From contig OX439050.1 of assembly GCA_949317995.1 (NCBI GenBank), forward strand, positions 19,918,061 to 19,982,060: DNA of 64,000 bases. The letters are read 5' to 3'. Position numbers and translations under genes: made by a program. Positions 1-64,000 of the stretch are shown here, in pieces. The first letter of the stretch is position 1; each line of letters starts with the position of its first letter. The DNA is from Acholoe squamosa (lineage: Eukaryota > Annelida > Polychaeta > Phyllodocida > Polynoidae). The notes beneath the pieces were generated by a model that saw only the letters and a program-made list of their open reading frames with translations, was not told where the DNA came from and made no database searches.

Positions 1-85
1 TGAGGCTGAGGAGACTGATAGTACACCAGGTGTCAAGAACCGGCAGAAGAACACAGAGGGGAAACCCGATATCAGTCAAGAGGAA

Positions 86-3000
86 GTGGCCAATGAGTTG
101 GCCAGGGTGGGGTGTGCCCAGCTTCCCCCGGGTCATCCTTGTCTCGAATTTTTGAAGGGATGTGGATTTGACCTCGGCGCTAAGACAGAACTTGCCAAGT
201 ACGCAAGTAGTCCTACCTACTTGAAAGGTAGGAGGTGGTATGCAGTTGTATCTGTGAGTGGTAGGTCTGCTGAGTTTCTTGTCGATACGGGTGCTAGCCA
301 CTCCTGTATTGCTAAGAGATTCTACGATCTTTTGCCTACGAATCATGAAACTTTCACAACGGAAGGAAATGCTCGTACAGCCGACGGTAGCATGATACAA
401 ACGTTCGGTAGAACATGTATGAGGTTCAGTCTACAGGAGGATAAGGACTTCATCCTTACTCCTACTGTGGCGAACATTGCGGATGATGGTATACTTGGTC
501 TGGATTTTGTTGCATTATATGGAGCAAGGTTAGATTCCCAGAGGGGAATATTGGAAGTGAGAGACCCGTATCATCTCGAAGTACAATGCGTACTTAGGCA
601 AGTGAGCAGTGTAGCCAGTGTAGCCCAGACTGTTAAGATACCACCAGACACAGCCTGTAATGTCTTATGTCGAGCGGACAGAAAGTTTTTAGGAAAAACT
701 GGAGTTGTAGAGCCAGATATGGCAATGTTGTCAAGTATCGGATTGGAATCCGCCGACGTTCTAGTAGCTAATGCTGCCTGGACAGTGGTTCCTATATCCA
801 ATACCGGTACGTACGTACAGAAGGATATGATCCTCGGGTCGGTTATCCTCTCTGAACTGGTAGAAGGCTGTGAACATGTTTTGGCTCCCGGAGTCCCTTC
901 CTCACCCGAAAGGAACCTGGAACTAGATACTCTAGTAGCCGAAAGCCATGTTGAAAATGATGAACAACGTGAAGCTCTAACTGACTTGTTATATAAGTAC
1001 CGTAAAGCTTTTGCAGCACCGAGTGAACAATTGGGGCGTACCGATAAGGTACTGCATACGATTGACACTGGTGAGAATGAACCTTTTAAGATTCCTTATA
1101 GAAGACTCCCACTAGCCAAAAAGAGGATAGCTGAGGAGGAGATAGCTAAAATGCTTGAACAGGATGTAATAATTCCATCAACCAGTCCTTGGTCTAGCCC
1201 TGTGTGCATGGTGACTAAGAAAGATGGTACCATCCGTTTTTGCATAGATTACCGGAAATTGAATGGTATGACCAAGAAGAATTCATATCCCTTACCACGG
1301 ATTGATGAGACTATAGACTCCCTTGGAGGTAAGCAATGGTATTGCTCTCTGGCAAGTGGGTATGCATCCGAAAGACATGGAAAAGACGGCCTTTTCCAGT
1401 CATATTGGGTTATTCCAATATAATGTGATGCCGTTTGGATTGTGCAATGCACCGGCGACATTTGAAGCCATGATGGAAACTTTATTAAGTGACCTATTAT
1501 GGAAGAAATGTCTCGTCTATCTAGATGATGTGATAGTCTTTGGGAAGACATACGAGGAATGCTTGGAAAATTTAGGTATGGTTCTGGGAAGGATCATAGC
1601 TAATGGATTGAAGCTGAAGCCCAAGAAATGCGATCTTTTTAAAAGATCTATTAATTACTTGGGACGAATAATCTCGAATGAAGGGATTAAAGCCGATCCG
1701 GAGAAACTGGATGCTGTGTCAAATTAGCAGGCACCCACGAATGCGAAAGAAGTTAGATCCTTTCTTGGATTCTGTTCCTATTACCGGGACTTTATCCCAG
1801 GATATTCAAGGGTCGCCTTTCCTATCCAGAGTTTGTCCCACTGGACACCTGGAGTGAGAAAGGAACGATTTCCTTGGGGATCCGAGCAAGACGAGGCCTT
1901 TATGAAAATAAAGGATTTGTTTGCAAGTACACCTGTGTTGAAGTACCCTACGGAGAATGATCATTTCATTCTAGATACTGATGCTAGTAACGAAAGCATA
2001 GGAGCCACGCTTTCTCAGGTCCAGGATGGGGTTGAAGTTCCTATAGCCTTTGCTAGCAACACGTTGAGTAAATCTCAAAGAAACTATTGTACCACTAAAC
2101 GTGAGTTGTTGGCTGTGGTGGTCTATACGAAGAAGTTCAAGCACTTTTTGTGGGGAAGTAATTTCACTCTATGGACTGATCATTCTTCTCTCAGATGGTT
2201 ATTGAACTTCAAGGATGCAGAGGGGATGATAGGTCGCTGGTTGGCGCACCTATCCGAATTCGGTCTAAATCACAGCCAGATTGAACACCGAGCCAGGGCA
2301 AAACATTTGAATGCAGATGCTTTGTCTAGAATCCCAGTGAGGAAATGTGCAAACGCTGAGTGCACTGATTGTGGAGCACACAATGCTGTGTTGGCAGGGG
2401 TTCGAGTACCTTTTAAAACCCAACGGAACATGTTTTGAATGGGTCCTTGGAGACCATCCAACAGTTCCAGGAGTCTGATGCAGTCACATCACGTTTGATT
2501 AAGTTTCTTAATCAGGGTATCTGTCCTCCAAGACCCGAAGTGTCATTGGAGAACAGGGAGATGAGACGATTCCTAGCTCAATGGGCCGAGCTGGAAGTCC
2601 GGGATGGTATTCTATTTCGATGGAAGAACTATTCTAATAGGAAGAAAACCTTGCAAGTTGTCATACCTAGTGCTATGCGACGAGATATTATGTATTTCTG
2701 TCACGGGCATAGAACTAGTGGACACTTTGGAAAGAAACGGTCTCTAGAACATCTATCCAGACGATACTATTGGCCTGGCATGAGTACAGATCTCACCCGA
2801 TGGGTAGAGACCTGTCCCGAATGCTGTAAGAACAAACCAGGACCCGGGTTAGGCAAACTGCCATTATCCCAGGAACTGTTTGGGGTAAGGTTTGCTAGGG
2901 TAGCTGTTGACATTATTAGTGGGATTCCTCCCACTCCTAGTGGCAACACGTGTATGATGGTCGTGTCAGATTATTATACCAAGTACACCCGAGTGTTTCC

Positions 3001-3668
3001 TTTACCGGATCATAAGGCTGTTACTTGAGTCTAGTCTGTGGCAAGAGTCTAGTCTGTGGCAAGAGATGTGTAATTGTCTGGCAATTTGCAAGACAAGAAC
3101 TAATCCGCAGAGTGATGGACAAGTGGAGAGGTTCAATAGGACTCTGATCCAAGTATTGAAGTCTCTAGTAAATGAGCAAATGGATGATTGGGATGAACAG
3201 TGTGAATTCGTGGTACATGCTTATAATGGCACTGTACACTCGAGCACAAACTGTTCTCCTAATCTCCTCGTTTTTGGAGAGGATTTGATTATGCCAGCAG
3301 ATTTAGTGTTTGGTGTAATAAGAATGAATCCGGAAACCCCTTGCCAGGTGATATTTGTAGAATCTCTAAGAGATAATTTCAAACAAGCCTATGAGAGGGT
3401 TAGAGATGAGTTGCAGAAAACTGCACATTGGCAGAAAGTTGGCTATGACACAGGTCTAAAAGCTATATTTTTTAATCTAGGGGATAGAGTGTTGCGTCTA
3501 CACCAACCTCTGGCCAACCTGAAATTAGCCAGCAATTGGGATGGACCTTTCACTATAACTCAGGTTATTAGTGATTGCACGGTGATTATTAAATCACAGC
3601 TTGGTAAATGTTACAAGTCGAATGTAACGAGGCTACGCCCATGGAGGGCGATGGTCTATTGGAAGTAA
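86..3668 (+). pseudogene. pol: Gypsy pol polyprotein (protease-RT-RNase H-integrase), broken
   Basis: The protease active site VDTGAS lies near base 283. The RT begins around 1030 with a fingers motif near [12 protein letters not shown], and the palm has the YLDDV catalytic box near 1519. RNase H (1950-2330) shows LDTDAS, the TKRELLA glutamate and TDHSSLRW. The integrase has an HHCC zinc finger (about 2700-2830), then the first core aspartate in VAVDII and the glutamate in QVERFNRTL. Damage: a small deletion around 1345-1360 shifts frame at the RT motif before WQVGM; a TAG at 1725-1727 replaces what is normally Trp; near 3025-3065 a TGA and an 18-bp tandem duplication mark a deletion that removed the second catalytic aspartate of integrase. 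The reading frame is otherwise well kept, so decay is fairly recent. Family assignment is firm; clade is not determined. Confidence 0.9.
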
Positions 3669-3955
3669 TGGAACAAAGTCGTGTTAAGCAACTCAAAGTG
3701 GTACCGACCCGAAAGCGAGGACCCGGGCGGCCACGGAAGGTTGTAGACCCGAAGAGGGTGGTGCCCCCTGTCGTAACATCCGGAAAACAGGGGAAAATAC
3801 AAAAAGTCTCAGCAGGTGCAGGTAAAAATAAGAGGAAAGGTCCTTCTAAGGCTAAGAAGACCTTGGAAAAGACTCTTATGGATACCAGGTCAATAAAAGA
3901 GGCCTCAAAACCTCTTAGACGCAGTCCAAGGTTGCTAAAGACTGCCGTAACCTAG
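3608..3955 (+). CDS. Basic tail with AT-hook after gypsy integrase
   Basis: This frame overlaps the end of the integrase frame (which ends at 3668 after the usual RLRPW motif) and runs on for about 95 codons. It is strongly basic, contains an AT-hook core (KRGPGRPRK, near 3708-3735), and ends with SKPLRRSPRLLK. AT-hooks bind the minor groove of AT-rich DNA, so the tail may help tether the integration complex to chromatin, as chromodomains do in chromoviruses; that role is inference. Whether it is expressed by frameshift or was joined to integrase before a frameshift mutation cannot be decided here. Confidence 0.5.
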   Translation: MLQVECNEATPMEGDGLLEVMEQSRVKQLKVVPTRKRGPGRPRKVVDPKRVVPPVVTSGKQGKIQKVSAGAGKNKRKGPSKAKKTLEKTLMDTRSIKEASKPLRRSPRLLKTAVT

Positions 3956-4598
3956 CCTGTTAACACAACGAGTGTGTTGTCCTGTACTGTGTACTGTTAT
4001 ATGTTGTAACCTTGTTCAATGTATATTTGAGCCGGTCATGAGTTTCTGGAAAAGGACCTATGACAATGTACCTATGGTTTTGGACCGATAATCCGGTGGA
4101 TATGCTTCTGCTATCCATAAACTCCATAATACCTAGCGAGTTGTCATGGTTGATACCTGAGTACAGACAGACGACCGATCGGGTATTGTATTGTTTTTAT
4201 GTAGGGGCGCGTGACCTAATTAAGGGCACGCGGGAAAGTTATTGACCCATTTTCGAATGGTCACGTGAGGCGCCGGTTTGATCATGCGCAGCGATTCAAG
4301 TTCGAGTATCCCGCCATATTGTCTTATTCCTGCGAAGGAAGAAGACGTGGCCGAGGGTGGTCTTACTCTATTTGGAGTTTGATGTGACAGCCGTGTTTCG
4401 AGGTGTGCCCTCGTTAAAAGGCACCCGCCTTTCACTGGGTAAGCAGTCTTAACTGCTTATCCGGTGGATTGGGATATTTAAATCCTGGAACAGCCACTTC
4501 TGTCGATGGCAGAAGCTGTCCGCCTTGGCGGTGGTGCCGGTGCAAGCACCCCGCCGTAGTATGGAAGTGGTTCTCCCAAGAGTCCCACTTATACATAC
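3956..4598 (+). repeat. Putative LTR and leader region of element A
   Basis: There is no ORF of note. The interval lies between the pol tail and the B insertion, where gag of the same family resumes at 11234. A purine run (GGAAAAGGA, about 4047) could be the polypurine tract, TATTTAAA near 4474 a core promoter, and TGGTTCTCCCAAGAG near 4569 a primer binding site. I see no second copy of this sequence in the window, so the LTR boundaries cannot be proven. Confidence 0.5.
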
Positions 4599-5272
4599 TG
4601 TCAATGGACCATTCTGGGTATTATTATTATTTTTCATATTTACTAAATTCTTCGCCATATAAAGCCTAAGCTCTGCCCATGATCCACACTCAATAATCTC
4701 CTGTATTCCTCAATAGGAACCAGGATCCTTTAGTCATCACAAACACACTTCCTCTATTAGACTCTGTGACATAAGGAACAAGGATGTAATAACATTCCAA
4801 CCTTATCTACTCAGTCCAACTGGAGGAAGTGCGATCCACCTGTGGTGCCATATTTGGAATGAGAGGATATTTCACAATCTCCTCTCAATCCTCATTAATA
4901 TAATCTACCCACAGGTGGCACTCTCTCCTTATGACATGTGTCACTATTCTATTGAGCCACATGTACAGAACATTTCACAACACTGTGAGCTGCTCAGGCC
5001 CTCAGTATATAAAGTAGCTTGAGCAGCTCCCAATCTATCTATTCTAAGCTATCTATTCTAAGATCATCTCTCCCAACTTACACCTTACACCTATACCTAG
5101 AACCTACGACAGGTTGAGCTATAGGATCGGAGGCAGAGCTTAGATCTTGGCAAGTGTTATCATTGTTACCACCTTTATGAAACACTCATGTCAGCTATGC
5201 AATAAAAGGATCAACTGAACTTCCCTGGATTCCGTTTACATTCACTTCACCACATGTAACCGTCCGTTGACA
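4599..5272 (+). repeat. Left (5') LTR of element B
   Basis: It is a 674-bp direct repeat of 10523-11196 with TG...CA ends. TATATAAA at 5006-5013 is a plausible core promoter and AATAAA at 5201-5206 a plausible polyadenylation signal, which puts R and U5 in the last 250 bases. Confidence 0.92.
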
Positions 5273-5275
5273 CGA

Positions 5276-5289
5276 TGGTGGATGAACCC
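5276..5289 (+). other. Primer binding site of element B
   Basis: Three bases after the left LTR comes TGGTGGATGAACCC, which begins TGG as expected for pairing with a tRNA 3' CCA end. Element C has a very similar TGGTGGAAAACCC just after its LTR. The tRNA is not identified. Confidence 0.5.
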
Positions 5290-5324
5290 TCCAAGAATAT
5301 CCCACTACCAACCTCTCATTAAAC

Positions 5325-5582
5325 ATGAGCAATAGTGAGACATCACCTAAGGAGCCAGTTTCAGAACAACGCACCTTTACATCACCTGGGCTAGACGCGT
5401 CCAACCAACCCACAAGTGATACTACACATCACGTCCAGAGGCAAACTTCATCACCTGACGCCTTCAAAATGACCCAGCTATACCCACCCGACACCCCAAG
5501 GAACACCACCCCTGGTAGGAGCTATACAGCGCCACGATCTGACACTTACAGCGACAGCCCCAGGAGCAGCCGCAATGATTAG
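5325..5582 (+). pseudogene. Start of gag-like protein, element B fragment
   Basis: It starts with ATG at 5325, 53 bases after the left LTR. The first residues (MSNSETSPKEP) match the start of the element C leader protein (MDNSETLPKEP), which shows that B and C belong to the same family. The protein is rich in Ser, Thr and Pro with no known domain, and stops after 85 codons. In C the equivalent ORF is 331 codons, so this is a truncated remnant. Confidence 0.7.
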
Positions 5583-5699
5583 GATTCAGGGAACGGAACT
5601 ACAGCACCTATAGTCACCGCCCCCCACCCTACAAGACCCGACCACACGACCGCCCACCACTACTCGAGAAGTTAACTCTCAATTGACTCTCACACCTCC

Positions 5700-5911
5700 A
5701 GGACTCTTGCACTGACGACGAGGAGCACAGCCAGGATACCTCGATTCTGGAGCCTAAAAGCAAGTCTGGTCAATATGGACAGCAAGGTAGGGCCATTTTC
5801 GTTGATACAGAATTGACTAAGAGTGCAGTATCTGTTAACATGGACAACCACTTGTATAGAGCTCTCGTTGATTCTGGCGCCTCCTTGTTTTTATTGACCA
5901 GAGATGGTTGA
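5700..5911 (+). pseudogene. Gag end and aspartic protease start, element B fragment
   Basis: Reading from about 5700, this frame matches the end of C gag and the start of its protease: the shared block around YGQQG and TELT, then YRALVDSGASL with the catalytic DSGA at about 5870-5882. It ends at TGA near 5911, shortly after the active site. Where C has a TAA stop after TELT, B reads through with AAG. All of the central gag and everything downstream of the protease start has been replaced by unrelated DNA. Confidence 0.75.
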
Positions 5912-8900
5912 TAGAATAGCAAGCATACATTTTGAAATATGTTAGGAACCTTAGACTCACAGTGTTACTGGCTGATTAAACCCTTTTCCTCCAAAAACAT
6001 CCTACAATGTCTATAGTCAGAGTATAGGCATTGCCCCCCCCCCGCCCCCACCGCAGCCCTACACCCCATTCTATTATTCCTAACAAACCCACCCATGGTA
6101 ACCTTTTTACCACCCTTAAAACAGACACACATAGAACCACTTAGACACTATAGGCATATTTTCTTCGTGTAATAGATGTTCCCTCTCCATTTCCCATATA
6201 TTATTTCAATGGAGAGTACTCACTAGAACCACCAAATCCACCTTTTTTTTATGTTTTTCCACAAAATTCCAATTATTCCCTCCAACACATCAAAACCTTA
6301 GTACTACAACTAAGTGGGTGACATTGCCAAAAATTTTATTTAATTATGTGAAGGCTCAGGCAGCCGTAAACTGGATGATCTGGTTGGCATGCCACATAAA
6401 TTACCCACGGTCACAGCGTATGCTCGGTTTGTGTCCCATTTAATTGGGGCATGCATGCGCCGGTTTGTTACAAGCTCAGGGCTCCTCTATACCCTAAGGT
6501 ATTACCAAATGACGACCTACTGTAGGAGAGCAGTTCTCTTGCATCCTGATCCGTGTTTATACCTCTGTTTACCATTGGTACTGGAATCTTTGGTGAGACA
6601 CTTAATCAAATAATAACTCAGCACAGTTCCCTGCTGTGTTATCACAACAGGAACAAGTGCACCCCTGGTGAGCTGACTAATCTCAGCACCACAGCCATTA
6701 CTCCCCTCTTAATTATATTCAATATTTAGATCATCCAATGATCATCCGTACCGTGCGCAAGGTACCCCTCCTCAATTTGCATATCACAGACGTGTCATAT
6801 GCAAAACAACCAATAGCTAGGCCTCGTGCCATATATATGGGTGAGACATACCTCATCGGGAGACATGTAATGAGGAATTAGCCAACCTCATGAAGTGCTT
6901 ATAAGCCTCACCCTACCCCCATCTTTCCCACTTCCCAAACAATATACCAAACTTACCAAACCCAGTCACCATATGGAGCATGTATCCGGAGACCACAGGG
7001 CCAAATGCCGAGGCTGCCATGCAACCAGCCCAGGTAGGTTTTTGTCTTATGTGTCCATTAGTAGCGTCATCAATCGTTCTAGCATGACAATGATGGATTA
7101 TGCCATCATGTGACCCAGATACCCATTACATGCCAATGGTAGTGTGCGCCCAGAGTGCTTTGTAAAATGTGATAGTTGAATTCGCAGTCCACTTCATGCC
7201 TTTCTACGACGACCTGACCACTTTAGATCTTACTTATCAACCTTTTGGCAACACCCCACCCACCCCACCCACCCCACACACAACCCATCCTACCTCAGAT
7301 TACCCATTTATTTAATACTAATTTTCAAGCCTTAAGGCACCAAAGTCATATGGACTCAATCCAGGGTGGACCATCCATAGCCTTCTAGGCCCACATGGCA
7401 AATAGGAGCAAGGCCATGGATCTGTTTGGCAAGCTGTTCACTGTTATAAAGCCAAACGCCCCCACCACTGTATTGAACCATCTCAGCTCACTAGTCACTA
7501 AACCTCTTTCAAAAAGTCAGGGTAAAAATACATCAATTACTAGCCATAGATTAACCTAACAAGCTAGTCTATTTTAGAAATTATGCCTACCAGTGTCCTA
7601 TTAGCAACACACCCCAAACAACAGACCCCCCGAAATTTTGTATAAAACTTCTCATTTTTCCAACCCAAAATTCCCAAAATTCACCGTGCCCCACACCCTA
7701 CCTTTTTCTCTCACACAAACCAAGTCCCCCCCACTCAACCACCCAAGCCCTATTCCCCCCCCCCCCAAATCAAAATTCGTATGAGTCACTATTGCAGTAG
7801 AGTACATGTGCAATGGCAAAATCAAAACAAACCGTTTTGTCAGTATACCCGTAACCATAACAATGGGGGAATCACCCGCTCTATTCATAGAACAGGTGTC
7901 CCCACGCTGTAATAGTGAATGCCCGGCGAGTTTAGCCACGGCATCGTCCCCCGATCCAGGAGAGCATACCAGATAGAAGGCTCGGGCCCAAACGGCGGCA
8001 AGCATATAGGGCTCTGCTAAACCCCAGGAAGCCCAGTGTCCCAACTATCTATATATGTTTCAACTCAACCTGGCTGAGAGGGCCACATACATAGTCTATG
8101 GTAGGTAAAATTTCGACTCACCATTCCAACATGGCCGGCTTCGGTTCATGATGGAAACTACCATCCCACCTCACTAACTACCGGCCACCCCCACAATCAT
8201 ATAACTTAGGACCGTCCCAAGGTTATACCCAAATGTCAGTAGCGTTTGGAAGATACCATCACACTTATGTGGGGATGGCAGGTAGCCCTCACACATACGC
8301 CGCAAAGACGCTTATGTGGGGATCGCCCCCCCCCCCATCTAGCCTACCCTTCACCCCCCCCCCTCCCCCCCCGCCCCACACTGAACCCCCAGCCTCCGCA
8401 AGACGCCCAAAACACACCCATACACAGCCATCATCAACCACACTAAGCTAAACAACATCATAGCTAAGCCTAACTAACACAATAGATTGGCCTAAACTAA
8501 TGTTCATCAATATTGGCACCGGCTGCAGCGTCTGGCCCGATCGATGTAATCAGCCAGGCAACTTTCGCGCTATACGAGGCAGCCCAGCGCCATCTTGGTT
8601 TCGTTTTAATTACCGAAACCGACGGACGTCACGGCCGTCACCATGACTACCATCGGTCATGTGACACCTGCACGTGGCATCCCGACAACAACAACAACAT
8701 TAGCACATGTCCCATTTGACTTGTTCAGATCAAACTTACCTTAATAGGCATTAATCATCCCGCCAAGAGGGATGATGATCCACTGGATCTGTGTGATGCT
8801 GAAATACAATCCAAGAAGTGGATTAGACCAAAATGCCCCACGTCTCGACCCTCAAAATTATCAAAAATTCACCCTTTTTTGTAAATCAAAAATACTTACA

Positions 8901-10522
8901 ATCCACCCGACATAGTGATGGTTATATGCAGGATTGTGCCGTTGGCCATGACGAGCTCGACCTCGTATACCTCCATCTCTAGTTATGTAACATTATGACA
9001 TCACGCACCCCCCTTTTATAGCAGCCCGGATGTAAATTTTTGCGACACAGGAAAGAAAATGTTTTTTTCTCGCCCCCCCCCATTTCGGCCCAAAAATTTA
9101 AATTTCCCTCCAATCAACATCAACAGAGTTCCCTTTTTAGGATATTTGAGACAGGTAGGAGTCGACCTGAGCAGGTCATACCCATATTAATCCCCATAAC
9201 TTATCTGATTTTTCGCCATTACAGTGCAGCGCCAGCTCGCTACCATCACCTGGTGGAATTTAGATAAACCAACCATAGCGTCCCTGAATACAGGACCCGC
9301 GCTAAGCCAAATAAATCAATTGAGCTCTGTACTTAGGTTTTGTACGTTGACAAAATGATATTGATCTCACGTCCTTTTTCTGTATTGACCGTGGCCTGTC
9401 TGCAACCCATAACAGACAAACTATAGGTCGATGAATTGTCTCCTCTTCCTGCTGTTTCCTCAACAAGCCTACCACCAACACAGCATCATTTCCTTCAGTG
9501 CCAGAAGCCAAACCCAAGGAGAAAGGACCAGTACCATCAAGTCCAGAAACAACCAACACCAAAACAACATGGCAACTTATAACCCAATAGCTTCCTCGCC
9601 ATGGAATTTTTCAGGCCACAAATGACAATATCACCATAAGGAACATCAGAACCTATTTCCCAGCAGTATACACCCAAATTGACACTTCAAGAAACACAAA
9701 TAGACACTTTTCAAAACGAATTTTTGTATAACCATATTTTAAATCCAAATTGCTGAGACACAATTGTGACATTGACTTATGATTTCTGATGAATTTTATG
9801 AGAGACACACCAAAAATACCCTTCTGGCTTGCCTCTCTAGGTGCTATAAAATTCATCACCTTTACCACTGTTTTTCCAAGCTCAACTATGACATGTATTT
9901 ATGAGTTTTAGTCAAATTAGTTATCCATAATCAACAGGTTGTATACATCCCATTTTTGTATATTTTCATGAAAAATTACCATGTTTCTAGTCAACAGTAA
10001 CACTGAATACCACCTTGACTTATACCTTATACCCGGCTGTGTAGCAGACGCCACACAACTTCAGTTATGAGCCTTGGTAATGTGGAGCCAAAAACTCATC
10101 ACCCTTGTGTTGATTGTTGACCCCACAATACCAAGAATCACCAAACTTGGTTAATTTTCATCTGGATATATTTCATTGCGTATTATTGTATAAAACCAAC
10201 ATGTTATCAAACCAGAAAAATTTTCTTTTTCCCACGATAACGAACCGGTACATACATATTTTAAGCATCGTACATATCCCGGCATTTAAAACCTGTATAT
10301 ATACATTAAGTCACTTGATCCACACAAAAACTTTATTTTTGTAATTCCATAAAAGAACCTTTTTTTATACTGTATATAATGTCAAACCCATCAGGTTTTT
10401 CACAGAACCCAGTATTTGTATCATAATACCCATAATTGTCAATGGACTTGGCAAAGCCTCATCTCTTCTACTTATTTTTCTCCCTTTACACTCGTGCAGA
10501 GACGAGTAGGAATGTGGGGATT
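5912..10522. other. Non-coding interior of element B
   Basis: These 4.6 kb hold no ORF I can relate to any protein family. The longest (7652-8044 on the - strand, 130 codons) has no motif and overlaps pyrimidine-rich DNA. There are several poly-C or poly-G runs (about 6034, 7757, 8326, 8350, 9065). A purine-rich stretch just before the right LTR (GTAGGAATGTGGGGA, 10507-10521) is the likely polypurine tract. The region may be captured foreign DNA or long-decayed coding sequence. Confidence 0.6.
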
Positions 10523-11196
10523 TGTCAATGGACCATTCTGGGTATTATTATTATTTTTCATATTTACTAAATTCTTCGCCATATAAAGCCTAAGCTCTGC
10601 CCATGATCCACACTCAATAATCTCCTGTATTCCTCAATAGGAACCAGGATCCTTTAGTCATCACAAACACACTTCCTCTATTAGACTCTGTGACATAAGG
10701 AACAAGGATGTAATAACATTCCAACCTTATCTACTCAGTCCAACTCGAGGAAGTGCGATCCACCTGTGGTGCCATATTTGGAATGAGAGGATATTTCACA
10801 ATCTCCTCTCAATCCTCATTAACATAATCTACCCACAGGTGGCACTCTCTCCTTATGACATGTGTCACTATTCTATTGAGCCACATGTACAGAACATTTC
10901 ACAACACTGTGAGCTGCTCAGGCCCTCAGTATATAAGGTAGCTTGAGCAGCTCCCAATCTATCTATTCTAAGCTATCTATTCTAAGATCATCTCTCCCAA
11001 CTTACACCTTACACCTATACCTAGAACCTACGACAGGTTGAGCTATAGGATCGGAGGCAGAGCTTAGATCTTGGCGAGTGTTATCATTGTTACCACCTTT
11101 ATGAAACACTCATGTCAGCTATGCAAAAAAAGGATCAACTGAACTTCCCTGGATTCCGTGTACATTCACTTCACCACATGTAACCGTCCGTTGACA
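10523..11196 (+). repeat. Right (3') LTR of element B
   Basis: It is the 674-bp direct copy of 4599-5272. The AATAAA of the left copy is changed here to AAAAAA, and the TATATAAA is TATATAAG. It is followed by ATAC, the second copy of the target duplication. Confidence 0.92.
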
Positions 11197-11233
11197 ATAC
11201 GACGATCAGCAATACGATGCTGATTGTGATAAG

Positions 11234-13285
11234 ATGGATCAACAAATGAATGTTGATCAGTACTTCTCTGGAGTAGATGATAGCGACGTAGAATCGTTCT
11301 ATGACGCATCCAACAACTCCAGACAAGTGAGTCCTGAACGCCGTAGTGTTCAGCAAACAACTGATGTAGGTAGGCCTTATGTAGCCCCTCCATCCGGAAG
11401 TTTGAGTGGAGAGCTGGCAGGAGTCCAGTCACATGACAGGGCTCTAATGCCACGTCCCCCTCAACTGCCGCCTCGTCTGGGTGGGAGTACCTCATCCGGT
11501 GCTTTGGGACCTGCTTCTCCGGTTGACAGGCCAATGTACCTAGAGCTGCCCCTACCAGACAGTCCCGAATGGCACGATGTAGCCGGTCCCTATGACGGAC
11601 GGATGTTAGCTATTTCCGACAAAATGCTGATACCCACCTGTTATGGGACGCCCAGAGAGGTTGACGAGCGTGTTGTCAACGTGATCTGGGAATGTGCTCA
11701 TCCGCAATGGGCTAATACCTTTCCGGAAGCCTGGCTGATGGATTACCATCAGATGGCCAAAGGACTGGTAGTCCATTTATGGTTTCGTAAAGCCATCTGG
11801 GACGCAGAAATGGCTTTCCGAAGGAATACCTTCTATAGGCCTTCCTATGTGTCTGACAAAACGGGTTACACCGGTGTCAAGGCAGACGAGGTCTCTAGGT
11901 ACATAGATAGAGACCAGATCATACTTTTAGGAAGCAGCAGGTAACGCTGTTGTGGATTACTGTCCAGGGGTCCCCATTACGTCTCAAACCATTGAGGCAG
12001 AGGAGGCCCGGATTGGTGTGTCTCCACTAGACAGACTCGGGGTGATACAGGACCTCGTAGTACGTCTATTGGAGAGGCAGTATGCACTGGCGCACCCGGA
12101 GCTTGTCTCCGAGCCGGCACCCTTGCAGGTAACGGCCAAGATGGCTGATCGAATGGAGCGTCTCATGTCTCCTGCTGAAACTCCTACCTTGGGAGGTGCA
12201 GCAGAAGTACCTGAGGAGGCTCCATCCGGTACAGATGGTTCTCCTAAGACTGCTCAGTCTACCCCCACGGAGGCTGAGCAGAAGTCAGGGAAAACCGCTA
12301 GTGGAAAGGGTAAAGGAACCCCCACTAAAGGTAAAGGTAAAGGGAAGCGGTCAGGAACCGAACCCTCTACCAGCACGAGTGTGGCCGACAGTACCCAAAC
12401 TCGTCGGGTGTCCCCACGCTCGGCCAATAGGAAGGGAGCTAAGGCTTCGGATGTCTCCGGCAACGAGACGGATGCATCCGAGCCTGGCACTTCTACCAAC
12501 GGCAGATCCCGCAGACGGAATAAGAAGAAGGTTAACCAATGTAAACCTGAACTTATCGAGGTAGATGTTCAAACTGAAACTCCGGAAGTTGAACAGGCTG
12601 TCTCAACCGTAAAGGTTGAGCTCAGTGTGCCAATCGTCAAGCTACACGACGTAATGGCCGATTTGAGTGGGGACGCTCAAGATGCTGCAGCCCAGGTTCT
12701 CGCAGGTCAAAAACCTGTTGTGCAACCTGTGGATGTACCATCCGACCCGGAGGGAGAGGAGCCGGTTGACCCAGTTGTGGATGTCACTCCGACCGACGAG
12801 CAAGAGGCTGCTATCTGGGAAAACGCCAATAGCAACTTTGCCGACTTCATTCCTCTACACAGGGGACACCTGAAGGGGAGTAAATCCATGTGGAGACTAC
12901 CCCCTCGGATCACCTGTGAGAAGCATGAAGATATGGAGGAGTGGCTTCGCAAGAAGCTCTCCGACAGGAAACCGGCCAATATGTACTGGATCTATTGGGA
13001 ATTCGTTAAGAATTCACCCAATGGTCTGTACAACTATGACCAGAAGGGTAAACTGAAGTTTGCCCTGGATGAGTACTACGGGGAGGATCGTAAGGATTGT
13101 CCCTTTCAACGTTGTACTCAGAGTGAAGGTGAGGTTGAATTCTTCTTTGAGAAAGACGAGTTCCTTCATCATCTCGTGGAGGTTCACATGCACCAGAGGC
13201 CGGAATATGTCTGCGATCGAGAGGTTGGCAAGAAATCTGCTAAATGCACAGGATGTGTCACTCCCCGACGCGGGGCTACAGATCT
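11234..13285 (+). pseudogene. gag: Gag-like protein of element A, frameshifted and truncated
   Basis: ATG at 11234 opens 236 codons (to 11944). A +1 shift near 11930-11945 then leads into a second frame (from about 11940), which stays in A sequence to about 13285. The first part has an acidic, Ser/Pro-rich N-terminus and a compact region rich in Trp and aromatic residues (about 11560-11900), possibly the capsid-like fold. The second part is low complexity: Ser/Thr/Lys-rich with KGKGKGK and RSRRRNKKK basic patches. Near the end, a C2H2-like array (CPFQRC ... FLHHLVEVHMH, about 13100-13193) and a further Cys pair replace the usual CCHC knuckle. The ORF then crosses into element C DNA and loses meaning. 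Identity as gag rests on position just downstream of an LTR/leader of the same unit as the pol at 86-3668. Confidence 0.65.
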
Positions 13286-14530
13286 GTCTCCCTGGGGTTT
13301 GGGGACCAAGAAAGCTGGGGAGTTCCACTCACAGGGCTTGGTGCATTCTTCAATGACACCTTGCTGTAAACATTTATCTAACAGCTCTCTTTGGAAAATC
13401 TCTTTCTTGGGTGACATTTTATAGGATGGTCTGTTGCAGGGTTTGAAATCAGGGATTAATTCTAATTTGACTTCATTTTCAACATTTAATCCTATAGCAC
13501 TCTCATTTAATACAAAAGCCTCTCTATTTGATTCAACAATGTTTTTGATTTGTTGTTTTTGTACCTCAGTGAGCTTGTCACATATTGTATATTTTAGAGG
13601 GTCGTCCCCTTTGGGTAGTTGATCCAGGGGATCATCTCCACAATTGATGGGGAGCATGTCTTTGTCAGAGATTATGCTGTTGAGGGAGTGTTGGCTGTTC
13701 AGTTTTCCAATGGGAATGGCTTTGTTTAGATTATTAAGTGCAAAAATGCCTAGGTTCATGTGCTTTTTGATGTTGATGGAAAAATCATTTGGGTTGGCCA
13801 CTGTTACCGGTATGATTTTTCTTGTTGACCTTGGTTCAACAAGGGCGTGTTTGATTAGTACCGGTAATGTTGTGTCAACATTTTCTGTGATGCCTGTTTT
13901 ACCTATCAAGGAATCAGGTCCTATGACAATTGCATTGAATGTGGATTCAGAATTTGGTGGCATGGTCAGACCTTTGGCTGCTCTTATGAAGTGTGGTGAA
14001 GGAGATTTGGTTCCAAAGGAAATTTTGGCCCTATATTTGGTCATAAAGTTTATGCCAAGAATTATGGGGTGATTTAGCTTTGGGACAACATGTAGTCTTG
14101 TTTTAAACTCTGTGTTATCGATCAGAAAGGTTATGGTGATGGAATTGTTGACCTGAACTGAGGATTTATCAGCTAGTAGGATAACCATACGAGATCTCCT
14201 ACCATGTCTGAAATTGGGGGTTGATATTATTTTATCTGCCATTTTCTGGCTGATAAAGGAAAGGGAGGCTCCAGAGTCTACAAGGGCTCTGTAAGAACTG
14301 CCATTGATATCAACATTAACTGCACCTTAAGTCAATTCAGTATTAATGTAAGAGGTCTTACCTTGCTGCCCATACTTACTGGTCTCGACTTTTAATTGGA
14401 GGGTGGAAATTCTCTTGTTCTGGTTTTCATAGAGGTCCTCACTGTCTGATGAGGAGTCTTCATCACAATTCACAAGGTGGGGGTCGCGGTTCTGTTGTTC
14501 TGCTGAATTTAATTCTGCTCCATCATTCAT
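13285..14530 (-). pseudogene. pol: Gag end, aspartic protease and start of RT, element C
   Basis: Reading down from 14530, an acidic Ser/Asp-rich stretch ends at TELT followed by a TAA (about 14327-14329). In the same frame comes the protease, with active site YRALVDSGASLSF near 14260-14300 and the second family motif PIILGINF near 14075. A linker leads to the RT start, with SYKMSPKKEIFQRELLDKCLQQGVIE and NSPAFLVPKP (about 13300). The sequence then switches to element A. The in-frame TAA between gag and protease could be a readthrough stop or a mutation; B has a sense codon at this place. RT palm, RNase H and integrase are absent. Confidence 0.8.
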
Positions 14531-14607
14531 GTGTGAAATATGGCATGTGGGGGACGTTCCAAAATGGGGGCGGGGCCGTAAGATGCATGGTGGCCCTCTA
14601 CTGGGTC

Positions 14608-16787
14608 CTATTCAATATTGTCATTGTAGTGATCTCCTTGTCCAGAATCAGGAGGTTGGCTGTCAGGATGGTTATCTCCTATCTTTTTGTTGTCATTTCT
14701 GCCTGGTGTTGGGTCCCTAGACTTCTTTTGTTGCTGGGTCCAATCATCAGGGATTGGGAAATCCGCTGGGACTAGTAGTTTCTGGAAGGAAACCTGGCGG
14801 GTGTTAGTGGGGGTGGAGGCAACAGGGATGAAAACAAAGTTATTTCTTGTGTCGCTGGACTTGGATCTGCTTTTGTTGCCTTCCTGAGATCTGCTCCTGC
14901 CTGGTGACTGATATCTATTCTTGGATCCTGATCTGTTGTTTGAGCCGGATCTGGAGCTGTTATAACCTTGCTGATTTTGGTTGTATCCTGACTTGGATTT
15001 ATCGTCATAATGCTTATTGTTGCTGTTTCCAGGGGGCTTGTTGTTATAACTGTTGTTATTGTACTGGTCCTTCCTGGATCTGTTATTGTTGTTGTTGTTG
15101 TTACCATTGTAACTGTTGTTCTTTTGTCCATTGTAGTTATTATAGTTCATGGCCCACAAGTCTGAAGATTGGTTTGAGGCATGGGCTGCTTTGGCTGTTT
15201 CTATGACCAATTCTTGTCTTAATGCTGCAGTCTCGGCTTCCCTAATGCTTTTGGGGCTGTCTGAGAGTACAACATTAATTTTTTTATTTCATCCTTGAGG
15301 CCATTTATAAGATAGTCCACTTGTACAGGCTCATCCAGGTTACTGTTGGATAGCAATAAGGTCATATCTGCTATATATTCCTCTACAGTCTCTTTGGGCT
15401 GCTGTTTTCTGTTTCTGTACCCTTTGATTATTGTGGCAGGGTCAGGCTGGTTGAACCTGCTGAGAAAAGTGGTATAGACCGCCTCAGTGTCATACATGAT
15501 TGGTTTGTCAAAAATGTTTGTGAAAAACCATTGTGCTGCTCTGCCCTTTAAAAAGGTATACATACAGGATGCATGCATTGTTGGGCTGCGGGGGTATGCA
15601 TTTCTTATATAGAATTTGAACTCTGCCAGAAATCTGGCTGCAGACCTGTAGGGTGAGGGCTTGTCAAAGGGTTCTGGTTTGTTGAAACAGCTTAATTGAG
15701 CAGATGTGAGTCGCTCAGGTTCAAAACACCTGTATCCAGTGGGAGCAGAGAAATTGGACTGTCCTAGATTTGGTATCATTGGTGTGGATTGAGCCGCAGG
15801 GTGGTTGGCAGCTGCTTGGGCAGGTGGTGTGTTTGTAAACAAACCATACATCGGTATAGGGTTGTTGTAGGGCGTGTATGCCTGGTGGGGTGTGTATACA
15901 TGGTTGTATACACTGCCTGAAAATGATGTGGCGGCTACCGGTAATGGAGGAGTGGTAGAGGGCGCCATCTGGTGGGTTGTGGCTGAACTGCCAAAACCTG
16001 TCGCTATGGTTCGGGCTGTATTTTGGAAAAGGCTTGGGGGGCTGAGCCTGTACCCTACTGGCAATGATGTTGGCGTAGAGGTGCTCATAACCTGTGAAGG
16101 TTGGCCTGAGGGGGGTAGCCTAGTGTTGGTGGGTGAGAAATGGCTGTTTTGGCCTTGGTTGGTAGGTGTCCTTGTCCTGTCAATAGCCCTGAATATTTCA
16201 GTTCTCATTCCATCAATGTTTTTGTTGATTCTGTCAGACAGATTGGCTGACGCTATTTCAGACCTTCTCAGGACATCAGCATTGTCCTGAGCTGCTCTTC
16301 TTTGTATGTGGCCAATGTCATTTTCCAGGTGTGATTTCCAGGTGTCCATGTCATTCAATCTGTCATTTATCCTTGACAGTTGGCGGGAGGAGTCGTCTCC
16401 AATCCTTTTTATTTCAGCAGACAATAAGTTCATTTGTCCTGTTAATAGGTTGGAGAGGGAGGCATTGACTGCCTGGGTGCATTCTCTGACTATATTCCTC
16501 GTCATGTCATCCTGGTTGTACTCTGGGGGTGGGGCTGCAGTGGCCATGTTTTGATAGGCAGGTGCCCTGTGCAGGTGGGGGAAGGTTACTTCTGTGTCTT
16601 CTTCTGAAGTGGATTTTGTTTGTAAGTGGGCAGGGATGTGACTGCTTCTGTGTAGGATGGGAGTAGTAGCCACGAGGTCGCCTCTTCTAGCTTCTTTGAA
16701 GTCTGTAAAATACAGGTGTATTTGGCCTGTGAGGGGAGGATGATTGTACCCTTCTCCTGGGCCTATGGGTGGGGTATGGCCTCTCAA
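14608..16787 (-). pseudogene. gag: Gag protein of element C, frameshifted
   Basis: The first frame (16787 to 15219) has an ATG-led segment from about 16547 (MATAAPPPEYN), with a coiled-coil-like region (about 16490-16200), a Pro/Thr-rich hinge, and a retrotransposon gag domain (about 15690-15290) recognisable from AAQWFF ... FLSRFNQP ... KQQPKETVEEYIADM. A shift near 15215 moves into the frame 15210-14608. That frame holds a low-complexity Asn-rich tail (runs of N, then SRS-type repeats) in place of a zinc knuckle. The Asn-rich, basic tail probably binds RNA, which is inference. Confidence 0.8.
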
Positions 16788-17682
16788 AAGATCTGGCCCT
16801 TGGTGGCATGCTCAGGGATGAATTTGGTACTGGAGGTGTCGCCTTGTCTTCTTCAGAAGTAGAGTAGGAGTAATAAGGCCTAGGGTTGCCTCCAGGTTGG
16901 TTGCTATCAGGCTGTGGGTTTTGGTGTGGCCTTAGCAAATTAGTGAGATTGGAGATGTCTTGCCACTGCTCTTCTAAAATACGGTTTATCCTGTCTAGAA
17001 AAACAGAGGGGCTCTCACCACACTGGTAGCTTGGTGTAGCGCCGGTTGGTATCTGCTGTGCACGTCCTGTGTTAAGTCTGTTTTCTCTCCACTTGTGGAT
17101 TGCTGAGTCTAGCCTGCTCCTCCAGTAATTGTCTGCTACTGATGGGTGGGCTTGGATATCTGGTACAGTGAGGTTGTCCCAACTTAGGTCTGGTGTACAC
17201 TGTGGACCAGAATCACTGCTGGATGAAGGTGACCCTCCAGCAGCTTCCAGGGCGTCCTGCAGGCTATTGGATCTTTCCTCTAGATGGCTATCTAGGTGGA
17301 GGTGATCAGGTGATTGATTTACAGGCGTGCTGTATGTGGTACTTTGAAGACCACCTAATCTTAGGGGTGGTGATTCTGAGGGTGAATAACCAGGTAGGGT
17401 GAGGTTTAAACCTGGTGGTGGGGCTCCTGCTGGTGTGCTGGTATGTGCACCTGTGTTGGTGTCCACTATGGTGGATGAAAAGGGTAAGGTGTTTGAACTC
17501 ACAGGTGTTTGTTTATGTGTACGTCTGTGGACTGGCAGCACTGGGTCCAGTTGGAGCACGTCTGGCGAGGAGTCTATCAGGGTGGTGTACTGTGTACTGG
17601 TGGCTTCTTGCTGATCTCTGTCTGGAGATGTAGGGATACATTGTGGGGCTGGCTCCTTTGGTAGGGTCTCACTGTTGTCCAT
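16687..17682 (-). CDS. Leader protein upstream of gag, element C
   Basis: ATG at 17682 lies 52 bases inside the LTR end. It encodes 331 residues, Pro/Ser/Thr-rich, with no known domain except a short segment with Trp and charged residues (about 17150-16950, RILEEQWQDISN) that could be a helical part of the gag precursor. The N-terminus matches the first residues of the element B ORF at 5325. The frame overlaps the start of the gag frame, so it is probably the N-terminal part of the same Gag precursor separated by a frameshift. Confidence 0.55.
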   Translation of the reverse strand: MDNSETLPKEPAPQCIPTSPDRDQQEATSTQYTTLIDSSPDVLQLDPVLPVHRRTHKQTPVSSNTLPFSSTIVDTNTGAHTSTPAGAPPPGLNLTLPGYSPSESPPLRLGGLQSTTYSTPVNQSPDHLHLDSHLEERSNSLQDALEAAGGSPSSSSDSGPQCTPDLSWDNLTVPDIQAHPSVADNYWRSRLDSAIHKWRENRLNTGRAQQIPTGATPSYQCGESPSVFLDRINRILEEQWQDISNLTNLLRPHQNPQPDSNQPGGNPRPYYSYSTSEEDKATPPVPNSSLSMPPRARSFERPYPTHRPRRRVQSSSPHRPNTPVFYRLQRS

Positions 17683-17733
17683 GGCTCATGAGAGGTGGTA
17701 ACTGTGGGATGATACGTGAGGGTTTTCCACCAT

Positions 17734-18854
17734 TGTCAACGAGTCTGTAAAAGATGAATAAGGATGAATACAGACGAATCAGGAATCCAGTTTGATATCC
17801 ACTTTATTCATTGAAGTCCACGAGGTATAGATGGTGATACAGTATAAAGGTGCCCAACAGTGTCCAAGCCTAGCCCTTGAGCCAAGGGCTCTTGTCTCAC
17901 GTGAGTGTGTGTGGTATGAAGTATGAAGGTAGAAAAGATGAGTGAGCCGCACCATCTACAGGTATTTATAGTAGGAGCTGCTCACCCAGCTCATCCTAAA
18001 AATAGTATCAGGTGAGCTAAATATAGTAACTGGGGAACTCCAGTGCAGGTATGTAGGTGGGTCCTAAACATAGCACTGGGGTTCACAGAGTTCGGTATGG
18101 TTCTAAATGTGACTCATCCTAACAAAGTGGTACTGAAGTCGCACATTTAGAAGCCTAGATATAGGCTTCTCAAGTGGTACAGTGTCAAAAATATCATATT
18201 TTTTAAAATTGATATTTTAGCATTTTTCTAACCTATGGGTAGATATCTTTCAGAATCATTGCCTACTAAACTAAATTTAAGCCCCAAATGCCTAGAAGAC
18301 ATAGCTATAGTTTTCCTGGTTATATGGAATTACATGGGAATTATATAGGATTCATAAATTATTATATGTTTAAAATGTCAATTATCTCAGATTAATCGAT
18401 TTTTAATTCATCCGACTAAATTTACCGATGGAAGATCCTTAGAGGACCACCTGGTTCAAATAGGCAAGTGTTATATACCAAATGAAAGCTCTTGATGAGC
18501 TGTAAATGAAAATGCCAATAACTAAACATTTTGTATGTGCGACTTCCGTACCATTTTGTAAGGATGGGTCACAAATATAGCTGCTGGGAATTCCCGGTAT
18601 GCTGTGACCTGCTCATGATCAATGGGCATGTCCTCCAGCAGGAGGAGTTGGTCTAAACATGGCTGCTAGGAATTTCCAGCATGCAGCGAGCTGCTTGTGA
18701 TTGACGGCGTATCCTCCAGTGGGAGGAGGCGGGGTCACTGAGTGCAGTTGACACCGCCAGCCTTTGGTCTATGGGTATGGCTTGGCTTGTGGGTAGACTC
18801 GGACACTGGGTTACATGGTAGAGTCAAAGGTGAAAAATAAATATGATATGTACA
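17734..18854 (-). repeat. Putative 5' LTR of element C
   Basis: On the - strand it ends GTTGACA at 17734, the same last bases as the B LTR, and is followed by a TGG primer site. TATAAATA at about 17963-17970 and AATAAA at about 17804 (both - strand) fit promoter and polyadenylation signals. U3 contains diverged repeats of a CTAAACATAGC-type block (about 18017, 18063, 18575, 18655) and a nested inverted-repeat element. The outer edge near 18854 (TGTACATATC on the - strand) is a guess because the partner LTR is not in the window. Confidence 0.5.
18108..18573. mobile_element. 466-bp inverted-repeat element nested in the element C LTR
   Basis: The left arm begins TGTGACTCATCCTAACAAAG and the right arm ends with its near reverse complement (GGATGGGTCACA). 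The arms match over roughly 45 bases with several mismatches, including the block around GTACTGAAGTCGCACAT. The interior is AT-rich and non-coding. It is probably a non-autonomous DNA element (MITE). Confidence 0.6.
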
Positions 18855-18965
18855 ATACCTATAACGGTCTACTGACAATAGCTAGAACTTGCATATTATC
18901 CGTTATACAATGGATTCTTTTATTTCTATAACTAGAATTTTAACCTCATCATAAAAGGGTACAAT

Positions 18966-20007
18966 TCATACACATTGATATTCCTGTGGTGATTTTATTA
19001 GATTATCAAGTATTGGAGGGACAGTAAAAGGGTCTACACCGAGATTAAATTTATCAAATGATGTCCAGTCTCCATACAGAAAATCATTGCCCATCCAAGC
19101 GCCAAAGCCCTTAATAGAGGAATCCGAATACATTGGGGTATCTATCAAGTCATTAAGGATAAAACTTTTACAGTTAAAAGTTTCACAAATATCCAACCAC
19201 AAATGCATGTCCTGTCTAGTACATTCAGATACTTTAATATAACCCCTAGGCTTAGCCCATGCACATAAATCAAAAATTCTTCTACTGAACGTTTTTCCTC
19301 CTTTGACTACCTGAGAGCAAAAAGACATTAATCTACCAATCCTCTCCAGATTCTTCTTAGAGATGAACCTTTTACTAACATTGTCCAATAGAATACCCTG
19401 CGTTTTTAATACCTTATCCTCAGGTAGAGATAACTCTAGTTTTGAAGAATTGATGATAATACCTAGAAATTTGCATTCCTGTCTTGGATCAGTCACTTTC
19501 TCCTTAGAAATTACAAAACCCATGTACTCCATACATTCCATCAACAAATTTCTTTGGCTGAGGCAATCCTCATAATTTTCAGCCATGACTATAAAATCGT
19601 CCAAGTAGTTGACAATTCTTTTAACACCATAAAACTTTGCTACCTCCACAATAAAGTCTGATATTCTATTGAATATATAAGGCGCACACTTTAGACCAAA
19701 TTTCAATCTATTGCTAACATACCCGGTAGTACTCGTCTCCAAGCATAAAATTCCACCTGAAACCCTGCATAGTTGTATGGGGGCCATATACATTTATAGT
19801 TCTATAAGCAGATTTTAAATCTACAACACACATGTAATCATTCCTATCCAATTGAGCAGTCACTGTGCTAATATTGTTGTAGGAAGGAGTAGAACTAGTG
19901 GTATCCATGAAATTATTAATGGAGATTTTCTCTGGCATACTACAACCTGTTATTGGTCTCAACTTGCCATTAGATTTTTCCACCCCCCCTCCAGCGAATG
20001 AATACAC
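18966..20007 (-). pseudogene. DIRS-like reverse transcriptase / RNase H fragment
   Basis: Two frames on the - strand together read as RT. The first (20007-19714) has KSNGKLRPITGCS, VVDLKSAYR and QGFRW. The second (19793-18966) has FGLKCAPYIFNRISDF, the catalytic box YLDDF and FLGIII, followed by an RNase H-like start (MYSDSSIKGFGAW). The wording FGLKCAPYIFNRISDF and SAYR with a reduced RNase H is typical of tyrosine-recombinase retroelements (DIRS/Ngaro). There is a frame change at about 19750 and no recombinase or terminal repeats, so it is a remnant. Assignment to DIRS rather than another RT class is by motif style only. Confidence 0.7.
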
Positions 20008-21555
20008 TGAGGTTTACTCTCAGATTTTGAGACAAGACCCGCCTCCAATTTGTCCAATAATATACCACAAAATTAATTGTAAAATTCTCCTTCAAGAATA
20101 GATTTATAATTCTTACAGTCATAGGTACTTTTACAGTCTGGGTCTACAATCTTGAAACCTTGGACGAAGCCATGCCATAGAAAATTAGCCTCAGTATCAC
20201 TAATATTAATGAGACCTTTCTATCAGAGAAAAGAAGCCACTCTGCATGGCAAAATTTGGGCTTTTTCCCCACAAATATAATGAACACACTAACACACACC
20301 TTCCATACAACTGCCATACACCCTGATGCTAGGTAACCCTCCGACATTTATTAGCAGCCCTGCACAGTCTATTGCACACAACCAATCAGCTGCATGCATT
20401 AGTTGTAGATTTCCTCTAAGCAGGGACCAAGCTCTGGTTAGAGAGTATACATCTTGGGTTTGAGATTATGTGACAGGTGCAAAATCACATGATATGAATA
20501 TAATTATTAGGAATGCAAATATATATTTAATGCTTTTGATATTCTTTAAAGGTATATTGGAAGACCGAGATTCCTACTGAATTTCGTAACCCAAGAGTTA
20601 GAGGGGACAAAGACTAGGAACAGGTGAGGCACCATAGCATCAAGATGCCAAGACAGGTTAGAAAAAGCTTGACCTCTTCAGTTAAGGTCGAGTTTGGGTT
20701 CGAAAACTACCGCCCAATAGCACAGCACGTCCGATCACAAAGCCCAAGGAAACCATAGCTACCCATATCAAAGTAAGTATCCCACAGGCCAATATTGGGG
20801 GTCTTAAAGTGCTAATTTTAGAGCTGGGCCATTTTTAGCCCGCCATATTTCCACCAGAAACCATATTTCCCCATCATGATTCCAAGCACTTAATAACAAT
20901 TATATATAGACATAGATATCCAAGCTGGAAGCCATTATCAGTGGTATTGATGCTGGATCAACATAAACTCCTCTTGGCAGTCAAGCCATATTGAGTTTTT
21001 CCCCACATCCATAGCACATTAGCATGGGAAATCCAGTATTGATTAGCATACTGTTAAACCCCTCGTTATGCTAATAAGTAGTTGAACAGGCTCAAAAGGT
21101 TAGATACACACATTTCATCATAGTTTCCGAAATATGGGCCTTTGGAAATGGCTCAGAAATAAGACACAGAAAAAGCACTCTCACCCTGCTCACTTTGTGA
21201 GGCCATGAAATGTGAACCGCATGCTAATATTAAGCTTAGATATTTTGCACAGCTCTATCAATTGGAAACAATGGGGTTTGCTGAGTCCTTTCTATGGCAT
21301 TATATATTTATCATTCTATGACGTTTTTATTTAACTTAGTACCTTGCATACAACATATCCCTTTTATAGGCCTGTAAGGCACATGCTGCACATGTTTTCA
21401 TTTTTTTTAATAGGAATGTAAGGCTATTTTCACTTCAAGGAAGAGTTTGGCTTGATATGAAACCGATCCTTTTTCTTCATATGGAGAATGAAATTTAACA
21501 AATAAATCTATATCAAAGCTCATTCTCAACATCAACAAAATGTACATAACATTAC
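20008..21555. other. No recognised gene
   Basis: The region is AT-rich without ORFs of interest. I see no tRNA, no clear repeats and no further SLC22 exon. Confidence 0.6.
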
Positions 21556-21749
21556 TCTTGCATATGGAGCTATGATATTTGGGATTGTAGCCAAGGTGGT
21601 GAATACACCTGGTGCCCTATTATGTATCTGTGTTGGGTAGAGCTCCAACGAGTAGAGGTAGATGGTCATAAAGCTGGCGGTTATACCAAGTTTACCCAGC
21701 ACATGAAACACCACCACCATTGGCACCCAGTTAAAGTGGAGATTGTCCT
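21556..21749 (-). CDS. Exon of an SLC22-like organic ion transporter
   Basis: A 194-nt exon is flanked on the - strand by an acceptor (CCTTTTCCAG, ending at 21750) and a possible donor (GTAATG at 21555). It encodes two transmembrane-like helices around the family signature: LGKLGITASFMTIYLYSLELYPT and then NIIAPYA, which match the late transmembrane region of SLC22 / organic cation transporters of the major facilitator superfamily. The ELYPT motif is intact and there are no stops. Neighbouring exons are not visible, and the Polinton lies 730 bases upstream of the exon. It may be part of a long gene with exons outside the window or a lone pseudogene fragment. Confidence 0.65.
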
Positions 21750-22475
21750 CTGGAAAAGGAATTATTAATTCTGTATTAAATGCTTAATAATTTACATTAA
21801 CTTATGAAGTTAGAATGAATTTCCTTTCTTTTTAATTTATTTAATTACTTGAAGTATACAGTTATGTCTAGCATAGTTGATGTTGTATTTATAAGATTTC
21901 ATTGTCATGTAATAAAGCAGGTTGTGTTTCAGTATAGAAAATGAGGTTCCCATACCGGTTTAAGGTGGCAACCTTTAACCATACCATATTTAGTAGTCTT
22001 TGTGACAGGCCAGGCATAAATCACTTGCTAGCACTCCATTTTAGAGTGGACTTATCAATTGATTGTGTGGACTACTCATCAAATGAACTACAAGATAAGA
22101 CAAGAATGAAATAACATTGATTTATTTTACTATCAACTGGTACTGTGCCTAGTCATTTCCATACGCCTTTATATATCCAATTCTGGTAAGGAATGAAGGT
22201 ACACATGTCTCTCTCCTCACTCCGCCATATCCATGTGTAGCCATCAGCGCAGACATTGAGCTAATCTCTTTTATTTAGCTGCAGCGCCCCCATGCAGAAT
22301 AGCAGCAAACTATAGAACAGAATAAAAGGACAATAAGTATTACTGTGCATTATAAACAAATTTATTCAAATATGACAACCAACAACAAGATTGCTTGTGA
22401 GGTACTTCAGCATTACTGAAATGGGGCCATCCATGTCATGTTGGCGGGGGGGGGGGTGGAAATCAATGTCTCCTA
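21750..22475. other. No recognised gene
   Basis: The sequence is AT-rich, with a poly-G run at 22445-22456 just before the Polinton end. Nothing else stands out. Confidence 0.6.
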
Positions 22476-22905
22476 AGTAGTATAGTATGTATCGGAACAA
22501 GACTATAGTTAAGTACTGTTTATTACTCACTTGACCTGCAGCCAATCAGAGGCTTCCATTTGGTCAAGTGACCCATTGCCATGGCAACGTGACCTGCTTA
22601 GGGGGTCACATGACCACCTTTCAGCCAATCAGAGGCCAGCATTCTGGTAACCATGCTAACATGACCTACTTAGGGGATTAGCAACCACCACTCAGCCAAT
22701 CAGAGGCCAGTATTCTGGTAACCATGGTAATTTGACCTACTTAGGGGATTAGCGGGTCACGTGGAACCTCTCAACCAATTAGAGGCCAGCATTTTGGTAA
22801 CCATGGTAATGTGACCTATTTAGGGGACTAATAGCCGCCATTATGACCTAATTAGGGGATTAGTCACGTGACCCCTAAGGGGTGGGGCTAATTATGCAAA
22901 TAAGG
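22476..22905 (+). repeat. Left terminal inverted repeat of the Polinton
   Basis: The outermost 50 bases match the right end almost perfectly. Inside, a unit of about 80 bases (CAGCCAATCAGAGGCCAGCA, then GGTAACCATG, GTGACCTACTTAGGGGATTAG) is repeated about four times with changes. Each unit carries the CCAAT-type motif AGCCAATCAGAGG. Confidence 0.9.
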
Positions 22906-23189
22906 TTTTGTATATTTTTATGTGTCATAACATATGTATGAAATAAAAACACAACAAAATAAGTTAATTTATTTTTTTAATTTTTCATTGAAACAACATT
23001 TCAATCAATCATTTTACTTTTTTCCTCAACCTTTCAGCAAACCGCAAAGTCGCACTTTGTCAGTGCACCCACAGTCGACCTTTTCCAACATACTCTGCAC
23101 TAGTTTGAATAAACCCAACACCATTTCGGCCAGACATAGGATATTTGTCTGCATGACTTGCACACGTTTCCAGCACCCTTCTTCCGTCT

Positions 23190-23564
23190 TCACATCATCG
23201 TCATCATCGCGAGCCTTTGACTCACCGACCGGTCACTCAGTTTTGGGTTTCTGTTCATTTGCATGATGCTATTTTTGGGGTGTCTTGTTCGACATGCTTC
23301 GATCAGAAAATGCACGCAATGAGGTCCACAGGTGTCAGCAGAAGCGTCTTGGAGTTGAATATGATTTCTTTGCCACTTGAAGGGAGCAGAATGTCTGAGG
23401 AACAATAAGAACTCTGCCCTCAGCGGAGGTAAACCAAATGAATCAAAGTAGTAGGCCTCTCCTGTCCTCGACACGTAAAACACCACCAAATGTTGACCTG
23501 GTAAATGTTGAGGATCCGTGTTACTCACGAAACAAGTGTCCTTGACAGGGTGCTTGGGATAGTA
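23190..23564 (-). pseudogene. Adenovirus-type cysteine protease (Polinton PRO), N-terminally truncated
   Basis: The frame contains the conserved order of the family: the catalytic His in PGQHLVVFY (usually HW), then the acidic residue in YYFDSFGLPP, and the catalytic Cys in DTCGPHCVHFL. This Ulp1-like fold matures capsid proteins in adenoviruses and Polintons. The frame is open from a TGA at about 23567 and has no ATG, so the first 30 or so residues are missing or in another frame. It is the last gene before the left inverted repeat on the - strand. Confidence 0.85.
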
Positions 23565-23653
23565 TCACAAGAGAAAACACCTTGGAAATGATGTTTTGTG
23601 TGAACGTTTTCCTTCAACACTCGTCTGTATTCATGTACTACTCTCTCTCGTCT

Positions 23654-24065
23654 TCAGTTCATATGGTAGTCTGTGATGGGATGTCGATCTCTGTTCAGCT
23701 CGACGAACACCAAGTACAAGAGCACCGATGTCGTCTCCGCCAGCGCGGCGCCGAGACTGAGCTCCACCCTCAGTTGACCCGCTTTTATAAGGTTCACTCT
23801 ACACCCGTCGTGCGACCTGTCTGGAGTTAAATCCAGAGCCTCGCCGTTCGGTTTCAGCAACTCGCATTCTAGATGCAGGTAGTTTTCGTTCAGGTCCGTG
23901 TACTCTTGCGACTTACTGTTAGTGAAATTTATGTTGCTTCCGTCTCCCAAAGAGTTTTTCGTCTCCGAAGGTCGACTTCAGAATAGGGGTCTGAGTCTGT
24001 GCTATGACATGCAGGTTGAGCTCAGAGAGCGCACACTCTCTGCTGTTCTCGTGTACGTAGGCCAT
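23654..24065 (-). pseudogene. Major capsid protein (double jelly-roll), internally deleted
   Basis: ATG at 24065 opens a frame that resembles the conserved N-terminus of Polinton major capsid proteins (SRECALSELNLHV, then TQTPI). A frame change at about 23955-23975 leads into 23950-23654, which first continues the N-terminal jelly roll (YTDLNENYLHLECELLKPNG). It then jumps to what looks like the protein's C-terminus (LRVELSLGAALAETTSVLLYLVF, with a final NRDRHPITDYH). The usual protein is several hundred residues, and here only about 135 codons remain. I infer a deletion of the central part near 23800. The relation of the tail to the C-terminus is from memory of the family and needs an alignment. 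Confidence 0.75.
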
Positions 24066-24138
24066 TGCGCTCCATCTTCACATCGGTGATAGACTGACGC
24101 CGGTGACCGCTAGTCCTTTTTATTTATAGGTCGATCGC

Positions 24139-24549
24139 CTAGCGATCAAAAATGTCACTCCGGCGTCTTTTACAGGAACCTCCGCCCGTCTGAGAAGCAG
24201 GAGAGCCCCTCCGATGTTTTTTTGGGTCGCCTCTTCTTTTTTTCCCCGGAGAGAGCACTTTACCCGCTAGACTCTTCAGAGCACCTACCCCTCTTTCTTT
24301 CACACTCTTCTTGAAAGTCCCTCCCACCATCATGTCCTTGGCCACACCCACGCCAGCACGGAAGAGTGTTTTACCCACGGTCTTCAGAAGCGGTGTGGCC
24401 GAGCGCATGAGACCCAAGAGTGCACCTCCAAAACCGTGACCGTTCTGGAAAGGTCGTCCGCTGTATATGTCGATACCGCAACCGGACTGAGCATTGTAGT
24501 AATCGCTGTACCCCTGTCCTCCGGCGGTACGCTTCGACGACGAAGAAAA
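24139..24549 (-). CDS. Polinton small basic core-like (pX-type) protein
   Basis: The frame is open from a TAA at 24550-24552 down to 24139. It has a Tyr/Gly-rich start (YSDYYNAQSG), the motif FQNGHGFGGAL, then amphipathic helices (TPLLKTVGKTLFRAGVGVAK, KKSVKERG) and a strongly basic end (CKRRRSDIF). Proteins with a GHGxG motif, such helices and a basic tail occur in this place in Polintons and adintoviruses and are compared with adenovirus core or minor capsid peptides. There is no ATG before an internal Met, so the start is uncertain or lost to a frameshift. It lies between the minor and major capsid genes. Confidence 0.7.
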   Translation of the reverse strand, partial: FSSSSKRTAGGQGYSDYYNAQSGCGIDIYSGRPFQNGHGFGGALLGLMRSATPLLKTVGKTLFRAGVGVAKDMMVGGTFKKSVKERGVGALKSLAGKVLSPGKKRRGDPKKHRRGSPASQTGGGSCKRRRSDIFDR

Positions 24550-24589
24550 TTACGGCGCTTGTTTGCGTATCAAGTCTGCACCTCTTCAG

Positions 24590-25199
24590 TTAACGCTCGA
24601 CGGGTCTCAAATGAAGTGTCACCGTCACCTCGCCTCTCATGAATGGTATGGGTCAGCCGGTTCTGTCTCTTAAGTAGACCCGGATCTCGTCCAACCTTCT
24701 GGATTTCAAGGGAAAATAATCCAAATGTGGAAAACTGACAGCTTGTGTTCCCCCTCTTCGCTTTCCGCTTCTGTCGACTGCGACGCAGCGTAACAGAGGC
24801 ACGTGCATGTCACCCATGGGTCTCTCTTGAATGGCGTCAGAGTACACGTCTCCGGAGGGGTCCATGATGTAGAGGGCGGTGGTCGGCATCACAAAATAAG
24901 TCTTCTTCCCGAATCCTTAAATGTGCGCCAGATGCTCAGTGATGATCACGACCGTGAATCCGGGCACGTTAATGGTGACGCGCCTCGTCAGCGAGTCGTA
25001 AGAGAAGAGGAATGACCATGATTATGTCGTCATCTCGCACGTTGCTCCATTCTGTCAGGAGCATGATTTCACTGAGAGCCGCTTTGTGGTCATCTGACAG
25101 AAGGAGCGGCGAGTCGAAGCGCATTCGGAATGTGGTCAAGGTGTTGTCAGGGTCAGAGTAATAGTCCATAGAATTGTTGCTAGGTAGGGTGATGATCAT
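24590..25199 (-). pseudogene. Minor capsid (penton-like, single jelly-roll) protein, frameshifted
   Basis: ATG at 25199 starts the family N-terminus (ITLPSNNSMDYYSDPDNTLTTFRMRF, then LSEIMLLTEWSN). A second frame (24892-24653) holds the middle and late part: KKTYFV just upstream, then GDMHVPLLRCV and LDEIRVYLRDRTG. A third holds the last strand (FMRGEVTVTLHLR) up to TAA at 24590. At least three frame changes or stops (near 25000, 24920 and 24650) separate these, so the gene is broken, but order and spacing match a single penton-like gene of about 200 residues. It lies 4 bases downstream of the integrase frame. Confidence 0.8.
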
Positions 25200-25203
25200 T
25201 TTT

Positions 25204-26347
25204 TTAAATTTTTTTTCCTCCTATGTAATTTGCTTGACAGGAATCCACACGTTGAACTTCCAACCCTTCGTAACCCTTCCAAAGCACGAAAGCGAAGCAT
25301 TTACCCTTGACAGTCTTGTAGTGCAGCACCTCTATCAGGTACCTGCTCTTGCCGTAACGACTCTTGTAGACCTTCTGAACCTCCTCCGGATAGAAGACCC
25401 CTTTTATCTCCTCCCCGGTGTCATCTTCCAGCTCGAACCCTCTACTACCCAACGTCTTGGCAACGTTGACGACTTCCTCCCTCCAATTTCCCTCGTACCC
25501 TTTGTCGAAGGCACCTTTAGCTCTCAACATTCTCACTCTGTCGCCTGGAGCTATGACGTTGGTGTGGGAGCGGAGAGCGTCTGTTTCTTCTTTTTTCCAT
25601 ATTGCCTTGTTTCTTAGGGAGGTCGTGTCTGTAGAAAATAGTTTCGCTGTTTTCCGAGGTGATGTCAGCAGGCGGCATTTTCAACGTTTTGTGGTGAGTG
25701 CAATTGCAAGAAGACACCACCTGGTCCAATACGTCTAGGTAGCGATATGTACGCTTGTGTGTGAAATAGCGCCACAGCTTCTCCTTCAGACTTAGATTCA
25801 AACGCTCCACTAGACTAGCTTTGATGTCGTCGTTTTCGCTAGTGAAAAAATCTATGTCTTTGCTCTTCAGGTGATCTTGGAAGGTCTTGTTGAGAAACTC
25901 TTTTCCCTTGTCCGTCTGAACGGAGCGCGGGTGTCTCTCGGCGGTCATCTTTTCGAACACCTCGGTGACAGCTGCACCACTTTTGGTTTTGGTGGGAGCT
26001 GCCTGCGCATACCTGGAGAAAACGTCGATGGCCGTGACCACGTAGCAGAACCCATCGTTGTGAGACGCCGAAGCTTGCTTGTCCATCAATTCTAACTGCC
26101 ACTGTTGATCGATTTTCCCGGTGATGGTTTCGTTCTTCGCGAACTTTCTCCGAATGGGTTCATGTTTAGTGTAGGCGTCCAGAGACACCAAGGCATCTGG
26201 GACGAAGGCGGGATCTTGGTGGCGGAAATGATGTTTCTGGAGTTGGGTGACGCTGGTGAAACTGGAGGGTGCTTTCACGTCGGTGTATTTAGCCACCACA
26301 TGTCTCTTTTCTTTTTCCTTTTTGGTCAGTCTTTTAGACCAAGCCAT
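25204..26347 (-). pseudogene. int: Polinton integrase (retrovirus-type DDE), one frameshift
   Basis: ATG at 26347, in a good initiation context, opens 276 codons. After an N-terminal linker comes the core: WQLELMDKQ, then FCYVVTAIDVFSRYAQ, VQTDKGKEF with the second catalytic aspartate, and ASLVERLNLSLKEKLWRYF with the catalytic glutamate. The first catalytic position, usually Asp in an xDLVDM context, is Glu here (LELMD), which may abolish activity. A frame change near an A6 run at about 25590 leads into 25536-25204. That part has an SH3-like C-terminal domain (DRVRMLRAKGAFDKGY ... VFYPEEVQKV) and a chromodomain-like end (FVLWKGYEG). Confidence 0.88.
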
Positions 26348-26540
26348 GGCGGGGTGGCACGATTGTGTGATTTCCTTTTCTTTCCTTGGGTGCTTTTCCT
26401 GAAGGAGTCGGGTCGAAGTGTTTTTTTAACCAGTAGTCGGAGTATCATAAACTCCGTCCTCAGCGTGGTCGTCACCCCCCTTACGACGGGAAAAACGGGG
26501 AAAAAAGGAGGAGGGACCTACGAGGTGAGTGTCATCCCCC

Positions 26541-27402
26541 GTTGTAATAGTTTTCGTCAAAGTCGTCGTCAGTGTCTTGCTCGTTGGTGATCAGTCGCTT
26601 CCTCCCTCTGCCAAGAGGTGTACTGTGCGAAGCTTTGGCACCACTGGTTGTTTTATAGAGCTGGTTTCCGATCAAGGAACCGGTGGGATCTTCCACCCTC
26701 AGGACTTGCTTTACCTCATCCTGGCGTCATTAAGTAATCCGCTATGCTTATTCAGTCGTCCGGATTCGTTTTCTCACCAATTATTTCGCTCACCGAGCCG
26801 TCGTCGTTCCACCTGACCAAGTCGGATTTCTGCAGTTTCTTGAAGAGTTTGGTGGTGGTGTTGCGTTTCCTCTTTGGAACTTGTTCGAGCAACCCCTCGG
26901 GGAGAGAGGGAGGTTTCTCGGGCGGCGACGGCGGTCTCACAGGAGCAAAAGCGGGAATCGTGTGGTTGTTTGGATTGGCAAGGAAAAATTGTAACCTGTT
27001 CAAAAGTTTCTTGTATTTCAGCATTTTTCCACGTGATTTCAAAGTGGGGTCATTCAACACTAGGTCCAAGTCCCTGTAGACAAACTGTAGCACCTGGTAA
27101 TGCTGCTTTGGGATGTAGTGCTTGTTCCGCCTGTCTGTAGTAATAAGCCATGTTATTGAGGGGTGGGGGGGATACGGCGGCGGCAGCGGTGTTGGAAGCA
27201 GAGGGACGGTTGTTGTTTTCACACTCAGCAGGATGAGGTACACCAACACCAGCAGCAACACCAACAGCAGCACCGTCACCAGCAACAGCAACAGAAACAG
27301 CAACTGTGGGGGGCGACATCAGGAACTCCTCGTAATTTCGAGAGGGTCTTAGGATCGCCGAGAGCCAAGCGCTTGTAGTGTTGCTCCTCCGGGTCCGTCA
27401 TC
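26541..27402 (-). pseudogene. Conserved Polinton protein of unknown function, frameshifted
   Basis: A likely ATG at 27402 starts a frame (MTDPEEQHYKRLALGDPKTL) that shifts near 27340 into an Ala/Val-rich repeat tract made of GTC/GCT-type triplets (27180-27310). The longest frame, 27303-26752, then encodes a hydrophilic protein: NKHYIPKQHYQVLQFVYRDL, KMLKYKKLLNRLQFFLANP, a Pro-rich linker, and LQKSDLVRWNDDGSVSEIIG. The tail continues in another frame to about 26541, ending acidic (TDDDFDENYY). Proteins with this helical block and a W-DDG motif sit between ATPase and integrase in many Polintons; their role is not known to me. Confidence 0.55.
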
Positions 27403-27449
27403 GTCATTGAGGTAGGCGGCGGTGGTGGAGAGGTGTCGAATGACGAGCT

Positions 27450-27782
27450 CTATATGTGGAGAATCCTTTTTATAAGGGGTAAGGCCATGCCTATCAGAGC
27501 GGGAATTATAAAGCCACCCCTTTGAACCAAGACGTTTCTCTTTCTTTTGACGGACGTAGCTTTTTTGCTCACCGTCCTCAAGACGTCAGCAGATTCTCGA
27601 AGACTTTCTAGTTGGTCCTCGGTGAGCGGAATGTTTGCCTCCAGTAAATTCTGACAGATTTCGCTCAACCTCCTGATCAAATCCTCACTTCCAGAGCCTA
27701 TTAAATGCTCACAATCCTCCGGCAAACACTTTGCCAAATGTTTAAGGGTGCCGTAATGTCTTTTGAGGCGATGAGTAGCCAT
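27450..27782 (-). CDS. Small basic Polinton protein with C-terminal hydrophobic segment
   Basis: ATG at 27782 overlaps the stop of the ATPase gene (TAATG), a compact viral-style junction. The 110 residues have an N-terminal basic helix (RLKRHYGTLKHLAKCL), a middle helical part (LIRRLSEICQNLLEANIPLTEDQ), a basic stretch (KRKRNVLVQRGGF) and a hydrophobic end (IIPALIGMALPLIKRIL). Proteins with this KK-rich VQxGGF plus hydrophobic tail recur next to the ATPase in Polintons and adintoviruses. A membrane-active or capsid-lining role, like adenovirus pVI, is a guess. The ORF appears intact. Confidence 0.75.
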   Translation of the reverse strand: MATHRLKRHYGTLKHLAKCLPEDCEHLIGSGSEDLIRRLSEICQNLLEANIPLTEDQLESLRESADVLRTVSKKATSVKRKRNVLVQRGGFIIPALIGMALPLIKRILHI

Positions 27783-28525
27783 TACTTTCTCTTTTTCTTT
27801 TTGTCTAGCAGAACGAACACGATCTGGTCATCTATGGACGTCAGGGAGGAGCGTATTCTCTGATCGTCCGGTGTTGTCTGCTTGAAGTCCAGAAGCAGGT
27901 ATGAGTGAGGACGCTTGAGTTCACGGGTAAATATACTCAAGACGGCCGTCGCCCTTGAGGGAAACACCTGATGAGACAGAGTACCTATCTGTCCCATGTC
28001 TTGAGGGTTCTTGAAAATGATCATGTAGTGAGCGTTCAGACTCATAGTTCGAAATTCAGGTGATTTCTGGAACAGGTTCTGAGTGATATATATGACGCTC
28101 ATGTTCCAGTGATGGGAATATTTGGTGAAGATGTCGGCTACCACTTGCTGATTGGAACTGCTCATTAGATCGTCTAATATCAGTAGAGTGTGCAGTCGTC
28201 GAAGAGTGGTGGTAGACGTCGACGATGATTCTTCGTTTCCCGCTATGTCTTCTTTGCTGGGAAGACCTTCTCTGAATTCTACTCCGTAGTCTTTTTGCAT
28301 TTTTTCAAAGAGGGCCTGCCACTCGCCGTGATGGTAAAAGATATTTTCCACCGGCGGTGTGACCAAGTTGTTAACGTCGCTCAGAAATCCACTCACCAAG
28401 TGCGATTTTCCACAACCCGATGGACTGCTGATGATACAACTGGAGGGTCCTTGTAATCGGGGATCAAAATTGATTTTGGAGAAGGGTGTGATTTTACCGC
28501 TCGTCCATTTTCCAACGGTCGTCAT
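27782..28525 (-). CDS. FtsK/HerA-type genome packaging ATPase
   Basis: ATG at 28525 opens 247 codons with no break. The Walker A motif is SSPSGCGKS (about 28430-28404), the Walker B motif LLILDDL (about 28170-28150), followed by a sensor-like VIYITQNLF and LNAHYMIIFKNP. This is the A32-like ATPase that pumps DNA into capsids in Polintons, virophages and large DNA viruses. The final residues are a basic KKKKRK tail. It is the best preserved gene of the element, in contrast to the decayed capsid genes. Confidence 0.9.
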   Translation of the reverse strand: MTTVGKWTSGKITPFSKINFDPRLQGPSSCIISSPSGCGKSHLVSGFLSDVNNLVTPPVENIFYHHGEWQALFEKMQKDYGVEFREGLPSKEDIAGNEESSSTSTTTLRRLHTLLILDDLMSSSNQQVVADIFTKYSHHWNMSVIYITQNLFQKSPEFRTMSLNAHYMIIFKNPQDMGQIGTLSHQVFPSRATAVLSIFTRELKRPHSYLLLDFKQTTPDDQRIRSSLTSIDDQIVFVLLDKKKKRK

Positions 28526-29218
28526 AATAAGAAATGTCGTAGTAGTAGTAAGTAGTAGTAGTAGTAGTAGTAGTTTACTATTGGTGGTCCTCAGTCGAAC
28601 GCTCGGTCACGAGTGGTTGTCAGGAAAGAGTGGCAGCGAGTTTTATTCTCCCTCCTTACGTTTCATGACACCTGATCAGCTCAACGTCTCTCATATTTTT
28701 GTATTTTTTTTTTTGCCAACATATTTTATTTTCACTCAATTTTGTCCATAATTTTTTTTTTATCAGACTCAGAAGGAGTCTCATAAAATTATTTATTAAA
28801 AATTTAAAAAAAAAAAAAAGGGAAACAGGGGTAACAGCGCAGTGGTGACAAACACGCCAGATAACAGGTGGCGACATCAAATCGATTCCAGATCGTGTTC
28901 ATGTCGGCCACCACGCGCACCCACCGAATGGGAGTGGCCGTTACCCCCAAAAATCCAATGTCCTCGAATTTTTTCATAGCACTTATTCTTACCATATTTG
29001 AAGACCCTTTACTTTCATGAAACGCCCAACGAGTGGGTGCACTGAGGGTGGTTATCAAACAGTAATGGAGCGAGTTCTTTTCTTTAAAGACAGCTTTTGG
29101 CCATATTCCTACTTTTTCTTTTTTTACTACTTATTCTACTGCTTTTGCTGCTGCTGCTTTTGCTGCTGCTGCTTTTGCTGCATCTGTTGCTGAAGATCTC
29201 CTACTACTACGGCTGCTG

Positions 29219-29249
<31 letters not shown>

Positions 29250-29272
29250 GGCTGCTGCTACTGCTGCTGCTG

Positions 29273-29308
<36 letters not shown>

Positions 29309-30531
29309 TCCCTGGTCTTGCTACTCGTTCTCATTCTACTACTTCGATTGCTCCTACTGCTGCTTTTTTTGCTATTTCTATCACTGCTGGTGGTGTTACT
29401 GCTAAAAAAGCTTCTACAAAAGGTCTCACCTTTGCTTTTCACAAGATTATTCAATGCCTTAAAAGAGGCGTGAGACTGAAATATGTGCTGCTCTCTACGT
29501 TCGGATAAGAAAATAGATGAGGTTTTTTGAGATCGTTCTTTTAAAATCTCAAGCCATCTCAAGTGGAATAGAGTGAAATAAAATGAAAAAAGCTCAAAAA
29601 ATAAAAAAATAAAATGACTCGAATTTTTTCCTCCTGGAGTGAAAAGTGGGTGAACGGGCGACGACGGCAGGCAGGCGGCGGCAGGTGACGACAGTCATGT
29701 GCGGTAGCAGCAGCAAGCAAGTAAGCAGACAAGCAAGCAGTAGTACTAGTAGTAGTAGAAGTGGTGGTGGTTGTGTCGACGGCGGATGTAATGTACCCTT
29801 CCAAGAAAAAAGATGGGTCCTTATATAGTGGAGAGAACGCTCTAATCTCGTTTTCACCTGGATCCTCCCATCCTTTTGGGGATAAGCGTGTCAGGTGGGA
29901 TTACAGGTGTAACAACTGTGATAATTACCTTAATGTATCTTACATGTCTAAGAGGGATTATGGTTCGTTAGGAGCTTAAGGTGTTCAAAGTCTACATACA
30001 AAAACTACAGGGGGTGGTCAACAAAAGGTAGGGTGATTTAATTGGATTACTCCCTACCAAAAGGTGTGGGGCGCACTGCAAACTCTATTAGAGTATAGGG
30101 ATACCCCAGGGGGTGCCATGTCTGTCTACCTCTCTCTCTGTGACTACAAAACGTGCGTGTGTCGTAAGCTGCTTAAGTCTAAGAAATCAACAAAGTATAA
30201 ACCTCCTCTTGTCACCAACCTGGAGTGTTGGTGAGCCTCTATGTCTGTGACAACACTTTGATGATCTAAGACTCCTGCAGTGAAAGGTGGGGGGACACAA
30301 ACAACAGGTACCCTTTGTGACTATGCGATCAGATCCTTCAAGTCTTTTATCTTTTCCCTCTGGGACTGACCGCACTTAATGATTCAAGAGATCCATGCTT
30401 ACAGCGACCGGCAGGTGAAAAAATCAAAAAGAAAAGAAGAGAAATACTCTACCGAGCGAAGCTCTCTGTGAAAATGGGCATAAATCTCTTTTAAGTCTTT
30501 ACTGCAGTAAAGAGGTTTATCTCGGACAGGG
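28526..30531. other. Repeat-rich divergent region at the centre of the Polinton
   Basis: There is no reliable gene. The region holds a TAG-type triplet run (28540-28575), a long CTG/CTA triplet tract (29120-29310), T- and A-rich runs, and a second AG/GTA triplet patch (29700-29770). Possible ORFs on the - strand (28804-29058; 29131-29562, Ser-runs read from the triplets) have no known domain and mostly lack ATG. TATATAAG on the - strand at 29822-29829 could be a promoter. A region of Polinton this size would normally be inside a polymerase gene or cargo. Confidence 0.5.
29120..29310. repeat. CTG/CTA trinucleotide microsatellite
   Basis: Interrupted runs of CTG and CTA/CTACTA triplets extend over about 190 bases. 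They read as poly-Ser on the - strand. Confidence 0.9.
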
Positions 30532-30538
30532 TACATAA
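30532..30538 (+). promoter_or_regulatory. Possible TATA-like element of the + strand cargo gene
   Basis: TACATAAGG lies 50 bases before the ATG at 30588. A start of transcription near 30560 would give a short leader. The match to TATA is loose. Confidence 0.3.
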
Positions 30539-30587
30539 GGGCGAGTGACCGCTTGTCCCCATCACACTTTCTCTGCCTCTTTCATCA

Positions 30588-30865
30588 TGGAAACAACGAC
30601 CGCTCTACAGACTGTCAACTTTGAGAATGCAAGAACTGTTACAGCAGCATCACCATATCCCCCCACGGCAATGGACTTGTATGCTTTTCTGTTGGAAGAT
30701 GATGCTCACGCCACCGCCATAAATCATATCGACCTGTGTCTATGGTTTAACAACGTTGCTGATGATGACGATGATGATAATGATGACGGTGGTGCTACTA
30801 CCTCCTTCACCACTGTCAACTTTGATAATCCAACAACTGTTCATCATTATATCCCTCCACGGTAA
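30588..30865 (+). CDS. Acidic cargo protein, first copy of a triplicated module
   Basis: ATG at 30588 opens a protein of about 92 codons that I do not recognise. It is acidic, with a DDDDDDNDD run, and includes the module QTVNFENARTVTA ... WFNNVADDDD that recurs twice more downstream. Its stop overlaps the next ATG as TAATG (30863-30867), so downstream translation could follow by re-initiation. It is the first + strand gene of the Polinton and reads towards the right end. No homology to replication or capsid genes is visible. Confidence 0.5.
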
Positions 30866-31606
30866 TGGATGTGGATGATTTTCGGTTGACAGATTACGCC
30901 GCTGACGCCGCCAAAGATTATATGGACCCGTGTGAATGGTTTAATCTTTCTGATATAGGTACTATTGCTGGTGGTGATGATGATGGTACTACTGGGGGTG
31001 TTGCTCTACAGCCTGTCGACTTTTTTGAGAACCCAACAACCTGTTACATCATTACCATATCCCCCCATGGTAATGGATGTGGACGATATTATTATGACAG
31101 ATTACTATGCTACTGACGCCTCCGAAGATGACATGTACCCGTCGTCTGAATGGTTTAATCTTGCTGATTTAGGTACCATTACTGGTGGTGATGATGGTAC
31201 TACTGGTGCTCACGCTAACGAGGACTTTTATATCGATGCCTACGAAAGGTTGAACGCTGCTGAAGCTGCTGCTGCTGCTGGTGATAATGGTAACGATGGT
31301 GCTACTGCTGCTCCTCCTGCTGCTGCTGCTGCTGATGGTGATGCTGCTGCTGATGGCGGTGGTGGTGGTGGTGCTGCTGCTGCTGATGGTGGTGGTGGTG
31401 CTGCTGCTGCTGATGGTGCTGATGGTGCTGCTGATGCTACTACTACTGCTGCTGCTGCTGCTGACGAATACACACCCCTTGTTACACCTGAACGAACAGA
31501 CATCGCACCCACTAAAATAGGTAAACTCACCGATTATCAAGCCAGTTTCATTAATTTCGCTACTACTGCTTGTAGGGTTGTACAAGATCGTAGTACGTTG
31601 TTCTAA
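30865..31606 (+). CDS. Acidic cargo proteins, second and third copies with Ala/Gly/Asp-rich tail
   Basis: ATG at 30865 opens the second copy (MDVDDFRLTDYAADAAKDYMDP, CEWFNLSDIGTIAGGDDDG), which drifts out of frame at about 31010-31116. The third copy starts at ATG 31073 (MDVDDIIMTDYYATDASEDDMYP, SEWFNLADLGTITGGDDG). It continues into a low-complexity tail of Ala, Gly and Asp encoded by GCT/GGT/GAT triplets (31250-31465), and ends at 31606 with a short ordinary segment. The repeated ATGGA starts are at 30671, 30865 and 31073, a period near 200 bases. The function is unknown. The acidic WFN modules resemble nothing I know. Confidence 0.5.
31253..31465 (+). repeat. GCT/GGT/GAT trinucleotide tract
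   Basis: The interrupted triplet repeat encodes Ala, Gly and Asp in the + strand cargo frame. Confidence 0.85.
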
Positions 31607-31661
31607 CGTTCGAGGTAGTACTACTACCTTACCTACTCGTATATTGTTAAAGCAGGAAAAA

Positions 31662-32247
31662 ATGTGTACTTGCGACCTGTGTTACACATGGGAAATAATC
31701 GATGCAACAGATGTGTTCTTTTTTAAAGCGTCGTTGTTAAAACAACATGTACATAAAGGTCTCGTTGCTAATCAGTCATTTGATTCGTTGAAAGAGTGTT
31801 TCAACGATGTTTTCTGTACCAATGTCTTCGCAGATAGATGTATAGGAGTATATCAATTTCATAATCAGGAAACCTGTCCTCTCATCAAAAGACGTTATAG
31901 ATTAGAATCTACCGATGCTTTAATATTTCTTCTCGAGAAAAACTCAGACCTTTTACAACACCTGTGTTGTCATGACTCTGAGAAAATATTCAACACTTTC
32001 TGTCAAGAGTGTTTAGATCGTGTACTCTGTAGTGAGTTTTGAAAATATACAGAACGCACTGCTAAGAAGTGTCATGTCCGCACAAAGTGAATGGAATACT
32101 TGGTATTATACTTCAGTAGATTTTTATTGTAATTTAGATGAATTGTGGGTAGGAAGAATGACTTACACCATTCCTACATTTCGAAAGAATCCTCACATGA
32201 AAACCGTATACAAAGGTTACACTATGTACAGTCTGAATTATGATTGA
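31662..32247 (+). CDS. Cys-rich cargo protein of unknown function, probable frameshift
   Basis: A likely ATG at 31662 opens 126 codons with a Cys-rich start (MCTCDLCYTWEIID) and further Cys and His residues (CHDSEKIFNTFCQECLDRVLC), ending at 32042. An overlapping frame from 32020 to 32247 continues with an ordinary globular-looking sequence (SAQSEWNTWYYTSVDFYC, MKTVYKGYTMYSLNY). One frameshift near 32030 would join them into about 190 residues. I do not recognise the family. The spaced Cys/His could bind zinc. It is the last gene before the right inverted repeat and is followed by a polyadenylation signal. Confidence 0.5.
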
Positions 32248-32282
32248 AAATCAATGTATATACTTGTAAATATATTTTATCA

Positions 32283-32288
32283 AATAAA
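32283..32288 (+). terminator. Polyadenylation signal of the + strand Polinton genes
   Basis: AATAAA lies 36 bases after the stop at 32247, just before the right inverted repeat. Confidence 0.6.
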
Positions 32289-32324
32289 AATTGAAAATTG
32301 AAAAAGATGATTTCTGTTATATCT

Positions 32325-32672
32325 CATTAATTACCCCGCCCATGTGACCACCCACAAATCCCCTAATTAGGTCATGTTACCAAGATTACCAAGAATGCTG
32401 GTCTCTGATTAGCTGAGAGGTGGTCACGTGACCCCTTAAGTAGGTCACATTACCATGGTTACCAGAATGCTGGCCTCTGATTGGCTGAGCGGTGGTTGCT
32501 AATCCCCTAAGTAGGTCACGTTACCATGGTTAGCAGAATGCTGGCCTCTGATTGGCTGAAAGGTGGTCACGTGACCCCCTAAATAGGTCACGTTGCCATG
32601 GCAGCGGGTAACATGACCAAAATAATAAACAGTACTTAACTATAGTCCTGTTCCGATACATACTATACTACT
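32325..32672 (-). repeat. Right terminal inverted repeat of the Polinton
   Basis: It is the reverse complement of the left end. It contains about three copies of the internal unit (CAGCCAATCAGAGGCCAGCA type, seen here as TGCTGGCCTCTGATTGGCTG). It is slightly shorter than the left repeat, mainly from loss of part of a unit. Confidence 0.9.
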
Positions 32673-33014
32673 CTACTATACATTTCTTAATGTAAAAAAC
32701 GTGCTGAAGGGGGGGGGTGGGGTCAAAAGTGTTTAAAAGATAGCACTTTGGATGATGGTGCCTGAATGAAGCACCATTCACACGTGCATAAACATTTTGA
32801 AACATGATAATTGTCTTTCAAATCAAGGTCTTTTTTCCACATTTGACTCCATTCATCATACTTTAGCAATCATGTTAATTGTCATCAATGACAAACACAT
32901 TTCAAAATTACAAAACAACTTGTTTTACACAGGAAATCATAATATATTTCTCCTCCCAATACACTTCAGACTATAAAGGAGCCCTGAATAGGACATACAA
33001 AATATAATTTTCTC
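32673..33014. other. No recognised gene
   Basis: AT-rich flank with a poly-G run at 32709. Confidence 0.5.
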
Positions 33015-33320
33015 CCCCACAAAAACTATTCTTGCAGGTACATAAAACATTCTTACAGGTACACAAAACATTCTTGCGGGCACACAAACATTCTTGTGGG
33101 TACACAAAACATTCTTGCGGTGCACAAATAATTCTTGAGGGTTCTTGCTGATGGCTAGATTTAGGGGAATTATTGCACCTGTGAGAAACATTTTTCACTC
33201 ACAAAAAAAAATCGTTCTTTCATTCACAAAAATAAATTATTCACCACAAGAATCATTTGCGCACCTGCAAGAATTATTTGTGCATCCACAAGAATTATTT
33301 CTACACATCTCGGAGCCTAT
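33015..33320. repeat. Inverted arrays of a CACAARAATTCTTG-type unit
   Basis: The left half has about six direct units of roughly 20 bases (ACATTCTTGCGGGCACACAA type). The right half has about five units in the opposite sense (CAAGAATTATTTGTGCATCC type). Together they form a long imperfect hairpin with a loop near 33150-33180. Confidence 0.75.
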
Positions 33321-33894
33321 AAGGCCCCTCGATGTCTCAATACAGTCTTGAGCACTCCCACAGACATGCCCCGTGTATTATTCCCTCAAGAGAACAAATA
33401 CTACTAAATTACAACATATGGAATGTTTTGGTAACTATGGTTACTAGACCTGATCAGAAATACCATGCCCTTAGCTGAAAGTCTTCTCTGAGTTATGAGT
33501 ATTGAGAAAATGTAATGCAAAACCCATATCAAAGAAGAAGATCAAAATAACACATGGTCTTATCAACAAAGTGATACAAATGTGAAATAACTTAAAATCT
33601 TCAAATAATTCTGGGCACAAAAAGGTTATGGAGGTGGCCATCTTGAAATCAGTTATGTAACTGCCCCCGACGGCCATCCTGGATTTGACAGAGGATTGTG
33701 GGTAATCTCTTATCTTTCCCTCCATCCAGCAGAAAACAATGGCAATTGAAAAGACTGATAAGCTGCCCATTGTTTCAGGTGTAAATGTAGGGGATTAGCC
33801 TGATAGTGAGACAATGGCTTAGTTTTACTCAGCCGAGATGATATGTGCCCTCTTAAAAACTTTTAAAGTTTAATTCCTCTTCTATTTGCTGTAC
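33321..33894. other. No recognised gene
   Basis: Non-coding sequence; nothing stands out. Confidence 0.5.
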
Positions 33895-33897
33895 TAA

Positions 33898-34214
33898 GGG
33901 AGTGGTCATTATTTATCAACAGGGGGGTGGTGGGTTTGAGGGGGGGCGTAAAATTTTCAGACCCCTCCCGAGGGGGGGCTTAAAAAATTTTGACCCCTCT
34001 TGAGGGGGGGCTAAAAAAATTCACCCTCTTTTTAGCAAAAAAAACCCGCGTGCTACTATAGATCAAAGAGGGGCGCGAAAACTCTCTGCGCCTCTGGCGC
34101 GGAGGGGCGCAAAAAATGTTGACTGCTGTCGAGGGGGGTGCATAAAAAATTTTCACGCATCCGCGCAAAAAAAACACCACCCCCTCCCCCTGTTGATAAA
34201 TAATGACCACTCCC
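33898..34214. mobile_element. MITE, GGGAGTGGTCATT family, 317 bp copy
   Basis: It starts GGGAGTGGTCATTATTTATC and ends with the reverse complement. TAA is repeated on both sides. The arms are G-rich on the left and C-rich on the right and fold almost end to end. The 3-bp TWA duplication points to a PIF/Harbinger-type transposase. Confidence 0.85.
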
Positions 34215-34217
34215 TAA

Positions 34218-35262
34218 GTCTATATGAACCTTATGTTGCTTAAGTTTAAAGTATTTACTATCCACAGGTATAGCTTTTAGAATATAGCTACAGATTGTTT
34301 ATTAGGAAGAGCCAACCAAAGTAAACTATACAAAGAGGCCAACTTCTGATCTAGCCCCTGGCTACATGAGCCACATAGCTATTTTTTCTTTTGTACTAGC
34401 AATGGCCTTGTCCAGTATACCGAGGTTCCATGATCCTTTGTAGGAGGCACCATTGCTTGAACTGGTAGCTGGAGTGGTAAGCACTGATAATGGCCAGCAT
34501 GATGGATACCAGCTTTTATGTAATGCATCCTAAAAAGGCTGCACTGAATGAATGACATTATCTCATTGGTCAGTAATGTATCCCTCTAGGTCGGTATATG
34601 CCTGGCCCTGTCTCTTTTTATATCCTATTATCTTTCAATACATGTAAAGTTGGAGAAAGATGTGAGTCATCCCCTTGCCATCCCAGGATAAACTGCTATA
34701 TATCAACGGTGACATTTTTGTTAGTTTATTCACATTTCTTCTGTTTGCTGTGTAGTATAGATATCAAAGTTGTGGTTGACCACGGTTGCAGGTGCTGTGC
34801 ATATAATATTTCACCATTTCTTCAGGGGGCATAATCACCGAGACATATCACTGATAAACTACTCAGATCATTCAGCAGCACAAAACACAGACCTAAAAAT
34901 AATAGCCATCAATGGACATCCCCCATTTTGTCCCATGAATTAGATATATAATCAATTCATAAAGGGCCACATGCTACAACTATGTAAATGGGTACGGGGT
35001 GCTTACAATGATGTGAAAGATTTAAATAAGGGTTGTCAATAAGGGTCACAATTGGAGTGTATACAGACACCGTTCGGTCAGCATAATGTAATTAGTGCAG
35101 CCTTGGAGAGTTATTCACTAGGTGTGCATTTATGCATCATGAAGTCCAGTGCACATGATGCATCAATGCATTATCAGTATTTAAAGAAAATGGTTGTTCT
35201 GTGCACAACCACTGAACAGGACTCAAGTTGGGAACGTTCACAACTTGGGTAAGTAGAACATC
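34218..35262. other. No recognised gene
   Basis: Short ORFs only, none with a motif. Confidence 0.5.
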
Positions 35263-35444
35263 ATTTTCCCTGGAAATTCGGACACATGTGAACATCTTAT
35301 ACTCGAGAGAAAAAAAAAACATGTCCAGTTCCTGGGAATATCCAGAGTCTTTCCCAAGAAATTCCTGAGTCATTCTCGAGATCTAGACAAGAGAACTTTC
35401 TCGAGTATAAGATGTTATGGCGTGTCCAAATTTCCAGGGAAAAT
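35263..35444. mobile_element. 182-bp inverted-repeat element
   Basis: The left arm ATTTTCCCTGGAAATTCGGA runs to ACATCTTATACTCGAGA, and the right arm is its reverse complement with few mismatches over about 50 bases. Non-coding. Confidence 0.8.
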
Positions 35445-35985
35445 CACATTCTCTATTCTTGTTGTATTCATAAGTCGGGACTCTAGAAATTCCTTAGTAA
35501 TTTTCAAGAACTTGTTCAGTGTGCACACTGGCAGTACAGTGGGTGGTTCTGCAGCACACCCCCAAGTTGTACTTGACTGACAGAGAAAAGACATGCTAAA
35601 TTCTCCTTTATATCTAGGAATGCAATAATCTATCTCCATTTATCAAAGGTACCAAGTTGGACCTAGATTTAGCTCATTATTGGCCATGAAATGGGCTCAG
35701 GCCCATATGTATACCCGTCATAGTTATACATAAGTAAATGCCCACGACCGTGGAGTATTTTTGCATTGTATTCACAAAGGTGGTGCTGCCCATATTCCAC
35801 GAAGCCATTATATGGAAATGGACATTTTGAATTTATGTCATTTTGAAAATTTTAACAGAGCTAGCCACTGGTGCCAAAGGTGGTTAGTTTTGGATTTAGT
35901 ATTATGCACATAGTACCAGTTATGGTTAGAGGGGTTTACAGTAAATAAATAATTGAAATAGTCAAGTGTCTGTCTAGTTGTAGAT

Positions 35986-36111
35986 GGTGTATTCCACTGC
36001 CATCGGTCTGCAGAATTTTTCGCTAATCCGACCGATTTTTTCTATACTTTTGCATAACCAAAAATAATCGGATGAGCACATAGTCGGCAGACTGATGGCA
36101 GTGGAATACCC
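35986..36111. mobile_element. 126-bp inverted-repeat element
   Basis: The ends are GGTGTATTCCACTGCCATCG and its near reverse complement (inverted repeats of about 25 bases). The interior is AT-rich. Confidence 0.8.
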
Positions 36112-36310
36112 ACTCTAGGGACAGCCACTGATAACTCCATAGGGATTTATGGAGGGAAATAGTGGCTCACATATAAGCAAAGGGGTTTCTGCAAATCCTT
36201 TGACTGCATTTGATAGATCAAAGTATGCCAAATGGGGCTCACACCAAATTAGAGCTGAGCACATTGCCATAGATTTGATACCAGTGACTTTGGTCCCCTC
36301 TGAACAGGAC

Positions 36311-36784
36311 ATCCCGTGCCTCTAGCTCGTGCCACTGATCCTTTTTCGGCCGTAACGCTATAGGGAATAAAATCACTATGTACTGCTATAGGCAGGTGAT
36401 CTTATCTTTGTGTACACATCAAACCCTCTATTCATGGCCAACTGACGGCTGTCAGTCATTGATGGATGACATAGGGACAGTATCATTAACCCTTTAATTG
36501 TTTCTAGTTCTATTAGAGCTTGGAGCATGATTTTATTTTGGTTCACTATTAATCCCTAATCTTTGTAATTCCACTAGCATCTCTGGCCGCCGGTTGGCCG
36601 CCATCACTGCGAGTGATGTCATGACCTCTTGACCTAGTTGGGCATCAAAACGAGGCCCATGGAGACCAGGTGCCTCTAGCAGCAGCCTGATTCAGATGTG
36701 CTGCATATAGCACTACCAGTGATTTTATTCCCCATAGCGTTACAGCCAAAATAGGATCAGTGGCGTGAGCTAGAGGCACGTGAT
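36311..36784. mobile_element. 474-bp inverted-repeat element
   Basis: The inverted repeats of about 65 bases run from CGTGCCTCTAGCTCGTGCCA through GTAACGCTATAGGGAATAAA, and are well conserved on both sides. The interior has no ORF. Confidence 0.85.
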
Positions 36785-37073
36785 CTCTGTTCACAGGGCT
36801 GCACTTTGTATGTTAGCTCACCTACTTCAAGTTCCCAAAACCCTGACTACTACTATTCATTCTCAATCTCCAAGCAGTTTCTGTAATAGATAGCTAGAGA
36901 AATTAGTGTTATTAGATACTTGACATAGGGTATAATACTATGGAAAGCTAGGAGGAAAGACATTGATAAGGAAAGGGATTGAATATACAGACTTCTTTTA
37001 CTATTGTAACTCCATGTTTTGCCAATTTGCCAATATTGAGATGATACTCAGTCTAGTCAGATAATATCATGTT

Positions 37074-39345
37074 CCCAGGTAGCAAATATGGTGTGGCCCG
37101 AGTCTGGGCCAGAGCGTGCTCCTGATGTGGGCCACACTGGGTTAAAACAGTGGGCGCCCGATGGGTTTTGTCCTCAGCAAAGGGTCTGGGCCACACTGGG
37201 CTAACCAATTCGGGCACAGATCTGTTTGAAATTGGGCTCACCGGTTTGGGCTCAAAGTGAGTTTAACATGGGTTTTTGGTGTGGCCTAAAGTGGGCTGCC
37301 CGATTTGATGAAAAATTAGTGATGACATGTTAAAAATTCTTTTTGACAAATTTATCCAAAATCTTTTCTTTTTTTTTAAAAGTCAATAAGCAACAAATCC
37401 TTGAGCTAATCTACCCCCCCCCCCATCACCAAAGCAGTAAATGCAATATCTACCCAAGTGGAAAGGCAGAGCAGTACCATTCATTTGAATCAAACTCATT
37501 CAGCCAACACAAGGCACTTTGATTCATTAAAGTGACATTCTGGCCTCAATATTCCCCCACTAATTCCCTATGTAGGAGTAGAGAAGAGAGCCTTCAAGTT
37601 CATAATGACTGTACCTCTGCATATCTGCTCTTGTTCCAAGTTCAGTGCAATAGAAATGGTGTTGCCATTCCACTACTACTCAGATGACCTTGATTTGCAC
37701 TTTTGACTAGAAACATCTAAGTATTTCCAGACTATGAGAAGGTCTGCACATTATTACTTCATATCTGATTTAGTAGTCTATTCCAGTTGTCCTATGTCTA
37801 AAAGAAATAAGTTTGGTATGGGTAGTAGAATTCTGCCTGGAGTGCTGTGAAACCACTTTGTAGTGAGTCTGCCATGGACTGGCCTACAGGGGCAGGGGAT
37901 ATTTTTGGTTTCTCAATTGCCTCTATATATAGTCCTCTTATACCTGGCCAAGTGTGGGACCTGTTTGCCCCCACACCACAAATACACCTTGCAAGCCTAC
38001 TAGTACAAAGAAAGACATGAAGCTGTTCTTTCCAGGACTAGTCAGTGTTGCCTTTTACATGAAATATCTGGATCCCTACTATGAACCTACCTGTGTATTA
38101 ATGGTATAGGGAAAGTGTCCTACAGCAGTGGTGGAGGGAAGGGAGGGGGGAGGGCAGGGCAGGGTGAGAGGAGGGCAGGGCAGGGTGAGAAGAGGGCAAG
38201 GCAGGGTGAGATGAGGGCAGGGCAGGGCAGGGTGAGAGCAGGGCAGGGCATGTGAGCAAAGGAGATGCCAGGGCAGTGCAGGGTGAGAGTAGGACAGGGC
38301 AGGGTGAGAGGGCAGGGCAGGGTGAGAGCAGGGCAGGGTAAGAGCAGGGCAAGACAGGGTGAGAGCAGTGCAGGGCAGGGCATGTGAGCGAAGGAGATGC
38401 CAGGGCAGTGCAGGATGAGAGTAGGGCATGGCAGGGTGAGAGCTGGGCATGGCAGGGCGAGATCAGGTCAGGGCAGGGTGAGAGCAGCGCAGGGCAAGGG
38501 TGAGAGCAGGGCAGGGCAGGGTGAGAGGAGGGCAGGGCAGGATGAGAGTAGGGCAGGGCAGGGCGAGAGCAGGGCAGGGCAGGGTGAGAGCAGGGCAGGG
38601 CAAGGCAGGGTGAGGGCTGGGAGTGAGAGTGAGTGAGTAATAGATGTTTAATGCCATTTCGACAGCTAAGGTCATATTCATGGTGAGATCCTCATTACAC
38701 AAATTCACAGAGGAATGTGTCAGTGCCTGCGCATATGTGCACCACACACATCCTGAGGGGATAGGAAAGAGGAGAAATAGACCCTTTTAAGTAGGCTAGG
38801 GAGGCCCAGGGAGGGCAGGGTGACAGAAGGGCAGGGCAGAGCGGGGTGAGAGGGGGAAAGGGCAGGGCAGGTTGAGTGGAATGAGGAGGAGATGGAAGGG
38901 GTAGGGGATGGATAGGGGAGGGACGAACAAAAAAAGAGAGAGGGAGGGGGAACACTCATCACAGAGTTTAGAACAGTTCAGAAGATGAGGCTGCCCAGTC
39001 CAAACCCAATCTCACCCCAGACTGGGAAGACTTTATGCAGCTAAGTACCCATCTTGGGATGCCCATTTTGAAACCATCCTGGGCCCAATGTGGTTGCCCA
39101 TTTTAAAGGTGACCAGTGCCCAAATCGGGCGGCCCAATGTGGCCCAGACCGTATACTGAGGACAAAACCCGTTGGGAGCCCAACGGGCTCAAGTGGGTTT
39201 GCCCGATTTGGGCTGCCCTGTGTGGCCCTGACTGGAAACCCAGCATCTGCTGAACCTAAAACCCATGTACTGAATACTGCCCACTTTGAACCACCTTATC
39301 CCAGGTAAAACCAATTTGGCCCCGAGCAGGCTTGCTACATGGGTT
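37074..39345. mobile_element. 2.3-kb inverted-arm element containing a minisatellite
   Basis: Both arms, in opposite sense, carry blocks such as GGGTTTTGTCCTCAG followed by GGTCTGGGCCACA and repeats of GGGC-CCCGATTTGGGC. The outer ends are near CAGGTAGCAA and the matching TTGCTACATG. Between the arms lies unrelated AT-rich DNA and a GGGCA minisatellite. No transposase ORF is present, so it is non-autonomous if mobile. Exact ends need a second copy. Confidence 0.65.
38120..38630 (+). repeat. GGGCA/GGTGAGAG minisatellite
   Basis: Variable tandem units of about 15-30 bases are built from AGGGCAGGGCAGGGTGAGAG. There is strong purine and G skew on the + strand. A diverged patch follows at 38800-38960. 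Confidence 0.92.
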
Positions 39346-39420
39346 ATGAGTCGTTTGATGTATATATAAGAATAACCGCCATATTGAAAAAAGGAATAGT
39401 AAAAATTGTATCTGCCATGA

Positions 39421-39525
39421 CATATATGCAAAGATTCACGAGTATTAAATATGACTGAGGGTTATCTCACACCTCGTGAGATAACCTTCAGTCATACCTA
39501 ATACTCGTGAACCTTTGCCTATGTG
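39421..39525. repeat. 105-bp near-perfect palindrome
   Basis: The arms of about 48 bases (GATTCACGAGTATTAAATAT ... GGTTATCTCAC) are followed after CACCTC by their reverse complement. The spacer is only a few bases, so a cruciform or RNA hairpin is possible. It may be a short foldback MITE. Confidence 0.85.
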
Positions 39526-40205
39526 TCCTCTATGCATTCTGGTAGGGAATTAGGTTAAGAGCTTGAAGGGGAATCAGGTTTTGTCCATCTTTGATGCATA
39601 ATAAGTGTTTCATGAATATTTTATTTGGATAGCCCCTTGAATGGGAAAGATTCTTTTCATAAAAGTTGGGGAAAGTTGGGGATCTGTAGACAAAGACATG
39701 TAAGCACTGAGAAACAAATTGTGTGACTCATGCGGATATGTCTATGACCTATTCAACCAGATAAATGTAGCCAACTACATAGATTAATCTAACATAACAT
39801 GCTGAGACAGAACATCTACATTTATAACACAAAAGAAAAAGCTAAGCTCAGCACACTCAGCACACTGTGAAGGAAATACATTATTAGGGTGCTGCAACTG
39901 GCCATAAAATACGGGGTAGGGTTATGGCATGGGGTATGCAAAACGGTGCTCGGAGATTACCCGCCTGGAAATCTCCCACCTAGAAATTTACCCTTGAAGA
40001 CCCCCCTCCCCCTATAAAATCATGAAATTATCAAGGAGTTTTGTTCCATTCAGTTTCCATGGCAACCAATTCCTGATAAAATGGATTAAGTTTGATAGAG
40101 GGGTGGAGTACGATCACACTGGTGTATGATGTACATAGTTCAACCATCCATTTGCCAAATTACACAAATAAAAATATATTCTTCTGACTCAGCATTTATT
40201 GAGAC

Positions 40206-40538
40206 CTTTAAAGGGCCGCTGATGCAAAAGTGATCATATTGATTGGTCATGATGCACCAATGACGTACTGACGAGACTGTTTGTCAACACTTCATAGGAG
40301 CATCATGCTGACCTTCCGACACTGTATCAGGCTCGCCCCCTCCAGCCCGACAGAGTACGGCTTCAGACCTTCATCTGGGTAGATCGTCGCCTAGGCGGCG
40401 AGCTAGTTCTCATTAACCCCTTAGGCATGATGCATCCATGGATGCAGTCCTGGAGAATAACTCGCCAGTGCTGCATCCATGCATCATACAATAACCAATT
40501 GACATGATGCATTCAAAGATTAGCGGCCCTTGAAGGGT
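40206..40538. mobile_element. 333-bp inverted-repeat element
   Basis: The ends read AAAGGGCCGCTGATGCA and the reverse complement of AAGGGCCGCTAATCTTT. Inside are further short inverted blocks with TGATGCATC motifs. Similar ATGATGCATC-rich DNA occurs at 35130-35180 and 45860-46060. Confidence 0.65.
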
Positions 40539-41374
40539 TACGTAGGATTTGTAAAATGAATATGAATATCGCTTTAAGCCCGATGAGTAGACTATAAACA
40601 TATATATCAACAACTATGATTTAACATGACACAAAGCATTCTAGTTTTCCCATATGTAAACATTAGATCTCCCTACACGTCTCACTACACATTAAGCAGT
40701 AATTGGAAACAAAGGACTGAGTTATGTTATGGAATTGCCGCTAACTGAATTGCGCTCAGTGACATAGACATGAAATAGAGGCATCATACCATGAGGGCCA
40801 ATCTATCTGTGGGCTGTATGGAAATTTCGATGGAGGCTAGAGGGCCTACACAGAAAAATGACCTAGTTCTCAAATCACATATATTTTTCCATCTCCTCCC
40901 TCTTTTTGTTTGTTTGTTTATGTTTTCTATTGTTTGTTTTTCTTTGTTGTGATATTATTATGTTGTTGTCTGCTATCGGGTGGGTACAATAGACTTACCG
41001 CCTTAATCTCGTGGATATCATTATGAAGAGATTTATTGTACGAGCATTAGTTTCATACATCAACCGCACTAAATTATAACTTGTCAAAGTTTCACTTATT
41101 ATTTACATTTTTCCTGCATTTATGTTCATACTATCAGATCATCGTGGCGCTTTTCATCACAATACATGCATAACAGTTGATGACCGCCCTGTCAGCAAGG
41201 GATGACAGATAGTGGAAAGATTAAAGACACACATTTTGAATCTTATCTGTAGAGATAGAAGCCTTAGGCTATCAGCATGCTCACATTTACACGATATCCA
41301 GGGTCCATCTTATGTAACACCTATGTATAGGGGCTAGAATCAGTGCAGATAGATCATTACTAAAAGAAGACAGC

Positions 41375-44300
41375 ATGAAGATTACTAGTCTCAAACTGTG
41401 GGCATATGTCCTCATAGCTACAACTTTACATACAACCCACTCCCTACCCTCTGGTAAGTACAAAATCTAGCCTATTTTCTATAGACTATGATATTTTATG
41501 TGATTTCCGTCTAGGGGAAAGGTACGTCACCATTATGTAAGTTAGTGATATGTAAGTCAGACTTTGTCTGGTCAAAATCGTCTTGTCACGGCTACACCTG
41601 TGTATAGGAACACTTACAATAATATGATTGATATCTGGAGCAGATGTTATGGATTTGCTTCTTTTCATGTTATAGATTGGGCTTTTGTAAACAATATGCT
41701 ATTCAAACAATATAACAAAATAACAACACAAGATATGAAATAATAGATACAGCATGTACATACCCATAATATAAAGAAGTTTATAATTCTATATGATCGG
41801 TATCATCAGTTCACAGTGTTAACAAGCTCCGTGATGTGGACTGGTGGGCCTCAGGACAGAAGGAGGTCCAGAAGAGCCTTGAGGGGATGGCTAAAGCAGC
41901 CAAGGCTAAGAACGTCATCTTCTTTTTGGGAGACGGGATGGGATTCTCTACAGTAACCACTGCCAGGATGCTGAAGGCACAGCTGGACAAGACAAGTCTG
42001 CATGAAACAAAATTAGCCTGGGATGAGTTTCCATATACTGCATTGTCAAAGGTAGTACATCTAGTGACTTTCAATAGATAGTCCCACCCTGTGTCATATA
42101 AGTCATATGGTCGAACATTGTCCAACAACATGAGTCCTAACACTTAAAACCTAAGGCTTTAATAACCAACTGGAATTCTCTTTATCTCCATTTTCTGCAC
42201 CCTCTTCAATGCATGGGTTTAAACTCTCATATTTAAATCAGCAGGACTTTTTTTGTCGACTTGTGACATTGAGCAAGGACATGAGAATGATTTAATGACA
42301 TGAGAAATGGCCTTTTCCAAGATCGTCATTCTACATTGGGAAATCAATGAAGTGATTATGCTTGTACCAAGTATATTCTAAATCTTTTATTCCTGGATTG
42401 CCTACTTTGCTATCTATCCATCTCTTTAGACATACAATGTGGACTCATTGACACCAGACTCGGCAGGAACAGCCACAGCCTACTTCTCTGGGTGTAAAAC
42501 AAATATAGGCCTGATCGGGATGAACCAGAAAGTCATGAACAAGAACTGCACCAACTCAAAGGGCAATGAATTGGACTCTTTCTTATACCATGCTCATAAC
42601 AAGAGTAAGTACCAACCAATACACACCTGTTTCTGATATATCAATTCATTAAATATTGATTTCAGGGAATATAGATATAGTAATAATATGGATTTAATGT
42701 ATCATGGGGATTCAATTGTACTACTTAACTGGGTAAAATCCCCTTTTCTTTTGGGGAGAAACTTTGCAAATATTTCAACCATTCAGGAAGGCATTTCTCA
42801 AGATTGTACGTCTGGACACAACCACTACAATTTGAAACCCTCAAAAATTAGAATGTGTGATCGTAGGTAATGCACTATGACTGCCCTGTATTTTTATGAT
42901 CGGCACCTAAAGTAGTAATTAGGCTATGTAGCGTTTTATAGGGAAGTCGCACCAGTTCAATCAGTAGTGACCACCAGATGCAGGGATGTAATGGCATTAG
43001 AGCAAGGGGTCCCACTACGATTTGAAGGGGTATAGTCGTACCATCTTGAGAAATGCCTTCCAACCCTACTTTCCCATACTGTCCTCTACCTATACTTATT
43101 TTCCTCTTTCTCACCTTCAAAGAGAAGTGGACAGGTGTCGTTACCACAACTCGTATCACACATGCCACCCCATCAGCCCTGTATGCAGCCAGTCCGTCCA
43201 GGTACTGGGAGTCTGATAGTGACGTACCCAGAGACATGGCGGCCTGTAAGGACATCGCCAGCCAGCTTGTAGACAGGGGAGACTTCATCAAGGTAAAGTT
43301 CCACCCCACTTGCAATAAAAACGAATTTTAACGTTAAAATCGTTTTTATTGGGTTCCTAAGTTTGCAAAACGCTTTTTTTGTGTCAAAACATGTCCTCAA
43401 AAACGATTTTAATAACAGCATTCCAGTCAGCTTTTAAATCATGTATGCGATCTCTCAATCATCAATTAAGTAAATATATAGTACAGGTATAGCATAAAAT
43501 GCCTATATATTTGTTTAAATACAAACAGGTAGTTTTTGGTGGAGGTCGTCAGAACATGCTGCCCAGGGATCAGGTGGACCCTGAGTACCTCGACAAGACA
43601 GGAAAACGCTATGATGGACGCAACCTGATACAGGTACAAACATTCATTTCATGGTAGGAACGTGGACTAAATATAGATTAGTTCTAGAATGACATTTAGG
43701 GAGTGGTCATTAGCCCCCCCCCCCCTCGGGAGGGGTCTGACAATTTTACGCCCCCCCCCCCCTGTTGATAAATAATGACCACTCCCTTAAAGGGTATATA
43801 GTACTAGCAGTTCTGAGGGTGCACAACTTGCTGACATCTTCCCCTTCCAGTTCCTCAAAGGAATGGCCTATGCACTGTAAGACATCGAAGCTCCCTCAAA
43901 CACAGAGGGGAATTGTATGGGGAAATTGCCTGGAGGCCGTTGCAAAAATATTCGGGATTCGTTCTGTCAGAGGTGCTATTCCCAAAATGGAACCCACTCA
44001 CATCAGTGAATTGATTCCCTTGTGTGTTGCGAAAAGGGAATCAGTTAGAGGCGTGGTATAGGAGTGGTCCCAATTCAGGGTGTAATTCTGATGTAGGAAC
44101 CAATTCTCTGGGTGGGGAAGATCAAGTAGCTACAGTGAGAACTTGATCCCAATTTCTTTCACAACAGCCCAATGGAGTATTGCCATGATATATTCCTGTC
44201 AATGTCAGAATAACATCAGCCAATTCAATTTTGGGTAAAATGAACGTTTTCAATTCAAATCTATAGGAATGGAAGAAGAAGCAGGAGGCTAAGGTGGGAG

Positions 44301-45536
44301 CTGACCGTGTTAAGGTCGTCATAGACAAGAAAGGATTTGATGCTGTTGACCCAACCAAAGTCGACTACCTGATGGGTTTGTATATTTTGCTATAAACATT
44401 TTGATTTAGCATATATCCTGTGGCAGATATTCCCTAGTGATCGATTTCATGCATAGAGTGGTCTATTGATTTACTTCTGTCCAACAGTAGGCATTAGTGT
44501 ACAGAAAAGAAGAAAGAAAAGTGGCATCCCTTACTAAGATACTGTAATTTGAAAAGTACAGTGAGGCCTCGATAATCTGTCCCTTGAGAGTCCGTCATAC
44601 ATGGGGTCCGGCCAGGCTGTGGCTAGCACATTACTATACAATAGCTTCAATACAAGAGTTTTGAGATATGACCAATATTTGTCTGCAACAGGGATGGGCG
44701 GAGTATCAATGTCTCACTGTATATGCTTTCTTTTACTAAGCCAGAAGCCAGATATAGAGAGAACTAAACAACCATAGTGTACGAGGTGTGGATCGGCCAC
44801 CGATGACACCAGGAAGTTTAGTTCTCTATTAAATTTTATTTTATGCTCTTGGAAGGTTTAATTAAATGAAAATTAACTAAATCCGTTACCGTAGCTACCT
44901 GTATGAGTGGCGGTCTGCCATTTTGAATGTTTACATGCACCCAAAACGAGGCTGCAGTACTGGATTGGCAGCAGTACCGGATCAGCACATGTTACGCCAC
45001 TTGGGGTGTGCGGATCGGCGGTTCAACATTAACTCTATCGGAAGAAGTTATTTGCATAAAATAAACCACACCCCCAACCTGGTTTTGCTTTGACTTGGAC
45101 AGAAGAATATGCAATTATTGAGTATTCCACACAGTTAAAGTATGTTCAAACCAGTTTTCCTGGAAATATTATATAGTCTTGTTAGGCATGCCTTAAACTG
45201 TTATAAATGTAGAATTATTTCCAACTCTGTCTGTTTTATGATTAGGTCTGTTTGAGAGGGGCCACATGCAATATGAAGTTGATCGAGCAGAGGACCAGCT
45301 CGGAGAGCCTAGTCTTGCTGAAATGACAGAGAAGGCCATCCAGGTGCTGCAGAAGAACCAGGACGGCTACGTGCTTGTGGTTGAAGGTAGGCCATTTTAT
45401 CGATGCAATGTTATTGTCATATCCCTCTAAGGGAGTGGTCATTATTTATCAACAACGGGAGTTGGTGAGTTTTCATGTGGACTTGCGAAAATTCCTCAGA
45501 CCTTGGAAATGTTCACACCTCTTTGACCTATAGTAT

Positions 45537-45570
<34 letters not shown>

Positions 45571-47755
45571 TTGCTAAGTATAGGCCATAAATGTTATGCT
45601 AAATTTGGCCATACCCCCCCCCCATCAAGAGGGATCAGAGGTTTGTGAATACGCCCCCACTCAGGAGGGGTGAAACGTTGGTAAAAAATGAAAAATGACC
45701 ACTCCCTACATGGTGTATTGATGCATTGCGACTACCCACTTGGCAAAAAACGTTTTTGAACGTTTGTTTTAACCAATTTTCAACCAAATAACCAATAGGG
45801 AAACCAATAAAAACGTTTTTTACGTAAAAAAAAAGTGTTTTTATGCCAAGTGGGTATCGGTCCCCATGATGCATGAATACAGCCTTGAAAAACAACCTGA
45901 AGAACTGGTTTGAGCCTGGGGGTATGAGATACTCCAAACAGGTGGTCATGATGCGCCAATTCAATGCTTGGAAGTAGACGCATCATCTCTGAATTAGTGC
46001 ATTATAGGGACTATGGAATACCAACCTGGAGCTATTATGCAGCCCTTAATGGGTTAACATTACTTGTTTTCCAGACAAACCTCCGCAATGTGAATAATGT
46101 ATTCATCTACAACATTTTATTTATGTTTATTCATACAGAGTTCCATAATTCACTTTGTTGCTTCATAATTCCCAATCATTGCAGTTATATCACGTGGTTA
46201 TATCTGAAATTACAGGATTTAAACAAACAATATTTCTTAAATTGAATTATATAGGTGGGAGAATTGACCATGGCCACCATGCCAACAAGGCTTACAAGTC
46301 CCTAACAGAAGTACTCGCTTTCTCGGATGCTGTTAATAAGGCCATGTCCATGACAAGCCGGGAGGACACCCTGCTCGTAGTGACAGCAGATCACTCCCAT
46401 GTCTTCACCCTAGCCGGATACCAGTCCCCTAACAGTGATATATTAGGTATGTTGCCTATACTAATGTTTAGTACCTAGTGCCTTATTTAACTGCCGTGGT
46501 CTTAAACAAGAAAAATGTGGCAAGGACCACGGATAGGAGTTGCCACTTCATCACTAGCCACTGCTGGTGATGTCACTGAGACAGCATGATGTCATTGACA
46601 TCATAGGTGACGTCATAGGGAGAAAACCGAAAACATTATGGAGTTTCTATGGTCGCTACGCTCCCGGCTGCTGACACAGCTTGCAACTCCAAAAAAGTAC
46701 CGGTGTCAACTAAGCCCCGGGGATAACAGGGCATTAAGACCAATCTTAAACACTAATAGCTGTATTTGATTCAACTCCAGTCTCATTAAGGGCTGGGGGT
46801 ATAGATCGAGGTACTGAGATGTATAAGCCCCCTGGTGCTTAAACAGGCTAGCACTGTGTCATTTCCACTCCATGCAGAAATATTATTTTGAAATTCCACA
46901 TTTCACATTACCTTAATGATGCATGCCCTCCTAGCTAATAAATACTCTTCCTTTTGCAGGGTTAGTAAGGGGGATTAAGCCTGGAACTATGGATGAGCTG
47001 GACGAGCCAAAGTTAGGTTCTGATGGCCTACCCTACCTGTCCCTGTCCTATGGTAATGGGCCTGGCTACTATTATCATAGAGCCGACAGTAACAAGGTAT
47101 CCCTACCTGGCAGAAAAGACCTCACAGTTGATGATACAACTGGCAAACTTAGTAAGTATATCAAATAAGCTTACAATTTGTTGTAGATAATCAATAAAAA
47201 AATGGATATAAATTCACCTATGCCAGTGCCTTTATGATAAATGTAAAACATAAAAAAAAATCACCTTTAGTAGGGTATATTCATTGTTCAACCCCATCTG
47301 GAAAAGAATACCTTGTTATTCCAATACACATACAATTACAGTCTAGGAATTTAAGGGAGATTTCTGGCATATTTTGGGTACCATTCATTTTATATTCTAT
47401 TACCATATACTATTTTGATATCAGCTAAACTTTCTTATTTTCCTAATGTACAGGAGATAAGGACTACCGACAGGATTCTGCATTCCCCAGGAAGTATGAA
47501 ACGCATGGCGGTGAGGAGGTAGCTATATATGGCTATGGTCCCCAGGCAGGGCTCTTCCATGGCACCAAAGAGCAGAACTTCATAGCGCACGCTGTAATGT
47601 ATGCCCTGGATATAACCCCTGCTTATGATGCCTGTCAAACAAGGACCAACAGGCCTGCAGCATACAGTACTGGAGGCAGTGCTTCTGTGGGCGCCTGGAG
47701 AGGGGGAATGGCAATAGGGGTGCTTTTGACACTACTGGTGCACAGATTTTATTAA
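41375..47755 (+). CDS. ALPL-like: Alkaline phosphatase, GPI-anchored, ten exons
   Basis: Exons: 41375-41453, 41810-42051, 42430-42604, 43123-43292, 43529-43633, 44267-44375, 45246-45386, 46255-46446, 46960-47151, 47454-47755. All junctions are GT/AG with matching phases, and the sum is 1707 nt (568 residues). The protein hydrolyses phosphate monoesters at the cell surface. It has a signal peptide in exon 1 ([19 protein letters not shown]), zinc/magnesium ligands in FLGDGMG, the nucleophilic Ser in [32 protein letters not shown], and the last zinc His in [12 protein letters not shown]-terminal small-residue stretch and hydrophobic end ([12 protein letters not shown]) fit a GPI-anchor signal. 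All catalytic residues are present and no stop interrupts it, so it should be functional. Start chosen: the only Met before the signal peptide, with a good donor 79 bases on. Confidence 0.95.
43314..43350. repeat. 37-bp palindrome in alkaline phosphatase intron 4
   Basis: AATAAAAACG ... TTTTAACGTTAAAA ... CGTTTTTATT is almost perfectly self-complementary. Its AACGTT-rich make-up resembles the elements at 45733 and 54666. Confidence 0.75.
43699..43786. mobile_element. MITE, GGGAGTGGTCATT family, 88-bp copy in intron 5
   Basis: It has the same ends as 33898-34214 and TTA on both sides (43696-43698 and 43787-43789). The interior is reduced to C-runs. Confidence 0.85.
44755..44829. mobile_element. 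75-bp foldback element in intron 6
   Basis: The ends TAGAGAGAACTAAAC and GTTTAGTTCTCTA are reverse complements, with TA at the edges. The TA-GAGAG start recalls the element inside the P450 gene at 57047. Confidence 0.6.
45431..45706. mobile_element. MITE, GGGAGTGGTCATT family, copy in intron 7
   Basis: Both ends are present. The flanks are TAA on the left and TAC on the right (one mismatch). The interior includes a TTG microsatellite (45537-45570). Confidence 0.8.
45733..45856. mobile_element. Short inverted-repeat element in intron 7
   Basis: The terminal repeat TACCCACTTGGCA and its perfect reverse complement close an AACGTTTTT-rich interior. If TA is the target duplication, the element proper is 45735-45854. 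Confidence 0.75.
46500..46700 (+). repeat. Dispersed repeat in intron 8, copy 1
   Basis: The block from GTGGCAAGGACCACGG through GATGTCACTGAGACAGCATG to GAGAAAACCGAAAACATTATG recurs in inverted sense in the 3' UTR at about 47845-48000. The two copies differ by small changes only. Confidence 0.75.
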
Positions 47756-47844
47756 CTTGAATCTAATTTTGGAGTTGGGGGATTTAAGAAATATTTCTGG
47801 TTTTGAAGAACAAAGGCTATTGCAATCATTATACACTTCATTTT

Positions 47845-48125
47845 TTGGAGTTGCTTGCCACGCAGCGGCTGGGAGCATAACGCATAATGTTTTCGGTTTT
47901 CTCCCTGTCACCTATGACATCATTGGCACCTATGACATCATTGGTAACATCATGCTGCCTCAGTGACGTCACCCGCAGTGGCTAGCGATGTTGCCATGAT
48001 CTATGAGCACCTGGGCGGTTTTTCACGACGATACGGTATGCACCCCCCCCCCCCCGAGAGCTCAAGATAAATGTGGCTAGGACCACAGAGAGGAGTGGCA
48101 ACTCCTTTCCGTGGTCCTTGCCACA
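47845..48125 (-). repeat. Dispersed repeat in the 3' UTR, inverted copy 2
   Basis: It matches the reverse complement of 46500-46700 (CATAATGTTTTCGGTTTTCTC, then CATGCTGCCTCAGTGACGTC). It is followed by a hairpin with GTGGCTAGGACCACAGAGAGG and its complement CCGTGGTCCTTGCCAC (48073-48123). Confidence 0.75.
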
Positions 48126-48334
48126 TTAAAAATGATAATATTGTACACCGATGTATATCTTATCAGTTTTGTATCTACTTTTTTTTTATATTTTATGTAG
48201 GTCTAGTCAATGAGATGTTCGTGAGTTAACAAAATGTAAGAGATCCTAGTCACAATATTGATGAATTTAAATGGAGCCTAAGCGATTGCTTAATTCTTTT
48301 CCATGCTACCACTTTTGTATGATCGTGATTTGAC

Positions 48335-48340
48335 AATAAA
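48335..48340 (+). terminator. Polyadenylation signal of the alkaline phosphatase gene
   Basis: AATAAA lies 580 bases after the stop and is followed by an A-run at 48356-48366. It is the best candidate for the mRNA 3' end. Confidence 0.65.
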
Positions 48341-48704
48341 CACTTTTTTCAAACCTCAAAAAAAATCCAGAAGTACAGAAATAAAGATCTTTATATTGGA
48401 CTATTTCATATTATTATCAGCAGAGATACAATGGTACACAGAGATAAGGTACTAAGGTAGCATGTCCATCCCTGATATGCCACCCCTGCTGCCACTGGGT
48501 GTTTAGTTGTGCAAATATTTACTAGGTGGCAGCACTCAATAAAAACGATTTCTAATTCCCACCCCTCCCTTTTAACTTTGTGATAATTTATAAAGGTTTT
48601 CAAACTATAGATCTACAGCTTTAATATGCTTTTTGAATCAATCACTCTGACAATTATAGCAGGCCAAAACGTTTCTCTCCAGAAGACCATTGTCAGAGAA
48701 AAGT

Positions 48705-50300
48705 GCAGGAAACCGATGACGGCGGTCTAGCTAGTCCTGAGGACTAAGGCGTCTGCCGCGTCCGCACTGACGCAAATACGCGGACTCTACGCAGAGCTTC
48801 CGGTGGTGAGCGTAGGTGCGCGGGCGTAGTGGTAGTCCTCAGGACTATAGCTAATAATGCGATGCTTAAGTCTAATGCTGCTAGTAGCTAGTAATATGTA
48901 AGCTAGTAAGCATAGTCCTAAGGACTAAGGCCTAGTCCCCAGGACTAAGAATATGAGGATATTGTCCTAGGGACTAATTGCACATTCCCATGAATTACCT
49001 TGCAAGCCACATGACTTTGTAAAAGATTGTGCTGTTAGTCTCCAGGACTAAGCTTTCTGCCCCCTGGGGACTAATTCATAGACTCAGGGACTACTTGTTC
49101 AGTCCTGAGGACTACAAAAACATTTGCCTAGTCCTTGGGACTAATGCATGTGGTTCTGAGGACTAATTCATTGATTGATGTCTAATGTAATTGTGACTAG
49201 GGATGTAGTCCCCAGGACTTCAAATTTAGTCCTGAGGACTACTTTTTAGTCCCCATGATTGCTCTGTGTAGTCTCAGGGACTAAAGATACAGTCCTGGGG
49301 ACCAAGGACTGTGTCTCTAGTCCCAAGGACAATGTTCTAGTCCCCAGGACTGTATCTTTAGTCCCTGGGACTGCACACTGAAGGTAGGCCTATGGTCCTA
49401 AAGCATAGTCCTTGTGTTTAGACCCTACATCCCACCTACCCCTTGAGACTTGGCAGATATAGATAGTCCTCGGGACTAAGACCTAGTCCTCAGGACCGGC
49501 TGGACTGAAATAGTAGTCCCTGGGACTATGTCTCTAGTCCCCAGGACTACATCTTTAGTCCTGAGGACCAGGCAGCTACATCTTTAGCCCTCAGGACTTA
49601 ACAGTTAGTCCCAGGGACTGAACCTTGTACCAGGGTATAGATATGGAAAAGGCTGCGTTGATCAATTTCTAGTCTTCAGAACCATTCTTCTAGCCCGAGG
49701 ACTATACACTTTAAGTCCTTAGGACTAAAGTTGTAGGCCTCAGGACTAACGTCCAATCACCAGGAATGTCTCTAGTCACTAGCACTAGGTCACTAGCACT
49801 AGATGTGTAGTCCTCAGGGCTAAAATATCATCCTGAGGACTATAATCTTTAGTCCTCAGGACTAAGTTTTTAGTCCCAGGGACTATGTCTTTCTAGCACC
49901 GAGGGCTGTTCCGCGTACCCATGTGGTCGTAAAAATAAAACGTAAGGCCTTAGTCCCAAGGATTGTCCCTGGGACTACACATTAGTCCCAGGGACTAAAG
50001 ATAGAGTCCTAGGGACTAGATTATAGTCCTTGGGACTTAGACCCTGGCTCATAATCATCCAAGAGTAGCGAATAGTCATGGGGCCCTGGGGATGAGATTC
50101 ATAGTCCAAGGGACCACCTGTTTAGTCCTGAGGACTAAACTGTAGAACGGCGAGTAAAGGCGCGTTCTAGTCCCCAGGACTAGATGTCGGCGCGTGGCTG
50201 CTGCTGGCCGCTGCAGCGTACGCGGCAAACAGGGCCAGCGCGGACGCGGCAGATGCCTTAGTCCTCAGGACTAGCTAGACCGCCGTCATCGGTATCCTGC
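48705..50300. mobile_element. 1.6-kb element made of a dispersed AGTCC-GGACT palindrome array
   Basis: The ends are 61-bp inverted repeats (48705-48765 and 50240-50300) with about two mismatches, starting GCAGGA and including GATGACGGCGGTCTAGCTAG. The nine bases GAGAAAAGT occur directly on both sides, a perfect 9-bp target duplication as in Mutator-like elements. The interior holds about 45 copies of a 14-15 bp self-complementary motif of the form TAGTCCYNRGGACTA, spaced irregularly (roughly 10-60 bases), sometimes with one or two changes. There is no ORF. A duplication this clean means recent movement, so the element is non-autonomous and needs a transposase from elsewhere. Confidence 0.85.
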
Positions 50301-50899
50301 GAGAAAAGTCAGGGTTAGAAGAAGACTGACCCAGTCCGTGCGCCATGTGGGACAGTTTTTCTTTGCTGCTTATAATTTTGTATCAGAATAGTTCAAAAAA
50401 GGTCAAAGAAGATATGATTCACTTCCTCAGCTACTTTCACTTGGAAGTCCTCGTGTCTCTTCAGGGTCACAGCAAAATGAATAATCTTGATTGGTACCAT
50501 TTCAATAGCATCATCAAAATTAGATCATCTCATCCCCGAATTTTACCTCTCCCTCATCTCTCATCTTCCTAGTTCATAGACAGGGTATGTCTGTTTCCCA
50601 CTCCTCTTATCCAGAATTCTATCCTTTCTATTTTCACCTAATTGCCCTTCATTAATTGATAACTGTTCTTTTTTAAATGTTATTTTTCATTGTGACCATC
50701 TAAGTGTCAGAGGCACACTCTTCTCATCCCAATAATTCCTTTTTCCATGCAAGATAATTTCACACAGAGTAATTACTCTGGGGAATCTGTTTGTTTACTT
50801 TCATATAAATAAAAAGATTTAAGAACTGAATCATGTTATTGCAATATTGAAATAGAAAAGGGGAACCGATAATAATGCAGTGGTCAGTGAATACGTCTC

Positions 50900-50970
50900 T
50901 GGAGACACCGGGATTCAAACCCGGGTCTCTCGCTTGCAAGTCGAGTGCTCTACCGCTGAGCTACATCCCC
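50900..50970 (-). tRNA. tRNA-Ala (anticodon TGC)
   Basis: On the - strand it reads GGGGATGTAGCTCAGCGG ... with D-arm GCTC/GAGC, anticodon loop CTTGCAA (anticodon TGC, Ala) and T-arm CCGGG-TTTGAAT-CCCGG. The acceptor stem includes several G-T pairs, and the discriminator base is A. The A and B box promoters (TAGCTCAGCGG, GGTTTGAATCC) are present. One mismatch (A-G) lies at the base of the anticodon stem. The nearest T-run downstream is about 40 bases away, so it may be a real gene, a pseudogene or the head of a SINE. Confidence 0.8.
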
Positions 50971-51120
50971 TGGCCTGACATACCCTGTCACCAACACGGC
51001 CCCACTGACATTTCCACCTTCCAACTACCCTGGATCGGTATGGTATACATAGGGGGAGTGACACAATCAAGTGAACAGTCCCTCTGAAGGCTCTGCGCAC
51101 CCGACGGGGGAACGAACCCC

Positions 51121-52248
51121 ATGAGACATATATTTATGAGTTTTATATAGTATAAGCGATTTATATCTTACATTGTTAATTACAGTACGTAGGTACATGT
51201 TAAACTTCAATTCTGAGTCTAAGGTAACACCAAGGTATTTGTAAGAAGCTACATTCATGAGCACTTTGTTATTTATAACAATGTTAGGTTTTCTCAGATT
51301 TTTCAGTTTTACAGATGAGGCAAAGGTCATAATTTTTGTTTTATTTTCATTCATCGTTAGTTTGTTACTTGTGGCCCAAGAATAAACTTATTTAGAGCAT
51401 TTTCCAATTGGATTTGTAGGTCATCTATATCATTGCCTGATACATATAGAACTGAATCATCTGCGTATAGCAAAGTTTTATGGGTATCATTTACAGAGAT
51501 ACAATCATTAATATATGACAGGAAAAATAAAGGACCTAAGATTGACCCTTGAGGTACTCCACATGATAAATTTTTAAAACCTGATCTTGTATGGTTTGCA
51601 ATTGAACACTGTTGCCTTTTCGATAGGTAATTTTCTATCATCGTCAAGTTTCTATTTCTTATACCATATTGTTCAAGTTTGGCTAAAAGGATATTATAAT
51701 TCAAAAGCTTTTTTAATATCAATGAAAGCAGCTAGGGTAATATTGTTTTGGTTCCTATTTCTTAATATATCATCAACAAGAACTGTTATGGTGTCCAAAG
51801 TAGATTTGTATTTTTGATAACCTCCTTGAAATTTTGATAATATATTGTTGGTAATTAAATGAGAGCTGATTTTTGTATGTATAAGACGTTCAAGTATTTT
51901 GCCAGTCACAGGTAGTACATTGATAGGTCTCAGATTTGATACATTTGAAGGATCTCCACCTTTGGGTAGGGGAGTGACCGTAGCAATTTTCCAGCTATCA
52001 GGTATGGCTCCAGTACGAGTAATGAGGTTAATAATTTTGGTAACCTAGTGATAGCCAATTTAAAAATGTTGGTAGGTAAGTGTTCAATAGAAGATGATTT
52101 AGATACATCGATATCGTTTAGACATTTAATAATTTCTTCATCGGTAAATGACATATCTGGCATATCCATATCACATCTTTGCCCTTTAAATTGAAATTCT
52201 GCATCATGTAGTCTAGCAAGACGAGGTCCGATATCAGCAAAGAAATTA
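51121..52248 (-). pseudogene. LINE ORF2 reverse transcriptase, broken
   Basis: The frames, read in order, begin with a linker typical of LINE RT (NFFADIGPRLA, then FTDEEIIKCLNDIDVSKSSS). There follow TGKILERLIHTKI, AAFIDIKKAFE (first catalytic Asp), CGVPQGSILGPLFF, the catalytic box LLYADDS, and the thumb motif SYKYLGVTLDSELKF. At least three frame changes or stops occur (near 52050, 51900-51950, 51700 and 51360). The 3' part after the thumb, including the 3' UTR, is gone at about 51121. Confidence 0.88.
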
Positions 52249-53578
52249 TCAATTAGAAATTATTTCATTGATGATCTTATCTCGTACTCTGGTTAGGATG
52301 AACCCCAGCAGATTTTCTCCTTTTAAGTTGTCTCTTTTACATAGGTTAGCCTGTCCAAAATGGTATTTGACGCCCCAAATCGGATGAAAACTAGCTTCAT
52401 ATAGGGTTAAGCCTTGCGTGGTAATTATGTAGTCTCTCATGTAGCCTTCAGAGAATTTTGAAGAGATGATTTCCTCCATGATGGACTCTGCTTCTTTATT
52501 CCATTCAGGTGTGGGTTTGACTTTTTTTCCTCGTACATCTCTGTGGGATTGTCCATCTGCAAGATTTTGTCGGCAGTGTCAGGTTGTTTGCAGGTACGAG
52601 CTTTAGTAGCTTGGTAGGCCTGTTCAGCACTGTTGTATTCTACCCCCCAGTATTTAAGCTTACAGTCATATAGGTTGGAGAGAATGTGGTGTTTAGATTT
52701 GAACATTAAGCCATCAGGTGTAGTTGCCTCCATAGCCTTTTGCATGGTTAGGTCCTGGTATGGCATTTGACATAGTTGGGAAGGATATATCGTCAAAAAT
52801 CTTTGCCTAAGCTGTACATTGTAATTCTGTTTCTTCGCCAGGTAGTACATCGCACGGAGGTCATTGAACTCTTTCTGCTCGGTTTCATTCAGCTCATCTC
52901 CTACTGACACATACTTGTATAGTATTTTACCTTTCAGATGTTTCAGATTCTTCATAATCTTCGATTTAGTGTAGATATTTCGGAAAATGACTCGTACTTG
53001 TCTGTGTTTTGGTTTGTTTACTCCTTGGTGGTCGCCAACTTGGATCGGAGTTTCCGGCCCCTCGCGACTGCAAGTTTCTACACATTCAATCCCTTGATTA
53101 AATTTGATATCTCTTAGAAATTGTGCAATCTTTACCGAGATGTCCTCCTCCTTACTCTCTTCAAGACCTTTTATTATTAGAATTTTCTTTTTAATTTCCT
53201 GGTCCATTTTATCGAACTTCTTTGTGTGCTGGAGGAGTAGATTCGTCTGGGATTTGACACTGTCACTTTGGATTTTAATGGCGTCTCCAGTCTCTGTGAT
53301 TGTTTTTGACATGGCTTCCATAGTTCCTTCAGACGAGGTGAGTCTTCCTTGGATACTGTCAAGGGTTTCATTTATATTAGCTGTCATTTGGTTTATACCA
53401 TCAATTGATTCTTTAATCTCATCGATGTTGGATTGCATTTGCGTCTGGGTAACCTCCACTGACAGCAGTATTTATCCATGGAGTTGACAGTGGCAATAAC
53501 CTCCTTTAGAGAAGCTTCTTGTGGTATTAAATCCATTGTCTTCTTCTTGCTTCTGGATCTAGGTCCTTGATTTGCCAT
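52249..53578 (-). pseudogene. LINE ORF1: coiled coil, RRM-like domain and NADAR domain
   Basis: ATG at 53578 starts a basic leader. A frame change at about 53460 joins the main frame (53459-52437). First comes a long coiled coil (about 53450-53200, NINETLDSIQGRL ... SDSVKSQTNLLLQHTKKFDKM). Next is an RRM-like part as in L1 ORF1 (KKKILIIKGLEESKEEDISV, then RQVRVIFRNIYTKSKIMKNL). After that is a NADAR/YbiA-like domain from about 52730: FKSKHHILSNLYDCKLKYWG, EYNSAEQAYQATKA. A further shift at about 52540 leads to its second half (52479-52249): EGYMRDYIITTQGLTLYEAS, FHPIWGVKYHFG, KGENLLGFILTRVRDKI. NADAR domains act on ADP-ribose or riboflavin-type N-glycosides. Their role in an ORF1 is unknown to me. 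Confidence 0.8.
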
Positions 53579-53650
53579 GATAATTGTAGTGTAATACTTT
53601 ATAAGTTGTTTCTCAAGTTTTCATACGTATATCAGTCCTAGATCATAGAT

Positions 53651-54665
53651 AATTTTGGAAAATAAGGTCCGCCCCGGTAACGCGCCGCTCCTAACCCAAT
53701 GCCGCCATCTTGTAAAGGTTAAAATTGCTTATCAGTAAAACAAAGGATTTGTTAAAGACTATCCACCAGGTATCATCAATCAAGATGTTGAATTATGTTA
53801 CCTGACCTCTGGAGGTAACAGCAAAAGATTCTATGGCTGAGGCCCTTCACATCATAGTGCAGAATCAATGTGATGTTTAGAAAATCAGCATATCATGGAA
53901 AGCTCTATAAATGTCAAAATAACGGTGGTTTTCAATGACAATCGACACAATAAGACTTTAACAGTCCAACTTGATATAATATTTAACAAAATACACCTAT
54001 TAGATTAATAAGGTATTGAAGGAACAAATAGAAAACAGACAAACACCTTTTTCATGGGTATTCAATATACTCACATATCCGCAATGTTGGACCTGTGATG
54101 TTGTAATAAACCAAGAGCAACCTAGCTCATGGGTTTTAAATAATACTAATATGAGGCATTGCACTTGCTTTTTAAATGGCAGGGCTTTGTTGTGGGTCCT
54201 TAAACCCACTGTAGAGGTTGGACTAGCCATTTTAATCAAATCAAAAGAATTGCCCTGAAACCTTACTTATAAGCCACACCCTGAGCCACCTCTTTGACTA
54301 GTTAAGTTGTCATTTGGGTTTAAGCCCGTTTTTAAACTTGCACCAGAATTTATAAATAATTCATGAATGGCAGTTAGAATGCCTCCTGAATGTCCTAAGG
54401 AACTTAGTCAAAATTCAGGCAAGTGGGGACATTGTCCTAATGGCTAGTCATAAAATCCGTCTTTACCTCATTTCACTGTCCTACTTTTCTTTATGATAAA
54501 TACACAGCGACAGATTATACAGTGTACAGCTCTATAGTCTACACCAGCAGTCTACAGGGTAACATATCAGTGTCTGGTATAATGTGTGACAAAACTACCA
54601 TATTGCCTGCCCTGTGTAGCAAAGGTATATACATCCTAGAGTTGATCCAACATCACCCGTGGACA
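53651..54665. other. No recognised gene
   Basis: Non-coding. It may include LINE 5' UTR near 53580-53700. Confidence 0.5.
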
Positions 54666-55638
54666 CCCAGTGAACAAAAAGACGTTTTCTGACGTTTTTC
54701 AACATAATTTGAAAGTTTGGAAACGTTTGTTTTGAATGTTATTCTAACATTAAAACGTTGACTCATTCTGACGTTTTTCAACGTTCATACAAACGTTTTT
54801 TTCTAACATTTTAAAACGTTTTCTAACATAATTTTCAACATTCAAAAACATTAGAGAACATTCTTAAACGTTTCTACTAGCATAACCTCTGGGGTATTTT
54901 GACTTTGTATTGTGTATAGGTACCTATTGCCCAAACTATTGTGCCTGCCAAATTAATGACAGAACATAATCATTTGTTGTGCACATAGAAGTATCTTCTT
55001 ATAGAATTCTCCTGAAGCACATTATACCTGTAATCCCTGAGCAAAAATCTCTGGGACTGGTGCAAGAGGCCATTGTCCTAAGAGGGAATATGTATATTTT
55101 TTGGTAACAAGCAATGGGTGTCTTCATCAGGATTATTTCATTTAATCCAATAGAATATGATAATACCAGTCATATTCTATCAAGCATGACTTGGAATTAA
55201 AGTTTTGATCCAAGGATATATGAAGTAAGCAAAAATATGATAATGTATACATTTAAAGCAACTTTAGATTACAGAACATACAGGGAAAATCTCCCCATCG
55301 ATTGGCCTGCCACCTTGTGGGGAAGATATGTATAACACAAACGTATAAAAATGTTAGAAAACGTTCTATAAACATTTGTTGAATGTTTTATTACGTTTTA
55401 AAATGTTTGGAATGAATGTTCACATTCTAAATTACTGTTGATGTCAACAAACGTTTGTTAAATGTTTGTTTGATGTTATAAAACATTATATATGAACGTT
55501 TGTTTTAAAGCCTTTATGGACATTAGTAAACGTTTGCTGAACATTTCATTTATGTTGGAAAACATCAAAACCTAAGTTCACTTTCTAGCTTTAAAATGAC
55601 GTTCACAAACATTCTCTAAACGTTTGCTGTTCACTGGG
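54666..55638. mobile_element. 973-bp inverted-repeat element rich in AACGTTT
   Basis: The ends are CCCAGTGAACA and its reverse complement. Beneath both ends lie many direct and inverted AAACGTTT / GAACGTTT blocks. The centre (54890-55300) is ordinary AT-rich DNA with no ORF. It resembles the small element in intron 7 (45733), which also begins CCCA and has AACGTTTTT. Confidence 0.75.
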
Positions 55639-55896
55639 CATGCATGGGTGTAGTGACTGGTACAACACTGGTATGGAGCTATGTAAGGGCACCTAGGAAC
55701 CTGCCTATGTTCCAGGTAAAATCCCATCACATCTACTGGTGAAACTAATCAATTGTGGAATGTTTTCTTTGTAGCATGTTACACAAGATGTCACATTTTC
55801 TCTCACATGCTATGCTACACAACATGAGATATCCAGTAACTAATTGATACATTCATGTTTTACAAACTACATGTTCACCCACATTTCACACCATAG

Positions 55897-58011
55897 GTCC
55901 CTGGGGTCCGCCAGTTGTGGGAGCCCCATCGTATTACTCAAACAACCTAGCAGAGAGGTTATTCCATTGGAGGGAGCAATATGGGGAAGTTGTATCCTTC
56001 TACAAACTTGGAAAGTAGGTATTTTGTCATGTTTAAGTATGGTCATCAAAACCTAAACAAAAATGGTTGAATTTTACTGAAATCACATTCTTATATCTTA
56101 CTAAAATAATCTTATATTTTCTTTTTATATGGAGAATTGTATATCAAACACCATGTGGCGCTTCTGGGTTTAAAGGAAGGTGAGCAAGATTATTTACACC
56201 AAACATCAAATATCGAAAATTTGATTTTATGAGCCTTCAGGAACTTTAATTCAGGCAAAATTGATGAAGGGTTACATGAGTGGAGTCTTCAATGCGTACA
56301 TGTTGATATATTTAATTCTGACACATTTGCAAATCTGGAGAAAAAAGGCATGAAACTAACATACTTCCTAACGCCCTCATTTCAAATCCTTAAAACTCTT
56401 GCAGATACATTTGCTACACCATACAATGATCTCTGGAAAAAGAACAAGAAGTTTGCCCTTACTACCTCTAAGACCTATGGTCTTGGTAATGTAAAGTCTG
56501 AGGGGAAAATGCAAGATCAGTTACAGATATTTGAGGAATTCCTTATGAGACAGAATGGAGCTCCAGCTGATGTTTCAGAAGAGCTGCAGCTGCTCTGTGC
56601 AGCAATTGTTAGCTCTGTGGTTCTAGGAACAAGTGAGAATTCTGAACCCATCAAACTGACACATTTGACAACGAACGGGGATAAATCCTTCAATGCAGTT
56701 TTCACAAAATTGGCTTTCTGGAAAAACTTTGTCCACCCAAGACTGGCACATTTCATGACCAGGAAAAGCAGTCAGGGAATGAAAAGGAGTACTCATGATC
56801 TTGGTGGATTTCTCATTGCAAAAATCAACAAGGCTGCAGTGGACTTTGCAGAATGTGAACCTCAGAACATGATAGATGCATATATCAAAGAAAAAGGGAC
56901 CAGCTCAGAAGCAATCTTCCAAATGGCACACTCTATAGCGTCCTTTTTACCTGATGCTATACAGGGGATACCTGATGTTGTTCAATGGTGCCTTCTTCAT
57001 ATGTCACTTGATCCAGAACTTCAGCTGCAGACGCACAAAGAAAATAGAGAGTTTAAGATTTACCTACTTGTAACATGTACGGCAACGTTTAGCCTACCAT
57101 TTCATATCATTCTAGACGTACACGTTGCCGTACAAGTCGTGATCTTAAACTCTCTATTACCACTGTTTGTGGAACAGAGAGAGTCCCATCTCTCTCAGAC
57201 TGAGACAATTCACAATCCATACAAGCATACATACAGAAGACACTCAGAACCATGCTGTCTATTCCCCTCTCCTTTGAGCGGCTGCTCCACCAGGACGTAC
57301 AATTCTATGGATTTATGCTGCCCAAAGGCACCATTATTACTGCTAACAACTAAAGTGTACAGTATGATCTTTCCTCACCCTGACAAGTTCCTGCCTTCCC
57401 GGTTTTTAAACCAAGATGGTACCTTTAACACCAGTCTTGGATCACGGGTCTTGGCTTTTAGCATGGGTAAGACAATCAATCCTTAGATAATTTACATCTT
57501 GACCGATTGAAATTTATTCTATTATTCTGATGATGATTAGACAAAACAACGTTACCCGTAGTTTCATCATTTCCAGTAGATTCTTAAAATGATTATAGTT
57601 TATCACAGGAGCAAAGTCAATTTTAAGAATAAAAACTTAAGTTGTGTTAAAGTCAAGATACTAGCTAGATTTGCATGAACAATAAAGTAACAACAGGATA
57701 TCTGATAGACTTAGGTACATACCATATTTTTCAGGAAGGAAAGTGTTTATGGATAAATCATTAGTGCTTCACATATATGTTTCAACCTCCTTCCAGATTT
57801 CGGATATAATCACACACTCTAATTTTCGAGTACCCCGTAATTGTCCAGGAGAGGCGTTTGCTCGTCATGAGTCTATGCCTTCCTGGCTAGGCTGGGTCCG
57901 AGGTTTAAGTTGACACCTGATCCTGCTGCACTAACTCCAACCACAGAAAAGACCTATGACTCAATCTTCCCAAGACCTCAAAAGTACAAGCTGTGCTTCA
58001 GGCCACGATGA
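55897..58011 (+). pseudogene. Cytochrome P450 (CYP2-like) pseudogene
   Basis: A first exon (55897-56014, acceptor CACCATAG, donor GTAGG) gives the Pro-rich N-terminal region (GPWGPPVVGAPSYYSNNLAE). A large exon from 56405 gives the C-helix (LWKKNKKFALTT), the YGLGN motif and the I-helix region. The usual A-G-x-[D/E]-T-T oxygen-activation motif is absent there (DAIQGIPD). A 108-bp TA-flanked element at 57047-57154 interrupts the exon. After it follow TVCGTERVPSLSD, a TGA at 57201-57203 in place of the usual Arg, a frame change near 57350, and PSRFLNQDG. The last exon starts at 57797 with the heme-binding Cys (NCPGEAF) and ends DSIFPRPQKYKLCF with TGA at 58009, with another shift near 57880. 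It cannot encode a working enzyme. Confidence 0.88.
57047..57154. mobile_element. 108-bp element inserted in the P450 exon
   Basis: The ends GAGAGTTTAAGAT and ATCTTAAACTCTC are perfect reverse complements, and TA flanks both sides, as for Tc1/mariner-type insertions. Removing it with one TA gives continuous P450 sequence across the site, so the ancestral target is clear. Confidence 0.85.
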
Positions 58012-58704
58012 GCCTAGATGGTGCCTAGAGACCAGACAATGCCCAAATAGACCCCAAAGAGATTTGGTTTTGGTGAGCTAAAAGTGAAAGCTGAGGTCAT
58101 CATTTTACTTGGATTGCCAAATGTTAACTCTCTATGACTGCCATGCTATTTGCTGCAGTCCTTGACAGCAGACTAATGAATGTATGTATACATCATGATG
58201 ACCAATGGTCAACATGGATTAGGTTGCTGTGCACAATTTGCAAGATTATAATGAGATTATCCAACCAAATCTGAATATGGTCGATGGGCACCACTTGTGG
58301 TCATTTGACCAATTTGACTTCTGTGCTAGATACATCTTTCAAAATGGAACATATATGTGTTATAATGATGTTTTCTGATCGCCCTGGGTTGGAGCTGCAT
58401 GGGGAACCCTGGTTTTACATATATCTCAGGCATATTATGGGAGTTAGGGGCCTGAAACTATCCCAAAAGACTCGTTTTCCATTGATGATATCTAAATATG
58501 CACATATGAAGAGGAATTGAATAATGAAAATAGGTAGGAGGGCAGATAACTATTTCTCCTGTTGCTCCTGTCCCCATATAAATCCCTTACATTGACTAAA
58601 GAAATATAGTATATTATTCCTTAACATGTGCTGGTATATGCATAATAAAATGGGAGCCTGGGTGCTACACATAGGTGCTCAGATGGATTGATGTATGCAG
58701 GGGT
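58012..58704. other. No recognised gene
   Basis: Non-coding; nothing stands out. Confidence 0.5.
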
Positions 58705-59090
58705 AGGTTTAGAGGGAGATTCATCTCACGCCCTACCTGTACATATGCACATATAACTCTTACGCTTTTTATATTTAACTATCACTCTTATGATCCCTAA
58801 GTACCTATATGATTGAGGAATAACACGTGTGAATGGCATTTTCTTACTACCACCTTGGCCATAGATATACATTGTATAATAGGAGGAAGAATCATCTCAT
58901 GCCCGGGAGATTTGTCTCACGCCCTGTATGGACAGGCATATATAACTACCAGGCCATCATATTTATTAATCCTCTTTATGATGCTTAACTACCTTCATGA
59001 TAAAGGAATAAGATGTACATTCAATGTTGCCTAATGTATAGGGCTGCCTTTGTGAACAAGGGTAGGGCATGAGACGAATCCCCCCCCCCC
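58705..59090 (+). repeat. Tandem duplication of about 190 bp
   Basis: Two diverged copies share the order TTCATCTCACGCCCT, ATATAACT, TATTTA, ACCTATATGAT/ACCTTCATGAT and GGAATAA. The second copy begins near 58905 (TTTGTCTCACGCCCTGTATG). A third partial start is near 59065. Confidence 0.65.
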
Positions 59091-59984
59091 CTTTTACAGT
59101 CAATCTTTGTTGCTGCACTGTGCCTTCAGTTTTCATGTTTAACCTACCCCAATATATATGGATGTTTTTGTCCCATCACTGTAGTATCCACCCATAAAAT
59201 ATTTTGCATATGCTATCATATTTCTTTTTGGGGTCCATCCAGCCCAAATGACGACAAGTGGTGCCTATCGGCCATATGCCTCATCTGTGATAAAAGTATG
59301 CGGATTTGGCAAACAATACAGAATTAATGACATTTCACAATCAGGAGTGATGCCCCTAGTTGCATCAGTTAAGAATGAGGTTTTGGTATTTTGAAATGAT
59401 GGTCTTGTGAAGCTACAGTAAAGGGACCTCTAAGAAATATTGGGAGCTTGCTTTGGATAGAAATTATAGGAAATATACCATTCAAATCAGTATTGGTGTA
59501 TCAACAAACAATGTACCACAGGAATTTAAAAATGTGTGCATTAAATTTGAGAATATATCTTAAATCTTTCTGTTGGACTGGGAATGAAGTGAATCAAGTT
59601 AAACACATGATAGTGCAGCAGTATAATGGACATGATATAAAACAATGATAAACTGCTTCAAGGGAGGATGGTGATATGGGTTAGTTAGTTAAGAGGGTGT
59701 CTTCCAGTGATTACTTCCAAAGGGTATATCAAACTAGGGCAGCTTCCAAACAACATTAAGGTCTCCTCAGCCATGGACTTATCCTGAGTTACCCACATCC
59801 TTTAACTAACCCTTAGCCAAGCTCCTCCTCACTAGGATTCTCATTTCTTCCAATCAAAATTCTTTTTCAGTTATTTTTCAGCAAAATGAATTTTCAACAG
59901 TACTAGGTCGATCGTAGGGAAAAAGTATTGCAGATCGATATCCCACAATGCATTGTGGAAAGACTTTTGATCATTTAACCCTTT

Positions 59985-60165
59985 AAAGGGAAAGACCACC
60001 CTATTTTCATGATGCACTCTTTTGGTAGACTTTATATTGAATAAAAAGATTCAGGCATACTTATGATCATATCTGCTTTTATAAGGGAGAGCAGGGAGCT
60101 TCTTTGATGTCTTCTATGACGTCACAATAGACCAATTGCACCCAAATTAATGCAGCTATTTGTTT
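59985..60165 (+). repeat. Direct repeat, copy 1 (partner at 60556-60720)
   Basis: Shared blocks include AAAGGGAAAGACCACCCT, TTCATGATGC, TCAGGCATACT, CTGCTTTTATAAGG and TATGACGTCACAA. Copies differ by substitutions and small gaps. Confidence 0.7.
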
Positions 60166-60555
60166 GTCAGCCAGGCTACCTTTTATAGACAGAGGATTAA
60201 TTTGGAACCAGTCACTAGGCTACATCCAGCTGCTTTTTCATGTTTCCTGAAGATTTATTGTGGATGTCTGTAGCTACTAAGTCTTATACCTGCTAGCTGT
60301 TGTGTTACTCACTGGCCATTCATTATGATGTATCCAGTCCACATTTTTGATGTAAGAATGATGTTCTGTGATGATGTGTTTTTTTTCCCAACCAATTCCT
60401 AACCTACTTTAAAAGGTATAAATTGACATCATTTTTTAGCTATTAAAGCTAGGTTTTAGCTCCAAACACGTTGTACTAGTACCGGTAATTCGGTGATGAT
60501 GCCAATTCAACCAATCCATAATGTTTAATGGTAAAATGGACATTTTGTTTATTCA

Positions 60556-61093
60556 AAGGGAAAAGACAACCCTCTATTCATGATGCCATATTTTGTTAGT
60601 AATCATGTTGGATCAACATATTCCGGCATACTCATCAGCACACCTGCTTTTATAAGGCCAGGATGCAGGCTATTCTGATGCAGCTTATGACGTCACAAGA
60701 GACCAAGTGCACACCAGTGGTGACTGTAAGGTATGGCCCATGTCTAGATTAATGCTACTTAAAACTGTCTATAAATAGTGCTTGCATATTTGAAATCATT
60801 TATCAGTAGTACTACAGAGCCCCACAGAATTATCTTATTTTTCAACAGGGGGGGTGGGTTTTCGTGGGGATGTGTGGAAATTTTTTTACGCCCCCTCGAC
60901 AGCAGTCAAAATTTTTTGCGCCCCCCCCCCCGCGCGGAGAGTTTTTGCGCTCCTCTTTGATCTATAGTAGCGCGCAGGCTTTTTTGCTAAAAAAGAGGGT
61001 GAATTTTTTTTAGCCCCCCCCTCAAGAGAGGTCAAATTTTATGCCCCCCCCCCTGTTTATAAATCATGAATAGAGGGTTGCCTCTCCCTTAAA
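60556..61093. mobile_element. Composite inverted-repeat element with a GGGAGTGG-like core
   Basis: The left edge AAGGGAAAAGACAACCCTCT followed by ATTCATGATG is mirrored at the right edge by the complement (AATAGAGGGTTGCCTCTCCCTT). The inner part (60846-61060) resembles the interior of the GGGAGTGGTCATT family with G-rich and C-rich arms. Confidence 0.65.
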
Positions 61094-61099
61094 TTGTTA

Positions 61100-61310
61100 G
61101 GGAGTGGTCATTATTTATCAACAGGGGGGTGGTGGGTTTTCGCTCAGATGTGCGAAAAATTTGTTACGCCCCCCCTTGGCAGCAGTCAAAATTGTTTGCG
61201 CCCACCCCCCCCCCCACCGCCTGACAATTTCCGTGCCCCTCTTTAATCTATAGCTGCGCGCTGACTTTTTTGTTAAAAAGAGGGTAAATTTTTTATGCCA
61301 CCCGGGCTTT
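61100..61310. mobile_element. MITE, GGGAGTGGTCATT family, left part only
   Basis: The left end follows TTA (61097-61099). The right end is missing and unrelated sequence starts at about 61300. Confidence 0.7.
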
Positions 61311-62264
61311 GGGGTGACTTTGGCTCAAAAGAGATTAAATAGTCTTCAAGGATGTTTATCAGTTGCATACTGCTAAAAAAATCACAGAAGTAGGAACTAC
61401 TTCATCATACTTTGCAGTACAGATGCCTTAGCAATACACATTTCATCCCACCAGGGTGAAGGGGGGTCAAAATGACCTGAATTTTACATTCTCAGCTGTT
61501 TCCATCTATTTCCATTGACCTCAGTACTATATGGGAGCCCTTTACATGCATCAGAGAAAAACATCCCTTTTCTCTCCCTGAGCTATGCAGCCAATGAATG
61601 TCTACTGACACTTAATAAAATGTCCTTGTATTCCCCATATCTGGTTCATTTTTTCATCCTCACACGGGGTGACTTGAATAATATGCAAATGGGGCTGTTC
61701 AAGTCATTGTACATGGAGTAAAGATGTATTTTGTCAATTTTTTTTCCTTTATAATATTATATTTCTGAGGGTTTTTAGTACATTTTACCCATAATTTTCC
61801 ATGTTTTATAGCACCTAGAGAGGAAATGACACAAGTGGTGTACCTTGGCAATCAGCATGTCAAATGCCTTAGCCCTGTGCCTATTTTTTCTATGGGAAAA
61901 GACCATAACTGCATGTGAATATCAGAAATCAGTAAAATTTGAGGAGAGCACCCAGACTGATACCCACTCTGGGAATCGATTCTCAGTGTACTTTGAGGGT
62001 CCAGAAGGGCATGAAAGTAAGGGAATCTGGATGAGACAATACTGGGGCTGTGAATTGACCACCAAGGTTCCAACCTAGGCCTTTAGGTTGCTAGGCACCA
62101 ATTGATGGGATGTGGCAGCAGGAGACACGTTGTAACTCCGCACTGAAGGGTATTGTACAATGATTATTGGTCTAAAATCTGACAGTGAGTAGGCAAACCA
62201 GGCATAGAATTAATCCTTAGGGTGTAAATCCCGGGTGTAAATTAATCAATTTCAGTGTTATTTA

Positions 62265-62516
62265 GGGAGTGGTCATTTTTTAACAACAGGGGGGGTTGGT
62301 GTAATTCTGTGTGCGCGCGGCGAAAATCTTTCCGTCCCCCACCCTCCGAGGGGTCTGAAATTTTTCCGTCCCCCCTTTTATTCTATAGTCGCGTGTGGGC
62401 TTTTTCTCTCAAAAGGGGCAAACATATTTTTGTCCCCCCCCTTAGAAGGGTCTGAAATTTGTTTGTCCCCCCCCCAAACCCACCCCCCCCCCTGTTGTTA
62501 AAAAATGACCACTCCC
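62265..62516. mobile_element. MITE, GGGAGTGGTCATT family, complete 252-bp copy
   Basis: Both ends are present and TTA is duplicated (62262-62264, 62517-62519). The arms are G-rich and C-rich. Confidence 0.85.
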
Positions 62517-63340
62517 TTAGGTTGATATTTTATGTTGAGGGGGGGGACTTGGGAGTCAGGTATTTAGATAGAAACCACAACACAGGTCTGGGATCTGGAC
62601 TGGTCCGACATATTGTATTCAGTGTGAGGTCAAGGACAAACAACTCTTTGCAGTATACTGATGGTGCTGGCTTCTGATTGGTCAATATTACCAGGAATAG
62701 AAATAATCATTTGACATATTATAACAGGGGGGGCTCTAGAGTAATGGACCCTTTTATTGGCACCTTAAGGGTAAATCCTCAAGCAGATGTTAGGTTTTAG
62801 ATATATGAAATCTAATAGATGCCAAACACTGAGAGTGGTACTTTTCGGAATTTTTCCACTCTGTGGCCTTGAGATATCATAACTGTTCAGTCAGCATTTG
62901 TTATTTTTTCTGACCTATTATCAGCACCTGTCTCCTATTATCAGCACATTGACCTACATTCCTTTAGATTTGGCTCATTACGGTAATAAAATAGTAGGCT
63001 ATTGTTTATGTTTTCCAGTGTACTGATAAGCCTACAAAATATATGTGTAATTTCACAATCTCACATGATTTTTATTGACTAATCACACTGTATTAACTAA
63101 AACACATGACTTCAAAAATAGACATGATTAAAATCAATGTGTGCTGGATGCAATCAATTAGCCTTTTACCTTTGGTACACTCTCCTAGGACTTTGTAACA
63201 TTGGTTTAGGACCTCAGATTGATCAAAACTGCTGATAATAGGGCCCTGCCGACAATAGGAGCCTCTACTCTATTTATTTACAGAATTTATTGAAATCATT
63301 CACCGCAAAACTCACAAATCTGGGTATGTCCGCACTCTAA

Positions 63341-63545
63341 GGGAGCGTTCATTATTTATGGCAGGGGGGGTGAGCATTACGAGGGGGGGGCATCTCATTT
63401 TTAGACATTTGCAAGGGGGAGGCACTTTATTTTAGGGTATTTCTGTGGGGGAGGCACTTCATTTTTGGATATTCATGTAGGGGGGGGGAGCTTCATTTTA
63501 GGACATTCATGCCAGGGGATATTTTATTCTAGGGCACTGGTATTT
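63341..63545. repeat. Diverged left end of the GGGAGTGG family with GGGGGGCACTT units
   Basis: It starts GGGAGCGTTCATTATTTAT after TAA, and is followed by four units of about 45 bases of the form GGGGGAGGCACTTCATTTTAGG. No right end seen. Confidence 0.6.
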
Positions 63546-64000
63546 GTCATATGCCAGATTTTTTTCCTATTTTCAAGCAAAATCGGCTTCTAAATCATTT
63601 TCTCCCAAAGTCTCCCCCGGCTTATGACCAAGTTTTATTGCTATAAATTATAGAGTTTTTCTAAACCTCTTGAAATTTCAACCCGAAATCAGCTCATGAT
63701 ATTTTCCCAAACTCTAGCCCTGGCTTATGACTAAGGTCGGCTTATGAACAGGGTTTCACAGTAATTCCTTGTCTAAAAGAGGGGATGTGCACTTATTAGG
63801 GTATGTGCGCTAATAACATTGAAAGCGGTGTATAGACTTTATTAGGTAATCGGAACATTATCAGGCATCAGGTGCAACTTATAGCATTCTCCCAAATTCA
63901 GAATATCTACTGTAAATGTAGATATTTTCGTGTGTATGAATTTTCGCGGAAAAAGTTAAAAAGACATTTTTGTGTGTACCTAAATTTGCAGATTTTTAAT
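63546..64000. other. No recognised gene
   Basis: Non-coding, AT-rich. A short inverted pair (GTAAATGTAGATATTTTCGT area) is weak. Confidence 0.4.

Follow-up and report, generated by a model that had tools for sequence, protein, structure and literature searches.

A non-coding DNA transposon family of Acholoe squamosa with a palindromic motif array throughout its body

Results

At 48705-50300 of the window, as we call the whole 64,000-nucleotide stretch of Acholoe squamosa DNA that was analysed, lies a complete non-coding DNA transposon with terminal inverted repeats (TIRs) and a 9-bp target-site duplication (TSD; Table 1). A first-pass annotation of the sequence had placed the bounds and the perfect 9-bp direct repeats exactly, with GAGAAAAGT on both sides, and had recognised the inverted ends, to which it gave 61 bp where alignment covers 65 bp at 95.4%. 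It was also right that the body holds no open reading frame: the longest stop-to-stop frame in this copy is 62 codons, leaving no coding capacity. Elsewhere in the window, the segment 25517-28525 (-) holds a frame for an integrase core (rve) and after it one that matches Adeno_IVa2 weakly (E 7.7e-5), which together may be a Maverick/Polinton-type element, and protease, RNase H and weak integrase frames at 86-3668 (+) are presumably the remains of a Gypsy-like retroelement.

Table 1. Coordinates of the element, its parts and its target-site duplications in the window
Feature	Positions	Strand	Basis
Left target-site duplication GAGAAAAGT, 9 bp	48696..48704	+	sequence comparison
Non-autonomous element, complete, 1596 bp	48705..50300	.	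both ends and perfect TSD; same family elsewhere with other TSDs
Left terminal inverted repeat, 65 bp, 95.4% to right one	48705..48769	+	alignment
Palindrome TAGTCCTGAGGACTA within left TIR (bp 28-42)	48732..48746	.	motif scan
Motif-free subterminal stretch on the left, 66% G+C (window 43%)	48747..48832	+	
Body array with 41 copies of the motif (<=3 mismatches), spaced mainly at 20-22 bp	48833..50182	.	
Near-palindromic 113-bp stretch, 81.7% to own reverse complement; units in inverted order	49265..49377	.	
Motif-free subterminal stretch on the right, 72% G+C	50183..50258	-	
Right terminal inverted repeat	50236..50300	-	alignment
Palindrome within right TIR (bp 28-42 counted from right end)	50259..50273	.	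motif scan
Right target-site duplication GAGAAAAGT, 9 bp	50301..50309	+	sequence comparison

The motif TAGTCCYNRGGACTA occurs at 43 places in the element (15 exact, 16 with one mismatch, 9 with two and 3 with three), in agreement with an earlier estimate of about 45 palindromes. Equal density in flanking DNA had been named in advance as grounds for abandoning the array; outside the element, however, the remaining 62,386 bases of the window hold only five matches, every one with three mismatches, and no match with two or fewer is present in these other 62.4 kb. A tile scan of the window for short palindromes with 5-base arms that recur four or more times per 1.5 kb likewise flagged the element as the sole region. 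The spacing, described as irregular, is instead quasi-periodic, with 21 of the 42 gaps between neighbouring motifs at 20-22 bp, five at 28-30 bp, and several decayed 20/21-bp arrays called in the element by Tandem Repeats Finder (TRF). Judged from this pattern, the base layer of the array is an old, decayed minisatellite whose 21-bp unit is palindromic. Spacer words in both orientations (e.g. TATCTT/AAGATA), together with the near-palindrome at 49265-49377, indicate that units were also copied in inverted order. The 21-bp periodicity, the two-way spacer words and the internal inverted repeat of units would all be in keeping with a passive minisatellite, i.e. a 21-bp unit palindromic by chance and multiplied by slippage and inverted template switching in an ordinary MITE, with no function.

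The element belongs to a non-coding TIR family of roughly 490 copies, with 9-bp TSDs and the motif array in every copy counted. Across the genome (1.48 Gb, 63 contigs) the TIR pattern with up to two mismatches has 495 forward and 486 reverse matches, 981 together, against 0 and 1 in the controls, so the ends are indeed shared with other genomic copies. Among 41 copies read end to end (in batches of 25, 4, 5 out of 8, and 7), 27 have a perfect 9-bp TSD, seven have one mismatch and seven have more. The 27 perfect duplications are all different, as the first-pass annotation had asked of further copies, and show a weak preference (G2, T3, A7 and C9, each in 14-16 of the 27 where a flat 25% would be expected). 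Motif numbers range from 14 to 78 per copy or composite, and from 20 to 52 in a set of 25 copies whose longest frames are 47-125 codons, the longest of these in insert-bearing copies. In 24 of the same 25 the flanks are motif-free (<=2 mismatches), the exception being L010, whose flank holds a second copy. Both TIRs also contain the palindrome (<=3 mismatches) at bp 28-42 in 24 of 25 copies, the left one having formed part of the query by which most copies were found. With its 65-bp TIRs, TSDs of fixed length, many different sites and no coding capacity, the family is MITE-like.

A second subfamily (L005, L007 and L081-L088, 10 copies; for three of the last eight the right end is outside the stretch retrieved) shares with the first the TIRs and the first ~600 bp, beyond which the interiors are mostly unalignable. 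Its interior is also filled with motifs (46 in the consensus, <=3 mismatches), with other spacers, and that two such interiors carry the same 15-bp motif argues against a passive minisatellite. In the other direction, three copies (L008, L011 and L024, with 2, 3 and 1 TSD mismatches, respectively) bear one common internal deletion at three sites and keep 20-21 motifs, so elements with half the motifs moved too, a spread that a passive minisatellite would readily allow. Among the matches listed, three TIR pairs are 840-843 bp apart. Some other copies bear inserts, partly of other mobile elements. L077 (30-4037) is a 4008-bp composite of two oppositely oriented copies with one perfect 9-bp TSD, and the two fused copies may have been mobilised as one. 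A second transposon family is present at bases 113-1087 of the L024 element and at 448-1423 of L080 (975-976 bp, ends CCCAGTGAAC...GTTCACTGGG, 2-bp TSDs GG and TA). It contains 27 AACGTT/AACATT/AATGTT words, only at 57-202 and 687-957, i.e. in subterminal arrays, and it is apparently young, with 261 genome candidates and 18 of 40 scored identical over 120 bp (the query's own place included).

The exact motif TAGTCCNNNGGACTA occurs 7138 times in the genome, against 64 times for the reversed pattern. With 362 exact motifs in 25 copies, a mean of 14.5, 981/2 copies would supply about 7100, so the motif is all but private to the transposon; among the matches listed, 50 of 50 places fall in four copies of the element. 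These numbers bear on whether the palindromes could be sites for a host protein (a transcription factor, silencer or chromatin protein) instead of a transposase. A dimer-type site is silent on whose protein binds it, and constraint confined to the arms would suit either protein, but the match between the genomic count and that predicted from transposon copies, the 50 of 50 places within copies and the fixed position of a site in both TIRs make a host protein highly unlikely.

A logo was built from 84 units taken from the two subfamily consensus sequences (51 and 33), with a cut-off at which shuffles of the first consensus yield 4.4 units against 51. Its arms carry 0.93-1.62 bits per base and base 8 only 0.03 bits; the units were chosen by their arms, which inflates the arm bits and cannot depress base 8. 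Bases 7 and 9 are almost always Y and R, respectively, and vary independently (p=0.81). Variation is thus concentrated in the central bases, as first described, with conserved arms about a random centre. The companion claim, that the half-sites are kept complementary by paired changes above chance, does not hold: 378 of 504 arm pairs are intact, 121 are changed on one side, and two are changed on both sides with and three without complementarity, where chance would give 8.5 double changes and 2.8 complementary ones. The logo resembles that of a site which a symmetric dimer contacts on both arms while leaving the centre unread, from which we infer binding, and not that of a stem kept by pairing. 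A random base 8 beside conserved neighbours also counts against a neutral decayed minisatellite, as such an array should keep base 8 like its neighbours.

The independence of half-site changes, set beforehand as a result that would tell against the annotation, weakens its hairpin reading only, according to which the array is selected for structure, as a multi-hairpin RNA or as cruciform DNA, e.g. to yield double-stranded RNA. For an 851-base piece taken as RNA, the predicted fold is indeed much stronger than those of 20 shuffled versions (z -14.8) and includes one duplex of almost 40 bp, and private changes are more frequent in the would-be loop (see below). However, mutually complementary repeats of any kind fold well, only one of 29 motifs pairs with itself in the MFE structure of the body, and the half-site changes are uncompensated, which argues against selection for hairpins. 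A multi-hairpin RNA as the selected feature is therefore not borne out, and we regard a structure-selected array of either kind as most improbable.

Selection on the arms was assessed by an MK-like test in which private changes are assumed to postdate the last insertion and shared changes to have been passed on by re-jumping elements. The test set comprised 41 aligned subfamily-1 copies, partial ones included (it differs from the 41 end-to-end copies), leaving out L077, L078 and the subfamily-2 copies, to which L005 and L007 were assigned, as well as gap-adjacent positions, CpG positions and columns with too few copies. Private and shared changes number 84 and 22 in the arms (443 non-CpG columns), 152 and 72 in the spacers (806), 33 and 9 in the central triplet (112), and 5 and 6 in the TIRs (88). 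Arms and spacers have the same rate of private changes, whereas shared changes are fewer in the arms (nominal p=0.037), as would be expected if lineages that continued jumping needed the motif. As few are obtained in 1.2% of 494 circular label shifts, and p is 0.001 with stricter motif calls, 0.022 with looser ones and 0.040 in a 34-copy version, these being uncorrected values from several tests on few shared changes in copies related by descent. In subfamily 2 (10 copies) the tendency is the same but non-significant (p=0.61, 18% of shifts as low), and simple counts of polymorphic columns within subfamilies differ weakly (p=0.14 and p=0.037 in two runs). Between the subfamilies, arms and spacers of the main alignable block have diverged alike (6/208 against 7/183, p=0.78), and the short alignable blocks likewise show no lower divergence in arms; a seemingly strong conservation of the motif (p=1e-6) was traced to a non-homologous aligned stretch and discarded. 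TIR columns, expected to be the most constrained, are not depleted of shared changes, a comparison blurred by the picking of copies by TIR likeness. The central triplet has more private changes than the arms (33/112, p=0.019), and part of its variability may be mutational.

Taken together, these comparisons leave selection on the motif arms supported but not proven. The non-significant test in subfamily 2 and the equal divergence between subfamilies are what a passive minisatellite predicts, and the subfamily-1 arms, depleted of shared but not of private changes, are not; we consider a passive minisatellite possible, if doubtful.

The 9-bp TSD falls inside the 8-11 bp range given for the Mutator-like superfamily (PMC6446971), whose outermost bases are commonly G/C (PMC13359780). 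As this TSD points to the superfamily, and within it to the Phantom/Rehavkus type, the element is probably a non-autonomous, Mutator-like one. No transposase-coding copy with these ends was found among the copies and loci read. Among the matches listed, 35 pairs of exact TIR ends on contig C1 and most of contig C2 span 840-4008 bp, and the two pairs of more than 3 kb, fully read, hold no frame above 162 codons, and three of their frames compared with Pfam gave no match. Four longer copies were considered as autonomous and rejected, L077 being the two-copy composite, L078 and L079 bearing inserts and L080 the second family; four frames of L077-L079 gave no Pfam match.

The genome has 36 matches to PF10551 (MULE) and 46 to PF12762 (Merlin, IS1595-type transposase). 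None of 30 MULE loci read (of the 36 matches) has the TIR within 1.5 kb, one of them (L071) holding one single motif with two mismatches, and the six MULE matches on C1 and C2 are more than 600 kb from any exact TIR end among the matches listed. Five of the six Merlin matches on these contigs are more than 139 kb from exact TIR ends among the matches listed, the sixth being past the last of them. ZSWIM1/3-like MULE genes (L071/L075, five genomic places) were rejected as the partner, the listed TIR end closest to the one on C2 being ~380 kb away. As TIR ends have positions for the best 100 of 981, all exact, an autonomous copy may exist elsewhere in the genome. Several MULE-domain loci (L051/L052, L061/L062, L065-L067 and L072-L074) are 99.6-100% identical over their full ~3.2 kb at different places, indicating recent activity or recent duplication. 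Minisatellites of 29 bp adjoin the ZSWIM1/3-like MULE genes (L071, 2432-2968; L075, 1-693 and 3005-3159), and the L071 unit contains the near-palindrome TCCTTCAAGGA.

Discussion

The nearest known systems are Rehavkus and Phantom/Tm1. Tm1, a Phantom/Foldback MULE of root-knot nematodes, resembles the present family in its mostly 9-bp TSDs, which have no clear target consensus, its MITE-like non-coding members and its short repeats (13-15 bp, tandem, variable in number, in the ends), but these repeats build the Tm1 TIRs and have a non-palindromic consensus, whereas the present family has 65-bp TIRs and a palindromic unit throughout the body (PMC3169594). Rehavkus, a MULE outgroup recorded from arthropods and annelids, likewise has a 9-bp TSD and an internal minisatellite, with TIRs of 26-400 bp; unlike the non-coding element here, with its array throughout, it has a PHD-finger transposase and carries the minisatellite before the 3' TIR (PMC6446971). 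Very long TIRs of tandem repeats, which define Foldback/Galileo elements, are not seen here, the TIR being 65 bp and the array lying in the body. In Galileo (P superfamily) three THAP sites in the TIR were studied, against ~45 palindromes and a body outside the TIRs here, and in that 2013 paper a transposase-binding role of Foldback and Phantom repeats was described as untested (PMC3688188).

The subterminal repeats of CACTA (En/Spm) elements, bound by TNPA and acting in cis for transposition, are similar in being many copies of a short family-specific site and differ in being confined to subterminal positions, in an element with a 3-bp TSD and of a different superfamily (PMC2613891). The SIRC of Arabidopsis, thought to derive from MITE interiors, share short repeats with diverse spacers, some of which hold palindromes, but are plant direct repeats, about 57% palindrome-free, in TIR-less remnants (PMC10342631); SIRC are recognised as direct repeats independent of TIRs, whereas here the unit is palindromic and TIRs and TSDs are intact. 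The literature titles and abstract openings covered, a scope that excludes subscription papers and Repbase, describe no element in which palindromic sites are arrayed across the whole body. Repeats of transposase sites are already known in TIRs (Galileo) and subterminally (CACTA). To our knowledge, none is known to form the whole body of a short-TIR element.

We propose that the palindrome is a putative dimer site of a transposase supplied in trans, multiplied through the body of a probably Mutator-like element, a reading that we judge evenly balanced between right and wrong. A dimeric DNA-binding protein provided in trans, most likely the transposase of this family, would recognise the palindrome. 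The TIR site plus a spacer of ~6 bp would have multiplied, in both orientations, into a 21-bp minisatellite until the array filled the body. The half-sites (TAGTCCY) would be read separately with base 8 unread, and the arms would therefore be kept as sequence and not as base pairs. Additional sites would attract transposase to the element or raise its local concentration there, so that lineages which kept their arms moved on; after insertion, the arms would decay like other DNA. Of three interpretations offered by the first-pass annotation, two, the array of dimer sites and the expansion linked to transposase binding, fit together in this proposal, while the multi-hairpin RNA falls away. What favours the pair is the TIR palindrome in 24 of 25 copies, the genome count of 7138 as predicted, the arm logo and a modest depletion of shared changes (not significant in subfamily 2).

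A bolder version of the transposase-site proposal, which we think unlikely, is that the body is a multivalent transposase trap, in which ~45 dimer sites against two would win the transposase of an unseen autonomous partner, making the element the parasite of another parasite. Selection among lineages of the element would then have preserved the array as a device for competition in cis, and the second family, unrelated to this one and with its repeated self-complementary AACGTT words at both ends, would be a parallel case in the same genome. The ~490 natural copies, the 15-bp site with its dimer-like logo and the comparison of changes before and after insertion make the question of repeat binding testable by sequence, and the 15-bp site is the obvious probe for binding assays.
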